A stretch of DNA of 64,000 nucleotides from the NCBI RefSeq assembly GCF_000738435.1, contig NZ_CP003984.1, forward strand, positions 1,116,001-1,180,000. The letters run 5' to 3'. Position numbers and translations under genes: made by a program. Source of the DNA: Planktomarina temperata RCA23. Its GTDB lineage: Bacteria; Pseudomonadota; Alphaproteobacteria; Rhodobacterales; Rhodobacteraceae. Positions 1-64,000 of the stretch are shown here, piece after piece. The stretch's first letter is position 1; each line of letters begins with the position of its first letter. Under the pieces are notes generated by a model. The model saw only the letters and a program-made list of their open reading frames with translations, was not told where the DNA came from and did no database searches.

Positions 1-921
1 GGCCAGGGAGAATGGATGGTCGTTGAGGCAGATGAAAGTGACGGGACATTCAATCGCCTGCCCGCGACCATTGCCGTGGTCACCAATATTGATCCTGAGC
101 ATATGGAGCATTGGGGCAGTTTCGACAATCTGCGCCAGGGCTTCTTCGAATTTGTGCATAATATCCCATTTTATGGTTTGGTTGTCTGCAACACTGATCA
201 CGCCGAAGTGCAGGCTTTGGTCGGTCGCATTACCGATCGCCGGGTCATGACCTATGGGTTCAACGCCCAAGCGGATGTGCGGGCTGTCAATCTCGCCTAT
301 GAAAAGGGTGCGGCGTTTTTTGATGTGGCGTTGCGTGATGGTCGGGTGATTGCCGATTGCACCCTGCCAATGCCGGGCGATCACAATGTCTCGAATGCTC
401 TGGCGGCGGTGGCCGTGGCGCTGCATTTGGGTATGAGCGCGGAGACGATCCGCGATGGCCTGCGCAGTTTCAAGGGCGTTAATCGCCGCTTCACGCGGGT
501 GGCAGAAATTGACGGGGTTACGGTTATCGATGACTATGCTCATCACCCTGTGGAAATTGCCGCCGCTCTCAAAGCGGCACGCCAATCACATGCGGGCCGG
601 ATCATGGCCGTGCATCAACCGCATCGCTACTCGCGTCTCAGTGATCTGTTCGAAGAATTTTGCACCTGTTTTAATGATGCAGATGTGGTTGGGATCACGG
701 ATATTTTCGCCGCAGGCGAGGCGCCCATTGAGGGGGCGGACCGTGACAGGCTTGTCGCTGGATTGACCAATCACGGGCATCGCAACGCGGTTGCGGTTGC
801 CGATGAAGCAGCGCTTGGCGCGTTTCTTGCCGAGCAATGCAGACCGGGTGATATGTTAATCTGCCTTGGGGCGGGCTCGATCTCTGCTTGGGCGCATGGG
901 CTGGCAGGTGAGGTTGAATAA
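1..921 (+). CDS. murC: UDP-N-acetylmuramate--L-alanine ligase, C-terminal part
   Basis: MurC adds L-alanine to UDP-MurNAc using ATP, the first step of the peptidoglycan peptide stem, in the cytoplasm. The reading frame is open from base 1, so the 5' end lies outside the window; about 306 residues remain, with the N-terminal nucleotide-binding domain and most of the ATP P-loop missing. The fragment shows the MurC signature EADESDGTF near its start, the central-domain run [11 protein letters not shown], and the C-terminal motifs [10 protein letters not shown] and HQPHRYSR. It heads the mur/ddl/fts cluster that continues at murB, with an opposite-strand transporter gene in between. Identification is secure; only the length is limited. 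Confidence 0.97.
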
Positions 922-924
922 GCG

Positions 925-1803
925 CTAGGCGGAACCCTTGCTGGGGCGGGTTGCCAGATAGACCCCGCCACCTGACACGAGAAGACCAACCCAAGCCAAA
1001 AGAGGCATTGGCTCGTCCAGGGTCAGCCAAGCGATCAAAGCGGCCAGCGGCGGGACCAGGAACAGCAGGGTCGAAACCCGAGAGACTTGCCCGGCGCGGA
1101 TCATAGCCAGCAAAAGACCAACCGCCACCACAGAATTTCCAATGACCAAATAGGCCAGCGCCCAATAGAATGATGGCGTCCAATTTACCGCGGCAATTTC
1201 GGCCCAGTTCAGAAAGGGCAAAAGCCCCAGGAGCCCGGCGCTATAGCCAATCAAATTGGCGCTCACCGGGTGATGCGACAAGCCAAAGCGTTTTTCCCAA
1301 AGGGTCGCGAGGGTTATGCCGGCTAAGGCCAATGCGGCAAAACCAAAGCCGGCCAGCGGCGGCGGCCCAATCTCCAGACGCGCGACGATGACCGTGAGGG
1401 TGCCGATCATGGCAATCGCAAGGCCAAACCATTGCAGCCAGCTGACCGCTTCGCCGGTCCAGCGCGGCGCCAAAAGGGCAACCAAAATGGGCTGCAAGGA
1501 GAAGATGAGCGCCGCGGTGCCAGCGGCCACGCCATTGACAAAGGAAAAATACGCCATGCCGAAATAGACGGTTTGCATCAAGACCCCCACAAACCCAAGA
1601 TGAAGGTAACCGCTGAGGGTTTTGGGCAGCGGTGGGCGCAAGATCGCAAATAAGGCCGCCATTATGGCAATAACGGCCGCAAATCGCAAAGCCAGCAAAG
1701 CCATGGGGGCGGCATCGACAAGGGCCACTTTGGCCACGACATACCCTGCCGACCAAAGCAGCAGGAACAAAAGCGGCGTGATGGCCAACCAAAGACGTTG
1801 CAT
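925..1803 (-). CDS. EamA/DMT-family transporter
   Basis: A 292-residue, strongly hydrophobic protein with about ten predicted membrane helices, matching the two-EamA-domain layout of drug/metabolite transporters. The N-terminal segment PLLFLLLWSAGYVVAKVALV is typical of the first helix and its short charged exit. Substrate cannot be told from sequence; relatives export amino acids, nucleosides or metabolites across the inner membrane. The gene sits on the minus strand, convergent with murC (3 bases between stops) and divergent from murB, so it interrupts what is usually a co-directional mur series. The ATG at 1803 is followed directly by the first helix. Confidence 0.9.
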   Translation of the reverse strand: MQRLWLAITPLLFLLLWSAGYVVAKVALVDAAPMALLALRFAAVIAIMAALFAILRPPLPKTLSGYLHLGFVGVLMQTVYFGMAYFSFVNGVAAGTAALIFSLQPILVALLAPRWTGEAVSWLQWFGLAIAMIGTLTVIVARLEIGPPPLAGFGFAALALAGITLATLWEKRFGLSHHPVSANLIGYSAGLLGLLPFLNWAEIAAVNWTPSFYWALAYLVIGNSVVAVGLLLAMIRAGQVSRVSTLLFLVPPLAALIAWLTLDEPMPLLAWVGLLVSGGGVYLATRPSKGSA

Positions 1804-1933
1804 GCGGTCTCCTCAGATCGATGGGCCTAGGATGGATCATTTTGGGGGACAGATGTACAGTGTGATTTGACCTAACGGCTTTGACTTGGCGGCCATGATC
1901 CGGTCTAAGCAAAGAGACTTAACTAAGGCGCAG

Positions 1934-2863
1934 ATGATGACTCTTCCAACTCCCCGCGGGCGCTTGAGCTTGAACCGCTCTTTGGCGGATCTCACATGGC
2001 TGCGTGTGGGGGGGGCCGCGGATGCGGTGTTCCAACCGGTTGATCGGCAAGATTTGGCCGAATTTTTGGCGCAACTGCCACAAGAAAATGCGATTTTTCC
2101 AATGGGCGTTGGGTCGAACCTGATCGTACGGGATGGCGGGTTGCGGGCGGTGGTGATCCGTCTGGGGCGCGGTTTCAACGCGATTGAAATGGACGGTGAT
2201 AGGATCCATTGCGGTGCGGCGGCCTTGGACAGCCATGTTGCGCGCAAAGCGGCGGAGGCCGGTCTTGATCTGACGTTTCTGCGCACGATCCCTGGCACTC
2301 TGGGCGGCGCGCTCAAGATGAACGCCGGCTGTTATGGGTCATATATCGCTGATGCTTTTGTCGGCGCAAGTGGCTATGATCGAGCCGGCCGCGCGGTATC
2401 CTATGACGCGAAAACCCTTGGTTTTTCTTACCGTAGCAGTGATTTGCCGCAAGATGTGGTCATCACCGATATCACCTTGCGGGCTTTGGGCCGGGACGAG
2501 CCGGAGCGGCTGCATCAAAAGATGGCGGCGCAACTGGCCAAGCGTAATGAGACACAGCCCACCAAGGACCGTACCGCGGGCAGCACCTTTCGCAATCCGG
2601 CCGGATTCAGTTCGACAGGTCAGGCCGATGATATCCACGACCTTAAGGCTTGGAGCTTGATTGACGCGGCCGGATGCCGAGGGCTTGAGCTGGGCGGGGC
2701 GCAAATGTCACCGAAACATCCCAACTTCTTAATTAACACGGGCAGGGCCACGGCAAAAGAACTTGAAGCATTGGGGGAATTGGTGCGAAAAAAGGTTTAC
2801 GATAAGAGTGGTTTGACGTTAGAGTGGGAAGTAATGAGGGTCGGAGACCCCAAGGACGATTAA
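1934..2863 (+). CDS. murB: UDP-N-acetylenolpyruvoylglucosamine reductase
   Basis: MurB is the FAD/NADPH enzyme that reduces UDP-GlcNAc-enolpyruvate to UDP-MurNAc. The FAD-binding region shows [14 protein letters not shown] and [19 protein letters not shown], followed by the catalytic-serine motif GSTFRNP and a C-terminal LTLEWEV carrying the conserved acidic residue. An upstream in-frame ATG at 1886 would add 16 residues unlike the family; the start at 1934 follows AAGGCGCAG and gives the usual N-terminus [11 protein letters not shown] (309 residues). It stands 65 bases before ddl and probably shares a transcript with it. Confidence 0.96.
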
Positions 2864-2928
2864 ACGCGATTCAAATCGCGGCAACAAAAGCCCCAAAGAG
2901 GGCGAAATATTGAGCGAGAACAGTGGGT

Positions 2929-3843
2929 ATGTCGAGCAGGACTCCCAAGACTGTGGCCGTTTTGATGGGTGGGCTAGGCGCGGAGCGCGCGGTCTCCCTG
3001 TCGACAGGTCAAGAATGCGCCACCGCCTTGCGGCAGGTGGGCTATCGGGTTGTTGAGATTGATGCGGGCGCCGATCTCGTTGCCGATTTGCAGCGGGTGC
3101 AGCCCGATGTGGTCTTCAACGCGCTGCATGGTCGATGGGGCGAGGATGGCTGTGTGCAGGGTGTGCTGGAATGGATGCAAATTCCATACACGCATTCAGG
3201 TGTGCTCAGCTCAGCGCTGGCAATGGATAAAGAGAAAACCAAAGAGGTCTTCCGCGCCGAAGGCCTGCCGGTCGTCGAGAGCTTGTTGATTGCGCGCGCA
3301 GATCTGGGCAAGACGCATCCGATGGCACTGCCTTATGTGATTAAACCTAACAATGAAGGATCCTCCGTTGGGGTCTATTTGGTCGAAGAGAGCGCGCTTT
3401 CCCCGCCGCCCCTGTCGGATGATATGCCCGATGTGGTCATGGTGGAAGCCTTCGCGCCGGGCCGTGAGCTGACCACAACCGTATTGGGCGCGCGGGCTCT
3501 GACGGTCACGGATATTTTGACCGATCGCTGGTATGACTATGATGCGAAATATGTCGAAGGCGGGTCTCAGCACATCGTGCCGGCCAATTTACCTCAGGAT
3601 ATTTTCTCGGCATGTTTGGACTATGCGCTGAAAGCGCATGAGGTTTTGGGTTGCCGCGGAATCTCGCGCACAGATTTTCGTTGGGACGAGGGCCGCGGGT
3701 TGGATGGTTTGGTCCTGCTGGAAACCAACACCCAGCCCGGTATGACACCAACGTCGCTCTCGCCAGAACAGGCTGAAGCAATGGGTATTTCTTTTCCCGA
3801 TTTGTGCAAGTTTTTGGTGGAGGATGCCTCATGCAACCGTTAA
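2929..3843 (+). CDS. ddl: D-alanine--D-alanine ligase
   Basis: Ddl joins two D-alanines using ATP, making the dipeptide that ends the peptidoglycan stem. This is an ATP-grasp enzyme of 304 residues. Visible motifs are the N-terminal VLMGGLGAERAVSLSTG, the substrate-loop region ALHGRWGEDGCVQG, the ATP-binding YVIKPNNEGSSVGV, and the metal and phosphate motif LLETNTQPGMTPTSLSPEQA. A GTG six bases upstream (2923) is possible, but the ATG at 2929 gives the family N-terminus. The 3' end overlaps ftsQ by 13 bases, so the two are translationally linked. The second glycine-loop serine often seen in E. coli DdlB is replaced by LGA, which looks tolerable. Confidence 0.96.
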   Translation: MSSRTPKTVAVLMGGLGAERAVSLSTGQECATALRQVGYRVVEIDAGADLVADLQRVQPDVVFNALHGRWGEDGCVQGVLEWMQIPYTHSGVLSSALAMDKEKTKEVFRAEGLPVVESLLIARADLGKTHPMALPYVIKPNNEGSSVGVYLVEESALSPPPLSDDMPDVVMVEAFAPGRELTTTVLGARALTVTDILTDRWYDYDAKYVEGGSQHIVPANLPQDIFSACLDYALKAHEVLGCRGISRTDFRWDEGRGLDGLVLLETNTQPGMTPTSLSPEQAEAMGISFPDLCKFLVEDASCNR

Positions 3844-4751
3844 GTGCACCCCCTCGACTGATTGCGCCAAAACGTGGCGTGGACACCTATGTTGCGGTGG
3901 ATCCGGCACCGTCGGTTCTGAGCTATCGGATGCAGCGCCTGTGGCTCACACCGATTTTTCGCGCCTTTGTGCGGGTGGGGCTGCCAGCCGTTTCAATTGT
4001 GGGTTTGGTTTGGATGTTTTTGTCTCATGATGAAAATCGGGCCTATCTGCGCGGTTTGGTCCAAGAGGCACAGGTCAGCGTGCAAAACCAACCGGTGCAC
4101 CAATTGCAAACCTTGACCATTGAGGGCGCATCGCCGCTCTTGGCCCAGGAAATTCGGACAGAATTTGGCGATCTCTTTCCCATCAGTGCTTTTGAATTGG
4201 ATCTTGAGGCCATGCGCCGCTGGATCATGGATATCGCCTCGGTGGAGCATGCCGCGGTGATTGCATCCCCCGGCGGTTTGCTTTCGGTGCAGGTCAGCGA
4301 AATTGCGCCAGAGTTCATTTGGCGCACAGTCGAGGGCCTGCAACTGGTCTCGTCGCAGGGCGAGGTGTTGCGCCGGGTTGAGCGGCGCGCTGATTTTGCG
4401 CATCTGCCTTTAATTGCCGGAGAGGGGGCTTTGGAGGCCCTGCCGGAGGCACGGGCTTTGCTGCAGACCGCCGAGCCGGTCGTCGATAGATTGCGCGGTT
4501 TGGTGCGCATTGGTGAGCGGCGCTGGGATGTGGTGCTGCTTGATGGGCAAACAATTGCCCTGCCAGAAGCCAATCCTGATCCTGTTTTGGCGCAAGTTCT
4601 CGTGCTGAGCGCGGCGCAGGATCTGTTTGAGCGCGATATCTTGATGATGGATTTTCGCAATCCACGCCGTCCTACTTTGCGTCTACGTCCGCAAGCTCTG
4701 GCGGGATTGAAGCAGGTTAAGGGCGTGACATTTTCGGAGTTTGCCAAATGA
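3831..4751 (+). CDS. ftsQ: Cell division protein FtsQ
   Basis: FtsQ is the bitopic divisome protein that links early and late division proteins, with its bulk in the periplasm. The protein (306 residues) has a cytoplasmic N-terminus rich in Pro and Arg, one transmembrane segment around residues 45-65 (VRVGLPAVSIVGLVWMFL), and then a POTRA domain beginning LQTLTIEGASPLLAQEI and running to VQVSEIAPEFIW. The start at 3831 follows a strong GGAGG site; an in-frame ATG at 3804 lacks one. It overlaps both ddl (13 bases) and ftsA (4 bases, ATGA), as expected in an mur-fts operon. Confidence 0.95.
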   Translation: MQPLSAPPRLIAPKRGVDTYVAVDPAPSVLSYRMQRLWLTPIFRAFVRVGLPAVSIVGLVWMFLSHDENRAYLRGLVQEAQVSVQNQPVHQLQTLTIEGASPLLAQEIRTEFGDLFPISAFELDLEAMRRWIMDIASVEHAAVIASPGGLLSVQVSEIAPEFIWRTVEGLQLVSSQGEVLRRVERRADFAHLPLIAGEGALEALPEARALLQTAEPVVDRLRGLVRIGERRWDVVLLDGQTIALPEANPDPVLAQVLVLSAAQDLFERDILMMDFRNPRRPTLRLRPQALAGLKQVKGVTFSEFAK

Positions 4752-6082
4752 ATGATCTTTACCAAGCCCAACGGGCTATGCGTGCTTTGCGCACCACCGC
4801 TATTCAACGCGGTGTGATCGCGGTGATGGATGTCGGCAGCTCAAAAGTGGCCTGTTTGATTTTACGGTTTGATGGGCCGAGTGAAATTTCATCCGGTGAG
4901 GTCATTGGCTCCATGGCCGGGCAATCGAGCTTTCGGGTGATTGGTGCGGCCACCACCAAATCGCGGGGCATGCGCTTTGGTGAAATTGAGTCAATGGCAG
5001 AGACCGAACGGGCGATCCGCACCGCGCTGCAAGCCGCTCAGAAAATGGCCCTGGTGCGGGTGGATCACGTGATTGGCTGTTTTTCCGGTGGGGCACCGCG
5101 CAGCTATGGGGTGTTTGGCGAGGTTTCGATCGAGGATGATGCGGTGCATTCGCAGGATATTGGTCGGGTGTTGGCTGCCTGCGATCTGCCAGATTTTGGC
5201 GAAAGCCGTGCCGTGATGCATGCGCAGCCGATTAATTTCACTCTGGATGACCGCGCTTGGATGGCCGATCCACGTGGCCATGTTGGGCAAAATCTGTCCG
5301 CTGATTTGCACATTTTGACCGTGGAGGAGCGTGCCATACAAAACCTCAACCACTGCGTGAAGCGCTGTGATGTTGAGTTGGCCGGCGTGGCCTCTTCGGC
5401 CTATGTCTCGGCACATGCAGCTTTGGTTGAAGATGAGCAAGAGCTGGGTGCGGCCTGCATTGATATGGGCGGCGGCGCGACGGGTGTCTCTGTTTTCTTC
5501 AAAAAACACCTGATTTATGCCGACAGCGTGCGTATGGGCGGCGATCATGTCACCAGCGATATCTCCATGGGTCTGCAAATTCCAACCGCTTCGGCAGAGC
5601 GGCTCAAAACCCTGCACGGGGGCGCGATGGCCATGGAGGTGGATGATCGTGAGATGATTGAAACGGGCGGCAACAGCGGCGATTGGGAACATGATCGCCG
5701 TCAAGTTAGCCGATCAGAACTGATCGGAATTATTCGCCCAAGGATTGAGGAAATTCTTGAAGATGTCCGTGACCGGCTTGATGCGGCTGGCTTTGATAAC
5801 TTGCCGGGAAAACAAATCGTTTTGACCGGTGGGGCCAGTCAGATCCCCGGGCTTGATGGTTTGGCGGCGCGTATATTGGGCCAACATGTGCGCCTTGGGC
5901 GCCCTATTCGGGTTCAGGGCCTGCCGCAAGCGGCCACTGGACCGGCTTTTTCTGGTGTGGTGGGCTTGGCGCTCAATGCGGCACATCCGCAAGATGAATG
6001 GTGGGATTTCGAGGTGCCACAACCACAAATGGTAGGGCGCCCTTTGCGTCGCGCGCTGCGCTGGTTTCGGAATAATTGGTAA
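4748..6082 (+). CDS. ftsA: Cell division protein FtsA
   Basis: FtsA is the actin-like ATPase that anchors FtsZ filaments to the inner membrane. The 444-residue protein has the actin-fold motifs in order: phosphate-1 VMDVGSSKVACLI, phosphate-2 CIDMGGGATGVSVFF, and adenosine motif IVLTGGASQIPGL. The C-terminus RRALRWFRNNW is a basic amphipathic helix, the membrane-targeting sequence. The start codon overlaps the ftsQ stop by 4 bases. A 165-base gap separates it from ftsZ, long enough for an independent ftsZ promoter. Confidence 0.97.
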   Translation: MNDLYQAQRAMRALRTTAIQRGVIAVMDVGSSKVACLILRFDGPSEISSGEVIGSMAGQSSFRVIGAATTKSRGMRFGEIESMAETERAIRTALQAAQKMALVRVDHVIGCFSGGAPRSYGVFGEVSIEDDAVHSQDIGRVLAACDLPDFGESRAVMHAQPINFTLDDRAWMADPRGHVGQNLSADLHILTVEERAIQNLNHCVKRCDVELAGVASSAYVSAHAALVEDEQELGAACIDMGGGATGVSVFFKKHLIYADSVRMGGDHVTSDISMGLQIPTASAERLKTLHGGAMAMEVDDREMIETGGNSGDWEHDRRQVSRSELIGIIRPRIEEILEDVRDRLDAAGFDNLPGKQIVLTGGASQIPGLDGLAARILGQHVRLGRPIRVQGLPQAATGPAFSGVVGLALNAAHPQDEWWDFEVPQPQMVGRPLRRALRWFRNNW

Positions 6083-6247
6083 AAGTCCCTATGGCGTGTA
6101 GCAAAATTTAGCGTATTGCGGAGTTTTTAATGCTATATTTTGTAAAAATAGAGACTTTTTTCGTGACGCGAGTCAAAACTGGCGTTACAATCGGTATAAA
6201 TAGGTGTGTGCCGCAGAGCAGTGCGGACAAAGCAGGTGGATAAAATT

Positions 6248-7780
6248 ATGGCTCTAAACTTAACCATGCCCGAGCAAGACGACTTGAAACCCCGGATCAC
6301 GGTCTTCGGTGTTGGCGGTGCAGGCGGTAATGCTGTCGACAATATGATTGAAAAAGAGCTTGAGGGCGTTGAATTTGTGGTTGCAAATACCGACGCGCAA
6401 GCTTTGCAGCAATCGAAAGCGCCGGTGAAAATCCAAATGGGCCTGAAAGTCACCGAAGGTCTTGGCGCTGGGGCCAAAGCCGCCATTGGGGCTGCGGCTG
6501 CTGAAGAAAGCATCGAACAAATCGTAGACCAACTGGCCGGGGCGCATATGTGCTTTATCACTGCGGGCATGGGCGGCGGGACAGGCACCGGGGCGGCCCC
6601 CATTATTGCGCAAGCGGCGCGTGAGCTTGGCGTTTTGACCGTGGGTGTTGTGACCAAACCCTTCCAGTTTGAGGGCAGCAAACGCATGCGTCAGGCAGAA
6701 GAGGGTGTTGAAGCGCTGCAAAAAGTTGTCGATACGCTGATTATTATTCCAAATCAAAACCTGTTCCGCCTGGCCAATGAAAGCACCACCTTTACGGATG
6801 CGTTCAGCATGGCAGATGATGTGCTTTATCAGGGTGTTAAAGGTGTAACAGATCTGATGGTGCGTCCAGGCCTCATCAACCTTGATTTTGCCGATGTGCG
6901 CGCCGTTATGGACGAAATGGGCAAGGCGATGATGGGAACAGGCGAGGCCAGCGGCGAAAACCGCGCGGTTGAAGCCGCTGATAAAGCGGTCTCTAATCCT
7001 TTGCTGGATGAAATTAGCCTGCGTGGCGCCAAGGGCGTCTTGATCAACATCACTGGCGGCGCCGATTTGACGCTGTTTGAGTTGGACGAAGCGGCCAATC
7101 GGATTCGCGAAGAGGTCGATCCAGACGCGAATATTATTGTCGGCTCCACTTTGGATACGACCTTGGAAGGGGTGATGCGGGTTTCTGTGGTCGCCACGGG
7201 CATTGATGCCGATCAATCCAATCATGCCTCGGCACTACCATCTCGTCGCGCAGCAGCACCGATGGAAGATGCAGCACCAGAAGCGGATCACACAGCAGAG
7301 CAGCCTGTTGCTCTGGAGTTCCCATTTGACACTGAGACCGAAGCGCCCAGCTTTGCTGCGACTGAGACTGCCCAGGATGAAATTCCCGCGCCAGCCTATC
7401 AGCCGCAATTGGCAGAACCTGAGCAAATTGTTGTGCCCGAGCCTGAGGCTCCGGCAGCGTTTGCTCTGGCGGCCCCCGGAACGCCAACGCCAGAAGCCAT
7501 GGCGCGCTTGCGCGCAGCTGTAGAGCGCGTGCCAGAGACGGCGGAGCCGCGCATGTCCGCAGAGCCACGTGGCTTCGGGGAGCCAGCGGCACCGGCCAAA
7601 GGTAAATTTGGGATAAATTCTTTGATCAATCGCATGACGGGGCAGGGCGACTCACCGGCTTCTGAGGCGCCTTCGTCTACACCTTCCCTGGGTCAGCAGA
7701 GCTATGAAGGTGATGAGACCGGCAATGAAGCGGATGAGAGAATTGAGATACCGGCGTTTTTACGCCGACAGGCCAATTGA
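6248..7780 (+). CDS. ftsZ: Cell division protein FtsZ
   Basis: FtsZ is the tubulin-like GTPase that forms the division ring. The 510-residue protein has the N-terminal [13 protein letters not shown], the GTP signature GGGTGTG at residues 109-115, and the catalytic-loop region further on. After the globular domain (to about residue 320) follows a long Ala/Pro/Glu-rich linker of about 170 residues, much longer than in E. coli and normal for alphaproteobacteria, ending in the conserved peptide [12 protein letters not shown] that binds FtsA. The start at 6248 is chosen because it gives [12 protein letters not shown]; the in-frame ATG at 6206 adds unrelated residues. A hairpin terminator follows. 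Confidence 0.98.
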
Positions 7781-7802
7781 TCCAAAAATCACAGTGAATC
7801 GC

Positions 7803-7828
7803 AAAAAGGCGCCAAAAGGCGCCTTTTT
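7803..7828 (+). terminator. Rho-independent terminator after ftsZ
   Basis: A perfect 11-bp stem (AAAAAGGCGCC / GGCGCCTTTTT) with an AAAA loop, followed by T-rich sequence, begins 23 bases after the ftsZ stop. The symmetry would let it work on both strands, but only ftsZ reads into it closely. It separates the division cluster from lpxC. Confidence 0.9.
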
Positions 7829-7991
7829 CATGCGTAAAATTAATAAGTTATTTGTTTTTAGACCGCAGAAGGCGTTTGGTTGCTGATGGCTCTTTGGGGA
7901 TGTTTCAAATGGTTGCAAACTGTGAGTTGCGTAAAACGGGCACACAAACTAGCGATGCGGCAGCCGTTTTCGTTCAAACCCTGAGGTCCTT

Positions 7992-8912
7992 TTGCAAAAA
8001 ACACTGAAATCAGAAGTGGTTTTCACGGGCGTTGGCCTGCATTGCGGGCGTGACGTGACGCTGCGCGTGCGGCCTGCGGCGGCGCAGACGGGCATTTGGT
8101 TTCGGCGCACAGATGTCTCTGATGCAGATCCCTATATCTCCGCCAATTGGCAATGTGCGGTCCACACCGCGCTGTGCACGCGCTTGGTCAATGCCGATGG
8201 TCTGGGCGTGTCGACTGTGGAGCATGTTATGGCCGCGATTGCCGGCTGTGGGATCAACAATGCTGTTGTTGAACTGGACGGCCCAGAGGTGCCCATTATG
8301 GACGGCTCCGCATTGGAGTTTGTTCGGGGCTTCTTGAAGGCTGGGCTGATTGAGCAAGCGGCACCTGTTCAGGTGTTGGAAATTCTGCAAACGGTCGAAG
8401 TGCAAGAGAATGGCGCCTATGCGGCTTTGATGCCCTTCGGTGGAATTGAGATGGATTTTTCAATCGATTTTCCAGATGCGGCGATTGGGCAGCAATCGAA
8501 AACGCTCAATCTTGCCAATGGTAGTTTTGTGCATGAGCTCTGCGATAGCCGGACATTTTGCCGAAATTCTGATGTGCAAGTGATGCGCTCCAACGGTTTG
8601 GCTCTTGGTGGAACATTGATGAATGCAGTTGTGATTGAGGGCGCCGATGTTTTGAGCCCTGGCGGCATGCGTCATCCTGATGAACCGGTGCGCCATAAAA
8701 TGTTGGATGCTATGGGCGATCTCGCGCTTGCGGGCGGCCCGATTATTGGCCGCTATGTCGGGCGGCGTGCCGGTCACACGCTGACCAACAAGCTGCTGCG
8801 CAAGCTCTTTAGCCAACCCGGTGCGTTTCGCAGGGTGGACTGTGATGCGCAAATGTCCGAGCGCTTGCCCGGAGCAGGATTGGCTCAAGAAGATGTGCGT
8901 ATTTACGCATAG
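7992..8912 (+). CDS. lpxC: UDP-3-O-acyl-N-acetylglucosamine deacetylase
   Basis: LpxC removes the acetyl group from UDP-3-O-acyl-GlcNAc, the committed step of lipid A synthesis; it is a zinc enzyme of the cytoplasm. The 306-residue product shows the N-terminal motif VFTGVGLHCGRDV, the zinc-ligand helix STVEHVMAAIAGCGINN, and the second zinc motif VRHKMLDAMGDLALAGGPIIG, then GHTLTNKLLRKLF. The start is a TTG at 7992 behind GAGGTCC, giving the typical MQKTLKS N-terminus. Placement after ftsZ and before bamD is the usual order in this group. It shows the organism makes lipid A. Confidence 0.96.
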   Translation: MQKTLKSEVVFTGVGLHCGRDVTLRVRPAAAQTGIWFRRTDVSDADPYISANWQCAVHTALCTRLVNADGLGVSTVEHVMAAIAGCGINNAVVELDGPEVPIMDGSALEFVRGFLKAGLIEQAAPVQVLEILQTVEVQENGAYAALMPFGGIEMDFSIDFPDAAIGQQSKTLNLANGSFVHELCDSRTFCRNSDVQVMRSNGLALGGTLMNAVVIEGADVLSPGGMRHPDEPVRHKMLDAMGDLALAGGPIIGRYVGRRAGHTLTNKLLRKLFSQPGAFRRVDCDAQMSERLPGAGLAQEDVRIYA

Positions 8913-9004
8913 CTGCACGCTTGTGGGTAAAAAATTAAACTCTTTCATTTTGCCACACATATTTCTGTGCTAACTCTGTCTGTGACTTAAGGATGAGGGT
9001 AACC

Positions 9005-9835
9005 ATGCGGTCTCACTATGTGATTCTTCTTTGTTTTTTGACAGTTGCGATTCCAGGATGCAGCACGCTGAAAAGTAAGCCGAAAATCGATATTGATACC
9101 TATTCGGCCAAAGAGATTTACGATTTGGCTGAGGATAGGCTCGCGAAGAAGCGTCCACAGGATGCCGCGAAGTATTTTAGCGAGATTGAACGGCTCTACC
9201 CCTATTCAGAATGGGCCAAGCGTGGTCTCATAATGCAGGCCTATAGTTACCACAAAGATCAAGACTATGAAAACAGTCGCGGCGCGGCGCAACGCTACAT
9301 TGATTTCTTCCCTGCCGCTGAAGACGCGGCCTATGCACAGTATATTTTGGCGTTGAGCTATTATGATCAAATCTCGGAAGTTGGCCGAGACCAGGACGTG
9401 ACCGTCAAGGCCTTACAAGAATTGCGCCTGCTGATTGAGCGTTACCCTGACAGTAAATACGCAAAAGATTCGGCAGAAAAATTTGACATGGCCTTCAGCT
9501 TTTTGGCGGCCAAAGAGATGGAAGTTGGCCGATATTATTTGCAGCGCGGATATTACACCTCGGCCGTCAATCGGTTTCGCAAAGTGGTGCAAGAGTTTCG
9601 CACGACCGAACAAACACCAGAAGCTTTATATCGTTTGATCGAGTGCTACCTGTCTTTGGGTTTGAGGGGTGAGGCGCAATCGGCGGCCTCGATTTTGCAA
9701 GAAAGCTATAGCAGCACGCAATGGCATAAGGACAGTTTAATTTTGCTGAGTGGCGAGGGTCTGCTTCCGGATGCGGGCGGGCAAAACTGGCTGTCGACCA
9801 TCTACCGGCAGACGATCAAGGGCCAATGGTTATAA
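9005..9835 (+). CDS. bamD: Outer membrane assembly lipoprotein BamD
   Basis: BamD is the essential lipoprotein of the BAM complex that inserts beta-barrel proteins in the outer membrane. The 276-residue product starts with a signal peptide and a lipobox ending in IPGC (Cys 19 of the chosen start), followed by TPR-like repeats such as IYDLAEDRLAKKRPQDAAKYF and ENSRGAAQRYIDFFP. The ATG at 9005 is favoured because GAGGG stands seven bases before it; an ATG four codons earlier lacks that spacing. It is 16 bases from recN, so the two are probably cotranscribed. Confidence 0.95.
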   Translation: MRSHYVILLCFLTVAIPGCSTLKSKPKIDIDTYSAKEIYDLAEDRLAKKRPQDAAKYFSEIERLYPYSEWAKRGLIMQAYSYHKDQDYENSRGAAQRYIDFFPAAEDAAYAQYILALSYYDQISEVGRDQDVTVKALQELRLLIERYPDSKYAKDSAEKFDMAFSFLAAKEMEVGRYYLQRGYYTSAVNRFRKVVQEFRTTEQTPEALYRLIECYLSLGLRGEAQSAASILQESYSSTQWHKDSLILLSGEGLLPDAGGQNWLSTIYRQTIKGQWL

Positions 9836-9851
9836 CCAAAGCGAGGCGGCG

Positions 9852-11504
9852 ATGCTGCGTGGGTTAAGCGTTCGTGACATATTGATCATTGACCATTTGG
9901 AGCTGGAATTTCAGCCGGGGCTCAATGTATTGACCGGGGAAACCGGAGCGGGCAAATCCATTTTGCTCGATTGTCTCGGCTTCGTTTTGGGCTGGCGCGG
10001 TCGGGCGGAGCTTGTGCGTCAGGGCGCTGAGCAGGGCGAGGTGGTTGCCTGGTTTGACTTGCCTGCCGACCATCCCGTGAATGAAATTCTCAAAGACAGC
10101 GGGATCGAACCGGAAGACGAGTTGATCCTGCGCAGGATCAACAACCGCGATGGGCGCAAGACTGCTTTTGTCAATGATCGCAGGTGCTCGGGGCAGGTTC
10201 TCCGCCAAATCAGCGAGACATTACTAGAGCTCCATGGGCAACACGATGATCGCGGCCTGTTAAATGTTAAAGGCCATATGGCATTGCTTGATGATTTCGC
10301 CCAAGCCGCTCCGCTGCGTGAGGAGACACGCCAGGCCTGGCGTGCGCTGAGCCTGGCCAAGGCGGAACGCACGGCATTGGCTGCGAAGATCGAGGCGCTG
10401 GCGGCAGAGGAAGACTATCTGCGCCATACTGTCGACGAGCTGGAGGCTTTGGATGTGCAGCCTGGCGATGAAAGTCAGTTGGATTCCAAACGTCGTTTGA
10501 TGCAGGCGGCTGTCAAAATCCGCACAGATGTAACAAAGGCCCATCAAGCGCTGTCCCCCCAGGGCGCAGAGGGGCAGATCAGCGATGCCAGCCGTTGGCT
10601 CGTGGAAGCGGCGGAGCATCTTGACGGTCAATTGGATGCGGCGATGGAGGCTCTTGATGGGGCTTTGAATACGCTTGGGCAGAGTCAGCAAGAAATTGAG
10701 AGTGTGCTGCAGGGATTGAGTTTTAATGCCTCCGAGCTGGAACAGACTGAGGAAAGATTGTTCGCTATTCGGGCTGCGGCCCGCAAACACGCGGTATTGC
10801 CCGACGAGCTGCCGGCTGTTGCGGAGGAGTTGAGCGCGAAGCTGCAGACTTTGACCAGTGGCACAGCCGGATTGGATGCTCTGCAACGCGAGGTGGAGGC
10901 AGCTGAAGCGGCTTATATGCACGCGGCAGAGAGACTGCATGGCGCACGGCTATCGGCAGCCGACGCGCTCGATCGGGTCATGGCCGCAGAACTGGCGCCG
11001 CTCAAGATGGAACGTGCGGTGTTCAAAACAGAAATTTCTCCAAGCGATGCGGGGCCAAATGGCACTGATACGGTGGCCTTTACCGTGGCCACCAATCCTG
11101 GCGCACCCACGGGTGCATTGGAAAAAATCGCCTCTGGCGGTGAATTGAGTCGCTTTCTCTTGGCCCTCAAAGTCTGTTTGTCGGAGCGTACTTTGCAGCG
11201 CACCATGATCTTTGATGAAATTGACAGAGGTGTTGGCGGCGCCACCGCCGATGCGGTTGGCCGGCGTTTGGCACAATTGGGGGCAGATGGTCAGGTCTTA
11301 GTTGTGACCCATTCCCCGCAGGTCGCGGCGCTGGGTTCGGCCCATTGGCGCGTTGAGAAACGAGTGGAGCAGGACAAAACACTCTCAACCGTCGTGGCTC
11401 TCACGCCGCAAGAGCGGGTGGATGAGATCGCCCGCATGTTGGCGGGGGATGTGGTCACCGATGAGGCCCGCGGGGCGGCGCGCTCTTTGTTGGGTGCGGT
11501 TTAG
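9852..11504 (+). CDS. recN: DNA repair protein RecN
   Basis: RecN is an SMC-like ATPase acting on chromosome structure during double-strand break repair. The 550-residue protein has Walker A GETGAGKS (residues 29-36), a long alpha-helical coiled-coil middle (about residues 150-350), then the ABC signature ASGGELSRFLLALK and Walker B TMIFDEIDRGVGG. The start at 9852 follows GAGGCGGC; the longer reading frame from 9750 overlaps bamD with non-homologous residues. Its stop overlaps the convergent DUF427 gene by three bases. Confidence 0.97.
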   Translation: MLRGLSVRDILIIDHLELEFQPGLNVLTGETGAGKSILLDCLGFVLGWRGRAELVRQGAEQGEVVAWFDLPADHPVNEILKDSGIEPEDELILRRINNRDGRKTAFVNDRRCSGQVLRQISETLLELHGQHDDRGLLNVKGHMALLDDFAQAAPLREETRQAWRALSLAKAERTALAAKIEALAAEEDYLRHTVDELEALDVQPGDESQLDSKRRLMQAAVKIRTDVTKAHQALSPQGAEGQISDASRWLVEAAEHLDGQLDAAMEALDGALNTLGQSQQEIESVLQGLSFNASELEQTEERLFAIRAAARKHAVLPDELPAVAEELSAKLQTLTSGTAGLDALQREVEAAEAAYMHAAERLHGARLSAADALDRVMAAELAPLKMERAVFKTEISPSDAGPNGTDTVAFTVATNPGAPTGALEKIASGGELSRFLLALKVCLSERTLQRTMIFDEIDRGVGGATADAVGRRLAQLGADGQVLVVTHSPQVAALGSAHWRVEKRVEQDKTLSTVVALTPQERVDEIARMLAGDVVTDEARGAARSLLGAV

Positions 11505-11845
11505 ACCTGTTCTATGGTGATCTTATCATTGAGGTAAAACGCCAAATGGTGCTTAATTTTGGCCACCGCTTCGTTTGGCGTCTCATAGCTCCAAGCCACG
11601 TTTTCAATCGGTCCATTTTTCGTGATGATCGAGAAATAACTGGCATCGCCCTTATGCGGACAATGGGAGGTTTTGTCTGTTTGATCCAGAAATGCCATGG
11701 CGATGTCATCGCGGGGAAAGTAGATCACCGGATCATAGCCCCGCTCTGTGAGCTCTAAGGCTCCGCGGGTTTCTGCGATAACCGCGCCTGCGGCACGAAT
11801 GGACCATTTGCCGGACAAGGCTCTAATTTTTATATGTTCTGTCAT
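11501..11845 (-). CDS. DUF427 domain protein
   Basis: A 114-residue protein of the DUF427 family, small beta-rich cytoplasmic proteins of unknown biochemical role. Family features are visible: a paired pattern with YDPVIYFPRDDIAMAFL, the conserved THCPHKG-like sequence (here SHCPHKGDASYF), and NVAWSYETP. The start at 11845 (MTEHIKIRAL) fits the family; an ATG 18 bases further upstream is possible. It converges on recN with overlapping stops. No function can be assigned. Confidence 0.88.
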   Translation of the reverse strand: MTEHIKIRALSGKWSIRAAGAVIAETRGALELTERGYDPVIYFPRDDIAMAFLDQTDKTSHCPHKGDASYFSIITKNGPIENVAWSYETPNEAVAKIKHHLAFYLNDKITIEQV

Positions 11846-11878
11846 GATGGGCTCTTGTCCCATTCTCTGCGGCCTGTG

Positions 11879-13669
11879 TCAAATGCGACGCGTGGCCTCG
11901 GCCAACCATTGAGCTGTTTCGGGCGCGAGCAGAGGCGCAAGTTTCGCATAGACCTCTTGATGGTAAGCGTTCAGCCATTTTTTCTCGCGATCTGTCAGTT
12001 CGGATATTTCAACCAAGCGCAGGTCAATCGGTGCGTAGGTGAGTGTTTCAAAGGCCAGCATGGCACGATCATCTCCGCCCGGCACAGGCTCTGCGTCTAT
12101 AACGGTGATGAGGTTTTCGATGCGAATGCCAAAGGCGCCGGGGCGATAATATCCCGGTTCATTCGAGAGGATCATGCCCCGTTGCAGCGGGACATTGCCG
12201 GCGCGTGACAGCCGTTGCGGCCCTTCGTGAACCGACAGAAAACTGCCAACCCCATGCCCGGTGCCGTGGTCATAATCCTGCCCTGCGGCCCAGAGGGGCG
12301 CGCGGGCGATGGCATCGATATCGCGGCCCGCCAATCCTTTGGGAAACCGCAGCTGTGATATGGCAATCATGCCCTTCAGAACACGGGTGAAGGCCTGCCG
12401 CATCTCAAGGCTGGGGCTGCCAATTGGTAGGGTGCGGGTGATATCGGTGGTGCCATCTTGATATTGTGCGCCGCTGTCGACCAACAGAAGACTGTCAGCG
12501 TCCAAGGGGCGGTTGCTTTTGTCGGTGACCCGATAATGCACCACGGCCCCATGTGGGCCAGATCCGCTGATGGTGTCAAAGCTGATGTCATGCAACAGAT
12601 TGGTGGCGGCGCGGCAGTTCTCAAGCTGGGTTACAATGTCAATTTCAGTGAGATGGGAGGTGTCGGCCCCGTCAAACCAAGCCAGAAACCGCACCACGGC
12701 CGCGCCATCGCGCAGATGCGCCGCCCGGCAACCGTCCAGTTCGGTGCGTGTCTTGCAGGCTTTCGGCAGGCTACAGGGATCGAAACCGCGCAAAATCTTT
12801 GCGGGGCCCGCCGCTAGCGCATCGAATGCAGCTTGGGGTAGGGAGGCCGGTTCAATCAAAACAGTGCCCGTGAGATCTTTAAGATGTCTGGAAAAGGCGT
12901 CCCAAGGGGCAAGTGTTACAGTGTCCGGCAGCGTCAAATCTGCAAATTTTGCTTCATCGCCGAAAAGCGTCAGCGCACCATTGTCGGACAGGAGCCCGAA
13001 ACAATGGACAATCGGCGTGCGCGGCACATCACTGCCACGCAGATTGAGCAACCAACACAGGCTATCGGGCAGGGTGATGACAGCGGTTTGCGCAGATTGC
13101 GCGGCAATGGCAGCGCCCAAGCGGCGGGTTTTTTCTTCAGCGGAGTCGCCGCAAAGATGCGGCGGATGCGCCCAGGCCGGGGCGTTTGGCGGGGCCGGGC
13201 GATCTGTCCAAATGGCGTCAATCCCATTGGAACTGGCCACCAGTGAAATACCAGAACCTTCCAATCCCGTGCGCAGAGTCTCGATCTGTTCCACCGTATG
13301 AAGCCAAGGGTCAAAGCCAATCACCGCGCCGGGCGCGGCATTTTCTGCAAGCCATTCATGTAACGATGTTTCGGGCCAATGCACCGGCGTGAAATCTTCC
13401 GCCACCTGCTCACATACCTGTAGGCGATAGCGGCCATCAATAAAGATGCCCGCTGTGGCCTCCAAAATGCAGGCAAATCCAGCAGATCCCGTAAAGCCGG
13501 TGAGCCAAGACAGGCGCTCATCGCAGGAGGCTACATATTCGCCTTGGTGGTGATCGGCCCGCGGGACGATAAAGCCGTTCAATTCCTGCTGTGCCATCCA
13601 GCCACGCAATTTGGCCAAGCGCGGCGGGCCTTGTTCTGGAGCGGTGGGAGAATCGAAGGTTTGAAACAT
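11879..13669 (-). CDS. pepP: Xaa-Pro aminopeptidase (M24B family)
   Basis: A metalloaminopeptidase that releases N-terminal residues preceding proline. The 596-residue size and two creatinase-type N-terminal domains followed by a pita-bread catalytic domain match the long aminopeptidase P form. Metal-ligand motifs are LLVDSGAQYQDGTTDITRT (two Asp), HGTGHGVGSFLSVHEGPQ (His) and ILSNEPGYY ... GIRIEN (two Glu). The start at 13669 (MFQTFDSP) is preferred; 24 extra upstream codons are in frame but do not resemble the family. It reads toward DUF427 with a 33-base gap. The symbol is by family; paralogues exist in this clade. Confidence 0.9.
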   Translation of the reverse strand: MFQTFDSPTAPEQGPPRLAKLRGWMAQQELNGFIVPRADHHQGEYVASCDERLSWLTGFTGSAGFACILEATAGIFIDGRYRLQVCEQVAEDFTPVHWPETSLHEWLAENAAPGAVIGFDPWLHTVEQIETLRTGLEGSGISLVASSNGIDAIWTDRPAPPNAPAWAHPPHLCGDSAEEKTRRLGAAIAAQSAQTAVITLPDSLCWLLNLRGSDVPRTPIVHCFGLLSDNGALTLFGDEAKFADLTLPDTVTLAPWDAFSRHLKDLTGTVLIEPASLPQAAFDALAAGPAKILRGFDPCSLPKACKTRTELDGCRAAHLRDGAAVVRFLAWFDGADTSHLTEIDIVTQLENCRAATNLLHDISFDTISGSGPHGAVVHYRVTDKSNRPLDADSLLLVDSGAQYQDGTTDITRTLPIGSPSLEMRQAFTRVLKGMIAISQLRFPKGLAGRDIDAIARAPLWAAGQDYDHGTGHGVGSFLSVHEGPQRLSRAGNVPLQRGMILSNEPGYYRPGAFGIRIENLITVIDAEPVPGGDDRAMLAFETLTYAPIDLRLVEISELTDREKKWLNAYHQEVYAKLAPLLAPETAQWLAEATRRI

Positions 13670-13755
13670 GTAAGGATTCCTTGCTCGGCAGCAGATGATG
13701 CGTGCAGATTGAGCCAAGGCCGGCCTTGCGGCAATGGGCAATTTGCGATTTGGGT

Positions 13756-15630
13756 CTATCCGGTCCGTTTGAGGCCCATAACGCGGGCCCGGGCGCGCGC
13801 GTCGCTCTCGAAGAGGGCGGCGAGCTGTTCGGTCATGGCGCCGGCCAATTGTTCCACATCGGTGATGGTGACCGCGCGGTCATAATAGCGTGTCACGTCA
13901 TGACCAATACCAATAGCCAAGAGCTCAACCTGCTTGCGCTTTTCGACCATGGCAATCACATCGCGCAGGTGTTTTTCCAGATAATTGGCAGGATTGACGG
14001 AAAGCGTGCTGTCATCGACCGGCGCACCATCGGAAATCACCATCAAGATTTTTCGCGATTCCTGGCGGACGGCCATGCGGCGATGCGCCCATTCGAGGGC
14101 TTCGCCGTCGATATTTTCTTTGAGCAGCCCTTCTTTCATCATCAACCCAAGATTGGGCCGGGCGCGGCGCCAAGGGGCATCGGCGCTTTTGTAGATTATG
14201 TGGCGCAGATCATTAAGGCGACCTGGACCCTGCGGGCGGCCTTCTGCGAGCCATTCTTCACGGCTTTGCCCGCCTTTCCACGCACGGGTGGTAAAGCCCA
14301 AAATCTCTACCTTCACGCTGCAACGCTCCAAGGTGCGGGCCAGCACATCGGCGCAGATGGCCGCGATGGAGATGGGGCGACCGCGCATAGAGCCGGAATT
14401 GTCGAGCAAGAGCGTCACGCAAGTGTCGCGGAATTCCGTGTCTTTTTCGACCTTAAAGGATAGGGGCGTTGTGGGATTGGCAATCACCCGAGCCAAACGA
14501 CCCGCGTCCAAGGTGCCCTCTTCAAGATCGAACTCCCAACTGCGGTTTTGTTGTGCCTGCAGGCGGCGCTGCAGCTTGTTGGCCAGACGGCTGACGGCCC
14601 CTTTCAGAGGTTCCAGCTGTTGGTCGAGATAGGCGCGCAGACGTTCCAGCTCTTGCGGTTCGGCCAAATCTTCCGCCCGAATTTCTTCATCAAATTCTGT
14701 GCGATAGACCATATATTGTGGATCTGCATCAGAAACGGGTTGCGGTGCTGGTGGCTCCAGAGGGGCTTCGCCCTCGGGAAGCTCCATTTCTTCACCCATG
14801 TCACTATCGGCCATGTCATCCATAGAGACTTGCGCCGTTGAGGCATCTTGCTGTTTGTCTTGGCTTTGTTCTGGATTGGCGTCATCTTGCTCTTCAGAAT
14901 CATCGTCTTCGCCGGTGCTGTCGGGTTGATCGTCTTGATCTTCATCTGCTTCGGCCTGATCCTCGGCGTCCTCATCTTCGAAATCGGGATCGTCGCCGAG
15001 TTGGTCACCATAGCCCAAATCTTGGATGATCTTGCGGGTAAACTTTGCAAATTCTGCTTGATCGGCCAAAATTTCTTCGATTGAGCCGAGACTGCCGCCG
15101 GTTTGCCCTTCAATGAAATCGCGCCACAGGTTCATCACATTGGCAGCATCGGGGGGCAGGTCGCGCCCGGTGGCGATGTGGCGCACCAGATAGCCGGCGG
15201 CCATGGCCAATGGGGCTTGGCTTGCTTCGCGAATATCGCCAAAGCCCTGACGCAAAGCTTCATTCTCAATCTTTGCATCAATATTGGTATGGGTGCCGGG
15301 CATGGCGCGGGCACCAACCGCTTCGCAGCGCGCCGTTTCCATCGCATCATAGATGTCGCGGGCCATTTGCCCCTGCGGGACATAGCGGTCGAATGTGCTT
15401 GCGTCGTGGAATTTATGGCGCAGGGCCAGAGCGTCAGCGGTGCCGCGGGCCAAACGCACCTCTTGCGCACTCAGCCGCCGGCTGACTTGTGGCAGGCGGA
15501 TGGAGTCGCTGGTAGAGCCCGGAGGATCCACCGAATAGGTCACCGACAGTTCGGCATCATCGGCCATAACCTTGGTGGCTTCGGCCAGTGCCTTTTTGAA
15601 CGGATCGGCAGGATTGTCGTTATTTTGCAT
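13756..15630 (-). CDS. cobT: Aerobic cobaltochelatase subunit CobT
   Basis: CobT, with CobN and CobS, inserts cobalt into hydrogenobyrinate diamide in aerobic cobalamin synthesis. The 624-residue protein has an N-terminal domain, a highly acidic Asp/Glu/Gln-rich middle (about residues 215-290), and a C-terminal von Willebrand A domain with the MIDAS motif [15 protein letters not shown] and a later IGIGHDV. The ATG at 15630 gives [15 protein letters not shown]. cobS lies 37 bases upstream on the same strand, so the two form an operon. cobN is not in the window. Confidence 0.95.
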
Positions 15631-15667
15631 CAATGTGATCCACTTGGGGCCCGCTGCATTAGGGTGC

Positions 15668-16654
15668 TTACGACATGCTCGTCGATACGGCCGATTCTGG
15701 CAATTCTTCGTCAAAGCAGCGCTGGTAGAATTCGGCGACTGTTTGGCGCTCCAGTTCGTCGCATTTGTTCAGGAAGCTTAAACGGAAGGCATAGCCAATA
15801 TTGCGGAAAATCTCAGCGTTTTGTGCCCAGGCGATGACCGTACGCGGTGACATCACCGTAGAGAGATCACCGTTTTTGAAGGCGGTGCGTGAGAGATCGG
15901 CGACGGTAACCATCTGCTTGATGGTGCGCCGGCCGCTCTCTGTATTGTAATGCGGGTTCTTGGCAAGAACGATGGCAGATTCTGCCTCAATGGAGAGATA
16001 ATTTAAGGTAGACACCAGGCTCCACCGGTCCATTTGCCCTTGGTTGATTTGCTGCGTGCCGTGATAAAGCCCCGTGGTATCGCCAAGACCCACGGTATTG
16101 GCTGTGGCAAAAATACGGAAATAGGGGTGTGGGTTGATCACTTGGTTTTGATCGAGCAGGGTCAACTTGCCGTCCACTTCCAAAACCCGTTGGATCACAA
16201 ACATCACATCCGCGCGCCCGGCGTCATATTCATCAAACACAATCGCAGTGGGATTGCGCAGCGCCCAGGGTAAAATGCCCTCTTGAAAATCGGTGACTTG
16301 CTTGCCGTCTTTAAGCTTGATGGCGTCTTTCCCGATGAGGTCGATACGGCTGATATGGCTGTCGAGGTTGACCCGTACCGCGGGCCAGTTCAACCGGCTG
16401 GCGACCTGTTCAATATGGGTCGATTTGCCTGTGCCGTGATAGCCTTGGATCATGACGCGGCGGTTGTAGGCAAAGCCTGCGAGGATGGCCAAAGTGGTAT
16501 CTGGGTCAAATTTATAGGTGCTGTCGATATCTGGCACGCGTGAGGTGCGTTCGGCAAAGCCTTTCACGACCATGTCTGTGTCAATTCCAAATACTTCGCG
16601 GACCGAAATATCTTGAGTTGGATGTGTGTCGATATCTAAACTTGTGTCAGCCAT
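15668..16654 (-). CDS. cobS: Aerobic cobaltochelatase subunit CobS
   Basis: CobS is the AAA+ ATPase partner of CobT that drives cobalt chelation. The 328-residue product shows Walker [19 protein letters not shown], Walker [17 protein letters not shown] and the sensor-type segment [16 protein letters not shown]. The start at 16654 is preceded by AAAGGAATGAG; the longer open frame upstream has no homology and is rejected. It precedes cobT in the same operon. Note that the name cobS is also used for an unrelated cobalamin synthase; this is the chelatase ATPase. Confidence 0.96.
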
Positions 16655-16832
16655 AGTCTCATTCCTTTGTACCCCGGCAGTGCGCCGCGCTGTTCGTGCA
16701 ACATAATGCGGCAAAGGGCAAGGGAAAGACAAAATCCGAGTTGCGCTGCGCCATGGGCCCACTGGCCCTATGTTTTTGTTAAATTGGGTTCCTTGATGCG
16801 GTTTGCTGTCTGCGATGGCGGCGCAATTTGGT

Positions 16833-17462
16833 TTATTTAAAGCTGCGGCTTTCTTTGATCTGATCCCAGGCCCAGACCACTTCGCCCAATTGTTCTTCCT
16901 GGCTGCGGTCGCCGCCATTCATATCGGGATGCAGCACCTTGATCAGGGATTTATAGGCCTTGCGAATTTCGGCCTTGGTCCAGTGATCTTTGGCTTCCAA
17001 AATATCCAGCGCCCGACGTTCAGAGGACGGCAATTTACGGGTTGCCCCGGTGATAGATTTTCCAGGATTTTGCGTGGCATTGGCGCCCAAAACCTGATGC
17101 GGGTCATCCACGCCAAGGCGGGCCCAAGCCCGTTGTTCTTCACTTGAACGCAATGGTTTGGTTTCGCGTTCCCACACGCGGTCACTGTCCATTTGTCTTT
17201 GCAGCTCCTCTTCGGAGTTTCCGTCAAAGAAGTTCCATTTCAGATTATATTCACGCACATGTTCTTTACAGAACCAAAAATAATCGTCCAAAATATCCGG
17301 CGACTTTGGCGCGCGGTACTTTCCAGATTCCACACAGCCGGCATGTTCGCATTTGCGCGTTGAGGTCTCGAAAGCGCCTGACATGCCCCTACGACCGCGT
17401 GGGTTATTCTTTTTGGCCGTGGATACGGACATATCAAAACCGAAGGGATCATCCTTCTTCAT
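16833..17462 (-). CDS. J-domain (DnaJ-like) protein
   Basis: A 208-residue cytoplasmic protein with a J domain at its C-terminus (about residues 145-205), shown by [20 protein letters not shown] with the HPD tripeptide that stimulates Hsp70 ATPase. The N-terminal part carries CEHAGC and FWFCKEH, a small probable zinc-binding arrangement. This J-domain protein beside bolA and cobS is a recurring alphaproteobacterial gene set. The start at 17462 ([13 protein letters not shown]) is chosen over a longer frame overlapping the bolA start. It is divergent from bolA, with 66 bases between starts. Confidence 0.9.
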
Positions 17463-17528
17463 CGCATTCACCTTTCCGACTCGGAGATCAGAGTTTAGAC
17501 CTGAATGAGAAAGATGAAAGGGGTGGCG

Positions 17529-17801
17529 ATGATAAAACTCGAAAGAACGGCAGATCATATCGAAAAAACTTTGCGGGAGGCGTTTAATCCGCAGGAGTTG
17601 GAGGTTTCTGACGTGTCAGAAGCCCATCGCGGGCACTCCGGGTTTCAAGAGGGCGGGGAAAGTCACTTTGAAGTGCGCATCACCGCAGCTCATTTCTCAG
17701 GTATGAGTCGCATTGCCCAGCACCGGGCCATTCATGCAGCGCTGGGGCGGGACTGTATAGAGCGGATCCACGCCTTGGCCTTAACCGTGCGCGGCGCCTA
17801 G
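17529..17801 (+). CDS. bolA: BolA family protein
   Basis: BolA-like proteins (about 90 residues) pair with monothiol glutaredoxins in Fe-S and iron handling, and some bind DNA. The product contains the class II KH-like core, ending in the helix-turn region SRIAQHRAIHAALGR followed by IHALALTV. The conserved HxxH-like histidines occur in SEAHRGHSG and ESHFEVRI. The start at 17529 follows AGGGGTGGCG; two in-frame ATGs upstream would lengthen it by up to eight residues. It is flanked by genes on the other strand and probably has its own promoter in the 66-base divergent gap. Confidence 0.93.
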   Translation: MIKLERTADHIEKTLREAFNPQELEVSDVSEAHRGHSGFQEGGESHFEVRITAAHFSGMSRIAQHRAIHAALGRDCIERIHALALTVRGA

Positions 17802-17824
17802 GCAGCCGTGGGGAGACTTCGCAA

Positions 17825-19336
17825 TTACAGCGCCAGTTTGGCCGCCACAATCTGATTGACCACCTGCGGATTGGCCTTGCCGTCCGTGGCCTTGATCACT
17901 TGCCCGACAAACCAGCCCGCCAATTTTGGATTTTGCTTGGCTTTTTCCACTTGGGCGGGATTGTCGGCAATGATTTGATCTACCGCAGCTTCAATCGCGC
18001 CGGTGTCTGTGACCTGTTTCATGCCGCGGCTTTCGACGATTTCCGCCGGATTGCCGCCTTCTGTATAGACGATTTCAAACAAGTCCTTGGCTATTTTGCC
18101 AGAAATCTCACCGCTTGCTATCAAGTCAATAACGCCGCCGAGCTGATCGGGAGTGACCGGGCAATTGGCGATGGTGACATCATCTTTCTTCATCCGGCCG
18201 AACAGTTCATTGATGACCCAATTGGCCGCAACTTTCCCATCACGGCCTTGCGCCACTTTTTCAAAATAACTGGCGTTCTGTGTTTCAGCCGTCAAGACAT
18301 TGGCGTCATAATTGGACAGGCCAAATTCATTGATAAAACGAGATTTTTTAGCATCTGGCAGCTCAGGAAGCTGTGCTGCCAGATCATTGATCCACTCTTG
18401 CTCAATCTCCAAAGGCAGAAGGTCAGGGCAGGGAAAATAGCGATAATCATGCGCTTCTTCTTTCGACCGCATGGAGCGGGTTTCGTTTTTATCCGCATCA
18501 TAAAGCCGGGTTTCTTGCGTTACCTCACCGCCGTCTTCCAATATGGCAATTTGCCGGCGGGCCTCAAAGTCAATCGCCGCCTGCATGAAGCGCATCGAGT
18601 TCATGTTCTTAATCTCGCAGCGTGTGCCAAGGTGGGAGAAATCTTGCGTCGCTTGGTATTTTTCATAATCCCCAGGCCGGCAGACCGAGACATTGACATC
18701 GGCCCGCAGGCTGCCGTTTTGCATATTGCCATCGCAGGTGCCGAGATATTGCATGATTTGGCGCAGCTTGGTGACATAGGCCGCCGCCTCTTCGGGGCCG
18801 CGAATGTCGGGGCGGCTGACGATTTCCATCAGCGCAACGCCGGTGCGGTTGAGATCCACAAAGGAGTTGTTGGGATCCATATCATGCACCGATTTGCCGG
18901 CATCTTGCTCCAGGTGAATGCGTTCAATGCGCACCAAACGCGCTGTTCCATCTCCCAATTCGACGAAGACTTCGCCCTCTCCGACAATCGGATGATACAG
19001 CTGGCTGATTTGATAGCCCTGTGGCAAGTCGGGGTAGAAGTAGTTTTTCCGATCAAAGGCTGAGAATGTGTTGATCTGTGCTTTGAGCCCAAGCCCGGTG
19101 CGCACCGCTTGGGCCACGCATTCCTCATTAATAACGGGCAACATGCCGGGCATTCCGGCGTCCACAAAGGCGACATTTGAGTTGGGTTCGGCGCCAAATT
19201 GGGTGGAGGCTCCGGAAAAGAGCTTGGCTTTTGAGGTCACCTGCGCATGGACCTCAAGGCCGATCACCAGTTCCCAATCATGTTTTGCCCCGGCAATCAC
19301 CTTGGGTTTGGGTGTCTCGAAAGTTTGGTCCAGCAT
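17825..19336 (-). CDS. gatB: Asp-tRNA(Asn)/Glu-tRNA(Gln) amidotransferase subunit B
   Basis: GatB binds misacylated Glu-tRNA(Gln) or Asp-tRNA(Asn) and, with GatA and GatC, amidates it. The 503-residue protein has the N-terminal [21 protein letters not shown], the kinase-like core [19 protein letters not shown], and [14 protein letters not shown] and [15 protein letters not shown], then the C-terminal GatB/YqeY domain ending VNQIVAAKL. gatA and gatC are not in the window. A long antisense open frame here is a shadow. It converges on bolA with a 23-base gap. Confidence 0.97.
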
Positions 19337-19424
19337 AGCAGTGCCCCGATAAATCTAAGTGTTTGCCCGTGTTCTACGGCGAACCGCCCGGCTCGACAAG
19401 ATGCGCCTGGCCTATCGTGGTGAT

Positions 19425-21977
19425 TTAGGCGTCCAAAAGCCGGGTGACCATCTCCTTTGTGTCCCGCGACAGATTGGGCTTTGCGGCAAGACGGCTGAGT
19501 GCGGCGCGCATGAGAGCTTGACGTGCGCCATCATAGCGTCGCCATGTTTCGAAGACGGTGGTCATGCGTGCGCAGAGTTGCGGATTGATATCATCAAGCG
19601 CAATCAGCTGATCGGCCACCAGATTATAGGCAGATCCATCCGCTTGGTGAAAAGCCGCAGGCGTCATGGCCAGGGCGCCAATCAGCGCGCGGAATCGGTT
19701 TGGATTTTTCAAATTGAAATCGGGGTGTTTGAGCAAATCGCGCGCCACAGCCACGGCTTTGTTTGCGGGGCAAGTGGTGACTTGCAAGCTGAACCATTTG
19801 TCGATCACCAAACGCTCATGGCGCCATTGCTGGTAAAACTGTGCCACCGCCTCTGTTCCTTGGCCATGGCGGTTCAGATTGCCAAGCGCTGGAAGTTGCA
19901 AGGTCATCGTGTCGGCTCGGGCAAATTGCTTTGCAGCCAATGCGCCGCCATCGACATGGCTGATGAGGCGCAAGGCCAGGGCGCTCAGCGCGCGCGCGCC
20001 GCAGCTGGCCGCATCTGGCGAAAAGGGCCCGGTGAGCTGGTGGGCGTGATAAAGCGCTTGAAGCGCCTCAAGGCCTTGACGCGCCAAATGCTCAGACAGC
20101 TGATGCACGGCTGCATCAATAGCAACAGGATCAGGGGTCTGGCCTTGCTCTGCGAGGGCTCTGGCGATTTCATCTTGACCGGGCAGGGCGCAGCACATGG
20201 CGCGGAAGGCCGGATCTAGATCTTCATTGATCATCACCTGCAACAGGGCGCCGCAATAGGCATCATCGGGCGCCGCTTCTGTCTGAAGCATGGCCAAAAG
20301 CGCCGATTTGCCCAGCTCGCGGCTGGCCTCAAAGCGGTTGAACAGATCTGGATCATGGGTCAGCTGCACCAAATGTTCGGCTTGGCGGGTCTCGCGCTGC
20401 ATGATCACAGGGGCGGAAAATCCGCGCAATAGGGATGGGATCGGCGCGGCGTGCAGGCCTGAGAACCGGAAGCTCTGCTCGGCTTCGGTGAGCACCAGCA
20501 GCTGCGTGTCCAGCGCTTCCGTCCCGTCTGGATACAAAAGCCCCAGTGCAACGGGGATCACCAGCGGTTGTTTGTTTGGCTGGCCGGGCGTGGGCGGTGT
20601 GACTTGGGTCAGTGTCAACTCATAGGTGCCATCGGCGAAATGGTCGCGCACGGTCACGATGGGCGTGCCGGCCTGGCTGTACCAAAGCTTGAATTGGCTG
20701 AGATCTTGCCCCGTGACATCGGTGAACACGGCCAACCAATCTTCAATCGTGCAGGCCTGCCCATCATGGCGGGCGAAATAGAGGTCCAATGCCTTTTTAT
20801 AGGCCGCATCGCCGACCAATAGCTTGAGCATACGGATCAATTCTGCGCCTTTTTCATAGACGGTGGCTGTATAAAAATTATTGATTTCCACAAAGCTCTC
20901 GGGCCGGACGGGATGGGCCAGGGGGCCGCTGTCTTCGCGAAATTGTCGTCCACGCAGGGCGGCGACATCTTCGATGCGTCGCACCTCTGCGCCCCGCATA
21001 TCGGCGCTGAATTGTTGGTCGCGAAACACAGTCAGCCCCTCTTTGAGACACAATTGGAACCAGTCGCGGCAGGTGATACGGTTGCCGGTCCAATTGTGGA
21101 AATATTCATGGGCGATGATGGCTTCGATGCGTTCGAAATTGCCGTCCACTGTGGTTTCAGGACTGGCCAGAACGGCGGAGGAATTAAATATATTCAGGCC
21201 TTTGTTTTCCATCGCGCCCATGTTGAAATCATCTACGGCGACGATATTGAAGACAGAAAGGTCATATTCGCGGCCATAAACACGTTCGTCCCAGGCCATA
21301 CTGGCCTTGAGCGCCTCGAGGGCGAAGGCGCATTTGTCCTGATCGCCATCGCGCACATAGATATTCAGATCTACAGGCTTGCCTGACGCGGTGGTGAAAT
21401 GATCGGATACAACTTGGAATTCACCTGCGACCAAGGCGAAGAGATAGGCCGGTTTCGGCCAGGGATCTTGCCAGCGGCGAGTTTGGCCCTCATCGCGCAT
21501 CGGCTCACCATTGGACAGGGCATAGGGCAGGTCGCTATGGATCGTCACATCGAAGGGCGCCATGACATCGGGGCGATCGGGGTAGTAGGTGATGCGCCGA
21601 AAGCCCTCGGCCTCGCATTGGGTGCAAAACATGCCGTTAGACATATAAAGGCCCGACAATTCAGTATTGGCGCTGGGGTTTATCTCCACTTCGCTTTGCC
21701 AGATGAAAGGCCCATCCGGCACAGTGCAGCTCAACCCCGCCTCAGTGATCACCGGAGTGACGGCCGCGCCGTTGATATAGGCCGACAGCAAGGTCAAATT
21801 TTCCCCATGCAGAAAGAATTCGGAGCTACTGCTGTTCGGGTTTGGCCGGAATTTCACCGTGGAGCGCACCCGCGTGGCGGTAGGGTGCAGGTCAAATTCA
21901 AGCGCGACGTGATCCACCAAATAGGCGGGCGCTTGGTAATCTTTAAGGTAGATCGTTTGCGAGTTTTCGGCAGTCAT
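19425..21977 (-). CDS. pepN: Aminopeptidase N (M1 family)
   Basis: PepN is a cytoplasmic zinc aminopeptidase with broad specificity. At 850 residues it matches the proteobacterial PepN length. The exopeptidase motif GAMENKGLNIF is followed by the zinc site HEYFHNWTGNR with the distal Glu in LCLKEGLTVF. An N-terminal beta domain begins near MTAENSQTIYLKDYQAPAYLVDHV, and a long helical C-terminal domain follows. It is transcribed toward gatB with an 88-base gap and diverges from glcB. Confidence 0.97.
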   Translation of the reverse strand: MTAENSQTIYLKDYQAPAYLVDHVALEFDLHPTATRVRSTVKFRPNPNSSSSEFFLHGENLTLLSAYINGAAVTPVITEAGLSCTVPDGPFIWQSEVEINPSANTELSGLYMSNGMFCTQCEAEGFRRITYYPDRPDVMAPFDVTIHSDLPYALSNGEPMRDEGQTRRWQDPWPKPAYLFALVAGEFQVVSDHFTTASGKPVDLNIYVRDGDQDKCAFALEALKASMAWDERVYGREYDLSVFNIVAVDDFNMGAMENKGLNIFNSSAVLASPETTVDGNFERIEAIIAHEYFHNWTGNRITCRDWFQLCLKEGLTVFRDQQFSADMRGAEVRRIEDVAALRGRQFREDSGPLAHPVRPESFVEINNFYTATVYEKGAELIRMLKLLVGDAAYKKALDLYFARHDGQACTIEDWLAVFTDVTGQDLSQFKLWYSQAGTPIVTVRDHFADGTYELTLTQVTPPTPGQPNKQPLVIPVALGLLYPDGTEALDTQLLVLTEAEQSFRFSGLHAAPIPSLLRGFSAPVIMQRETRQAEHLVQLTHDPDLFNRFEASRELGKSALLAMLQTEAAPDDAYCGALLQVMINEDLDPAFRAMCCALPGQDEIARALAEQGQTPDPVAIDAAVHQLSEHLARQGLEALQALYHAHQLTGPFSPDAASCGARALSALALRLISHVDGGALAAKQFARADTMTLQLPALGNLNRHGQGTEAVAQFYQQWRHERLVIDKWFSLQVTTCPANKAVAVARDLLKHPDFNLKNPNRFRALIGALAMTPAAFHQADGSAYNLVADQLIALDDINPQLCARMTTVFETWRRYDGARQALMRAALSRLAAKPNLSRDTKEMVTRLLDA

Positions 21978-22085
21978 GGCGCGGCTCCTAATATGGGTGT
22001 GTGATACCTAGCGACCTTCGGGGTCAGTTGGAATAAGCGCGGCAAGAAAACTTCACGCAGGGAGTGGAATTTGTCCCCGAAAGGA

Positions 22086-22110
22086 AAATTGGTACAAAAT
22101 AGTAACCAAT
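22086..22110. promoter_or_regulatory. Inverted repeat upstream of glcB, candidate operator
   Basis: Seven-base arms AATTGGT and ACCAATT separated by 11 bases lie 86 bases before the glcB start, in the 218-base divergent region with pepN. A TTGGT...ACCAA dyad of this size is of the kind bound by GntR-type and related dimeric regulators, but no regulator gene is adjacent. The regulator is not identified. Confidence 0.4.
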
Positions 22111-22152
22111 TTACCTTGAAATTCACAGGTGAGCTGGGTAACCAGACCCAAA

Positions 22153-22174
22153 GTGATCCGCATTTTAGGATCAC
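22153..22174. promoter_or_regulatory. Second inverted repeat before glcB
   Basis: Perfect seven-base arms GTGATCC and GGATCAC with an 8-base spacer end 21 bases upstream of the glcB start codon, just ahead of the ribosome site CTGGAG. It may be an operator or, in RNA, a short hairpin near the translation start. Together with the upstream dyad it suggests malate synthase is regulated here. Confidence 0.4.
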
Positions 22175-22195
22175 ACAATTCTGGAGATTGCGACT

Positions 22196-24334
22196 ATGCC
22201 AAAATATATCCAAGTTTCAGGCCTCTCGGTGGCCGAAGAGTTACATAAGTTCATCGAGTCTGAAGCTTTGGACGGTTTGCCGATCAGCGCCGCTCGGTTT
22301 TGGGATGGCCTGTCAGAATTGGCGCATGAGTTGGGTCCAAAAAACCGGGCCCTTCTGGCGCAACGTTCAGATATGCAGGGAAAAATTGACGCCTGGCACA
22401 TCGCGCGCCGCGGTCAGGCGCATGACGCTGCCGCCTATCAAGACTTTTTGAAAGAGATTGGTTATTTGGTGCCGGAACCGGCGGATTTTTCGGTGACGAC
22501 TCAAAATGTAGACCCCGAAATTGCGTCAACGCCCGGCCCGCAACTTGTGGTGCCGATCATGAATGCGCGCTATGCGTTGAACGCAGCCAATGCCCGCTGG
22601 GGCAGCCTCTATGATGCGCTTTACGGCACGGATGCTATGGGTGACTTGCCAAGCGGTGGTGGCTATGATGCGGCGCGCGGTGCGCGCGTGATCGACTGGG
22701 CCAAAGCCTATTTGGATCAAGTCGCGCCCTTGGCCTCTGGCACACATGCGGATGTGACAGCCTATGAGGTTGTGGGGGATGCCCTGGTTCCCGCTCTTGC
22801 GGATCCATCGCAATATATCGGGATGAACCGGGACGATAGCGGTGCGTTGGTGGAAGTGGTTTTGCAGAAAAACGGTCTGCATATTGCCATTCAAATTGAC
22901 CCGAAGGGTAATATAGGCAGCGGGGATAAAGCGCATGTGGACGATATCCTGCTGGAAAGCGCGATTTCGGCCATTATGGATTGTGAAGATTCCGTGGCCG
23001 CGGTCGATGGGGCAGATAAGGTTGTGGCCTATCGCAACTGGCTTGGATTGATGCGCGGTGATCTGCGTGAGACGGTGAGTAAGGGCGGCAAATCCTTTGA
23101 CCGGGTCTTAAACGCAGATCGCAGCTATCTAAATGCAGGTGAGACCCACACACTCAAAGGCCGCGCGCTCATGTTGGTGCGCAATGTTGGGCATTTGATG
23201 ACGAACCCGGCGGTCATTGATCATGATGGGCTGGAAATTGGCGAAGGCTTGTTGGACGCTCTGTGCACGACGCTGATCGCGATGCATGATTTACAGCGCT
23301 CAGGTGGCAACTCGCTGCATGGCTCGGTTTATGTGGTCAAACCCAAGATGCATGGCCCCGATGAGGTGGCATTTGCAGATGAAATCTTCACCAGGGTCGA
23401 GCGCATTTTGGGCTTGCCGCAAAATACCGTAAAGCTCGGCATCATGGATGAGGAACGCCGTACAAGCGCCAACCTCAAAGCCTGCATCAAAGTGGCCGAG
23501 GCGCGGGTGGCCTTTATTAATACTGGCTTCCTGGATCGCACGGGCGATGAAATTCACACCTCGATGGAAGCGGGGCCCATGATTCCAAAGGGGCAGATGA
23601 AAGTCACCCCTTGGATCAATGCCTATGAAGACCGAAATGTTGATATCGGTTTGGCATGCGGTTTGCAGGGCAAGGCGCAGATTGGCAAAGGCATGTGGGC
23701 CATGCCGGATTTGATGGGTGATATGCTGGCGCAAAAAATGGGTCATCCAAAAGCGGGTGCGACCTGTGCTTGGGTTCCAAGCCCAACGGCCGCGACCCTG
23801 CATGCCACCCATTATCATCAGGTTGATGTGATGGCGGTGCAAGCAGAGCTGAAAGCCAAAGGCCCGCGCCGCGGTCTTGATGACCTGTTGACCATTCCTG
23901 TGGCCGCCGGCAGCAATTGGTCACCCGATGAGCTGACGCAAGAGATTGAAAACAACGCGCAAGGCATCTTAGGCTACGTTGTGCGCTGGGTGGACAGTGG
24001 CGTTGGCTGTTCGAAAGTGCCAGACATCCACAATGTGGGGCTGATGGAAGACCGTGCGACGTGCCGCATTTCTTCGCAGGCCTTGGCAAATTGGTTGCAT
24101 CATGATGTTATTGACCGCGATATGGTGATGGCCGCCATGAAAAAAATGGCCGCTGTGGTCGATGGGCAAAATGCGGGTGACGCCAGCTATACGCCCATGG
24201 CTCCGGGTTTTGACGGGATCGCTTTTAAAGCGGCCTGTGATCTCGTGTTTGAAGGTCGGGTGCAGCCTTCCGGTTATACGGAACCAGTCCTGCATCGCCG
24301 GAGATTGGAATTGAAAGCCGCGCAGGCGCAGTGA
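22196..24334 (+). CDS. glcB: Malate synthase G
   Basis: Condenses glyoxylate with acetyl-CoA to malate, allowing growth on two-carbon compounds and glycolate. The 712-residue single-chain form corresponds to isoform G. Family motifs include [38 protein letters not shown], and the active-site stretch [19 protein letters not shown], with CLASS-G sequence PNPTA-like [16 protein letters not shown]. The ATG at 22196 follows CTGGAGATTGCGACT. Two dyad elements precede it. The next gene, a GlcG/HbpS-like protein 61 bases downstream, is a known companion of glycolate and glyoxylate genes. Confidence 0.97.
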
Positions 24335-24395
24335 CCACTGTGCTTCACTTTTACTTAAACCCGTGATTTCGCGGGGTTCACTCGAAAGAAAACTG

Positions 24396-24824
24396 ATGCC
24401 TGATATTAACCTTAGAAAAGCAAAATCTATCATCCGCGGGACGTTATCCAAGGGCAAAGAGCTTGAGCTTAAACCGCTCTCAGTGGTGGTGCTGGATGCC
24501 GGTGGGCATGTGATTGCCTTTGAGCGCGAAGATGGGGCGGCGCCGGGCCGGTTTGCCATTGCACAAGCCAAGGCCTTTGGCTCAATCATGCTCGGCATGG
24601 GCGGCACGGCTCAAATGGCGCGTGCGGAACAGCAGGCCTATTTTATGACCGCGGTGAACGGCCTTTATGGTGGCAAAGTGATCCCAGTTCCTGGGGGCGT
24701 TTTGCTGCGCGACAAAAAAGGCGGCGTGGTCGGCGCTGTTGGTGTGACCGGTGACACCTCTGACAATGACCTGATTGCCGCCATGGCCGGTATTGAGGGC
24801 TCGGGCTTGGTTGGCGAGGGTTAA
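24396..24824 (+). CDS. GlcG/HbpS family protein
   Basis: A 142-residue protein of the GlcG/HbpS (DUF336) family, small alpha/beta proteins, some of which bind heme or cobalamin and many of which sit in glycolate or propanediol operons. Typical sequence is PLSVVVLDAGGHVIAFEREDGA and VPGGVLLRDKKGGVVGAVGVTG. No signal peptide is seen, so it should be cytoplasmic. It follows glcB by 61 bases and precedes a strong terminator, so it probably ends the glcB transcript. The start at 24396 (MPDINLRKAK) is supported by GAAAGAAAACTG; an in-frame ATG 33 bases earlier is less likely. Confidence 0.88.
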   Translation: MPDINLRKAKSIIRGTLSKGKELELKPLSVVVLDAGGHVIAFEREDGAAPGRFAIAQAKAFGSIMLGMGGTAQMARAEQQAYFMTAVNGLYGGKVIPVPGGVLLRDKKGGVVGAVGVTGDTSDNDLIAAMAGIEGSGLVGEG

Positions 24825-24880
24825 TCTTGTCTTGGGGCATATGTGGCCATTAAGGCGCCGGTGCGGTGACACTGGCTCAT

Positions 24881-24907
24881 AAAGGAGCGCATAGGCGCTC
24901 CTTTTTT
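24881..24907 (+). terminator. Rho-independent terminator after the glcB operon
   Basis: A 10-bp stem AAAGGAGCGC / GCGCTCCTTT with loop ATAG and a following T run lies 57 bases after the GlcG-like gene. The remaining stretch to 25118 holds no gene or motif that I can support. Confidence 0.9.
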
Positions 24908-25118
24908 GTGCGGATGCGGTTATTTTTCAGGCTGCGCGCCTTCTCTGGCTAGAGCGCTTTGGCGCAAGACACAGCGCGCGGCCTCAGCATTGGTTGGCAT
25001 TTGCGGCCCCTTGCGGCCGCATGTGCCTCGGTGCTTTTCTTACATAGGTTTTTATTTGAGGGCTGGCCTGCTGGTCATGGACATCCTATATCTGGGCAAA
25101 CTCGCATAAGGTGTGACT

Positions 25119-25883
25119 ATGGTGCGTCCCGTTATCGGCATTATTGGAAATCCCCATCTGATCAATTCAGAGTATTTGGTGCATGGGGCGGGTGAGATGA
25201 ATTCTCGGGCGGTGCGCGAGATTTGCAACGCTTTGCCCGTTATCGTCCCACCTGATGCGCTTCTTGCCCCGATTGAGGAGCTCATGGAGGCTTGCGACGG
25301 CTTTGTTTTCACCGGTGGGCGCCCCAATGTGCATCCGAAAGAATATGGCGAAGATCTGACGGAAGATCACGGGGATATGGATGAGAAACGCGATGGCCTG
25401 GCCTTGCCGTTGATCCGCGCCCTGGTGACGCGCGGTCAGCCCTATTTGGCGATTTGTCGTGGGTTTCAGGAAATGAACGTCGCGATGGGCGGCAGTCTTC
25501 ACCCTGAGATCCGTGACTTGCCAGGGCGCGACAATCATCGCATGCCGCCTGATGGCACTTTGGAAGAGAAATTTGCGCTGCGCCATGATGTATGCTTCAC
25601 TCCAGGCGGGGTCTTCGCGCGGATGCTTGGGGCGGAGGTCGTGCGCACCAATACGTTGCATGGCCAAGGGATCAAAGAGCCGGGGCCGCGTGTGGTGATT
25701 GATGGCCACGCCCCGGACGGCACCCCCGAGGCGATTTATATAAAAGACTCCAAAGGCTTCGGTGTGGGCGTGCAGTGGCATCCAGAATATAGCGCCGCGC
25801 AAGATCCGGTGTCCCGGCCACTGTTTTCGGCCTTTGGTGCGGCGGTCTATGAATGGCGTGCCGCGCGCAGCGGGCCTGCCTAG
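25119..25883 (+). CDS. Class I glutamine amidotransferase-like hydrolase (peptidase C26)
   Basis: A 254-residue protein of the gamma-glutamyl-gamma-aminobutyrate hydrolase (PuuD) family. The nucleophile elbow AICRGFQEMN supplies the catalytic Cys, and GVGVQWHPEY supplies His and Glu. The oxyanion segment FVFTGGRPNVHP is also present. In polyamine catabolism this enzyme frees GABA from its gamma-glutamyl form, but no other puu genes are nearby, so the substrate is unproven. The start at 25119 has AAGG upstream; a GTG two codons earlier is an alternative. The stop overlaps the convergent SDR gene by 4 bases. Confidence 0.88.
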   Translation: MVRPVIGIIGNPHLINSEYLVHGAGEMNSRAVREICNALPVIVPPDALLAPIEELMEACDGFVFTGGRPNVHPKEYGEDLTEDHGDMDEKRDGLALPLIRALVTRGQPYLAICRGFQEMNVAMGGSLHPEIRDLPGRDNHRMPPDGTLEEKFALRHDVCFTPGGVFARMLGAEVVRTNTLHGQGIKEPGPRVVIDGHAPDGTPEAIYIKDSKGFGVGVQWHPEYSAAQDPVSRPLFSAFGAAVYEWRAARSGPA

Positions 25884-26635
25884 GGTTGCCCGCCTGAGAT
25901 TTCCATGGCTTGCCCGTCAAAACTGTCTGAGCCGGGGCTGCACAGCCAAAGAGCGGCGGAGGCGACCTCCTCTGCTGTAATCAGCCGCCCATGCGGGTTC
26001 AGATCGACCATCAAGGCGCGGGCCTCGTCATGGCTAATATGCGCGCGCTCAGAGATACTTTGTGTATTGCGTTCAATGATGTCAGTGTCGACATAGCCGG
26101 GGCATATCGCATTAAATGTGATGGGCAATTTCGCGTGATCGGCGGAGAGCGCGCGGATCATCCCGATCACGCCATGTTTGGAGGCGCTATAGGCATGTGC
26201 CCCCTTCAATCCGCGCACCCCGGCGATGGATGAAACGGCCAAGACTCGGCCCCAGTCTTTCACCGGCATATGCCGCAGAGATTCGCGGATGGTCAGATAG
26301 GCCCCGTCCAGATTGATCGCCATGATTTTGCGCCAGAAATCGAAGCTGGAATTGCGGATATTTTGCCCCTCTGCAATTCCGGCATTTGCGATGCAAATAT
26401 CAATGCTTCCAAAGTGATCTGCAATGGATTGCATGCCCGTGACCACCGAGGCTTCATGGGCCACATCCATCTTGACGGCATAGCCTCGAAAAGAGTCGGC
26501 GGCCTGTTCCAACACGTCCAAACGCCGCCCGGTGATGGCCACATTGCAACCTTCCGCAGCCAATTTGCGCGCGATGGCCAGACCGATCCCTGTGCCGCCG
26601 CCCGTGATGACGGCATTTTTTCCTGTGAGTAGCAA
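25880..26635 (-). CDS. Short-chain dehydrogenase/reductase
   Basis: An NAD(P)-dependent oxidoreductase with the classical SDR layout: TGGGTGIG cofactor motif, NAG at IANAGIAEG, the active-site Ser (AVSSIAG), and YSASK containing Tyr and Lys. The sequence resembles 3-hydroxybutyrate or 3-hydroxyacyl-CoA dehydrogenases, but the substrate is not fixed. I place the start at a TTG (26635) because AGGGG stands seven bases before it, giving MLLTGKNAVITGG; a TTG at 26650 has no ribosome site. It diverges from pntA and overlaps the previous gene's end by 4 bases. Confidence 0.86.
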   Translation of the reverse strand: MLLTGKNAVITGGGTGIGLAIARKLAAEGCNVAITGRRLDVLEQAADSFRGYAVKMDVAHEASVVTGMQSIADHFGSIDICIANAGIAEGQNIRNSSFDFWRKIMAINLDGAYLTIRESLRHMPVKDWGRVLAVSSIAGVRGLKGAHAYSASKHGVIGMIRALSADHAKLPITFNAICPGYVDTDIIERNTQSISERAHISHDEARALMVDLNPHGRLITAEEVASAALWLCSPGSDSFDGQAMEISGGQP

Positions 26636-26793
26636 AATTATTCCCCTCAATCTTTGTATGCAGAAATATACTCACATTTTGCGGCGAAAAGCCACGCTAG
26701 ATCAGTTGCGCAATATTATTGCGCGCGTTACCCATTCGGCATTCGAAAGGTTTCGAGGACGGTGAAAGACCGCGTCATGAAAGGACGAAAATT

Positions 26794-28365
26794 ATGAAAA
26801 TTGGAGCTCTCAAAGAGATTTCTACCGGCGAACAGCGCGTCGCCTTAACACCAGAAAGCGCAATTCAGTTACAGAAACTTGGTCATGAGTGTGTGGTCCA
26901 AAAAGGTGCTGGCAGTGCCGCGGGTTTTAGTGATGCGCAGTATAAGGCCGCCGGCGTCAAAGTTGCCGCCACCGCGGCCGCTTTGACCAAAGCCTGCGAT
27001 GTTATCGTTAAGGTTCGCCCGCCGACTGAGGCGGAAATCAAACGACTTTCTCCTGAAAAAACATTGATTTCATTTTTCTACCCCGGGGCCAATGAGGATC
27101 TCATGGAGCTGGCCAAATCCAAAGGCGCCAGCGTCATTGCCATGGATATGGTGCCGCGGATCAGCCGCGCTCAGAAAATGGACGCGCTGTCTTCGATGGC
27201 CAATATTGCTGGGTACCGAGCGGTGATTGAGGCTGGTAATAATTTCGGCCGGTTCTTCACAGGCCAGGTCACCGCCGCCGGCAAAGTGCCCCCTGCCAAA
27301 GTTTTGGTGGTTGGCGCGGGTGTGGCTGGGCTTGCGGCGATTGGGACGTCGACCTCTCTTGGGGCGATAACCTACGCATTTGACGTGCGTCCAGAGGTGG
27401 CCGAGCAGGTCGAATCAATGGGTGCAGAGTTTGTCTTCTTGGATTTCTCAGAGGAGCAGGCCGATGGGGCCGCGACAGGCGGCTATGCTGCCGTCTCCTC
27501 ACCAGAGTTTGCGGCCGCGCAATTGGCCAAATTTCGCGAGATCGCACCTGATATGGACATTGTGATCACCACAGCTTTGATTCCCAATCGCGAAGCGCCT
27601 GAGCTTTGGACCGCTGACATGGTGGCCAGCATGAAGCCCGGCTCTGTGATTATTGATTTGGCCGCAGAGAAAGGCGGAAATTGCAAATTGACGGTCATGG
27701 ATGAGCGGATCGTGACCGATAATGGTGTGATCATCATCGGCTACACGGATTTCCCAAGCCGGATGGCGGCGCAGGCCAGCACGCTCTATGCCAACAACAT
27801 CCGCCACATGGTCTCAGACCTTACCCCGGAAAAAGATGGGGTTATTGTGCATGATATGGAAGACGACGTCATCCGCGGGGCGACCATCGCCCATGCCGGA
27901 GAAATCACCTTCCCGCCGCCGCCGCCCAAAATTCAGGCCATTGCGGCCAAACCAAAAGAAAAACTGCCCGAGAAAACCGCTGAGGAAAAGCGCGCCGAAG
28001 AGGTGCAGGCTTTCAAAAAGCAAACCCAGAACCAAGTCGCTTTACTGGCCATTGGTGGGGCGCTGCTGTTTTTGGTCGGCAGCTACGCACCGGCAAGCTT
28101 TATGCAGCATTTTATCGTGTTTGTTCTGTCGGTCTTTGTCGGCTTCCAAGTCATTTGGAATGTCAGCCATTCGTTGCATACGCCGTTGATGGCGGTGACC
28201 AATGCGATTTCCTCGATCATCATCTTGGGCGCGGTGCTGCAAGTTGGATCGACCAGCTTCCTTGTGACCGTACTCGCGGCGATCGCGGTGTTCTTTGCGG
28301 GCATCAACATTTTTGGCGGCTTTCTCGTAACCCGGCGCATGCTTGCCATGTTCCAGAAATCTTAA
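26794..28365 (+). CDS. pntA: NAD(P) transhydrogenase subunit alpha
   Basis: PntA, with PntB, forms the proton-pumping transhydrogenase of the inner membrane that reduces NADP+ with NADH. The 523-residue protein has the NAD-binding domain I ([38 protein letters not shown]) and three C-terminal membrane helices ([20 protein letters not shown] onward), the fused single-chain alpha form rather than the split PntAA/PntAB type. The ATG at 26794 is behind AAAGGACG; a longer frame upstream has no homology. pntB follows after 13 bases. Confidence 0.97.
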
Positions 28366-28378
28366 GGAGGTCGATACT

Positions 28379-29812
28379 ATGGAAATGGGCTTTACCACTG
28401 CCGTCTATGTTGTTGCGGCTATTCTTTTCATTTTGTCCCTCGGCGGTTTGTCGGGCCAAGAAAGTGCCAAACGGGCCGTTTGGTATGGCATTGTCGGCAT
28501 GGCGCTGGCGGTGACAGCCACATTGTTTGGACCCGGGTTTGGTCTTTGGGAGTTGTCTTTGGTTTTGATCGCGGCCGGTGGGTTGATTGGCTATCAACTG
28601 GCATCAAAAGTTGAAATGACCCAAATGCCAGAGCTGGTGGCCGGCATGCATGCCCTTGTCGGGCTGGCAGCTGTGTTTGTTGGGTTCAATACGCATTTTG
28701 AGCTGGTCAATGTTGCGGCCATGGATGAGAGCGCGCGTAAATCTTTAGAAGGTTTTGCGGCCCTTTTGGCGAAAAAGACCGCGGTCGAGATCAATATCTT
28801 GCGGGTTGAGACATCGCTCGGGATTTGGATTGGGGCTGTCACCTTCACAGGATCTGTGATCGCTTACGGAAAATTGGCGGGCAAAGTGAATTCTGCTGCC
28901 ACAAAACTGCCAGGCGGGCATGTGCTCAATGCCACGGCGGCATTGGTCTCATTGGCCTCGCTGATCTGGTATCTGAATTCTGGCGCCTTGATGCCGATGA
29001 TGATTTTGACCCTTATGGCTTTGTTCATTGGCTATCATTTGATCATGGGCATTGGCGGCGCGGATATGCCGGTTGTGGTCTCCATGCTCAACTCCTACTC
29101 GGGTTGGGCGGCCGCAGCGATTGGCTTCAGCCTTGGCAATGATTTGTTGATTGTCGTGGGCGCTTTGGTCGGATCGTCAGGTGCGATTTTGTCCTACATC
29201 ATGTGCAAAGCGATGAATCGCTCTTTTGTCAGCGTGATCCTTGGCGGCTTTGGCGGAACAGCAGGTCCGCAAATGGCTGTGGAAGGCGAGCAAGTGGCCA
29301 TTGAGGCAGATGGGGTTGCGACCGCTTTGAATGAAGCTGACAGCGTTATCATCATTCCGGGCTACGGGATGGCCGTGGCTCAGGCGCAGCAATCGGTTTC
29401 GGAATTGGTGCGCAAACTGCGCGCTAAGGGCAAGAATGTGCGCTTCGCCATTCACCCCGTTGCGGGCCGTTTGCCCGGTCACATGAATGTGCTCTTGGCC
29501 GAAGCGAAGGTGCCCTATGACATCGTCATGGAGATGGATGAAATCAACGATGATTTCCCAGACACAGATGTGGCCATTGTCATCGGATCAAATGACATTG
29601 TGAATCCGGCAGCCCAAGATGATCCCAACAGCCCCATTGCTGGGATGCCGGTTTTGGAATGTTGGAAGGCGAAACAGGTGTTTGTGTCCAAACGGGGGCA
29701 GGGCACCGGCTATTCGGGCATCGAAAACCCGCTATTCTTCAAAGAAAATACGCGGATGTTCTATGGGGATGCAAAAGCCTCATTGGACAAGCTGCTTCCG
29801 ATGATAGAGTAA
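28379..29812 (+). CDS. pntB: NAD(P) transhydrogenase subunit beta
   Basis: PntB supplies the remaining membrane helices and the NADP(H)-binding domain III. The 477-residue protein begins with helices ([21 protein letters not shown]) and ends with domain III, seen as [40 protein letters not shown] and [27 protein letters not shown]. The start at 28379 has an AAGGAGG site eight bases upstream. It forms an operon with pntA, closed by a hairpin terminator. Confidence 0.97.
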
Positions 29813-29820
29813 TAAAACAT

Positions 29821-29856
29821 GGCGTCGCCAGATTGCACCCTGGCGACGCTGCTTTT
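29821..29856 (+). terminator. Terminator after pntAB
   Basis: A stem GCGTCGCCAG (29822-29831) pairs with CTGGCGACGC (29840-29849) around an 8-base loop, and a GCTTTTT tail follows. It is the only structure in the 67-base gap between pntB and the DUF3422 gene. Confidence 0.88.
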
Positions 29857-29879
29857 TGAGTTCAAGGTAAGGCTGTTTT

Positions 29880-31163
29880 ATGGCACAGTTGATCGATCAT
29901 CCTTTGCGCCACGCCACTGCGTCTGAGCTACATGCGCGGCCATTTCCTCATATTTCCGCCCCTGCGCGCGCGGCGTTTTTTGCCTATACCTCAGCGCAGA
30001 ATGATTCTGGCCGCGATGAGGCGGCGGATCGGGCCCATTTCTTGCGTCTGCTCGATCATTACAACGTGGCCCATCCCGCTGAAACGGAGTCGCATTTTTT
30101 TGGTCAGTTAGGGGAGGTTTGGGTCAAATGGGAATGTCATACCGAATTTGTAACCTATACGGCTTTTGTCGATGGCCTGGGCGATGCAGCCTTCGATGGA
30201 AGTGAATTTGCGATCTTTCCCGCCGCGTGGCAGGCCGCTATGCCCGGAACAACGCTCAGCTCGACTTCGATAAGGGTTGAGGAAGACCAGGACACGCAAA
30301 GCATTAAGGACAAGCTGGACGGTTGGTTTGTCTCAGAAAGCTTGGCGGCCAGCCGGGTCTTGGACCGTGCGGCCGTTATTGCGGGGGATTACCGCATGGA
30401 TGGCAATGGGAATATGCGTTTTGCGGTCTTTGTGCCGGCCTCGACCGGCCGGCGTCGTGTGGGGCGGATTGTTCAGCGTCTCAATGAGATTGAGGTCTAT
30501 AAAACCATGTCGATGCTGGGCCTCATGCGCGCGCGCAGCTTGTCGGTAGAATTAAATGCCGTTGACACGAACCTGTCGGCTTTGGTGGCCGATTTGGCCG
30601 ATGATCAGGTCTCGGCGGAAGATAACCTCAACGGATTGTTGAAACTCTCAGCAGATCTTGAGGGGCATTCGGCCGCGGTGGCCTATCGATTTTCCGCCAG
30701 CAAAGCCTATGCGGCAATTGTGGCGCAACGCATTGAAGTTTTGAGAGAATCCCAATTCGAAGGGCGTCAGAGCTTTCGCGAATTTATGATGCGCCGGTTT
30801 GATCCTGCCATGCGCACGGTCCAAGCGCTGGATAACCGACTCCAAGATCTCATTTCTCGGGCCATTCGCACCGGTGATTTGCTGCGGACGCGTGTCGACG
30901 TGGAGCGGCAAACGCAAAACCAGGAGCTTTTGAGCAGTATGAATCGCCGCGCAGATGTGCAGTTGCAGCTGCAACGAACCGTTGAGGGGCTGTCAGTCGT
31001 CGCAATAAGCTATTACGCCACGGGCCTGTCGCTTTATGTTCTGACGCCTTTGTCCGGTGTGATGGGCATGTCAAAAAGTGTTCTGACCACCGCAGTGGTG
31101 CCTTTGGTCGTGGGATCGGTCTATCTCGCCCTGCGCCGAATTCGCAAGCATATCCCGCATTGA
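29880..31163 (+). CDS. DUF3422 family membrane protein
   Basis: A 427-residue protein of the DUF3422 family, whose function is not known. The N-terminus has LHARPFPHISAPARA, a family signature. A long helical central region (about residues 210-360) has coiled-coil character, and two hydrophobic segments near the C-terminus (VVAISYYATGLSLYVLTPLSG and VLTTAVVPLVVGSVYLAL) should anchor it in the inner membrane. The pattern of a helical body followed by two helices, the first ending in a Gly-Met-rich segment, recalls CorA-type proteins, but the GMN signature is replaced by GVMGMS, so I do not claim transport. Confidence 0.86.
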   Translation: MAQLIDHPLRHATASELHARPFPHISAPARAAFFAYTSAQNDSGRDEAADRAHFLRLLDHYNVAHPAETESHFFGQLGEVWVKWECHTEFVTYTAFVDGLGDAAFDGSEFAIFPAAWQAAMPGTTLSSTSIRVEEDQDTQSIKDKLDGWFVSESLAASRVLDRAAVIAGDYRMDGNGNMRFAVFVPASTGRRRVGRIVQRLNEIEVYKTMSMLGLMRARSLSVELNAVDTNLSALVADLADDQVSAEDNLNGLLKLSADLEGHSAAVAYRFSASKAYAAIVAQRIEVLRESQFEGRQSFREFMMRRFDPAMRTVQALDNRLQDLISRAIRTGDLLRTRVDVERQTQNQELLSSMNRRADVQLQLQRTVEGLSVVAISYYATGLSLYVLTPLSGVMGMSKSVLTTAVVPLVVGSVYLALRRIRKHIPH

Positions 31164-31210
31164 TTTAAAAGCCTCTTGACCTGTGCAAAAATGCAGGTCC
31201 AATTGCAGCC

Positions 31211-32374
31211 ATGACAGATATATTGAGCGCCCGCCAATTGTTGGACCATTTGGTCTCTTTCCCAACGGTCAGTTCAGACACGAACTTGCCTCTCATTCAC
31301 TTTGTGCGTGATTATTTCGCGCAGCATGGAATTGAAAGCGTGGTCTTTCCCAGTGAGGACGGCAATAAAGCCGGACTGGTGGCGCAGGTTGGGCCGAATG
31401 TGGCGGGCGGTGTGGCGCTTTCGGGCCATTCCGATGTTGTGCCGGTGGAAGGGCAGGACTGGAGTACAGATCCTTGGAAGGTGGTTGAAAAAGATGGCCG
31501 CCTCTATGGGCGCGGCACCTGCGATATGAAGGGGTTTGTGGCTTTGGCGATGGGAGCCATGGTGAAGGCCAACTCTCTCGACCTCAAACGCCCGCTGCAA
31601 TTTGCCCTCTCGCGCGATGAGGAGGTCGGGCTGCTTGGTGCGCCGGATGTGGCGCGGGGCTTGCTGGAAAACTACGCGAAGGCTGACGCTGTGATTGTGG
31701 GGGAGCCGACTGAAATGCAGGTGGTGACTGGCCATAAGAGCTGCGATGATTTGCAATTTCATGTGCGCGGCAAAGAGGTGCATTCCTCACGCCTGCATGA
31801 AGGGGTGTCGGCCGTGATGTGCGCGGCGCGTTTTGTCGACTGGGTTCGGCAGCAAAATATTGAGAGCCAAGCCAAAACCCCGACGGCTACGGCGGCGCTT
31901 TATGATCCACCCTTCACGACCTTGCATGTGGGCGTTATCAATGGCGGCACGGCGCATAATATTACAGCGAAAGATTGTTATTTCTCAATCGATTTGCGCT
32001 GTGTGGGCGATGATCGCACAGAAGACTGGTTGGAAAAAATTCAAGCGCAAATTGATGTTATAGAAGCGGAGATGAAGGCTATAGATCCGAATAGCTTTTT
32101 CGATATGCATGTGATGCGCGGGCCCGCCGTTGTGCCCGAGGTGGAGGGCAAAGCCGAGGCCCTGGCGCGGCGCTTAACCGGTGACAATGGAACCCATACG
32201 GTGGCCTATGGCACCGATGGCGGGCATTTTCAGGCCAAAGGCTTTTCTGTCGTGGTCTGCGGTCCAGGCTCCATCGAACAAGCCCATCAACCCGACGAAT
32301 TTATCGAATTGACTGAGTTTCAAGCGGGTGAGGCGATGCTGACGCGCTTATTGGACAGTTTGCAGACCGCTTAA
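31211..32374 (+). CDS. argE: Acetylornithine deacetylase (M20 family)
   Basis: A zinc hydrolase of 387 residues that would remove the acetyl group from N-acetylornithine in arginine synthesis. M20 metal motifs are visible: [41 protein letters not shown] and the C-terminal [17 protein letters not shown]. The dimerisation domain lies between about residues 180 and 290. Several M20 enzymes share these motifs (succinyl-diaminopimelate desuccinylase among them), but the ArgE-like spacing and the closing motif support this call. The 3' end overlaps the convergent moaA by 4 bases. Confidence 0.88.
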
Positions 32375-33375
32375 CCGCCCGTGTGGCTCATATGGCGGGA
32401 CATCTTGCCGCCTTCATCGCCGCGGGAGTAATCGAAATCATGGCCCTTAGGTTTTGAGCCAATGGCCGCTCGAATGGCCTGTTCCAAAACAAGATTGCCT
32501 TCAGAGGCGCGCAGTGGCCCTCTCAGATCGGCGCTGCCTTCTTGGCCAAGGCAGGTGTAAATCTCACCGGTGCAAGTGACGCGCACACGATTGCAGCTTT
32601 CACAGAAATTATGAGTCAAAGGGGTGATCAGCCCGATGCGCTGCCCGGTCTCTTCAAGGCGAATATAACGCGCCGGGCCGCCAGTGCGGTCGGGCAGCTC
32701 CGTCAGGGTAAAGCGCCCGGCCAATTGATTTTGCAAGTCACTCAAGGCCCAATATTGCCCCACACGGTCCTCTTCACCCAGATCGCCCATAGGCATCACT
32801 TCAATGAATGTAAGATCCATGCCGCGTGCTGCGCAGAAGGCTGTGAGATCAAACAGCTCGTCTTCGTTGAACGCGCGCAGAGCCACCGTATTCAGCTTAA
32901 CCTTCAAGCCGGCTGCAAGCGCGGCATCAATGCCGCGCAGCACATTTTGCAATTTGCCCCAGCGGGTGATTTTTGCAAATTTATCGGCATCAAGCGTATC
33001 GAGCGAGATATTGATCCGCCGCACACCGGCCGCATAAAGTTCGGCCGCGAAGCGGTGCAACTGGTTGCCATTGGTGGTTAAGGTCAGCTCATCCAAAGCG
33101 CCGCTTTGCAGATGGCGGGACATGGATTGGAAAAACGACATGATATCGCGCCGCACCAAAGGCTCGCCGCCTGTGATCCGCAATTTGCGCACGCCCAGCC
33201 CAATGAAAGTGCTGCAAAGGCGGTCAAGCTCTTCCAGAGTCAAAAGATCTTTTTTGGGCAAAAACGTCATGTTTTCCGACATGCAATAGACGCAGCGAAA
33301 ATCGCAGCGATCCGTGACGGACAGGCGCAAATAAGTGATGGCGCGGGCAAAGGGATCAATCAAAGGGGCTGTCAT
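32371..33375 (-). CDS. moaA: GTP 3',8-cyclase MoaA (molybdopterin synthesis)
   Basis: A radical SAM enzyme that starts molybdenum cofactor synthesis from GTP. The 334-residue protein has the SAM cluster [10 protein letters not shown], the glycine motif [12 protein letters not shown], and the C-terminal second cluster [21 protein letters not shown]. It ends in ...HTGG, the C-terminal double glycine needed by MoaA. No other moa genes are in the window. It diverges from the acyl-CoA synthetase gene. Confidence 0.97.
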
Positions 33376-33575
33376 GGGCGAACGGTATCCTTAAGCTGCT
33401 TCGATCACAAGTGTGATTTTGGTTGAAGCAAAGCAAGCTCAGACCTAAGCTGACGAAATACAGCAGGGCGCGGCGCAAGTGGGCTTGGGAGTGCTGTGGT
33501 GTTTGGAGGCACAGCTATGTTTTATTCGCCCAGCCGGTCATTTTGGCGCTCTGCCAGCGCTGGGGGTGGCCTGCG

Positions 33576-35222
33576 ATGAGTGCCCGTGATCGGCGCCACG
33601 ACTACCGGATCAAAGATGGTCTTTTCCCTCGCGATAGCCCTGTGCGCGTGCCTGAGTTTTTCAATATTGCTGAGGCCTGCTTAATGAGCCATGCGCGCGC
33701 GTTTCCTCAGGCTGTGGCTTTGATGGATTTGAGCCGCGATGCGCGGATGTGGACCTATGCGGAGATGGCGCAGGCGGCGGAGCGATTGGCGGCGGTTTGG
33801 CAAGGCGAGGGGGTGCGGCCAGGCGACCGGGTGGCGATTTTATTGCCGCAATGCGCCGAGGCTTTGATTGCGCATTTTGCAGCGCATTTGATTGGCGCGG
33901 TGTCCTTGCCGCTTTTTGTTCTGTTTGGCCCGGAGGCTTTGCGCTTTCGTCTGAAGGACAGCGGTGCAAAAATCCTCGTCAGTGATCACGCGCAATACCC
34001 AAAAATTTGCGAAATTGCGCCTGATCTTCCTGATTTGGATCAGGTTTACCTGCGTGAGGGGACCAGCGGGCAGGCAGATGGGCTTTGGAGTGCAATTGAA
34101 GCGCAGGATGCCGCCTACCGGCCGATACAGACCTTGGCGGAAGACCCTGCCATGATGATCTATACCTCTGGCACGACCGGAAATCCAAAAGGTGTTTTGC
34201 ATGCACATCGGTTTCTTTTGGGCCACTTGCCCTGTTTGGAGCTGTCATTTGCGGATTTTCCCAATGGGGCAGATGTGGGTTGGACCCCGGCGGATTGGGC
34301 TTGGATTGGGGGCTTGATGGATATGGCGATCCCATGCTTCTATTTCCGCGTGCCGCTCGTGGCCAAACGCTTCGAGCGCTTCACCGCCGATGCGGCCTTT
34401 GATCTGATCCGTGATGCTCAGATTACCCGGGCGTTTCTGCCGCCCACGGCTTTGAAAATGATGCGCCAAGCCGAAGTGCCCGCCAGCGCGCGGTTGCGAT
34501 CCATTTCATCGGGGGGCGAGCCGCTCTCTGCCGATCTTATAGAGTGGGCGAAGGCGGCATTGGGCGCAGAGGTGAATGAGCTTTATGGTCAAACGGAGTG
34601 CAACCTCAGCGCCGGATCGGCCCGCAGCTGGGATGTTGCGCAGGAGGGATGGATCGGCCAGGCCTTCCCGGGGTTCGACATGCGCATTTTAGATGAGCGG
34701 GGCCGGGCCGTTGAAGTGGGGCAGATTGGGCAAATCTGCGTGCATCGTGACACGCCGAGCATGTTTTTGCGCTATTGGAACCAACCGGAAAAAACCGCTG
34801 AGCGGTTTTTGGGCGCCTATCTGGTGACGGGTGATATGGGGCGTATGGATGCGCAGGGCTATGTGCAATTCATGGCCCGTGATGATGATGTCATCACGTC
34901 AAGCGGGTATCGGATTGGCCCCACAGAGATTGAGGCTGTATTGGCACGCGCGCCGCAAGTGGTCATGGCCGCAGTTGTGGCCGCGCCCGATGCGACACGG
35001 GGCCATGTGATTGGTGCCTATGTTACAGTCAATGGGCTGCTGGAGCCGGGTTTCGAAGCGGGTTTGATTGCGCAAGTGGCGGCGCAATTGTCGCCGCATA
35101 TGGCGCCGAAATGGGTGCGGGTCTTGGAGGCGATGCCCATGACCGCCACCGGCAAAATTCGCCGCCTTGATCTTAGGGAAATGGCCGCCCAAGCGCATGA
35201 GCCAGCACAAACAGGCGGATAG
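33576..35222 (+). CDS. AMP-dependent acyl-CoA synthetase/ligase
   Basis: An adenylate-forming enzyme of 548 residues that activates a carboxylic acid as acyl-AMP and then acyl-CoA. Motifs: the P-loop MIYTSGTTGNPKGVLHA, the A5 motif NELYGQTECN, the A7/A8 region YLVTGDMGRMDAQGYVQF and DDVITSSGYRIGPTEIE, and the terminal catalytic Lys in MTATGKIRRLDLRE. It resembles acetyl- or medium-chain acyl-CoA synthetases, but the acid is not determined. The start at 33576 gives MSARDRRHDYRIKDGLF; 51 extra codons upstream are not family-like. Its end overlaps the RHH gene on the other strand by 50 bases. Confidence 0.9.
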   Translation: MSARDRRHDYRIKDGLFPRDSPVRVPEFFNIAEACLMSHARAFPQAVALMDLSRDARMWTYAEMAQAAERLAAVWQGEGVRPGDRVAILLPQCAEALIAHFAAHLIGAVSLPLFVLFGPEALRFRLKDSGAKILVSDHAQYPKICEIAPDLPDLDQVYLREGTSGQADGLWSAIEAQDAAYRPIQTLAEDPAMMIYTSGTTGNPKGVLHAHRFLLGHLPCLELSFADFPNGADVGWTPADWAWIGGLMDMAIPCFYFRVPLVAKRFERFTADAAFDLIRDAQITRAFLPPTALKMMRQAEVPASARLRSISSGGEPLSADLIEWAKAALGAEVNELYGQTECNLSAGSARSWDVAQEGWIGQAFPGFDMRILDERGRAVEVGQIGQICVHRDTPSMFLRYWNQPEKTAERFLGAYLVTGDMGRMDAQGYVQFMARDDDVITSSGYRIGPTEIEAVLARAPQVVMAAVVAAPDATRGHVIGAYVTVNGLLEPGFEAGLIAQVAAQLSPHMAPKWVRVLEAMPMTATGKIRRLDLREMAAQAHEPAQTGG

Positions 35223-35400
35223 CGGAGGCCAGGCCTATTTCAACCCCGCGCGCATGGTCAATTTTAACGGCCAAAGCGTTGATCGCCTTGCCCTGTTCTT
35301 GGGCAATTCGCAGAAACTCCAACCAAAATTCATCTTCCAGCGAGACGCTGGTGCGGTGACCATTGAGGGTGAGGGAGCGTTTCTTGGGCCTTTGCATCAT
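35173..35400 (-). CDS. Ribbon-helix-helix domain protein
   Basis: A 75-residue protein with the RHH pattern: a basic strand KRSLTLNGHRTSVSLEDEFW followed by two short helices (LRIAQEQGKAINALAVKID and ASAIRLFVLAHALG). Such proteins often bind DNA as dimers, but the targets here are unknown. It is the last of three genes joined by 4-base ATGA overlaps (fumC, DUF4169, RHH), so it is translationally coupled to fumarase. An ATGATG start leaves the first codon open by one position. Confidence 0.85.
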   Translation of the reverse strand: MMQRPKKRSLTLNGHRTSVSLEDEFWLEFLRIAQEQGKAINALAVKIDHARGVEIGLASAIRLFVLAHALGRPFP

Positions 35401-35573
35401 GGATCACGCTTGTGTTGATCCAAATGTTGCACCTGTGCTGCGTTTTTAGTTTCTTGCAGGCGTTTTTGGGCTTTGCTGCGGCCAAACTTCACAGAGTTTT
35501 CCACCGCGCGGGTCGATTTTTCGGCCCGCGCTGTGGCTTTTCGAAACCTGTTGAGATTGACCGGCGCGCTCAT
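35397..35573 (-). CDS. DUF4169 family small protein
   Basis: A 58-residue, very basic protein starting [17 protein letters not shown] and ending LDQHKRDP, matching the DUF4169 family of short alphaproteobacterial proteins of unknown role. It is shorter than most gene-calling cut-offs. Both junctions are ATGA overlaps: its start overlaps the fumC stop and its stop overlaps the RHH start, which strongly supports translation. The Arg/Lys-rich helix [13 protein letters not shown] suggests nucleic acid or membrane contact, but this is inference. Confidence 0.85.
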
Positions 35574-36961
35574 TTTGGTCCGATCATCAACTCAGGGCGC
35601 ACGACCTTGTCAAAAGTGGCTTCATCTACAAAGCCAAGCGCGATGGCCTCTTGCTTCAAGGTGGTGCCGTTTTTATGGGCAGTTTTGGCCACGGTGGTGG
35701 CATTGTCATAGCCAATTTCAGGGGCCAAAGCGGTGACAAGCATCAGGCTTTCGCGCATCAACTTGTCAATTTGATCGCGGTTCGCTGTTATGCCAGTGAC
35801 GCAATTGTCGGTAAAGGCCTGTGCAGCATCGCCGAGCAATTGCATGGATTGCAAGACGTTATAGGCCATCATCGGCTTGTAGACGTTCAGCTCAAAGTGG
35901 CCTTGACTGCCGGCAAAACCCACCGCCGCATCATTGCCCAGCACATGGGCGCAGACCTGTGTGAGCGCTTCGCATTGGGTGGGGTTAACCTTGCCAGGCA
36001 TGATGGAGCTGCCGGGCTCATTCTCTGGCAACATCAATTCACCCAATCCACAGCGCGGACCGGAGCCGAGCAACCGGATGTCGTTGGCGATCTTAAATAG
36101 GCTGACCGCCGCTGTTTTCAGAGCGCCAGACATCTCAACCATCGCATCATGCGCGGCGAGGGCTTCGAATTTATTCGGCGCGGTGACAAAGGGCAAACCG
36201 GTGATTTGCGCCATGTTTTGCGCCACCATTTCGCCCCAACCCACGGGGGTGTTGAGCCCTGTACCCACGGCCGTGCCGCCCTGCGCCAGCTCATAAATGC
36301 GCGGCAGGGCGCCCTCGACGCGGGCGATGGCCATGGCCACCTGATGGGTGTAGCCGGAAAACTCCTGCGCCAGAGTGAGCGGGGTGGCGTCCATCGTATG
36401 GGTGCGGCCAATCTTGATGATCCCGTCAAACTCTTCGGTTTTTGCCTGCAAAGCTGCGTGCAAGGCGCGCAGACCGGGCAGGGTCACATCTCTTGCGGTC
36501 ATGGCTGTGGCAATATGCATGGCTGTGGGGAAGGTGTCATTGGAAGACTGGCCCATATTGCAATGATCATTGGGATGCACCGGATCTTTCGAGCCAATCA
36601 CCCCGCCCATCATTTCAATCGCACGGTTGGCAATCACCTCATTGGCGTTCATGTTGGACTGCGTGCCAGAGCCCGTTTGCCACACCACCAGCGGAAAGTG
36701 ATCATCAAGCAGGCCCTTCGCGACTTCGCTTGCCGCCTCTTGGATGGCTTTGCCCTTGTCTTCAGGCAGTTTGCCAAGGGCCGTATTGGCCATGGCGCAG
36801 CCCTGTTTAATGACCCCAAGCGCGCGGACGATTGCGATGGGTTGCTTTTCCCAACCGATCGGAAAGTTGATCAGCGATCTTTGGGTTTGTGCACCCCAAT
36901 ATTTGTCAGAAGGAACGTCTAATGGACCGAAGCTGTCGGTCTCTACGCGTGTTGTGGTCAT
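35570..36961 (-). CDS. fumC: Class II fumarate hydratase
   Basis: FumC interconverts fumarate and malate in the TCA cycle without an Fe-S cluster. The 463-residue product has the superfamily signature [15 protein letters not shown], the substrate motifs [15 protein letters not shown] and [13 protein letters not shown], and [18 protein letters not shown]. The N-terminus [29 protein letters not shown] is typical. sspB lies upstream on the same strand with a 74-base gap; two small genes follow with overlaps. Confidence 0.98.
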
Positions 36962-37035
36962 GGGATGCCCTTTCGTTATCTGCTCAAAGGTTTACCCATG
37001 CAGCGCTCTAGGCGCAATGCGCTCTGTCGCGCGCG

Positions 37036-37500
37036 CTATTGTTTTCGAAAGCTGTCTAGGCTGACAACCTGCGCTTCTTCTCTAATCTCGTCATCAGCCT
37101 CGGCATTTTCATGCATCGGCGCCTCTGCGGCTTCCGGCGCATCCTCTTCGATCTGCTCAAAGCGCAGGCCGAATTCAACGGAAGGGTCCACAAAGGTGCG
37201 CAGCGCCAAAAACGGAATGTAGAGCGGCTCGGGCGAATCGCCGAAATTCAGGGTGATGGAGAACCCTTCATCGGTGACATTGAGATTATCAAACCAATGT
37301 TGCACCACGATTGTCATTTCGTCGGGGTAGCGCTCGAGCAGCCAATCAGGGATCAGCACGCCCGCATACATCGTGTTGAAGGTGATGAAAAAATGATGAT
37401 CTCCGGGCAATTCTCCCACGTCAGCAATATCTTGCAACAAGCGCTTAATTAAACCGCGCATTGCATCATGCATCATGCTGCCATAGTCGATCATTTTCAT
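37036..37500 (-). CDS. sspB: SspB-like ClpXP adaptor
   Basis: SspB delivers ssrA-tagged proteins to ClpXP. The 154-residue protein belongs to the alphaproteobacterial SspB group: IDYGSMMHDAMRGLIKRLL at the N-terminus, GDHHFFITFNT, GVLIPDWLLERYPDEMTIVVQHWFDNLNV, and DPSVEFGLRFE in the substrate-binding fold, then an acidic linker and a C-terminal tail VVSLDSFRKQ that should bind ClpX. The ATG at 37500 is behind GGAAG. The tmRNA that makes the tags is 4.5 kb away in this window. Confidence 0.93.
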   Translation of the reverse strand: MKMIDYGSMMHDAMRGLIKRLLQDIADVGELPGDHHFFITFNTMYAGVLIPDWLLERYPDEMTIVVQHWFDNLNVTDEGFSITLNFGDSPEPLYIPFLALRTFVDPSVEFGLRFEQIEEDAPEAAEAPMHENAEADDEIREEAQVVSLDSFRKQ

Positions 37501-37571
37501 GTCCAATCTTCCAAATCTGATTGCGCTGCACTCTAGGGTATTTTGCCAGAAACGAAAGGGCTGTAGGCTGC

Positions 37572-38840
37572 CTAAAAGGTGGAAACCCCGACGGATAAAA
37601 GCGCCATAAGGGGCAAAGTCCACAGAATATCCCACTTCCGCCACAGCAAAAGCAGGGCTGCGAGGGCGGAAAAGCTGAGGGACAGCGGGTCCAACGAGCC
37701 CGGATCAGGCAGGGACAGATCTAGCGGGCCAAGGGTCCAACCCCTATGGCTGGCAAACCAGATTTGCCCGGCAAACCATATGGAAAGACTGGCAATCACC
37801 CCAACCACCGCAGCCGTGATCCCAGCGAGGGCACGCGCCAACCATGCGATGGACATCAGCCGTTCCAGATGGGGGGCAAAGAGGAAAATCCATAAAAAGC
37901 ACGGAAGGAAAGTCACCCAAAGCGTTAGCAGGCCGGCCATGAACGCGAGGGCGAGCCCTCCAGCTTGAAACCCAGCCAGAAAGCCCACGAATTGCGTGAC
38001 GAGGATGAGTGGACCGGGCGTGGTTTCCGCCAACCCCAAGGCGTCGATCATCTGCGGCGCTGTCAGCCAGTTCAAATCAGTCACGGCGGTTTGCCCAAGA
38101 TATCCCAAAACCGCATAGGCTCCGCCAAAGGTGACCACCGCCAAGGTTGAAAAAAGCAGGGCGACTTTGGTCAAAAACACCTCTTTCATGCTCCAAAGAA
38201 TTGCAATCGGCAGCGCCCAGAGCGCGGCAATGAGGCTGGAAGCGGCCAGAGTGCTTTGCTGGAGGGGCGGGGTATGGTTTTTCGGCTCTGCGGCTACGGG
38301 CAGGGCTGCCACGCCCCAAAGCGCCGCCCCCAAAACCACCCAAGGATAGGGCAGACCGAACAGCGCAATGGCGCAAAAGCTGCTGGCGGCAATCGCCCAG
38401 GCCATGGGCTCGATCAAAGCCCGGGTGCAAATTTTGAGCAAGGCTTGTAGCACGATGACGATGACGCAGGCTTTGATCCCGGTGAATGCGGCCTGGCTCC
38501 AGCCCGTATGTCCAAAGTTGACGTAAGCCCAAGCCAAAGCAAAAATCACACAGGCGCCGGGAAGGATGAACAAGGTTCCGCCGATAAATCCGCCCCGCAG
38601 CCCATGCAGCCGCCAGCCAAGGTAGGTGGCCAATTGCATCGCCTCCGGGCCGGGCAGCAACATGCAAAATGACAGCGCTCTGAGGAAATCTTGCTGTGAC
38701 ACCCACCCGCGTTTGTCGACCACCTCATCTTGCATCAAGGCGATTTGCGCCGCAGGGCCCCCAAAAGAGAGCAGCCCAATTTTTGCCGCAACGGAAGTGA
38801 ATTGCGTCAAAGAGACCTGGGATGTGGCCTGATTTTGCAC
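37572..38840 (-). CDS. chrA: Chromate efflux transporter ChrA
   Basis: A 422-residue inner-membrane protein of the long-chain CHR family, with two homologous halves. The N-terminal half has LLSFGGPAAQIALMQDEVVD and LLPGPEAMQLATYLGWRLHG; the C-terminal half repeats the theme as VTFGGAYAVLGYLGQTAV and ETTPGPLILVTQFVGFLAG. It would export chromate, perhaps exchanging with sulfate. The start is GTG at 38840 behind AAAAGGAG. Upstream lies an unusual structured stretch on the same strand that could be its leader. Confidence 0.92.
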   Translation of the reverse strand: MQNQATSQVSLTQFTSVAAKIGLLSFGGPAAQIALMQDEVVDKRGWVSQQDFLRALSFCMLLPGPEAMQLATYLGWRLHGLRGGFIGGTLFILPGACVIFALAWAYVNFGHTGWSQAAFTGIKACVIVIVLQALLKICTRALIEPMAWAIAASSFCAIALFGLPYPWVVLGAALWGVAALPVAAEPKNHTPPLQQSTLAASSLIAALWALPIAILWSMKEVFLTKVALLFSTLAVVTFGGAYAVLGYLGQTAVTDLNWLTAPQMIDALGLAETTPGPLILVTQFVGFLAGFQAGGLALAFMAGLLTLWVTFLPCFLWIFLFAPHLERLMSIAWLARALAGITAAVVGVIASLSIWFAGQIWFASHRGWTLGPLDLSLPDPGSLDPLSLSFSALAALLLLWRKWDILWTLPLMALLSVGVSTF

Positions 38841-39227
38841 GGATGAATGCTCCTTTTCGGCCTAGGTGAAAATGCCGCAAGAGCGGCTGCGGTACAAGGT
38901 GTAAAAGACCTCTGCATACCCGAGCCGCCACGCCAAAACATTATGCCCGGTGGCAACACCGGGCTGCGCCTGACTGCCCACGGCAGGCGCATTCACCATC
39001 TGGGTATACTGGTATATATGGTTATGGCTCAAATCTTGCAGTGATATCACCACAAGTCAGATGCGCAGGCCCAGGCCGGCGCTCTCCTCATTTCGTGTTG
39101 AAATGGCGTTATGCAGAGGCCTTTATAATATTGCACCTTTGGTTTTTGGCCGCTCATGCGTCGCAAAATGGCGTGACCTGGCGCAAAAATGGGTTACACC
39201 GAGCCGGAGCCTGCGGGAGATGAGCGG
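38841..39227. other. Intergenic region with strong secondary structure
   Basis: This 387-base divergent gap between chrA and the hydantoinase-like gene has no protein-coding gene that I support. Between 38870 and 39000 it holds several stems: CCGCAAGAGCGG with a second GCTGCGG alternative; a perfect eight-base GCCCGGTG / CACCGGGC hairpin (about 38945-38964); and GCGCCTG / CAGGCGC enclosing a competing CTGCC / GGCAG stem. Read on the minus strand these stand 40-130 bases before the chrA GTG, so a leader RNA is possible. I could not match it to a riboswitch class that I know. Confidence 0.45.
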
Positions 39228-41231
39228 ATGACGATATTATTGGGCGTTGATACGGGCGGCACCTATACAGATGCGGTGCTGATCCGCGACGACACCGATG
39301 TGATTGCCAGTGCTAAATCTCTGACCACGCGTGCCGATTTGGCGCTGGGCATTGGCTCTGCGGTGCGGGCCGTATTGGCCGAGGCCGATGTTGCGCCTGG
39401 TGAGATTGCCTTGGCCTCTTTGTCGACAACTCTGGCCACCAATGCTCTGGTTGAGGGGCAAGGGGGTCGTGTGGGGTTGGTCTATATCGGATTTGATGCG
39501 CGGGATTTGGACAGCCATGGGCTGAAAGAGGCGCTGAAGGGTGATCCGGTGATCACGCTGAGTGGCGGACATGATCATGCGGGCGGGCAGGCCGCTCCTC
39601 TGGATGAAGCTGCGCTGCGCGCGTGGTTGGAAGAAGATCAAGGCGTATCGGCCTATGCGGTGGCTGCGCAATTTGCCACGCGCAATGCCGCCCATGAGCT
39701 GCGCGCCGCTGAGGTCATTAGGCAGGTTACAGGCCGCCCTGTCAGCGCGTCGCATCACCTATCCTCAAAGCTCAATGGACCCAAACGGGCGTTGACGGCA
39801 GTGTTGAATGCCCGATTGATCGGGATGACCCATAAGCTCATTGGTCGGGCCGAGGATATTTTGCGCGAAATTGGCCTCTCCGCACCTCTGATGGTCGTGC
39901 GCGGCGACGGAGCTTTGATCTCTTCGCAAAAGGCCAAGGAGCGGCCCATTGAAACCATTCTGAGCGGTCCTGCCGCTTCCATTGTGGGCGCCCGTTGGAT
40001 GACGGGACGCGATCATGCTTTGGTGTCTGATATTGGCGGGACCACGACGGATATCGCCCTGTTGCGTGATGGACAGCCGCAGATTGACCCGGCTGGGGCG
40101 CAGGTTGGCCCCTATCGCACGATGGTCGAGGCGGTGGCCATGCGCACAACTGGTTTGGGTGGGGACAGTGAGGTGCATTTTCGCTCTGAGGGTCTTGCGG
40201 GCGGGGTCACCTTGGGCCCGCGCCGGGTCTTGCCGATGTCATTGATCGCCCGAGAGGCGCCAGAGGTGGTATTGCCCGCCCTTGATCGGCAGCTGCGCGC
40301 GGTCATGCCCGGCGACTATGATGGGCAATTCGTGCGCGCGGTGCCAGGCGGCGACACCGCCGGTCTCAGCGCCCGTGATCAGGCCGTATTTGACCGCATA
40401 GGCCCGCAGACCCATCCTCTGGACCGGCTTTTGTCCACGCGGGTCGAATACCTGTCTATTCAACGCCTGGTGGCGCGTGGCTTGGTGCAGCTCTCCGGTG
40501 TCACCCCCTCCGATGCCAGCCATGTCTTGGGGCTATTAGACGCTTGGGACCGTGAGGCGGCGGCGATTGGTCTGGCTTTGATGGGGCGCAGGCGCACGGG
40601 AGCCGGCGAGCCTTTGGCGCGGGCGCCCGAGGATATGGCGAAAATCATTATTGATCAACTCACCGCTCAAACCTCTCAAGCCCTGCTCACGGCGGCCTTT
40701 GCGGAGGAGATCGACCCCTATAGCGGCGCGCCGGCGGAATTGGCCGGCCATGAGCTGCTGCGGCGCGGATTGCGGCGCGCGGGGGGATTGGTGAAGATCG
40801 AAGCCTGTCTGGATGTGGCTGTGATCGGGCTTGGGGCTTCGGCGGCCACCTATTACCCGGCAGTGGGCGAGGCGCTGAAGTGCGATGTTATTTTGCCCGA
40901 GCATGCCGCCGTGGCCAATGCCATTGGCGCCGTCGTTGGACGCATCACGATGCGGCGCTCCGGCACAATCACGGCGCCGTCCGAAGGAGTCTTTCGGGTG
41001 CATTTTACCGCGGGACCGCAGGATTTTCATAGCGAGGATGACGCCTTGCTGGCGCTGGAGACTTGGCTATGTGACAGCGCGCGCGCCGAGGTGGAGGAGA
41101 GCGGCAGCGACACTGTACAGGTCTCAAGCCATCGTGATATCAAACGGGCGCGCAGCGAGGCGCGTGAGATATTTATTGAGGCCGTGATTTCAGTCGAAGC
41201 AACCGGTCGGCCCCGCGTTGCGCGGGAGTAG
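39228..41231 (+). CDS. Hydantoinase/oxoprolinase family protein (HyuA-like)
   Basis: A 667-residue protein of the ATP-dependent hydantoinase A / 5-oxoprolinase family (N-terminal LLGVDTGGTYTDAVLIRDD actin-like phosphate motif, second phosphate motif VSDIGGTTTDIALL, and LSGPAASIVGARWM). Members open cyclic amides such as hydantoin or oxoproline, often with a HyuB-like partner. No partner gene is adjacent, so the substrate is unknown and it may act alone. The start at 39228 (MTILLGVDTGG) has GGGAG upstream. It is followed by a small exported protein. Confidence 0.88.
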   Translation: MTILLGVDTGGTYTDAVLIRDDTDVIASAKSLTTRADLALGIGSAVRAVLAEADVAPGEIALASLSTTLATNALVEGQGGRVGLVYIGFDARDLDSHGLKEALKGDPVITLSGGHDHAGGQAAPLDEAALRAWLEEDQGVSAYAVAAQFATRNAAHELRAAEVIRQVTGRPVSASHHLSSKLNGPKRALTAVLNARLIGMTHKLIGRAEDILREIGLSAPLMVVRGDGALISSQKAKERPIETILSGPAASIVGARWMTGRDHALVSDIGGTTTDIALLRDGQPQIDPAGAQVGPYRTMVEAVAMRTTGLGGDSEVHFRSEGLAGGVTLGPRRVLPMSLIAREAPEVVLPALDRQLRAVMPGDYDGQFVRAVPGGDTAGLSARDQAVFDRIGPQTHPLDRLLSTRVEYLSIQRLVARGLVQLSGVTPSDASHVLGLLDAWDREAAAIGLALMGRRRTGAGEPLARAPEDMAKIIIDQLTAQTSQALLTAAFAEEIDPYSGAPAELAGHELLRRGLRRAGGLVKIEACLDVAVIGLGASAATYYPAVGEALKCDVILPEHAAVANAIGAVVGRITMRRSGTITAPSEGVFRVHFTAGPQDFHSEDDALLALETWLCDSARAEVEESGSDTVQVSSHRDIKRARSEAREIFIEAVISVEATGRPRVARE

Positions 41232-41330
41232 GGACGTCGAAGGCAGAGGGGTCCTTGATTTTTTGCGGATAGTTTTGTGAGTATGTATTTTATTAATCGA
41301 TTTCGACGACAGTAATTGAAGGAAATAACA

Positions 41331-41729
41331 TTGAAACCGCGCATTGTTCCGAGTCTCGCTTTGGCGCTTGGCCTGTGGTGTTGTATGCCCATAGTTGGAT
41401 TGGCCCATGAGGGCGTCAAGTGTTCCGAACGCAATCTGGATCAAGCCATTCGGGCTTTGGGATCCCGCAGGGCCGCTGAAACCTATTTCACCCCTTATAT
41501 CACCCTCACGAAAAAGGATGTCTATTGGGCGCGCAGTGAATATCGCATTGTGGGATTGACTGACAATCAGAGCCGATCTGAGGTGCATGGCACAACCCAA
41601 TGGAACGGGGTTGAGATGACATTGATGTATCATGAGGCGGCACAGGTGCTTTGGGTGACCATGCAGCCGTGGCGCAAGGGCCAGGTCATTCCGACGGTGG
41701 CCTATACCAAATGCGCAACGCTTGATTGA
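41331..41729 (+). CDS. Small exported protein, unknown function
   Basis: A 132-residue protein starting with a signal peptide (KPRIVPSLALALGLWCCMPIVGLA, cleavage probably after LAHE-type junction), so likely periplasmic. The mature part begins HEGVKCSERN and has two cysteines (one near the start and one in AYTKCATLD), which could form a disulfide. I do not recognise the family. The start is a TTG at 41331 behind GAAGGA; a TTG at 41316 in the same frame lacks a ribosome site. It converges on the tmRNA gene. Confidence 0.7.
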   Translation: MKPRIVPSLALALGLWCCMPIVGLAHEGVKCSERNLDQAIRALGSRRAAETYFTPYITLTKKDVYWARSEYRIVGLTDNQSRSEVHGTTQWNGVEMTLMYHEAAQVLWVTMQPWRKGQVIPTVAYTKCATLD

Positions 41730-41751
41730 TGTGAAGACCAGGTATGTGAGG

Positions 41752-42096
41752 GGGGAAGGTGCAGGTTTCTGTTGCCAGGTACCTGCGGACCCCGCCTGAC
41801 GCTGCAAGGCGACAGGGCTTAAGGTTTCAATGTTTCGGACTGCTTACGCAGCCAGAGCCATTGGAGCTTTGTTGTCATTTGCAACTAGCTTAAATGAACC
41901 GATAACGGTGGTATCTCACCGAGCCAAAGCTAACCCCTTTAGACGTCCGTCGATCCTATTTCAGCCCCATCTGTCCCCAAATGAGGGAGGTTTGGTGGAG
42001 CTGCCGGGTACCGCCCCCGGGTCCGATCCGTTTATTACGAGCGCGTTTATGACCATAGTCCCGAGGGACAGATCAGATGTAATGCGCTTTGCGCGC
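41752..42096 (-). ncRNA. ssrA: tmRNA, circularly permuted (two-piece) alphaproteobacterial type
   Basis: Rescues stalled ribosomes and tags the incomplete protein. On the minus strand the acceptor piece comes first and ends in ...CAGCTCCACCA (CCA at 41993-41995), a 24-base intervening piece follows, and the coding piece starts GGGGCTG at 41968. GGGGCTG and CAGCTCC pair over seven bases with a G-U at the third pair, the alanine-tRNA identity element. The tag frame at 41881-41843 reads ANDNKAPMALAA then TAA, ending in the expected ALAA. The outer ends (near 41752 and 42096) are approximate. Confidence 0.93.
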
Positions 42097-42216
42097 AATT
42101 AAAAGGGGCGCGAGAGGCTAAATTCACAAAGAGCTGGATAAGTTTTCGTGCCGGCCTCTGGCACTTGGGCGCGATTGGCGTTAGCAGGAGAGGATTGTAT
42201 AATCCTGGAGAGCCCA

Positions 42217-43203
42217 ATGTTTAACGCCTTAGTTGTTGAGAAAACGGAAACCGGCACCCAAGCCGATCTGCGGCAAATCTCATATGACGATTTACCCGCG
42301 GGCGATGTGACTGTGGCGGTTGACTATTCTACCGTGAATTACAAAGACGGTCTGTGCATCGGTCCGGGCGGTGGTTTGGTCCGCGTTTATCCGCATGTGC
42401 CAGGAATTGATTTTGCAGGCACTGTCGAAAGCTCCGATGATCCGCGCTATCGTCCGGGGGATAAAGTCATTCTGACCGGCTGGCGCGTTGGCGAGGTCCA
42501 TTGGGGCGGCTATGCGCAAAAGGCGCGGGTCAAGGCAGATTTCCTTGTACCTCTGCCGCACGGGTTGACGACCCGCCAGGCTATGGCTGTGGGCACTGCT
42601 GGCCTTACGGCCATGTTGGCCGTTATGGCGCTTGAAAATCACGGGCTTGAGCCGGGCAAGGCGCCTGTTTTGGTCACCGGTGCGGCGGGCGGTGTGGGCT
42701 CGGTTGCCACCGCGCTTTTGGCCAATTTGGGCTATGAGGTGGCTGCGGTCACGGGCCGTCCTGAGACAGCAGATTATCTTACCGCCCTAGGGGCAACGCA
42801 GATTGTCGCGCGCAGTGAAATCAACGAGGTGACCAAACGGCCCCTTGAAGCGGAGCGCTGGGCGGGCTGTGTTGATGCGGTGGGCGGCGACATGCTGGCG
42901 CGGGTCTTGGGGCAAATGTGCTATGGCGCTTCTGTGGCGGCTGTGGGCCTGGCGGGCGGGGCAAGCCTGCCGGCGACGGTCATTCCCTTTCTGCTGCGGG
43001 GAGTGAACCTCTTGGGCATCGACAGCGTGATGCAACCTTTTGAAAATCGGCAAAAGGCTTGGGCAAGGATCGCAAAAGATCTGCCACTCTCTAAGCTTGA
43101 AGGCATGATTGTTCCGGCGGTTCTGTCTGATCTGCCGCGCTTGGGTAAAGACATTCTCAAAGGCCAAGTGCAGGGCCGCGTTGTGGTTGACGTGAACGCC
43201 TAA
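42217..43203 (+). CDS. acuI: Acryloyl-CoA reductase (AcuI/YhdH family)
   Basis: A zinc-free medium-chain reductase of 328 residues that reduces acryloyl-CoA to propionyl-CoA with NADPH, a detoxification step in DMSP use by marine Roseobacters. Visible are VDYSTVNYKDGLC, HVPGIDFAGTVESSDD, and the Rossmann motif VTGAAGGVGSVATALLANLGY. The ATG at 42217 follows CTGGAG, and TATAAT (42208-42213 region) lies close upstream as part of the leader. No DMSP lyase or demethylase genes are in the window. The tmRNA gene stands directly upstream on the other strand. Confidence 0.9.
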   Translation: MFNALVVEKTETGTQADLRQISYDDLPAGDVTVAVDYSTVNYKDGLCIGPGGGLVRVYPHVPGIDFAGTVESSDDPRYRPGDKVILTGWRVGEVHWGGYAQKARVKADFLVPLPHGLTTRQAMAVGTAGLTAMLAVMALENHGLEPGKAPVLVTGAAGGVGSVATALLANLGYEVAAVTGRPETADYLTALGATQIVARSEINEVTKRPLEAERWAGCVDAVGGDMLARVLGQMCYGASVAAVGLAGGASLPATVIPFLLRGVNLLGIDSVMQPFENRQKAWARIAKDLPLSKLEGMIVPAVLSDLPRLGKDILKGQVQGRVVVDVNA

Positions 43204-43305
43204 GACCCGCAAGGTGAGGTCCAATTGGGCCTCATCTTACAGCGGCTCGCAAATCCCGTTCCTCGTCTGGCTCGCCCGAGGAGCCATCTGTCAAGGACCA
43301 ACGCC

Positions 43306-44529
43306 ATGCAGCTTGATCTAGAGTTTATCCGTCAAAATTTCCCGGCCTTCGACGTGCCGTCTTTACAGGGGCAATCATTTTTCGAAAATGCTGGGGGCTC
43401 TTACACTTGCGTGCAAGTTCAGGATCGTCTGGCCCGCTTCTACCGGGAGCGTAAAGTACAACCCTATGCGCCTTATGAGGCGTCGCGTTTGGGCGGGGAA
43501 GAAATGGACGAGGCCCGCTCTCGCCTGGCCGCTATGCTGGGGGTGCAGAGTGATGAGCTGACCTTTGGGCCCTCCACCACCCAAAATACCTATGTTTTGG
43601 CGCAAGCGGTCGGGCAATGGCTGGAACCGGGGCAGTCCATCATTGTCACCAATCAAGACCATGAGGCCAATTCGGGCCCTTGGCGGCGCTTGGCCGAACG
43701 TGGGGTTGAAGTGAAAGAATGGGCCATTGATCCGCAAACCGGTCTGCTGGATCCACAAGATTTGCAGGCTCTGCTGGACCCATCTGTGCGGATGGTGTGC
43801 TTTCCGCATTGCTCCAATGTAATCGCGGCGGTCAACCCCGTGGCGGAAATCACCGCGATGATCCGTGCGGCAGGTGCTTACTCTTGTGTTGATGGCGTGA
43901 GTTACGCGCCGCATGGCTTTGTGAATGTGTCGGAGTTAGGCGCGGATATCTACCTGTTTTCCGCCTATAAAACCTATGGGCCGCATCAAGGGCTGATGGT
44001 GATCCGGCGTGATCTTGGAATGCGCCTTCCCAATCAAGGGCATTATTTTAACGAAGGCAGCCTGTATAAGCGTTTTACACCCGCCGGTCCCGATCATGCT
44101 CAGGTGGCGGCCTGCGCGGGCATGGCCGATTATATGGATGCGGTCTATGCTCACCACTTTTCAGTGGAGGCCACAGCTGCACAGCGGGCTGCAAAGGTGC
44201 ATGATCTGTTTAGAGATCATGAGGCACGTTTGGCTCAACCTATTTTAGACTATCTGAGCGCTAAAAATTCCGTACATTTGCTTGGCCCGGCTGAGGCTCA
44301 AAATCGCGCGCCAACCATTGCCGTGCAACTCTCTATGCCGGGTGAGGTGGCGGCCGAGAAGCTGGCCCCTTTCGGCGTTATGGCGGGGGGTGGTGATTTT
44401 TACGCGGTGCGCCCCTTGTCAGCGCTTGGCATTGCGCCAGAGCACGGGGTGCTGCGCCTGTCATTTGTGCATTATACCGGTCCCGATGATGTTGACCGGC
44501 TGTTAAATGCCCTAGATCACGTTCTATAG
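43306..44529 (+). CDS. Class V aminotransferase / cysteine desulfurase-like protein
   Basis: A PLP enzyme of 407 residues. The fold is shown by SFFENAGGSYTCVQVQD near the N-terminus, FGPSTTQNTYVLAQAV, and the PLP-lysine segment LFSAYKTYGPHQGLM. It resembles the VC1184-type cysteine-desulfurase-like group, for which the reaction has not been settled; no SufE or IscU partner is nearby. The start at 43306 follows AAGGACCAACGCC; 27 further codons upstream are not homologous. It follows acuI and precedes the photolyase on the same strand. Confidence 0.86.
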   Translation: MQLDLEFIRQNFPAFDVPSLQGQSFFENAGGSYTCVQVQDRLARFYRERKVQPYAPYEASRLGGEEMDEARSRLAAMLGVQSDELTFGPSTTQNTYVLAQAVGQWLEPGQSIIVTNQDHEANSGPWRRLAERGVEVKEWAIDPQTGLLDPQDLQALLDPSVRMVCFPHCSNVIAAVNPVAEITAMIRAAGAYSCVDGVSYAPHGFVNVSELGADIYLFSAYKTYGPHQGLMVIRRDLGMRLPNQGHYFNEGSLYKRFTPAGPDHAQVAACAGMADYMDAVYAHHFSVEATAAQRAAKVHDLFRDHEARLAQPILDYLSAKNSVHLLGPAEAQNRAPTIAVQLSMPGEVAAEKLAPFGVMAGGGDFYAVRPLSALGIAPEHGVLRLSFVHYTGPDDVDRLLNALDHVL

Positions 44530-44549
44530 CGGTTTGTGAAGGACGCGAT

Positions 44550-45962
44550 ATGACCCCAACTTTATTGTGGTTCCGGCGCGACTTGCGTCTGCAGGACCAC
44601 GCGGCGCTGACGGCCGCTCTTGCCCGGGGTGGCCCGGTGATTGCCGTGTTCATCTGTGATGCGCAGGTTGAGACCTTAGGATCGGCGCCAAAATGGCGGT
44701 TGGGGCAGGGTATTGCGGCCCTTCAAAAGGCCGTCGCCGACAAAGGCAACCGCTTGATTTTGCGGCGCGGCGCGGCGATAGATGTGATCCCCAAGCTTGT
44801 CGAGGAAACGGGTGCGACCGCCGTCTATTGGCAGCGGTCCTATGATCCAGCCAGCCAGGCGCGTGATGCGGAGGTGAAAGCGTTCCTCTCGGCCATGGGG
44901 CTCGAGGCCAAAAGCTTCAAAGGCCACCTGTTGTTCGAACCTTGGACGGTGCAGACAAAGCTAGGTGGATTTTACAAAGTTTACACGCCGCTTTGGAAGG
45001 CTGTGCGCGGCAGAGAGGTACCCGAGCCCTTGCCGGCGCCAACACGGATTCCGGGACCAGAGACCTATCCGAGCTCAGAGGCGCTGGGCGCATGGGGCTT
45101 GGGACGCGCTATGCAGCGCGGCGCTGCGATCGTGGAACGCTACGCGCGGGTTGGTGCGGATCTGGCACAGGAGAGATTGGCGGAATTCACCAGCGGCGCG
45201 TTGCGGCACTATGGCGAGGGGCGGGATATTCCCGGTGAAGATGGCACGTCAAAATTAGCAGAAAATCTCGCTCTGGGGGAAATTACCCCCGCGCAATGCT
45301 GGCACGCCGGGCAAGCTGAATTGAACCGTGGCAATCCGGGGGCAGAAATTTTCCTCAAAGAATTGGTCTGGCGCGAGTTTGCCTATCACTTGCTGCACCA
45401 TACACCGCAAATCCTGACGCGAAATTGGAAACCGGCTTGGGATGCCTTTCCCTGGAGCGAGGAGGCCAGCAGCGCCAAATTTACCGCGTGGAAAACCGGG
45501 CGCACGGGGCTTGAGTTTATCGATGCGGCGATGCGCGAGCTTTATGTCACGGGCACCATGCACAACCGTGGGCGGATGATTGTCGCGTCTTATTTGACCA
45601 AACATCTCATGACCCATTGGCGGCTTGGGCAGGCTTGGTTTGAAGATTGCTTGATTGATTGGGATCCGGCGAGCAACGCGATGGGATGGCAATGGGCGGC
45701 GGGCAGTGGCCCGGATGCGGCGCCCTATTTCCGCGTGTTCAATCCCGAAACCCAGATCGAGAAATTTGATGCAGATCGGCGTTACCGCAAGATGTGGATT
45801 GCAGAGGGGCAGGCAAATCCGCCGGCCAGCGCGCTGCAATATTTTGACGCTATCCCAAGGTCTTGGGGCCTGTCGGCGCAGAGTGCCTACCCTGCGCCGA
45901 TCGTTTCAGCCAAAGAGGGGCGCGAAATCGCCCTGTCGTTCTATAAAACCCGTGACTTCTAA
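44550..45962 (+). CDS. phrB: Deoxyribodipyrimidine photolyase
   Basis: A blue-light repair enzyme that splits cyclobutane pyrimidine dimers with FAD. The 470-residue protein has the N-terminal antenna domain (LLWFRRDLRLQDHAAL) and the FAD domain with ELVWREFAYHLLHHTP, TGRTGLEFIDAAMRELYVTGTMHNRGRMIVASYLTK and DPASNAMGWQWAAGSGPDAAPYFRVFNP. These are class I CPD photolyase features, with the conserved Trp and Asn positions of the active site. It fits a sunlit-ocean life. The ATG at 44550 is 21 bases after the preceding stop. Confidence 0.95.
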   Translation: MTPTLLWFRRDLRLQDHAALTAALARGGPVIAVFICDAQVETLGSAPKWRLGQGIAALQKAVADKGNRLILRRGAAIDVIPKLVEETGATAVYWQRSYDPASQARDAEVKAFLSAMGLEAKSFKGHLLFEPWTVQTKLGGFYKVYTPLWKAVRGREVPEPLPAPTRIPGPETYPSSEALGAWGLGRAMQRGAAIVERYARVGADLAQERLAEFTSGALRHYGEGRDIPGEDGTSKLAENLALGEITPAQCWHAGQAELNRGNPGAEIFLKELVWREFAYHLLHHTPQILTRNWKPAWDAFPWSEEASSAKFTAWKTGRTGLEFIDAAMRELYVTGTMHNRGRMIVASYLTKHLMTHWRLGQAWFEDCLIDWDPASNAMGWQWAAGSGPDAAPYFRVFNPETQIEKFDADRRYRKMWIAEGQANPPASALQYFDAIPRSWGLSAQSAYPAPIVSAKEGREIALSFYKTRDF

Positions 45963-46036
45963 TCACCGCGAGGCTTGCTTCTCACGCCTGCTCCGTTAAT
46001 TTACTATAAACTCAAATCTCTACGGGAGATGCCTAT

Positions 46037-47245
46037 ATGATCCTGACTTCCACCGATGGGCAGAAAAACTTGCCGCGTTATTTTGCCACCGCCTTTGGCG
46101 TTGCGCAAAAAGGACAAAACGGGCGCATAGATTTTGCTTTTGACGATGGCCGCATCTTCCGCGCGGAAGGTCCGGGCGCCGGACCGGTATGCGAGGTTCG
46201 TATTCACGACAAAGGCATCTTCGAGCGTTTGCTGCGGGAAGGGCAGCTGGGGTTTTGTGATGCCTATTTGGATGGCCAATGGAGCACGCCGGATTTGCAG
46301 GCTTTCATGGATTATATTCATGCGGATAATGAAGAGGTGTTTGACAGTTTCCCAGGGCAAAAGCTGGTCCAGATTTACGAGAAATTCCGCTTCTGGATGC
46401 AGCGGAATTCCAAGGGGCAAGCGCGCAAAAACATCAGCTATCACTATGACCTAGGAAATGATTTCTATGGTCTGTGGCTCGACAAGACTATGACCTATTC
46501 ATCGGCGATTTTTGAAACCGGGCGTGAAACACTCGAGGAGGCCCAGACGGCAAAATATGCCAGTATGGTTGATCAAATGGGGGTGAAGCCTGGTGATCAT
46601 GTGCTGGAAATTGGTTGCGGCTGGGGTGGCTTTGCCGAATATGCTGCGAAAGAGCGCGGGTTGAAAGTGACCTGTCTGACCATCAGCAATGAGCAGTTTA
46701 AATACGCCGAAGATCGGATTGCGGCGGCCGGCCTGCAAGATATGGTGACGTTTAAACTGCAAGATTATCGCGATGAAACCGGGGTTTATGACGGCATTGC
46801 CAGCATTGAGATGTTTGAGGCTGTCGGAGAGAAATATTGGCCCTCCTATTTCAGTACGGTTTTTGGCCGGCTCAAAACAGGTGGGCAGGCGACGCTACAA
46901 ATCATCACAGTGCGTGATGATCGGTTTGAAGATTACCGTAAATCTGTGGATTTTATTCAAAAATATATTTTCCCAGGCGGTATGCTGCCCTCACCGGCAG
47001 TGCTGCGCCGTGAGGCCCAAAAAGCCGGTTTGGACTGTGTGAAATCAATAGAGTTTGGCGAGAGTTATAGCAAAACTCTGAGGCTTTGGCATGCGCGGTT
47101 CAATGACAAATGGGATCAAGTGGAGGCGATGGGCTTTGATGAGCGTTTCCGCCGGATGTGGAATTTCTACCTGACCTCTTGCGCCGCGACCTTTCATTAC
47201 GCCAATTGCGATGTGACACAAATCACCCTGTCCAAGCCTGAATGA
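46037..47245 (+). CDS. cfa: Cyclopropane-fatty-acyl-phospholipid synthase family
   Basis: A SAM-dependent methyltransferase of 402 residues that modifies unsaturated fatty acids in membrane phospholipids. It shows YHYDLGNDFYGLWLDKTMTYSSAIF and the SAM motif VLEIGCGWGGFAEYAAKERG, followed by EMFEAVGEKYWPSYF. The C-terminal part carries the conserved FPGGMLPS segment. Photolyase immediately upstream and this gene are a frequent pair in this clade. It ends 8 bases before the GGCT-NUDIX start, so cotranscription is likely. Confidence 0.92.
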   Translation: MILTSTDGQKNLPRYFATAFGVAQKGQNGRIDFAFDDGRIFRAEGPGAGPVCEVRIHDKGIFERLLREGQLGFCDAYLDGQWSTPDLQAFMDYIHADNEEVFDSFPGQKLVQIYEKFRFWMQRNSKGQARKNISYHYDLGNDFYGLWLDKTMTYSSAIFETGRETLEEAQTAKYASMVDQMGVKPGDHVLEIGCGWGGFAEYAAKERGLKVTCLTISNEQFKYAEDRIAAAGLQDMVTFKLQDYRDETGVYDGIASIEMFEAVGEKYWPSYFSTVFGRLKTGGQATLQIITVRDDRFEDYRKSVDFIQKYIFPGGMLPSPAVLRREAQKAGLDCVKSIEFGESYSKTLRLWHARFNDKWDQVEAMGFDERFRRMWNFYLTSCAATFHYANCDVTQITLSKPE

Positions 47246-47252
47246 GCCGCCG

Positions 47253-48371
47253 ATGACCCATGTGTTTTTGTTCGGCACGCTGTGTTGGCCGGATCTGTTG
47301 GATCTTGTGGGCGGGGCAAGCTGCCGCGCAGGAGTGGAGGCGGAGTTACCAGGCTACCATGTCACCTGGGCAAAAGGGCAACCTTTTCCGGCAATCCACC
47401 CTAAAGCGGGCTGTCAGGCGCGGGGCATTTTGCTGCGGGGATGCGATGGGCAAGTTTTGGCCCGTATGGATCACTATGAAAGTGGCTTTGGCTATAAGCT
47501 GCACCCGGTGACGGTCATGGCCGCTGGGGGCTCTGTGCAGGCGCAAGTTTACCTGCCGCCCGACGGTCTGGAGCCGGGGCCCGAGTGGTCTTTGACCGAT
47601 TGGCAAGCGGCACATGGAGCTTTGGCTTTGGAAGCGGCTTGGGAGGTTATGGCCGTTATGGGGCAGATGTCACCGGCGGAGCTGGCCGAGGCCTATCCCA
47701 TGATGCGCGTGCGTGCGGACGCAAGGCTCAAGGCGCGGTCAGACCCGACGCCGCCGTCGCCCTCTGGTCTGAGCCGCGCCGATGTGGTGGTGCATGGACA
47801 CAGCCAGCCCTATACAAAATTTTTCGCCTTGCAGCAGGCCGAGCTTTCCGTGCCGCGGTTTGATGGGGCAGGGAGCGAGCGGGTGGACCGGGCGGCCTTT
47901 GTTGGCACAGATGCCGCCATTGTTCTGCCCTATGATCCAAAGACAGATCGGGTCTTGTTGGTTGAGCAATTTCGTTTTGGCCCCTTTGTGCGGGCCGATG
48001 CCCACCCGTGGTTGATGGAGCCGGTTGCCGGCCGTATTGATGCGGGCGAGACCCCCGAAGGCGCTGCGATCCGTGAGAGCTTTGAAGAGGCGGGGCTGAA
48101 GATCGGGGATCTGCACAGGGTGCATAGTGGCTATAGCTCACCGGGGTGTAGCAGTGAGTATTTTCACATTTTTGTGGGCTTGGCTGATATTGGTGATGCG
48201 GCGGCGATCTTGAGCGGATTGCAGGATGAATCTGAGGATATCCAAGGGCATATCCTGAGCTTTGATGACTTCTACCACCGCCTGACGACCCATCAATTGC
48301 CCGTGGTGCCCCTAGCTTTGGCCGGCTATTGGCTCGCACAAAATCGAGACATGTTGCGTAAGAATTCTTGA
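47253..48371 (+). CDS. Gamma-glutamylcyclotransferase-like / NUDIX hydrolase fusion
   Basis: A 372-residue two-domain protein. Residues 1-150 form a GGCT-like domain (HVFLFGTLCWPDLLDLVGG, RGILLRGCDGQVLARMDHYESGFGY). Residues 180-372 form a NUDIX domain of the ADP-ribose pyrophosphatase type, with the NUDIX box GRIDAGETPEGAAIRESFEE followed by AGL. It lies just upstream of cysK, an arrangement I recall for tellurite resistance genes (trgB-cysK) in Rhodobacter; the match is by layout only, so no symbol is given. The ATG is 8 bases after cfa. Confidence 0.88.
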   Translation: MTHVFLFGTLCWPDLLDLVGGASCRAGVEAELPGYHVTWAKGQPFPAIHPKAGCQARGILLRGCDGQVLARMDHYESGFGYKLHPVTVMAAGGSVQAQVYLPPDGLEPGPEWSLTDWQAAHGALALEAAWEVMAVMGQMSPAELAEAYPMMRVRADARLKARSDPTPPSPSGLSRADVVVHGHSQPYTKFFALQQAELSVPRFDGAGSERVDRAAFVGTDAAIVLPYDPKTDRVLLVEQFRFGPFVRADAHPWLMEPVAGRIDAGETPEGAAIRESFEEAGLKIGDLHRVHSGYSSPGCSSEYFHIFVGLADIGDAAAILSGLQDESEDIQGHILSFDDFYHRLTTHQLPVVPLALAGYWLAQNRDMLRKNS

Positions 48372-48419
48372 GCTTCTGTTCCATGCGGCTTAGGAAGATT
48401 AAAAGATAAAGGGTTTGTG

Positions 48420-49454
48420 ATGTCGACTATCTATTCCGATTTGGCTGCGGCCGTGGGCAATACGCCATTGATCCGGCTCAAAGCGGCCAGCGAGGCCACG
48501 GGCTGTGAAATCCTTGGCAAAGCGGAATTTATGAACCCAGGACAATCTGTTAAGGATCGTGCGGCTTTGTATATTATCAAAGCGGCTGTGGCCTCGGGTG
48601 ATTTAAAGCCAGGTGGTACGATCGTTGAAGGTACGGCCGGCAATACGGGGATTGGCTTGGCGCTGGTTGGCGCCTCAATGGGCTTTCGCACGGTGATCGT
48701 CATACCCGAAACGCAAAGCCAAGAGAAAAAAGATATGTTGCGCCTTGCGGGTGCAGAGCTTGTCGAAGTCCCTGCCGCCCCTTACAAAAACCCCAATAAC
48801 TATGTGCGTTATTCGGGACGTTTGGCCCAAGAATTGGCCAAAACAGAGCCCAATGGTGCCATATGGGCCAATCAATTTGACAATATTGCCAATCGCCAAG
48901 CGCATATTGAGACCACCGGGCCTGAAATATGGGCGCAAACTGAGGGCAAATTGGATGGGTTCATTTGTGCTGCCGGCTCGGGGGGAACCGTGGCGGGCAT
49001 GGGACTGTATTTGCAGCCCAAGGGTGTAAAAGTGGGCCTCGCCGACCCGGATGGCGCGGCCTTGCACAGTTTTTACACCACAGGGGTTCTGGCCTCAGAG
49101 GGTGGCTCGATCAGCGAAGGCATTGGTCAAGGTCGGATCACCAAAAATCTAGAGGGCTTTACGCCGGATATGTCCTATAACATTCCAGATGCAGAGGCTT
49201 TGCCCTTTGTCTTCGATCTGCTGCGCAATGAGGGCCTGGTTCTGGGAGGATCTTCTGGAATCAACATTGCCGGCGCTGTGCGCATGGCGCGTGACCTTGG
49301 CCCTGGTCATAGAATTGTCACTATTTTGTGTGACTATGGGACGCGTTATCAATCAAAACTCTTTAACCCTGATTTCTTGCGCTCGAAAGGCCTCGAGGTG
49401 CCAGAATGGATGGAGACCAGCCGTGATATTCAAACTGTTTTTGAACCTGTCTAA
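48420..49454 (+). CDS. cysK: Cysteine synthase A
   Basis: Makes cysteine from O-acetylserine and sulfide with PLP. The 344-residue protein has the PLP-lysine segment NPGQSVKDRAALYII and the phosphate-binding loop EGTAGNTGIGLALVGA. Later come AAGSGGTVAGMG and GLVLGGSSGINIAGAVRMA. The start at 48420 (ATG) lies directly after a GTG. The 3' end overlaps the following mechanosensitive channel gene by 32 bases. In Rhodobacter, cysK beside a trgB-like gene has been linked to tellurite tolerance (from memory, not tested here). Confidence 0.95.
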   Translation: MSTIYSDLAAAVGNTPLIRLKAASEATGCEILGKAEFMNPGQSVKDRAALYIIKAAVASGDLKPGGTIVEGTAGNTGIGLALVGASMGFRTVIVIPETQSQEKKDMLRLAGAELVEVPAAPYKNPNNYVRYSGRLAQELAKTEPNGAIWANQFDNIANRQAHIETTGPEIWAQTEGKLDGFICAAGSGGTVAGMGLYLQPKGVKVGLADPDGAALHSFYTTGVLASEGGSISEGIGQGRITKNLEGFTPDMSYNIPDAEALPFVFDLLRNEGLVLGGSSGINIAGAVRMARDLGPGHRIVTILCDYGTRYQSKLFNPDFLRSKGLEVPEWMETSRDIQTVFEPV

Positions 49455-51759
49455 ATTTTTTCTGATTGTCTGGTTGGGGCTGTGGGCCACGCTCGCGAGT
49501 GCCCAAACCTCGGCGCAAGTCACGCCAGATTATAGCCGATGGGCCGCCACGGCAAATATGGCGCAAGATACGCTCGAAGCCGGTACCGCAAATGAAGCTT
49601 TTTTGACCAAACTGCGCGAGCAATTGGCCTTGAGACGGTCTGAATTTTTAGAAGTGCAAAATTCTAGCCCCGCTAGATTGGCCATTTTGGAGGAGCAGTT
49701 GGCCGCCCTCGGGCCTGTGCCCGAAAGCGGCACAGAACTGGCAGAAATCGCCGAGCGCCGCGCCAGCTTGGCTCAGGATATTGAGGCTATAAATGCGCCG
49801 CGCATAAGGGCTCGGGAGGCCTACAAACAGGCCGATGGTTTGATTCGCGAAATTGATGCCGCGCTGTCGGCGAAACAGACCGAAAATCTGCTCAAGCTGG
49901 GCCCGTCGCCCATTGATCTTCGCCTCTGGCCTGAGGCGGTTTTACAAATTACGGAAAAATTGCAATCTCTTGTGGGCAATGTATCGACCGCTTGGAATAC
50001 CCCTGTTGTGCGCGACAAAGCGCGTGATCAATTGCCACTTATCGTGACGCTGCTTTTGGCAGCAGGCCTGTTGCTGACACAAGGTCGCCGCTGGCTGGCC
50101 CGTGCCCTGCGCCGCCTGTCCCGCTCAGAAGATGCCTTTGGCGTCGATCTGGCCCGATACTTGCTCGGCTTGGGGCAGCTGGTGAATGTGATGCTCTGTG
50201 TATTCTTGCTGTCGCGTGCTTGGAGTGTTTCACGGCTCTATGATCTTGATTTGAGCGTCTTGCTGCAAGCTGCCACTTGGATTTTCGCCCCGCTTTTTAT
50301 CAGCCGTTGGTTGGCCACTCAACTATGCCCCATTGATGAGACGAGCCGAAGTGCTCTTGCATTGCCCGGCGGTTCAGGCCTGCAGGCGCGTTTGTTGATC
50401 CGTTGGCTGGGTGTGGTCATCTCTGCGATGATCTTGATGGGCTATCTGAGCGATATGGGCGATTTTTCGAGTGGAACTGAGGCAGTGATCGTCTTTGTAC
50501 TCGTGTCCATCGCGGGCGTCGGAACCTTGCGGCTTGGCGGATTGTTGTGGCGCCAAAGCCATGGACCACAGGCCGCCACAGGGGCCGAGCAAGTGCCCCA
50601 CAGGATTGTGGTGCGACTTGGGCAAGGGCTGGCTGTTGTCGCGGCAATCTGTATCGCCCTTGCGGTGATTGGCTATTCATATTTGGCCATCGAGTTGTTG
50701 ATGTCTATTCTTCTGTCCACCGGGCTTTTGGGCATACTCTTTGTAACATTCGAGGCTGTGCGCAATGCATTTGCAATGCTGTCTTCAGATCGTAGCGCCG
50801 GGCATGATAGCCTGGCTGCCGTCGTTGTGAATGCGGGCTTGATTGTGGCCTTTTTACCGGTCTTTGCCCTGATCGGGGGGGTGCGAACATCAGAGCTGAC
50901 GGAGCTCTGGGCGTCCTTTAAATCTGGCGTGACACTCGGAGGGGTGCAGCTGTCGCCTGGCGTTGTGCTGCAGCTGATTGTTGTCTTTGTCATTGGCCTG
51001 TTACTGACGCGCCTCATTCAACGGACTTTAAAAACCCGCATTTTGGCGAAAACCAAAATAGATGCGGGCGGACAGAATGCCATTGTCTCGGGCATCGGTT
51101 ATTTCGGGATTTTCTTGGCGGCGGTCGTGGCGATTACCTCTGCTGGGCTTGATCTGTCGTCGCTTGCAATTGTTGCTGGTGCCCTTTCGGTTGGGATCGG
51201 TTTTGGCTTGCAAAATATCGTATCCAACTTTGTGTCTGGCATCATCTTATTGATTGAGAGGCCCATCAGTGTTGGCGATTGGATCGAAGTGGGCGGAAAT
51301 ATGGGGATTGTCAGAAAAATCTCCGTCCGTTCCACGAGCATACAGACCTTTGACCGTACGGATGTGATTGTACCCAATGCCGATTTGGTCTCGGGAACGG
51401 TGACCAACTACACCCATGGCAGCTCTGTGGGTCGCATCATTGTCCCGATCGGCGTAGCCTATGGCAATGACACGCGCAAGATTGAAGAGCTCTTGCTGCC
51501 ACTTGCCGAGCAACATCCTCTGGTGCTGAAAGATCCGGCACCCTCGGTGGTGTTCCAAGGATTTGGCGCAGATTCTTTGAACTTTGAGATCCGCGCATTG
51601 CTTGCCGATATCAATTATGGGCTCACGGTGCGCTCCGAATTGAACCATCAGGTCTATGAGGTGCTGACCGCCAATGGCATAGAAATTCCATTCGGGCAGC
51701 GCGATATTTGGATCCGTAACCCAGAGGCCCTGGGCGCCGTACGCTCTGAGCCCTCGTAA
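49423..51759 (+). CDS. Large mechanosensitive channel, MscS family with DUF3772
   Basis: A 778-residue inner-membrane protein. A signal segment (FKLFLNLSKFFLIVWLGLWA, ending LASA) is followed by a helical periplasmic domain (about residues 30-180, DUF3772 style), then about ten membrane helices, and the MscS core near residues 545-700, seen as SVGIGFGLQNIVSNFVSGII and LLIERPISVGDWIEVGG. It would open under hypo-osmotic stress. The start is GTG at 49423 behind GGAGACC and inside cysK; the longer frame from 49189 lies inside cysK and is rejected. The tRNA-Ser gene follows. Confidence 0.88.
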   Translation: MIFKLFLNLSKFFLIVWLGLWATLASAQTSAQVTPDYSRWAATANMAQDTLEAGTANEAFLTKLREQLALRRSEFLEVQNSSPARLAILEEQLAALGPVPESGTELAEIAERRASLAQDIEAINAPRIRAREAYKQADGLIREIDAALSAKQTENLLKLGPSPIDLRLWPEAVLQITEKLQSLVGNVSTAWNTPVVRDKARDQLPLIVTLLLAAGLLLTQGRRWLARALRRLSRSEDAFGVDLARYLLGLGQLVNVMLCVFLLSRAWSVSRLYDLDLSVLLQAATWIFAPLFISRWLATQLCPIDETSRSALALPGGSGLQARLLIRWLGVVISAMILMGYLSDMGDFSSGTEAVIVFVLVSIAGVGTLRLGGLLWRQSHGPQAATGAEQVPHRIVVRLGQGLAVVAAICIALAVIGYSYLAIELLMSILLSTGLLGILFVTFEAVRNAFAMLSSDRSAGHDSLAAVVVNAGLIVAFLPVFALIGGVRTSELTELWASFKSGVTLGGVQLSPGVVLQLIVVFVIGLLLTRLIQRTLKTRILAKTKIDAGGQNAIVSGIGYFGIFLAAVVAITSAGLDLSSLAIVAGALSVGIGFGLQNIVSNFVSGIILLIERPISVGDWIEVGGNMGIVRKISVRSTSIQTFDRTDVIVPNADLVSGTVTNYTHGSSVGRIIVPIGVAYGNDTRKIEELLLPLAEQHPLVLKDPAPSVVFQGFGADSLNFEIRALLADINYGLTVRSELNHQVYEVLTANGIEIPFGQRDIWIRNPEALGAVRSEPS

Positions 51760-51911
51760 CCATCATGAGGCGTCACCTAGGGTGCCGGCCTTGATTGGAA
51801 AGCTTGACGCATGGGCGCAAGAGCCGAGGATAAGATTTTTTGAATCATGAGCTCGGAAATCTATTTTAGGCTCTTGAAAACCGCGCGCCAGTCTCATAGA
51901 CCACGCCCAAC

Positions 51912-52001
51912 GGACAGGTGGCCGAGTGGTCGAAGGCGCACGCCTGGAAAGTGTGTAGGCGGGAGACCGTCTCCAGGGTTCGAATCCCTGTCTGTCCGCC
52001 A
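51912..52001 (+). tRNA. tRNA-Ser(GGA)
   Basis: A 90-base class II tRNA. The seven-base acceptor stem GGACAGG / TCTGTCC (last pair G-U), anticodon loop CTGGAAA with anticodon GGA at 51946-51948, a long variable arm GGGAGACCGTCTCC and the T arm AGGGTTCGAATCCCT are all present; discriminator G and CCA are encoded. The last 16 bases form the attachment core of the element described below, and the insertion keeps the tRNA whole. Confidence 0.97.
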
Positions 52002-52106
52002 TCACCGCCTTACTAGCAGTGGCATATCCCCGATAAGCATCAGTTATAACTCAGTTCTTCTGGCCCGGCGCTTGTAATGCCGCACGTGAGTACTGACCAA
52101 ATTGCT
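51986..52106 (+). repeat. Inverted repeat 1, left copy (core plus integrase arm)
   Basis: A 121-base sequence repeated, base for base, in inverted orientation at 53267-53387. It begins with the tRNA-derived core ccctgtctgtccgcc and ends inside the integrase start codon region. Near its inner end lie two copies of CTGACCAAAT spaced about 13 bases apart (one complete by 52112), which look like integrase arm-binding sites. Confidence 0.95.
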
Positions 52107-53268
52107 GACCAAATCTATCCCCCATACTTTCATCCGTAATGGCTACTATTACTTCTCCAGACGTGTTCCTGCTGACTTGCGAGATCACTATTCTTACCAT
52201 CGTATTGTCCAAGGGCTGCGTACTACATCCCCTCAGAAAGCTAAGGTGCAAGCCAGTATTACGGCTGCCAAGCTAGAGGCGTACTGGAGCCAGATGCGAT
52301 TGGCTAAGTCTGACGTGATTGGTTTGTCGTTGGTTAAAGGCTCTTCCAGCAGTCTAAAAGTCGCCCCCAAGCAGCCTAACATCGACTGCCCATCCCTTTT
52401 AGATGCCTTAGAGGTCTATCTTGAGCAGAAGGGTAAAGGTCGCCCCAAGACCTTTCGTGTGGCAGCTGAGCGGTCCTGTAACTATCTGATTGGCCTCTGC
52501 GGTAACAAGTCGTTGTCAGATTACACTCGCCAAGATGCTCTTCAATTCAGGGATTGGCTCGTTGCACGTGGACTTACAGGTTCCAGCATTACCCGCAATT
52601 TTTCGTATCTGAAGGCAGTCATAAACTTTGCTCTGTCTGAGTATGCCTTGGATATTCGTAATCCTTTTGTTGGAGTCTATCACGATCGCAGTGCTGGGGT
52701 TTTAGTTCGTAAGCCAATACCTATTGAGGCTATTAGAAACGTACAATCTGAGTGTCATGCAATCGATGATGATATGAGATGGCTGATAGCTTTGATCTCT
52801 GACACGGGAATGCGTTTGGCTGAAGGGGCAGGGCTGCTTAAGGAGGATTTGGTAGGGCTTGATACGGATCTGCCATGTGTCCGTGTAACCAAACATCCTT
52901 GGCGTAACCTGAAGACATCAAGCAGTGAACGACACATTCCACTTATTGGTGACGCATTGTGGGCTGCTAGACGCATAGTAGAGGCAGATAATGGGTCAGA
53001 CTTTGCTTTCCCAAGGTACAATAGGACATCACCCACAGCGGCTAACTCTGCCAGTGCGGCACTAAACAAATGGCTTAAGCAGTATGTCCCAGCAGGATGC
53101 ACGATGCACAGCTTTAGACACTCAATGCGGGACAGGTTAAGGGTGGTTCAGTGTCCTTCTGATATCACTGACCAAATAGGTGGATGGACGACTGATGGTG
53201 TAGGGCAGGGGTATGGTTCAGGCTATCCGCTGAGTGTGCTGCGGGATTGGCTAGAGAAGGCCAAATAG
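52102..53268 (+). CDS. int: Tyrosine recombinase (integrase)
   Basis: A phage-type integrase of 388 residues. An N-terminal YYYFSRRVPADLRDHY domain (DUF6538-like, arm-binding) is followed by a SAM-like core-binding domain (about residues 95-190) and the catalytic domain with Arg 238 (DTGMRLAEGAGL), HSFRH (His 336, Arg 339), Trp 362 in place of the second His, and the nucleophile Tyr 371 (GQGYGSGY). The start is TTG at 52102 in the left repeat, after an upstream stop; no ATG precedes it. The gene fills the space between the two copies of the 121-bp repeat, and its stop lies within the right copy. Confidence 0.93.
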   Translation: MLTKSIPHTFIRNGYYYFSRRVPADLRDHYSYHRIVQGLRTTSPQKAKVQASITAAKLEAYWSQMRLAKSDVIGLSLVKGSSSSLKVAPKQPNIDCPSLLDALEVYLEQKGKGRPKTFRVAAERSCNYLIGLCGNKSLSDYTRQDALQFRDWLVARGLTGSSITRNFSYLKAVINFALSEYALDIRNPFVGVYHDRSAGVLVRKPIPIEAIRNVQSECHAIDDDMRWLIALISDTGMRLAEGAGLLKEDLVGLDTDLPCVRVTKHPWRNLKTSSSERHIPLIGDALWAARRIVEADNGSDFAFPRYNRTSPTAANSASAALNKWLKQYVPAGCTMHSFRHSMRDRLRVVQCPSDITDQIGGWTTDGVGQGYGSGYPLSVLRDWLEKAK

Positions 53269-53387
53269 CAATTTGGTCAGTACTCACGTGCGGCATTACA
53301 AGCGCCGGGCCAGAAGAACTGAGTTATAACTGATGCTTATCGGGGATATGCCACTGCTAGTAAGGCGGTGATGGCGGACAGACAGGG
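53267..53387 (-). repeat. Inverted repeat 1, right copy with inverted core
   Basis: An exact reverse complement of 51986-52106; comparing the two by eye showed no mismatch over 121 bases. It ends at the inverted core ggcggacagacaggg (53373-53387). Perfect identity implies a very recent duplication or active gene conversion or inversion. Confidence 0.95.
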
Positions 53388-53512
53388 TGTTCATCTCCTG
53401 TTGCATCCACCAGTAATCAGCTAACTCTATGTAATCACTGGATACAGCATACCTCAGTTCACTGCAATAAGGCGCATATTGGTCAGTAATCTGGTCAGTA
53501 ATGCAGACCCCC
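53267..53512 (-). other. Candidate complete attP between integrase and cargo
   Basis: Read on the minus strand the order is: two ACTGACCA-type motifs (near 53490-53512), about 100 bases, the core ccctgtctgtccgcc (53387-53373), about 90 bases, then two more CTGACCAAAT motifs near 53267-53290. Both sides of the core thus carry tandem integrase arm motifs, as in a phage attP. The left element end has only the right-hand side of this site (next to tRNA) and the right element end has only the left-hand side, as expected of attL and attR. Confidence 0.65.
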
Positions 53513-54110
53513 CCTGCATGTGCCACCCCACCCCCTAGGGATACCGTACATAGCTCTGACCTGCGATTGGGTTCTGGGTATCGTCAACCAGCAGCATCAG
53601 CCTGTTTCAATGATACTTGACGGTTTCATCTGTGCGGTAGGGTGTGGGCTGTATGTATGCCTCTGCTACTTCGTAGGATGCTTATGCATGAAGCCTTCAG
53701 TTGTTACCCAGTATCCTAGGAAATCGTTACAGTAGCATCAGAGGGCCTCTGCATGGGCCACAGGGGGTGTGCGGGGTAAGTATATATGGCCTCTGCCAGT
53801 GATTAGCCCTGTGAGTTTGTAAACTACTATTGGTTCAGTTTCGGGTAAGATGACCGTGATTGAAGTCCTTAGGGGGACAAAGTGCTATAGTAATATATAG
53901 GAACCTGTCCCTTTAACGGTGTCACTCCCCCGAAACTTCAGGCTCTGGCCCGTAGAGATACTCCAGCTTTAGATTACTGATAGCACCTTCACCCCAGCCT
54001 GTGGTTAGATGCGCCAGTACTTCTGCCTCAGACCAAGGGGTGTAGATGCTGGTGGTAGGACTGCCTGAGTAATCCTTCGGGAGGAATAGATGCTGGTGGG
54101 TGCTGGTGCG
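53373..54110 (+). repeat. Inverted repeat 2, left copy
   Basis: About 735 bases repeated in inverted form at 59216-59952. The first ~560 bases match almost perfectly except two short clusters (near 53690-53715 and 53755-53790). Beyond 53922 the repeat runs into the 3' end of the replication gene, where similarity falls. It contains no convincing gene of its own between 53388 and 53921. Confidence 0.93.
53655..53910. other. Possible replication origin within the large repeat
   Basis: Three copies of GCCTCTGC (53659-53666, 53745-53752, 53789-53796) occur, two of them inside small dyads (CAGAGGGCCTCTG at 53739-53751; TGGCCTCTGCCA near 53787-53798). An A+T-rich stretch (CTATAGTAATATATAGG, about 53883-53900) follows. 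Such iterons beside an AT-rich stretch, next to a replication gene, fit an origin. The mirrored copy lies near 59415-59670. Function is inference only. Confidence 0.35.
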
Positions 54111-57100
54111 TTTAACCTTGGCGTCAAAGGTGGCTATCTGGGTGGCTGTTCGGACGAGTGCGGGCAGTTGAGTTAATAGCCGCTTGGGATCAGAAGCTTT
54201 GGAACGCTGAAACAACTTCTTAGCTGCCCCTTTGGATAGACCCAAGTTGTCCTGCATCTTCTCCAACCCTAATGGTGTAAGAGGTAGGTCACCTGTTCTG
54301 ATCAGTTCCATTTCCAGCCTGTCAGGCATCAAGTCGTTAAACTCAATCAGGTGATCTACTGGCATCTCGACAGGCAGGTTCGATAGCAAGAATACTCGCT
54401 TCTGATAATCAGCCCAAACTAACCTCAACCGAGCAATTGCCTGTACAGTCTCAGCCTCCCTGATTTGCTTTTGAACTGCTTTAATGCGGGGATCACTAAA
54501 TGATGGAACTGTCATAGCTGCTGGAGATTGAGGGCTACGTGCAGACAGCCAATATTCAACCTGATCTAAGGGTAGGTTCTCTTTATCATCATAGCTTAGT
54601 GGATTGCCTGAGTTACCATAGACTGACCTCGCTTGTTGTTCGATCTCATCGATTGGTGGCTGGTTGCGGCCCGTAATAAATACAACTGATCTATCCGCAT
54701 AGGCATTGGAACCACGTAAGGACATAAAGTGTGCCACAGCTACACCTGTATCAAGCTTAGGGTGCTCTCGCAGGAACTCACATAAATCTTTGTTTCCTAC
54801 TATTAGAGGGCTTTCTCCTGCCTTCACCCATGCGTTTAGGATTGTGATTAAGCTGGCTAAGTCATTGTGGCGAGCATCATAGGTTGGTTCTGACAGGTTC
54901 TCTTGCTCTGGTCCGATCTTGCTGTTCCAGAAGTTTTTACTACCAGTGCGATCATGTACCTGACTGACCACAGCTAATTGGTGAACATCAATCTGATGAT
55001 ATTGCAGGGCTGGTAGATACGCTTCTGTGATTATGGGGTCAGCCGTAGCATCCAAGTAAAGCACTGGCGTAGACCGTGGCACTCGAATGGGCTTATGCTC
55101 ACAGATCACAATATCGTTCTTGCGGTTGTTGTTTCGGGTTTTTCTATTGTCGTGAATCAACTGCCCAAAGCTGTCTCTACCCTGGTCCTCAACCTCCCGT
55201 GCTGCGATCTCAAGTAATTTGGTCAGAGCCTTATATTGCTTGGCGGATCTCACATTGCGGCTTTGCGTCGTCCCAGCACTGAAGGGGGTAGCTGGATTTA
55301 GCCCTTCAACCGACACGGCGTTGAACTCAAAGGCTCCAATGTCTTTGTCCCGTAGGTAGGATAGATCACCTTGATGTTTGGTTAGGCACTCCACCAGATC
55401 AAAGCCTAAACTGGGAAGGCCTTCCAAACGAATATGCTGTGTCACATCACCCACTGGCATGGATGGCATATTGCTAACGGCAGAGGACATAAACGCCTCA
55501 TCTATTATTACCAGATCAGGCTCTGCTTGGCGTTCAAATTCATTCCTGCTCAGAAACAAGGACGCATGAGTGTAAATACGGATCGTATTCTCAACGCCCA
55601 GATCATTGCCCGATTGCCTGAACTGATCCAAATAGCTACAATTGCCAAAGAAGCTGCATTGCTCTCCTGAGGTACGGCTTAGACAGGCATTGCCATAGAT
55701 GCTGTGACCCTTCTCTTCCAAATCCCTGACATACTCTGCCCGCTGACACATTATAGGATGCGGGTATGAGTTCTGCTCTTCGTCCCATTTACCGCCTGTA
55801 CGGGGATAAACGTGAATGACCCTGGCATTGATGCCTTCTAAGCTTTCTTCCCATTCGTCAGCTAGATCATGTCGGGGGACGTAGACTTCTATGGTCTGCT
55901 GGAACTTATCTGTCAGATACTTTTTTAGTTCGGCTATTGTTTGTTTGGTTTTACCTGTTCCCATAGTCAGGCGAACAGCAGCCCTTGGGCTAGCACCCCT
56001 AGCCAAGTCCTCGAAGAAGCCGCCTAGAATGGTATTGAGTTTTGATTGTGCTTCCACGGCTCCGACAAGCTTCGGGCGTGCCACCTTACCTGCACCTGCA
56101 ACAAGTATCGTTCTGTCTGAGCGAGATACAAAGTCATACGTACCGTTATTAAGTTCATGCAACCTTGCTCTGGCCTTTGTTGCAGCATCAGCAACTGTCC
56201 AAGGGCCACGGGCAGACACCACGCTTATATCTGCTTCTTCACAGAAACGGTCCCAGAGGGCAGCGGTCACCTCTTCTTCGCTTGGAGTGTGTTCTAGGGT
56301 GACCAACTGCTGCATGACCTGGGTGGACAGTAAGAACATAAGTTGTTCCCTGCCATCGACGGCAAGACCAGTATCTGGATCACGGATAATATCGGCAGGA
56401 TCAAGCAGTCCTGATTTGCCACTTGTTCTTTGCTTTGACGACCTTGAAGCGACAGCACTCCTGAAAGCTAAATCAGATGGCACTGTTACGGTTGATATTC
56501 CAGTGCCAGCTTTAAACAAGCCAGACCTGTTTGGATAAGGATCAACAGCACCATCGCTAAATAGAGGGTTAGCCGTCAGGTGGATTTGGATTGGATTGAA
56601 CATCCGCATGTCGACAGGACCGCCAGACAGCCACGCCTTCAGTTCATTGTCAGAACACGTGCGTTCCAACCAGAACCACAGATGCACATTAATCCCAGCT
56701 TTGATGCCCATGCTGGATGAAAAATGATACCAGCAGTCAGCAGCTTGGAACTCAACAGGAAGCTGCTGGATTGCATAAGACACCATTTCTTGTTGATCAG
56801 AAACATCACCATCCCAAGCAAGGCTATCGATGTCGATCATGCACCACTGGCGAGGTATTGCTGTGAAGTATTCCATTTTGCGAGGCACTGGGCTGTTTTT
56901 ACCGTCCGTCAGTGACCCTCTGATGACCGTATGCTTGGGATCATTCTCAAGTCTTTGCAGCAATGCGGACAGGCTTTGAAGATCTGATACTGGCTCTTCA
57001 GATACATTGAACAGTTTGCCAGTGGAAAAGGGCTGTGGGGATAATTCTTGGCCAGTGAAGCTTTTAACAAGGGAATGCCCAGAGGCAGACGTCAGGAGTG

Positions 57101-57116
57101 TCACTACTTCGCCCAT
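53922..57116 (-). CDS. Primase-helicase replication protein (AEP-like plus SF2 helicase)
   Basis: A 1064-residue protein. The N-terminus resembles archaeo-eukaryotic primases: CMIDIDS (Asp 95 and 97), INVHLWFWLE (His 145) and VDPYPNRSGLFKAG (Asp 192) in the expected order. A helicase follows: Walker A LTMGTGKTKQT (residues 384-393) and DEAD-like LVIIDEAF (near 539-542). Between them four cysteines (457, 478, 487, 493) recall the Fe-S cluster of XPD/DinG helicases. It would start element replication. The start at 57116 has GGAGAGGG six bases before it; an ATG at 57155 has none. Its last ~60 codons lie in the large repeat. Confidence 0.75.
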   Translation of the reverse strand: MGEVVTLLTSASGHSLVKSFTGQELSPQPFSTGKLFNVSEEPVSDLQSLSALLQRLENDPKHTVIRGSLTDGKNSPVPRKMEYFTAIPRQWCMIDIDSLAWDGDVSDQQEMVSYAIQQLPVEFQAADCWYHFSSSMGIKAGINVHLWFWLERTCSDNELKAWLSGGPVDMRMFNPIQIHLTANPLFSDGAVDPYPNRSGLFKAGTGISTVTVPSDLAFRSAVASRSSKQRTSGKSGLLDPADIIRDPDTGLAVDGREQLMFLLSTQVMQQLVTLEHTPSEEEVTAALWDRFCEEADISVVSARGPWTVADAATKARARLHELNNGTYDFVSRSDRTILVAGAGKVARPKLVGAVEAQSKLNTILGGFFEDLARGASPRAAVRLTMGTGKTKQTIAELKKYLTDKFQQTIEVYVPRHDLADEWEESLEGINARVIHVYPRTGGKWDEEQNSYPHPIMCQRAEYVRDLEEKGHSIYGNACLSRTSGEQCSFFGNCSYLDQFRQSGNDLGVENTIRIYTHASLFLSRNEFERQAEPDLVIIDEAFMSSAVSNMPSMPVGDVTQHIRLEGLPSLGFDLVECLTKHQGDLSYLRDKDIGAFEFNAVSVEGLNPATPFSAGTTQSRNVRSAKQYKALTKLLEIAAREVEDQGRDSFGQLIHDNRKTRNNNRKNDIVICEHKPIRVPRSTPVLYLDATADPIITEAYLPALQYHQIDVHQLAVVSQVHDRTGSKNFWNSKIGPEQENLSEPTYDARHNDLASLITILNAWVKAGESPLIVGNKDLCEFLREHPKLDTGVAVAHFMSLRGSNAYADRSVVFITGRNQPPIDEIEQQARSVYGNSGNPLSYDDKENLPLDQVEYWLSARSPQSPAAMTVPSFSDPRIKAVQKQIREAETVQAIARLRLVWADYQKRVFLLSNLPVEMPVDHLIEFNDLMPDRLEMELIRTGDLPLTPLGLEKMQDNLGLSKGAAKKLFQRSKASDPKRLLTQLPALVRTATQIATFDAKVKRTSTHQHLFLPKDYSGSPTTSIYTPWSEAEVLAHLTTGWGEGAISNLKLEYLYGPEPEVSGE

Positions 57117-57219
57117 TTGCATCCCTCTCCAAACTTGGTTAGAAAATCTAAACATGGAAACGAAGAAGTACCAACACGTATTTATCTCAGAATGAGATTA
57201 TAAAAACGGTGGAATAGCA

Positions 57220-59214
57220 GTGGCAGAACTTACGATTGATCAGGCTTTACAGAAGGGTGTTGAGGCTCATAGAGCAGGGCAGGTTCAAGAGGCAGACCGC
57301 CTTTACACAGCTATTCTAAAAGCCCAGCCTAAACACCCTGATGCCAATCATAATATGGGTGTACTCGCTGTTGGTGTTGGTAAAGTTGAACAAGCACTCC
57401 CGTTCTTTAAGACGGCGCTGGAGGCTAATCCAGCCACGGCCCAGTTTTGGCTCAGTTACATTGATACTTCAATCAAGTTAGACAAGTTAGCTGATGCAAA
57501 GGCTGTGTTTGATCAAGCCAAAAGTAAAGGCGTTAAGGGTGATGGTTTTGATCAGCTTGAGAAACGTTTAAATGAAGCCGGCCAAGGGCCTCTAGAAGCC
57601 AATCAGATACCCGCAGAACCACAGCCTAAGCAGCCCAATATCTTAAATACTCTCAAACTGGATCAAGCTCTCAAGCTGGCGAAGACGAAAGCAAAAGAAG
57701 GCTCTCCTGAGAATGCTGAGCTTATCTATCACGACATTCTGGCTAAGTTCCCCAAGAACAAGAGAGCCAGAGATGGGCTGAAGGGGTTAGCGGGTAGACC
57801 GGTTGGGAAAGCATCCAAAGTTCAAGATCCTCGACAGGATCAACTGCAATCATTGGTTAACCTCTACAGCCAAGGGCAACTTCAGCAGGCGCTCAAGCAG
57901 GCTGAAACCTTAGTTCAGCAATTCCCACAGTCAGCCATCTTGTTAAACATACAAGGGGCGGTACTGAAAGGCCTAGGACAACTTGATCAATCCATCGAAG
58001 CTTACAAAGAAGCTGTAACCATCAAACCTGATTATTCTGAGGCCTACAACAACATGGGAATTACTCTCCAAGACCGAGGTAAGCTGGAAGAGGCCATAGA
58101 GGCGTACAACAAAGCTCTAGCTATCAAGCCTGATCATGCTGAGGCCTACAACAACATGGGCAATGCTCTCAAAGAGCAAGGTAAGCTGGAAGAGGCGATG
58201 GAGGCTTACAACAAAGCCCTAGCCATCAAGCCTGATTATGCTGATGCCTATTTTAACATGGGCAATGCTCTGAAAGAGCAAGGTAAGCTGGAAGAGGCGA
58301 TAGAGGCTTACAACAAGGCACTGGCCATCAGACCTGATTATGCTGATGCCTACAACAACATGGGCAATGCTCTCAAAGAGCAAGGTAAGCTGGAAGAAGC
58401 GATAGAGGCTTACAACAAAGCTCTAGCTATCAAGCCTGATCATGCTGAGGTATTTTGGAATTTATCAGGTTTGGCAGAATCCATATCAGATTCCAAAAAT
58501 TGGGTTGAAAAATGTTTATCGGCTGATCCAAAACATCGAAAAGCTAAGATTACATTAACTGCGCTGCAATACTATGAAGGTGATGAATCAGGGTTTGATG
58601 CTCTGATGCGGTCTTCTTTAAAAAATCATCCATATATGCGTTCTTTGGCATGGGTGTTTGAGTTACCTGTTCTGCCTGAATTATATTTCCATAGATGGGC
58701 ATTATTTGATCGCATGGTCGAACAGAGTCAGCAAGACAGGCCATTCTATGAATACGGTGTTTGGCGGGGTGAGGCGTTCCAATATCTGATTAATACTTTT
58801 AAAAAGGGTTATGGATTCGACACTTTTGAAGGCATTCCAGAAGACTGGCATGACAAAAAAGCGGGTACTTATTCTAGCGATGGAAATATACCTCAAATCG
58901 CAGGTGGAGAGTTCATTGTTGGTAAGTTTGAAGATACCCTAACCGGGTTTTTCTCTCAACCACGCCCAATGGCTTCAATAATCAACTTTGATGCTGACCT
59001 TTATTCTTCAACGATCTGCGCACTAAACTTTTCAAAGCCAGTGATTGATAAACACACCATACTAATTTTTGACGAGTTCATAGTTAACGAAAATTGGGAG
59101 CAGGATGAATATAAGGCTCTCAACGAGTTTTGTCTGAATAATAACTGTACATATGAAGTGCTAGCGATTTCATTTTTTACAAAACAGGTTGCAGTCAGGT
59201 TAATTGGTATCTGA
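57220..59214 (+). CDS. TPR-repeat / TylF-like methyltransferase fusion
   Basis: A 664-residue cytoplasmic protein. Residues 1-190 and 205-430 contain tetratricopeptide repeats, and residues about 505-664 look like a TylF/macrocin-type class I methyltransferase (YEYGVWRGEAFQYLI, GFDTFEGIPEDW, IINFDADLYSSTICAL, ILIFDEFIVNENW). Four TPR units are almost identical in DNA. It may modify a sugar or surface molecule, but the substrate is unknown. The start is GTG at 57220 after GGTGGA, 103 bases from the divergent replication gene start. It is the only cargo-like gene of the element. Confidence 0.8.
   Translation: MAELTIDQALQKGVEAHRAGQVQEADRLYTAILKAQPKHPDANHNMGVLAVGVGKVEQALPFFKTALEANPATAQFWLSYIDTSIKLDKLADAKAVFDQAKSKGVKGDGFDQLEKRLNEAGQGPLEANQIPAEPQPKQPNILNTLKLDQALKLAKTKAKEGSPENAELIYHDILAKFPKNKRARDGLKGLAGRPVGKASKVQDPRQDQLQSLVNLYSQGQLQQALKQAETLVQQFPQSAILLNIQGAVLKGLGQLDQSIEAYKEAVTIKPDYSEAYNNMGITLQDRGKLEEAIEAYNKALAIKPDHAEAYNNMGNALKEQGKLEEAMEAYNKALAIKPDYADAYFNMGNALKEQGKLEEAIEAYNKALAIRPDYADAYNNMGNALKEQGKLEEAIEAYNKALAIKPDHAEVFWNLSGLAESISDSKNWVEKCLSADPKHRKAKITLTALQYYEGDESGFDALMRSSLKNHPYMRSLAWVFELPVLPELYFHRWALFDRMVEQSQQDRPFYEYGVWRGEAFQYLINTFKKGYGFDTFEGIPEDWHDKKAGTYSSDGNIPQIAGGEFIVGKFEDTLTGFFSQPRPMASIINFDADLYSSTICALNFSKPVIDKHTILIFDEFIVNENWEQDEYKALNEFCLNNNCTYEVLAISFFTKQVAVRLIGI
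58030..58437 (+). repeat. Four tandem 102-bp TPR-coding repeats
   Basis: Units start at 58030, 58132, 58234 and 58336, each exactly 102 bases (34 codons), with only a few differences, chiefly in the wobble base and in the first codons (GATCAT/GATTAT). A fifth unit starts at 58438 and breaks off at the word TTTTGG. Near-identity at DNA level indicates recent expansion or homogenisation, so copy number may differ among relatives. Confidence 0.92.
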
Positions 59215-59215
59215 T

Positions 59216-59404
59216 CTTGCAACCCCCCACCGTCACCTTTACCTCCCCAAGGATTACTCAGGCAGCCCTACAGCCAGCATCTACACCCCGTGGACTGAAG
59301 CAGAAGTACTAACCCATCTAGCAACAGGCTGGGGTGAAGGTGCTATCACAGAGTTAAAGCTGGAGTATCTCTACGGGCCAGAGCCTGAAGTTTCGGGGGA
59401 GTGA
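59216..59404 (+). pseudogene. Truncated second copy of the replication gene 3' end
   Basis: The inverted large repeat includes a 5'-cut copy of the last ~60 codons of the primase-helicase gene, still in frame: LPKDYSGSPTASIYTPW and EYLYGPEPEVSGE match the ends of both. Differences are mostly conservative (for example Thr/Ala, Ser/Thr, Asn/Glu), so the two copies were under coding selection apart before meeting. It has no start of its own and cannot make the protein; it looks like the remnant tail of a related element. Confidence 0.85.
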
Positions 59405-59952
59405 CACCGTTAAAGGGACAGGTTCCTATATATTACTATAGCACTTTGTCCCCCTAAGGACTTCAATCACGGTCATCTTACCCGAAACTGAACCAATAGT
59501 AGTTTACAAACTCACAGGGCTAATCACTGGCAGAGGCCATGTATACTTACCCCATAGCCACCTATGGCCCATGCAGAGGCCCTCTGATGCTACTGTAACG
59601 ATTTCCTAGGATACAGGGTAGCAACAGCAGGCATCATGCATAAGCATCCTACGAAGTAGCAGAGGCATACATACAGCCCACACCCTACCGCACAGATGAA
59701 ACCGTCAAGTATCATTGAAACAGGCTGATGCTGCTGGTTGACGATACCCAGAACCCAATCGCAGGTCAGAGCTATGTACGGTATCCCTAGGGGGTGGGGT
59801 GGCACATGCAGGGGGGGTCTGCATTACTGACCAGATTACTGACCAATATGCGCCTTATTGCAGTGAACTGAGGTATGCTGTATCCAGTGATTACATAGAG
59901 TTAGCTGATTACTGGTGGATGCAACAGGAGATGAACACCCTGTCTGTCCGCC
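59216..59952 (-). repeat. Inverted repeat 2, right copy
   Basis: The reverse complement of 53373-54110. It carries the arm motifs (ACTGACCAGATTACTGACC near 59813-59835 on the plus strand), the iteron-like boxes, and ends in the right core. Together with the left copy it brackets the replication and cargo genes. The copies differ by clusters of substitutions rather than evenly, which suggests partial gene conversion. Confidence 0.93.
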
Positions 59953-59953
59953 A

Positions 59954-60256
59954 CCTGCTTTTGCAGCTGGCACAGCTCCCCAAAATGCCCTGATTTTTTG
60001 CGTTGTTTCAGAGATCTAAAAGCGCGCGCTTTGCGTGATGCTTTGTGTGAGGCTGAGATATAGGCTGATCTTCGGCCTTTACTCAGAAGCTCATTTGTCG
60101 AGGGTGGGTTTTCCCTGTTTTTTGGAATTAACAGGGAAATTAACAGGGAATATTTTTGTTTTTAAATTGCAGGTTTGATAAATCCCCATGTTCCATTGGG
60201 GTTTTGGGCGTGGGTGCTAAAAATAACAGGGAACTTAATTCCGATTAACAGGGAAT
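59954..60256. repeat. Downstream flank with AACAGGGAA repeats
   Basis: The 303-base space after the element's right core holds no gene. From about 60108 it contains four direct copies of AACAGGGAA (near 60130, 60142, 60224 and 60246), a variant AACAGAGAA (60257), and an inverted TTTCCCTGTT (about 60109-60118). A short hairpin CCCCATG...TTGGGG followed by TTTT (about 60184-60205) may terminate the recombinase transcript. The repeats could be the binding or crossover site of the adjacent serine recombinase. Confidence 0.55.
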
Positions 60257-61861
60257 TTAACAGAGAAACTGTGCCTTCTGCTCCTCCCAATTGAGGGGGA
60301 TATCCTTGCCTGATAGCTTGTTTATTGTTAGCTCCTGATTGGTGGTGCCATCCAATATGGCAGTAACGAGCTTGGGTGAGAGAAAGGCCAGGCGAATACG
60401 CTTCCACAACCGCCCCTCAGAAATGCCCTCTGACGCTGTGATGTCTGAAACGCTCTTGCCAGCCTTTAGTTTTTCCACCCAGCTGCGCGATTGCACGATA
60501 GCGCGGATTAATGCGTGGTTGGGCTCGCTCTTATAGCTGGCCCAAACCATCTTGGTGCCATTACAGCGTCTTTGGAATGCCACCGGTTGTTCAAAACTGA
60601 GATAATCATGATCGAGATCATCTGTGTTTATACCGAGATGATTTACCAAGGCCTCGTGATCGATTTGAATCGCCAGGACAGAATTGCTCAAATCTACACG
60701 CGCAATCAACCTGAGCACTTGATCGATACTCAACCGTTCTAACGCCTGAATAGCTCTATTTACGTCATGAGGCTTCATCAGAGGTGCAATCTGCATCCTG
60801 TGTAGTCTTCGCCCTAACCGTTGCTTTACCATGTCCTGAAGAGCCTCCTCCATCATATCGGCCCTAAGCCGCCAGCCTGTTGGATCAGCGCCTTTGGTAA
60901 TTAAGCGGTTGGAGTAGTAATACCGGATGGAACGCCCGTTTTTGCGGGTTTTGGAGGGTGTTAACCTATCCCCTGTCTCATCAAAGACCTTACCAATCAA
61001 AAAGGCAGAGGGGCCGCGGGAGTGATGGGTGCCGCGCTTGATCACAGACTTCAGCTGCATCTGCTGTTGCACCCGATCAAATTGTTCCTGCGCTATGATG
61101 GCCTCATGGAGGCCATCATAGACATCGGACTTATGCCTGACCTTTCCAATGTAGATGGGGTTGCGCAGAATATTATGAAGACGGCCGCGGCTGTAGCTGC
61201 GGTTAGGCCAAAGCTGATCGACTTCCCGCTTGAGTTTGCTCAAACACCCCAACTCCTCATAAAGATCAAAGACGCGTTGGATATCTGGCGCGTTTTGGGG
61301 GTGCGGTTCCAAAGATTGAACTTTGGGGTCTGAATGAACCTGGTAGCCCCACGGAACCATGCCGCCCATCCACATGCCCTTCTTTTTAGAAGCCGCTATT
61401 TTATCGCGGATACGTTCAGCTGTGACTTCACGCTCAAACTGAGCGAAGGATAATAAGACATTCAGGGTTAACCTTCCCATGGAGCTGGAGGTATTGAAGG
61501 ATTGGGTGACTGATACAAAGGAGCAGCCAGCTTTCTCCAGTCGCTCTATAAGGCGGGCGAAGTCTGACAGTGATCTTGTAAGGCGATCTATCTTATAGAC
61601 CACGATCATATCTATGAGGCCTTTATCAACCTCATCCAATAGAGCCTTGAGGGCAGGGCGGTCCATGGTCCCGCCTGAGACACCACCATCATCAAAGCGT
61701 TGTTTGACCAGCTTCCAGCCTTCATGGCGTTGTGAGGCTATATAGGCGGTGCAGGCTTCATATTGAGCATCAAGGGAATTGAACTCTTGATCCAAGCCTT
61801 CCTCTGAGCTTTTGCGGGTATAGACAACTGCGCGCACGCTTGGCCGCCCCAGCCCGTTCAT
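60257..61861 (-). CDS. Large serine recombinase
   Basis: A 534-residue DNA recombinase of the resolvase/integrase group. The catalytic domain has VVYTRKSSEEGLDQEFNSLDAQ with the nucleophile Ser 18, DGGVSGGTMDRP and VVYKIDRLTRSLSDFARLIERL. A recombinase domain follows (WGYQVHSDP, ILRNPIYIGKVRHKS). The CxxC zinc-ribbon cysteines common in phage serine integrases are absent; instead FLIGKVFDETGDRLTPSK takes that place. It may be the integrase of another island or of a decayed prophage. Its start overlaps the DUF2924 stop by 4 bases, so the pair is coupled. Confidence 0.9.
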   Translation of the reverse strand: MNGLGRPSVRAVVYTRKSSEEGLDQEFNSLDAQYEACTAYIASQRHEGWKLVKQRFDDGGVSGGTMDRPALKALLDEVDKGLIDMIVVYKIDRLTRSLSDFARLIERLEKAGCSFVSVTQSFNTSSSMGRLTLNVLLSFAQFEREVTAERIRDKIAASKKKGMWMGGMVPWGYQVHSDPKVQSLEPHPQNAPDIQRVFDLYEELGCLSKLKREVDQLWPNRSYSRGRLHNILRNPIYIGKVRHKSDVYDGLHEAIIAQEQFDRVQQQMQLKSVIKRGTHHSRGPSAFLIGKVFDETGDRLTPSKTRKNGRSIRYYYSNRLITKGADPTGWRLRADMMEEALQDMVKQRLGRRLHRMQIAPLMKPHDVNRAIQALERLSIDQVLRLIARVDLSNSVLAIQIDHEALVNHLGINTDDLDHDYLSFEQPVAFQRRCNGTKMVWASYKSEPNHALIRAIVQSRSWVEKLKAGKSVSDITASEGISEGRLWKRIRLAFLSPKLVTAILDGTTNQELTINKLSGKDIPLNWEEQKAQFLC

Positions 61862-62253
61862 GGCTTCACTCCAAAGAACTTAAAGCCCGATACGTTATAG
61901 CCGGTAATAGCGCGGGCCGTATGAGACAGGGACTTGAAGCGCTGCGCGTTCCAAGCAAAGCAGCCATCCTCTCCCACCTCAACAACATGGGTCTTCCCGC
62001 GATACTCGCGCACAAAGCTGCTACCGGGCTTAAAGGCGGGGCGCATAACATCGCGCAGCGCTGCGCGTTTGAGGCGCTGGCTCAGCCTTTTGGAGAAGCC
62101 CCTGTGTTGCTTTGATTGCAGTTCAAAAGCTATTATCTGGATCAGCAGGCTGCGGCTGATATGCTTGGGCGGCGGCCTTCCAATCAAAGATCGCCAGTGC
62201 TCCAAAAGTTCATCGCGGCCCGCTGTGTCCAATGCAGCTATATCAATTCCCAT
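61858..62253 (-). CDS. DUF2924 domain protein
   Basis: A 131-residue protein of the DUF2924 family, common next to serine recombinases in alphaproteobacterial islands. Visible are ELLEHWRSLIGRPPPKHISR, LLIQIIAFELQSKQHRG, and the beta region TRAITGYNVSGFKFFG. The start at 62253 (MGIDIAALDTAGRDEL) follows GGGAATAAGGAC; an earlier in-frame ATG at 62316 lies in unrelated sequence. It may assist or regulate the recombinase, which is inference from its constant neighbour. Confidence 0.85.
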   Translation of the reverse strand: MGIDIAALDTAGRDELLEHWRSLIGRPPPKHISRSLLIQIIAFELQSKQHRGFSKRLSQRLKRAALRDVMRPAFKPGSSFVREYRGKTHVVEVGEDGCFAWNAQRFKSLSHTARAITGYNVSGFKFFGVKP

Positions 62254-62528
62254 GTCCTTATTCCCTTTGACTTTGCTCACTGAGCAAAGCCCGAGGGCAT
62301 TCGGGCACATCAACACACAGGCTTACGGCAAAACAAAAGTCCAGTCCGAAGAGGAGCTGTCAAAGGTTAGGCTGCCGATGCTGAAATGGATGCGTCTGCG
62401 AGTACCTTGGCGCCAGAAATTGGAGGCGTAAAATTAGGCTGCGCTAGCAACCCGATGCGAGTTTTAAATCGTCTCCTAGCACCTCTCATTGTTCTGAGGG
62501 GCAGCACACATCCACAGAATAGATGAAA

Positions 62529-62556
62529 ATTTCATTTTGGGATCCCAAAATGAAAT
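62529..62556. promoter_or_regulatory. Perfect 28-bp palindrome, candidate operator
   Basis: Fourteen-base arms meet at GGGATCCC with no spacer: ATTTCATTTTGGGA followed by its exact reverse complement. It lies 264 bases before the TAXI binding-protein gene and 37 bases upstream of the candidate promoter. A related half-site GGATCCCGAAAT (62602-62613) sits inside that promoter's spacer. A dimeric repressor binding both is likely, but no regulator gene is in the window. Confidence 0.75.
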
Positions 62557-62592
62557 AAAATCAGTAAAATTTATGTTTATTTTTAAAATTTC

Positions 62593-62621
62593 TTGACTTA
62601 AGGATCCCGAAATAATGTATT
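62593..62621 (+). promoter_or_regulatory. Candidate promoter for the TAXI transporter gene
   Basis: TTGACT (62593-62598) and TGTATT (62616-62621) are separated by 17 bases, close to a sigma-70 promoter. The spacer holds GGATCCCGAAAT, which resembles one arm of the upstream palindrome, so repression by an operator inside the promoter is plausible. The start codon of the gene is 171 bases further on. The rest of 62254-62792 has no gene that I can support. Confidence 0.55.
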
Positions 62622-62792
62622 GGGGCTCAGAAGACTGGACTCAAACGAATTGCGAATCTAAAGGTCCGCATTTTTGGGAGTGTCTGGTAGTGAGTTAGAC
62701 AGGAAAACTGCAGCCCACTTTGTCATCTAGAGATTGATTGCGCAGCGGTAGCAACAGATTTGCCGCAATGTTTAGAGCTAAGGGAGGACACA

Positions 62793-63848
62793 ATGCTCAA
62801 GACTATATTCAAAACGGCCAGCGCCATGACGTTCGCGCTAAGTGCAAGCGCGAGTTTCGCGCAAGTTAACTTGACATCCAACGCTGCTGGCGCGGGCACT
62901 GCCGGTGCGCTATCCGCGACGTCGCTCGTTGAGAACGCAGCAGAGCGCGGCATCGCCAATATTCAAATGAAAGACGGACAAACCGGAACCAAATACATAA
63001 TGGCCCTCGCAGAAGGTAAAATTGACCTTGCCAGCGGACCTTTCATTCTACCGTTCTTGATGGCGAAAGCAGCTGGTCCATATTCCAATTTGGAAAAAGA
63101 CGCGGCTAAGGAGCTTGGTCATAGCATTGCTATGCTTTATCCTTACACATTCTCAATATTCACGCTTTATGCATATGATTCAAAAGGAATTTCTGGTTGG
63201 GATGACCTTAAGGGCATGAAGGTTTTGAACGGGCCACCACGTGGTACTGCCGCTTTGAACTCACGTAGCTTGATCCAGCTTTTCACCGGCCTGAAGCCAG
63301 AAGACGATTACGATACGGTGACAGTAAACTGGAGTCAGATGCCATCGGCGATTATCGACGGCACTGTTGATGCTGCTGTAATCCCTGCAATGTTCCCTGG
63401 ACCGCGGGTGACTCAAGCTTCCGCTGCGGGTTCAATGACAATGCACTCCATGCCCAAGGAATTGTTCGAAGCGCCGGCAACGCAGAAGTTCTTGAACAAG
63501 CCTGGCTCAACGCCTTTCGTTGTGCCGCTTGCAGACATCAAAGCGGCGATGGGTGAAGGTTGGACCATTGTGTCTGAGGATGACATGTTCCGCGGCAAAG
63601 CTGTGCCTGGTGGGGATCTTGTTAACAAAAGCATGGACGAAGAGCTGGCCTACCAACTCACAAAGTCGCACATCGAGAATTTAGATGAGATCAAAGCGAT
63701 GGCTCCATTCATGGCGACGCTCAACTTTGGTGATGTTTCCGAAAAAGCCAACGGTCTTTGTGGAGCGAACATTGTGAAATTCCACCCTGGCGCGGTACGT
63801 GCTTGGGAAGAAGCTGGACACACGCTACCTGACTGTTCCAAGCCTTAA
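62793..63848 (+). CDS. TAXI-family TRAP transporter solute-binding protein
   Basis: A 351-residue periplasmic binding protein for a TRAP-type carrier. A signal peptide (LKTIFKTASAMTFALSASAS, cut after SFA) precedes the mature part. The fold shows NLTSNAAGAGTAGALSATS, GIANIQMKDGQTGTKYIMALAEGKIDLA and GWDDLKGMKVLNGPPRGTAALNS, typical of the TAXI group. The ligand is unknown. GGGAGG stands before the ATG at 62793. A palindromic operator and a promoter precede it, and the next gene probably encodes the membrane part. Confidence 0.88.
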   Translation: MLKTIFKTASAMTFALSASASFAQVNLTSNAAGAGTAGALSATSLVENAAERGIANIQMKDGQTGTKYIMALAEGKIDLASGPFILPFLMAKAAGPYSNLEKDAAKELGHSIAMLYPYTFSIFTLYAYDSKGISGWDDLKGMKVLNGPPRGTAALNSRSLIQLFTGLKPEDDYDTVTVNWSQMPSAIIDGTVDAAVIPAMFPGPRVTQASAAGSMTMHSMPKELFEAPATQKFLNKPGSTPFVVPLADIKAAMGEGWTIVSEDDMFRGKAVPGGDLVNKSMDEELAYQLTKSHIENLDEIKAMAPFMATLNFGDVSEKANGLCGANIVKFHPGAVRAWEEAGHTLPDCSKP

Positions 63849-63940
63849 TCTGGTGAACACTTTCAGTTAGGGGGGGGGCGTAACGCATGTGCCCTCCTTT
63901 TCAATTTCCCTGCTCCAGTGGGTAAAAGGTTGCTTTCGTC

Positions 63941-64000
63941 ATGTCAGATCAAAACTCTACAAATTCCATAATAGCATTTCAAAAACCTGTGTTTGTAGAT
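63941..64000 (+). CDS. Start of next gene, probably TRAP permease
   Basis: Only the first 20 codons are inside the window (MSDQNSTNSIIAFQKPVFVD). A stretch of this kind at the N-terminus would fit a fused TRAP permease of a TAXI system, and the gene lies 92 bases after the binding protein, in the same direction. The identity is inferred from position, not from the residues themselves. Confidence 0.4.
   Translation, partial: MSDQNSTNSIIAFQKPVFVD

What the first reader, a model, noticed from the sequence alone, without database searches (positions are those of the whole stretch)
51986..59953. Integrative element with three tRNA cores and two nested inverted-repeat pairs
The core ccctgtctgtccgcca stands direct at both ends and inverted at 53372-53387. 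Repeat pair 1 (121 bp, perfect) brackets only the integrase gene. Repeat pair 2 (about 735 bp) brackets the replication gene and cargo. Ordinary integrative elements have one core at each end and no internal one. With a functional integrase, recombination between the inner core and either outer core would invert the integrase module or the cargo module, so the element could exist in four arrangements. I know of no described element with this layout; satellites and tRNA-borne marine islands (tycheposon-like elements) are the nearest comparison by content.
Basis: partly seen in the sequence, partly recalled or inferred. Interest (0 to 1): 0.92.

Follow-up and report, generated by a model that had tools for sequence, protein, structure and literature searches.

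The report
Element with mirrored second attachment site
A small mobile DNA element in a marine bacterium carries, besides the usual attachment sites at its two ends, a nearly complete mirror-image attachment site between its integrase gene and its cargo, and related elements in many other bacteria show the same mirrored site, some with the cargo flipped.

Summary
The element (51986-59953, tRNA-Ser GGA) has three exact 16-bp cores; the inner one, read on the minus strand, is right arm - core - left arm: a nearly complete inverted attP. The same genome has three more full elements of this layout (tRNA-Ser TGA, Thr TGT, Leu CAA), one lacking a third core and one decayed. Of 83 related integrase loci, 67 have an inverted repeat bracketing the integrase (direct 0; cross-locus control 2 of 245). 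I found 12 elements with three cores and both repeat pairs, one on the complete Ruegeria TM1040 megaplasmid; but of 22 loci with at least 4 kb beyond the inner site, 16 show no third core. Arms are far more alike within than between elements. The cargo occurs in both orientations (rep module 2:2; restriction-modification 1:2), yet the integrase points away from the tRNA in 54 of 55 placeable loci. An excised circle would carry two inverted attP, as the yeast 2-micron plasmid carries FRT. A 2-micron-like flip is my likeliest function; a CTXphi-like folded single-strand attP is the main rival. Excision was not testable.

The parts
51912..52001 (+). tRNA-Ser(GGA), integration target; its last 16 bp are the left core (attL)
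   Evidence: ARAGORN
51986..52106 (+). Repeat pair 1, outer arm: core + left attP arm (L), ends between the two arm-type repeats at the integrase start
52092..52112 (+). Tandem CTGACCAA repeats S1 and S2 (12-bp period), read as arm-type sites by analogy, around the integrase start codon; S2 runs beyond repeat pair 1
52102..53268 (+). Tyrosine integrase, DUF6538 + Phage_integrase, 388 aa, open; R238, K271, H336, R339 and Y371 invariant in the 14 aligned sequences (catalytic roles from recall)
53267..53387 (-). Repeat pair 1, inner arm (identical to the outer arm, inverted); carries S1 only
53372..53387 (-). Inner inverted core
53372..54100 (-). Repeat pair 2, inner arm: right attP arm (R) with two arm-type repeats, plus the 3' end of the replication gene
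53922..57155 (-). Replication protein, 1077 aa: N-terminal part matches phage DNA primase and origin-binding profiles; a helicase-like ResIII match in the middle is below Pfam's cut-off
57220..59214 (+). Cargo: TPR-repeat protein with TylF-like methyltransferase C-terminus, 664 aa
59204..59404 (+). Relic of the replication gene 3' end, mostly in the outer arm of repeat pair 2
59226..59953 (+). Repeat pair 2, outer arm: right attP arm and right core (attR); arm-type repeats at 59826-59846
59938..59953 (+). Right core

Best explanation
This is one member of a family of tRNA-targeted integrative elements whose attachment site is present twice in mirror image. In the chromosome the order is tRNA-attL - integrase - inverted attP - cargo - attR. 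When attL and attR recombine, the circle (7952 bp here) would carry two inverted attP copies of about 850 bp, one on each side of the integrase, splitting it into an integrase half and a cargo half. SHOWN: the anatomy, its recurrence, the near-identity of the arms within each element despite divergence between elements, arm-type repeats in both copies, and the cargo half in both orientations in sister elements. INFERRED: excision, the circle, and what flips the cargo. My best guess at function is the one the yeast 2-micron plasmid uses: recombination between the two inverted sites (by the integrase, helped or replaced by homologous recombination) while the circle replicates turns it to double rolling-circle replication and amplifies the excised form. 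That process is known to be recombinogenic (PMC3147054), so it would also explain cargo inversion and arm homogenisation. Integration back uses only the outer site next to the integrase start, which in most loci alone has the second left-arm repeat.
For: Inner site = R arm + core + L arm. Inverted pair around the integrase in 67 of 83 loci; direct 0 of 83; cross-locus 2 of 245. Twelve elements with three cores and two repeat pairs. Concerted evolution: L arms 0 of 121 differences within A, B and L058 but 5-8 between; R arms 29, 9 and 4 of about 700 within, 74-89 between. Rep module inverted between A, C and B, L058, with A and B about 90% identical in DNA in both halves. Restriction-modification cargo minus in L091, plus in L093 and L248. 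Integrase open with invariant catalytic residues. A replication gene lies on A, B, C and L058 and a D5-type one in L061.
Against: No circle, amplification or isomer mixture was observed; no reads were available. Full elements L091, L093 and L248 have no recognised replication gene, so amplification cannot be the whole reason unless helpers or unrecognised genes serve. If both attP copies were equal, half of the integrases should point toward the tRNA; 54 of 55 point away. Six elements whose pair 1 runs into the integrase (C, D, L108, L115, L131, L154), so that both copies should hold both left-arm repeats, also point away. Of 22 loci with pair 1 and at least 4 kb beyond it, 16 show no third core and no pair 2 in the DNA held, and D in this genome lacks them too; long contigs are, however, a biased sample, because pair 2 breaks assemblies.
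Confidence: 0.32

Rival explanations
1. Folded single-strand attP, as in CTXphi and integron cassettes. In a single-stranded circle the two inverted copies pair into one long duplex stem, a double-stranded attP with the integrase and cargo as end loops; the integrase exchanges one strand only and replication finishes integration.
For: Explains why the whole arms, spacers included, are complementary, why one integrase orientation is seen (54 of 55), and why elements without a recognised replication gene keep the layout. CTXphi has two dif-like sites in opposite orientation that pair in a hairpin stem and uses one pair of strands (PMC3089051, passages seen).
Against: No relaxase or rolling-circle replication gene was recognised among the cargo proteins that I searched, so no source of a single-stranded circle is known. 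Does not itself produce cargo inversion. Repeat pair 2 extends far beyond any attP (up to 3183 bp).
Confidence: 0.2
2. By-product. The element began as an inverted dimer in which one half lost the integrase and the other lost the replication gene; recombination between the inverted repeats has kept them identical since, with no function of the inner site.
For: In C, D, L060, L061 and L066 the inner copy still carries the first 30-74 codons of the integrase, and in A, B, C and L058 the end of the replication gene is also duplicated, as expected of a dimer with complementary losses. RecA on long pair 2 explains cargo inversion without the integrase. Loci with pair 1 but no pair 2 (16 of 22) also fit a decaying relic.
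Against: Kept in 67 of 76 informative loci with many tRNA targets; pair 1 arms are often only 75-121 bp, short for homologous recombination, yet 39 of 68 are 100% identical; in 53 of 68 loci the repeat ends near a tandem left-arm repeat of which, in 50 of the 53, the inner copy lacks the second unit.
Confidence: 0.27
3. Expression switch. Inversion at the inner site turns integrase or cargo on and off by changing what lies upstream (tRNA read-through for the integrase).
For: The integrase is co-directional with and close behind the tRNA in 54 of 55 loci.
Against: Pair 1 carries the integrase's 5' leader on both sides, so its leader travels with it; the opposite orientation is almost never found.
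Confidence: 0.1
4. Assembly artefact at inverted repeats.
For: In 41 of 68 loci with pair 1 the contig ends within 1 kb after the inner arm, which shows that this region breaks assemblies.
Against: The window's genome is one contig; the layout is in the complete TM1040 megaplasmid and inside a 4.6-Mb contig; arms differ in places; such contig ends are what long repeats predict.
Confidence: 0.02

Closest known systems
Yeast 2-micron plasmid (FLP/FRT)
   Same: A circle with two inverted repeats, each holding a target site of a self-encoded site-specific recombinase, dividing the circle in two; two isomers (PMC3147054, abstract and Introduction read)
   Different: Bacterial, integrates in tRNA genes, integrase is DUF6538/Phage_integrase and the sites are attP-like with arm repeats; circle, isomer mixture and amplification are not shown
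CTXphi attP1/attP2
   Same: Two attachment sites in opposite orientation recognised by tyrosine recombinases (PMC3089051, passages)
   Different: There the sites lie about 90 bp apart and form a forked hairpin of 150 bp; here they are over 1 kb apart and the arms are far longer; host XerCD versus own integrase; no single-stranded genome known here
Ordinary tRNA-targeted integrative elements, satellites and tycheposons
   Same: Tyrosine integrase next to a tRNA gene, direct core copies at the ends, replication or defence cargo
   Different: An inverted, nearly complete attP between integrase and cargo and two nested repeat pairs; comparison from recall, papers on tycheposons were seen only in a listing

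Membership tests
tRNA-targeted integrative element with tyrosine integrase | Direct core copies at both ends, the left one completing a tRNA gene | tested here: met
tRNA-targeted integrative element with tyrosine integrase | Open integrase gene with invariant catalytic residues | tested here: met
   catalytic assignment by recall
tRNA-targeted integrative element with tyrosine integrase | attP with arm-type repeats on both sides of the core | tested here: met
   (repeats seen; binding not tested)
tRNA-targeted integrative element with tyrosine integrase | Only one attP in the excised form (usual, not strictly defining) | tested here: not met
   an inner inverted attP would remain
tRNA-targeted integrative element with tyrosine integrase | Empty site in a relative | tested here: inconclusive
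   of 7 fetched loci with the tRNA flank, 2 had the core and both were followed by another leader; no empty site seen
2-micron-like flip system | Two inverted repeats each holding the recombinase site, in one circle | tested here: inconclusive
   follows from the sequence if attL and attR recombine; circle not observed
2-micron-like flip system | Both isomers in equal amounts | tested here: inconclusive
   cargo in both orientations between sister elements; not within one culture
2-micron-like flip system | Copy-number amplification by double rolling circle | not testable with these tools
   needs reads or gels
CTXphi-like folded attP | Two inverted att sites able to pair in one strand | tested here: met
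   complementarity only
CTXphi-like folded attP | Single-stranded circular form and one-strand exchange | not testable with these tools
   -
Phage satellite | Packaging or capsid-hijacking genes | tested here: not met
   the three long ORFs of the window element match no such family
Tycheposon | Defining gene set and integrase type of that group | not tested
   recalled only; papers not read

The most novel reading that the evidence does not exclude
A widespread class of bacterial integrative elements that keeps two mirror-image attachment sites, so that its excised circle flips and amplifies like the 2-micron plasmid (or integrates through a folded single-strand attP): a natural bacterial counterpart of FLP/FRT amplification, hidden in draft genomes because the repeats break assemblies.
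Probability: 0.38. Interest if true: 0.93.

Novelty: new variant of a known kind. Interest (0 to 1): 0.8.

Why it matters
A second, inverted attachment site kept nearly perfect across many integrase lineages and tRNA targets implies a step in the life of these elements that the standard attP x attB scheme does not contain. It gives a testable natural system for inversion-driven replication or single-strand integration in bacteria. It also accounts for a class of contig ends in Rhodobacterales drafts, and marks a carrier of restriction-modification and other cargo genes in a group whose RCA members were reported to lack plasmids and complete prophages (PMC10675870, passages).

Tried and rejected
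Assembly artefact: rejected. Chance: rejected (controls). A general property of tyrosine recombinases: not so in this genome; of 21, the repeat appears within the fetched 1.5-kb flanks for A, B, C and F only (D has it over a wider span, E is decayed), 0 of the other 15. Equal use of both attP copies: rejected by 54 of 55 orientation. Gene-transfer-agent entry as the source of single strands: dropped, since RCA genomes are reported to lack complete agents. Relatives of the replication protein: no record with 80% coverage in plasmids (24 records) or phages (450 records), none confirmed in viral contigs; in genomes, 2 of 295 of the family sample at E 1e-30 and 4 of 20 of the genus at E 1e-15. Close integrase relatives (E 1e-80) were in 16 of 394 genomes of the family sample, so the elements are widespread but not common. 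Empty site for this tRNA: not found. Comparing the flanks of L090, L111 and L151 with that of L093 gave nothing clear. Paper searches returned nothing. No structure prediction was run.
Full report
OBSERVATION. The left core is the 3' end of tRNA-Ser(GGA) at 51912-52001. Pair 1 is 121 bp and perfect; pair 2 is 729 aligned bases at 95.3%, perfect for 300 columns from the core and then with clustered mismatches. Three exact cores plus one match with 3 mismatches stand against 0.63 expected at up to 3 mismatches.

WHAT THE INNER SITE IS. Read on the minus strand, 54100 to 53267 is right arm - core - left arm, the order of the attP that joining the two ends would make. Both arms hold short direct repeats that I read as arm-type integrase sites by analogy: in A, ACTGACCA at -112 and -100 and CTGACCAA at +107 and +119 relative to the core start. 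In other lineages the motif changes (CGTAGACCA in C, L061 and L138; CGTAGTACA in L091) but the places are similar: two on the right about 100-115 bases before the core and one on the left near +69; in L093 and L063 the pattern is weaker. Pair 1 often ends between two left-arm repeats, S1 and S2, that straddle the integrase start. In 53 of 68 loci with pair 1 the outer arm has an S1/S2 match of at least 7 of 9 bases near the end of pair 1 (best position in a 40-base range; 37 of 1360 shuffled stretches reach that), and at the same position the inner arm has 5 or fewer in 50 of those 53 (exceptions L079, L101, L105). So the inner site is an attP lacking S2 in most loci. In elements whose pair 1 runs on into the integrase, such as C and L061, both repeats are in both copies.

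THE SAME GENOME. The genome is one contig of 3,288,122 bp. Besides the window element A it has B at tRNA-Ser(TGA), C at tRNA-Thr(TGT) and F at tRNA-Leu(CAA) with all three cores and both pairs, D at tRNA-Leu(CAG) with pair 1 only (no third core in 404000-462000), and E, where the match to A starts at the eleventh base of the left core and the arms are only 77% alike. E is a single natural case suggesting that arms drift apart once the site is broken. The integrases of C and D are 54-55% and that of F 42% identical to A's, so the layout is old. The genus is Planktomarina by named relatives (contigs match G002 and G013 in length; for IMCC1909 clustering in P. temperata); that the genome itself is strain RCA23 is recall.

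RECURRENCE. A scan with 14 aligned integrases found 283 relatives in genome contigs, of which the best 80 were kept, plus 5 viral contigs, of which I analysed 3. Of these 83 loci, 67 have an inverted repeat around the integrase. Of the 16 without, 7 have under about 110 bp of contig on one side of the gene, leaving 67 of 76 informative; the other 9 (L116, L128, L130, L132, L137, L143, L149, L156, L158) lack it. The set overlaps the genus loci fetched before (for example L078 = L058, L125 = L061), and loci are related, so they are not independent. Direct repeats were found in 0 of 83; inverted matches between the upstream of one locus and the downstream of another in 2 of 245 (that control required 85% identity, the same-locus counts 84%). 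Targets include Ser, Thr, Arg, Phe and Leu tRNAs. In this genome 0 of 15 other tyrosine recombinases show it. Close integrase relatives are in 8 of 20 genus genomes and 16 of 394 of the family sample.

FULL ELEMENTS. Twelve have three cores, pair 1 and pair 2: A, B, C, F; L058, L061 and L063 in IMCC1909; L138 Leisingera aquaemixtae; L093 Leisingera aquimarina and L091 Ruegeria HKCCA6707; L248, the complete Ruegeria TM1040 megaplasmid, with pair 1 of 85 bp and pair 2 of 1148 bp both 100%; and G218 with pair 2 of 3183 bp at 100% (there only the 3' part of a tRNA-Phe precedes the left core). Against this, of 22 loci with at least 4 kb beyond the inner arm, only 6 (L078, L091, L093, L125, L138, L248) show a third core and pair 2; 16 do not, among them L083, L088, L090, L151 and L155 with about 29-30 kb examined (earlier). 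The search was for an exact 13-base copy of the arm start and repeats of 60 bp or more, so degenerate ends would be missed; L087 is turned the other way; and contigs that run on are the ones that pair 2 did not break. These loci may be decayed, larger, or a simpler form. L088 has two integrase modules facing each other.

CONCERTED EVOLUTION. Between A, B and L058 the left arms differ at 5-8 of 121 bases, yet within each element the two arms differ at 0. Right arms differ at 29, 9 and 4 of about 700 within, 74-89 between. Of 68 loci with pair 1, 39 are 100% identical. The stretch shared between elements with different cargo is about 115-140 bp of right arm; pair 2 extends beyond that by different lengths into cargo-specific DNA (rep gene end, BRO gene, a 634-aa ORF), as expected if recombination keeps moving its edge. 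In L093, L138 and L063, unlike A, B, C and L061, the mismatches lie near the core, so homogenisation does not always start there.

ORIENTATION. In A and C the rep gene abuts the inner core; in B and L058 it abuts the outer core. A and B are about 90% identical in both halves, so one half has inverted. B and L058 sit at the same tRNA in two related strains with the same orientation. Type I restriction-modification cargo runs toward the integrase in L091 and away in L093 and L248, a weaker case because these are distant. Among 68 loci with pair 1 the integrase points away from the tRNA in 54, toward in 1 (L087, at a contig start), with no tRNA found in 13; A, B, C, D and F, not in that count, also point away. 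A caution: where pair 2 exceeds read length, an assembler may have chosen the orientation arbitrarily.

MECHANISM. The pattern (cargo flips, integrase does not) is not what free integrase action on both inner pairs, or equal use of two attP copies, would give. It fits recombination across the long pair 2, or in the circle across the whole ~850-bp copy, together with integration through the outer attP only. Why then is the inner attP kept? My first choice is a 2-micron-like role in the circle; that plasmid makes two isomers by FLP and starts double rolling-circle replication, which is itself recombinogenic (PMC3147054, abstract and Introduction). Its weak points are that some full elements have no recognised replication gene and that many loci show no third core. 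The second choice is a folded single-strand attP like CTXphi (PMC3089051, passages), which explains the single integrase orientation best but lacks a known source of single strands. A by-product of an inverted dimer cannot be excluded; after the recount I gave it slightly more weight and the first choice slightly less.

CARGO. A has TPR repeats fused to a TylF-like methyltransferase, B and C to sulfotransferase domains; L091, L093 and L248 carry type I restriction-modification genes; L061 a D5-type primase-helicase and a transposase.

PRIOR ART. Seven searches listed no paper whose title or abstract start describes such a layout, and a find in the RCA pangenome paper gave no occurrence of integrase, genomic island or inverted repeat. 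Most subscription journals are not held and the paper on the RCA23 genome that I looked for was not held, so this is weak evidence of novelty.

Noticed in passing
window 60257-61861: A large serine recombinase gene (Resolvase + Recombinase domains) lies just beyond attR, pointing toward it: possibly a second element next to this tRNA.
   Followed up: no
L264 (core at 2187) and L282 (core at 1669): In two relatives the same tRNA-Ser(GGA) core is followed by a different leader with a tandem repeat CTACCCACAACGCTACCCACAA at an ATG, the same 12-bp arm-site style at a start codon.
   Followed up: no
window 57220-59214; L009 7921-10467; L028 10911-13175: TPR protein with similar N-terminal repeats but different C-terminal enzyme domains (methyltransferase, sulfotransferases) between sister elements.
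   Followed up: partly
L088 2912-9314: Two integrase modules with 100% and 98.8% repeat pairs face each other between tRNA-Arg(CCT) and tRNA-Thr(CGT) with about 3.3 kb between them.
   Followed up: no
L248 22401-22547 and 29680-29826: A second, 96.6% inverted repeat of 147 bp just inside pair 2 of the TM1040 element, around the restriction-modification genes.
   Followed up: no
L010 4734-4843 and 8980-9089 (own genome 1200733-1200842, 1204979-1205088): A dispersed ~110-bp repeat flanks the decayed element E; similar copies occur near B and D.
   Followed up: no
L030 and L029 (own genome 1410735, 1420586, 449749): A 1171-bp sequence present at 99.7-99.9% identity near elements D and F, probably an insertion sequence.
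   Followed up: no
G135 contigs C2, C3, C4, C6: Three contigs of 0.34-0.78 Mb end at these elements and a 4.7-kb contig ends inside a rep gene: the repeats appear to set assembly breaks.
   Followed up: partly
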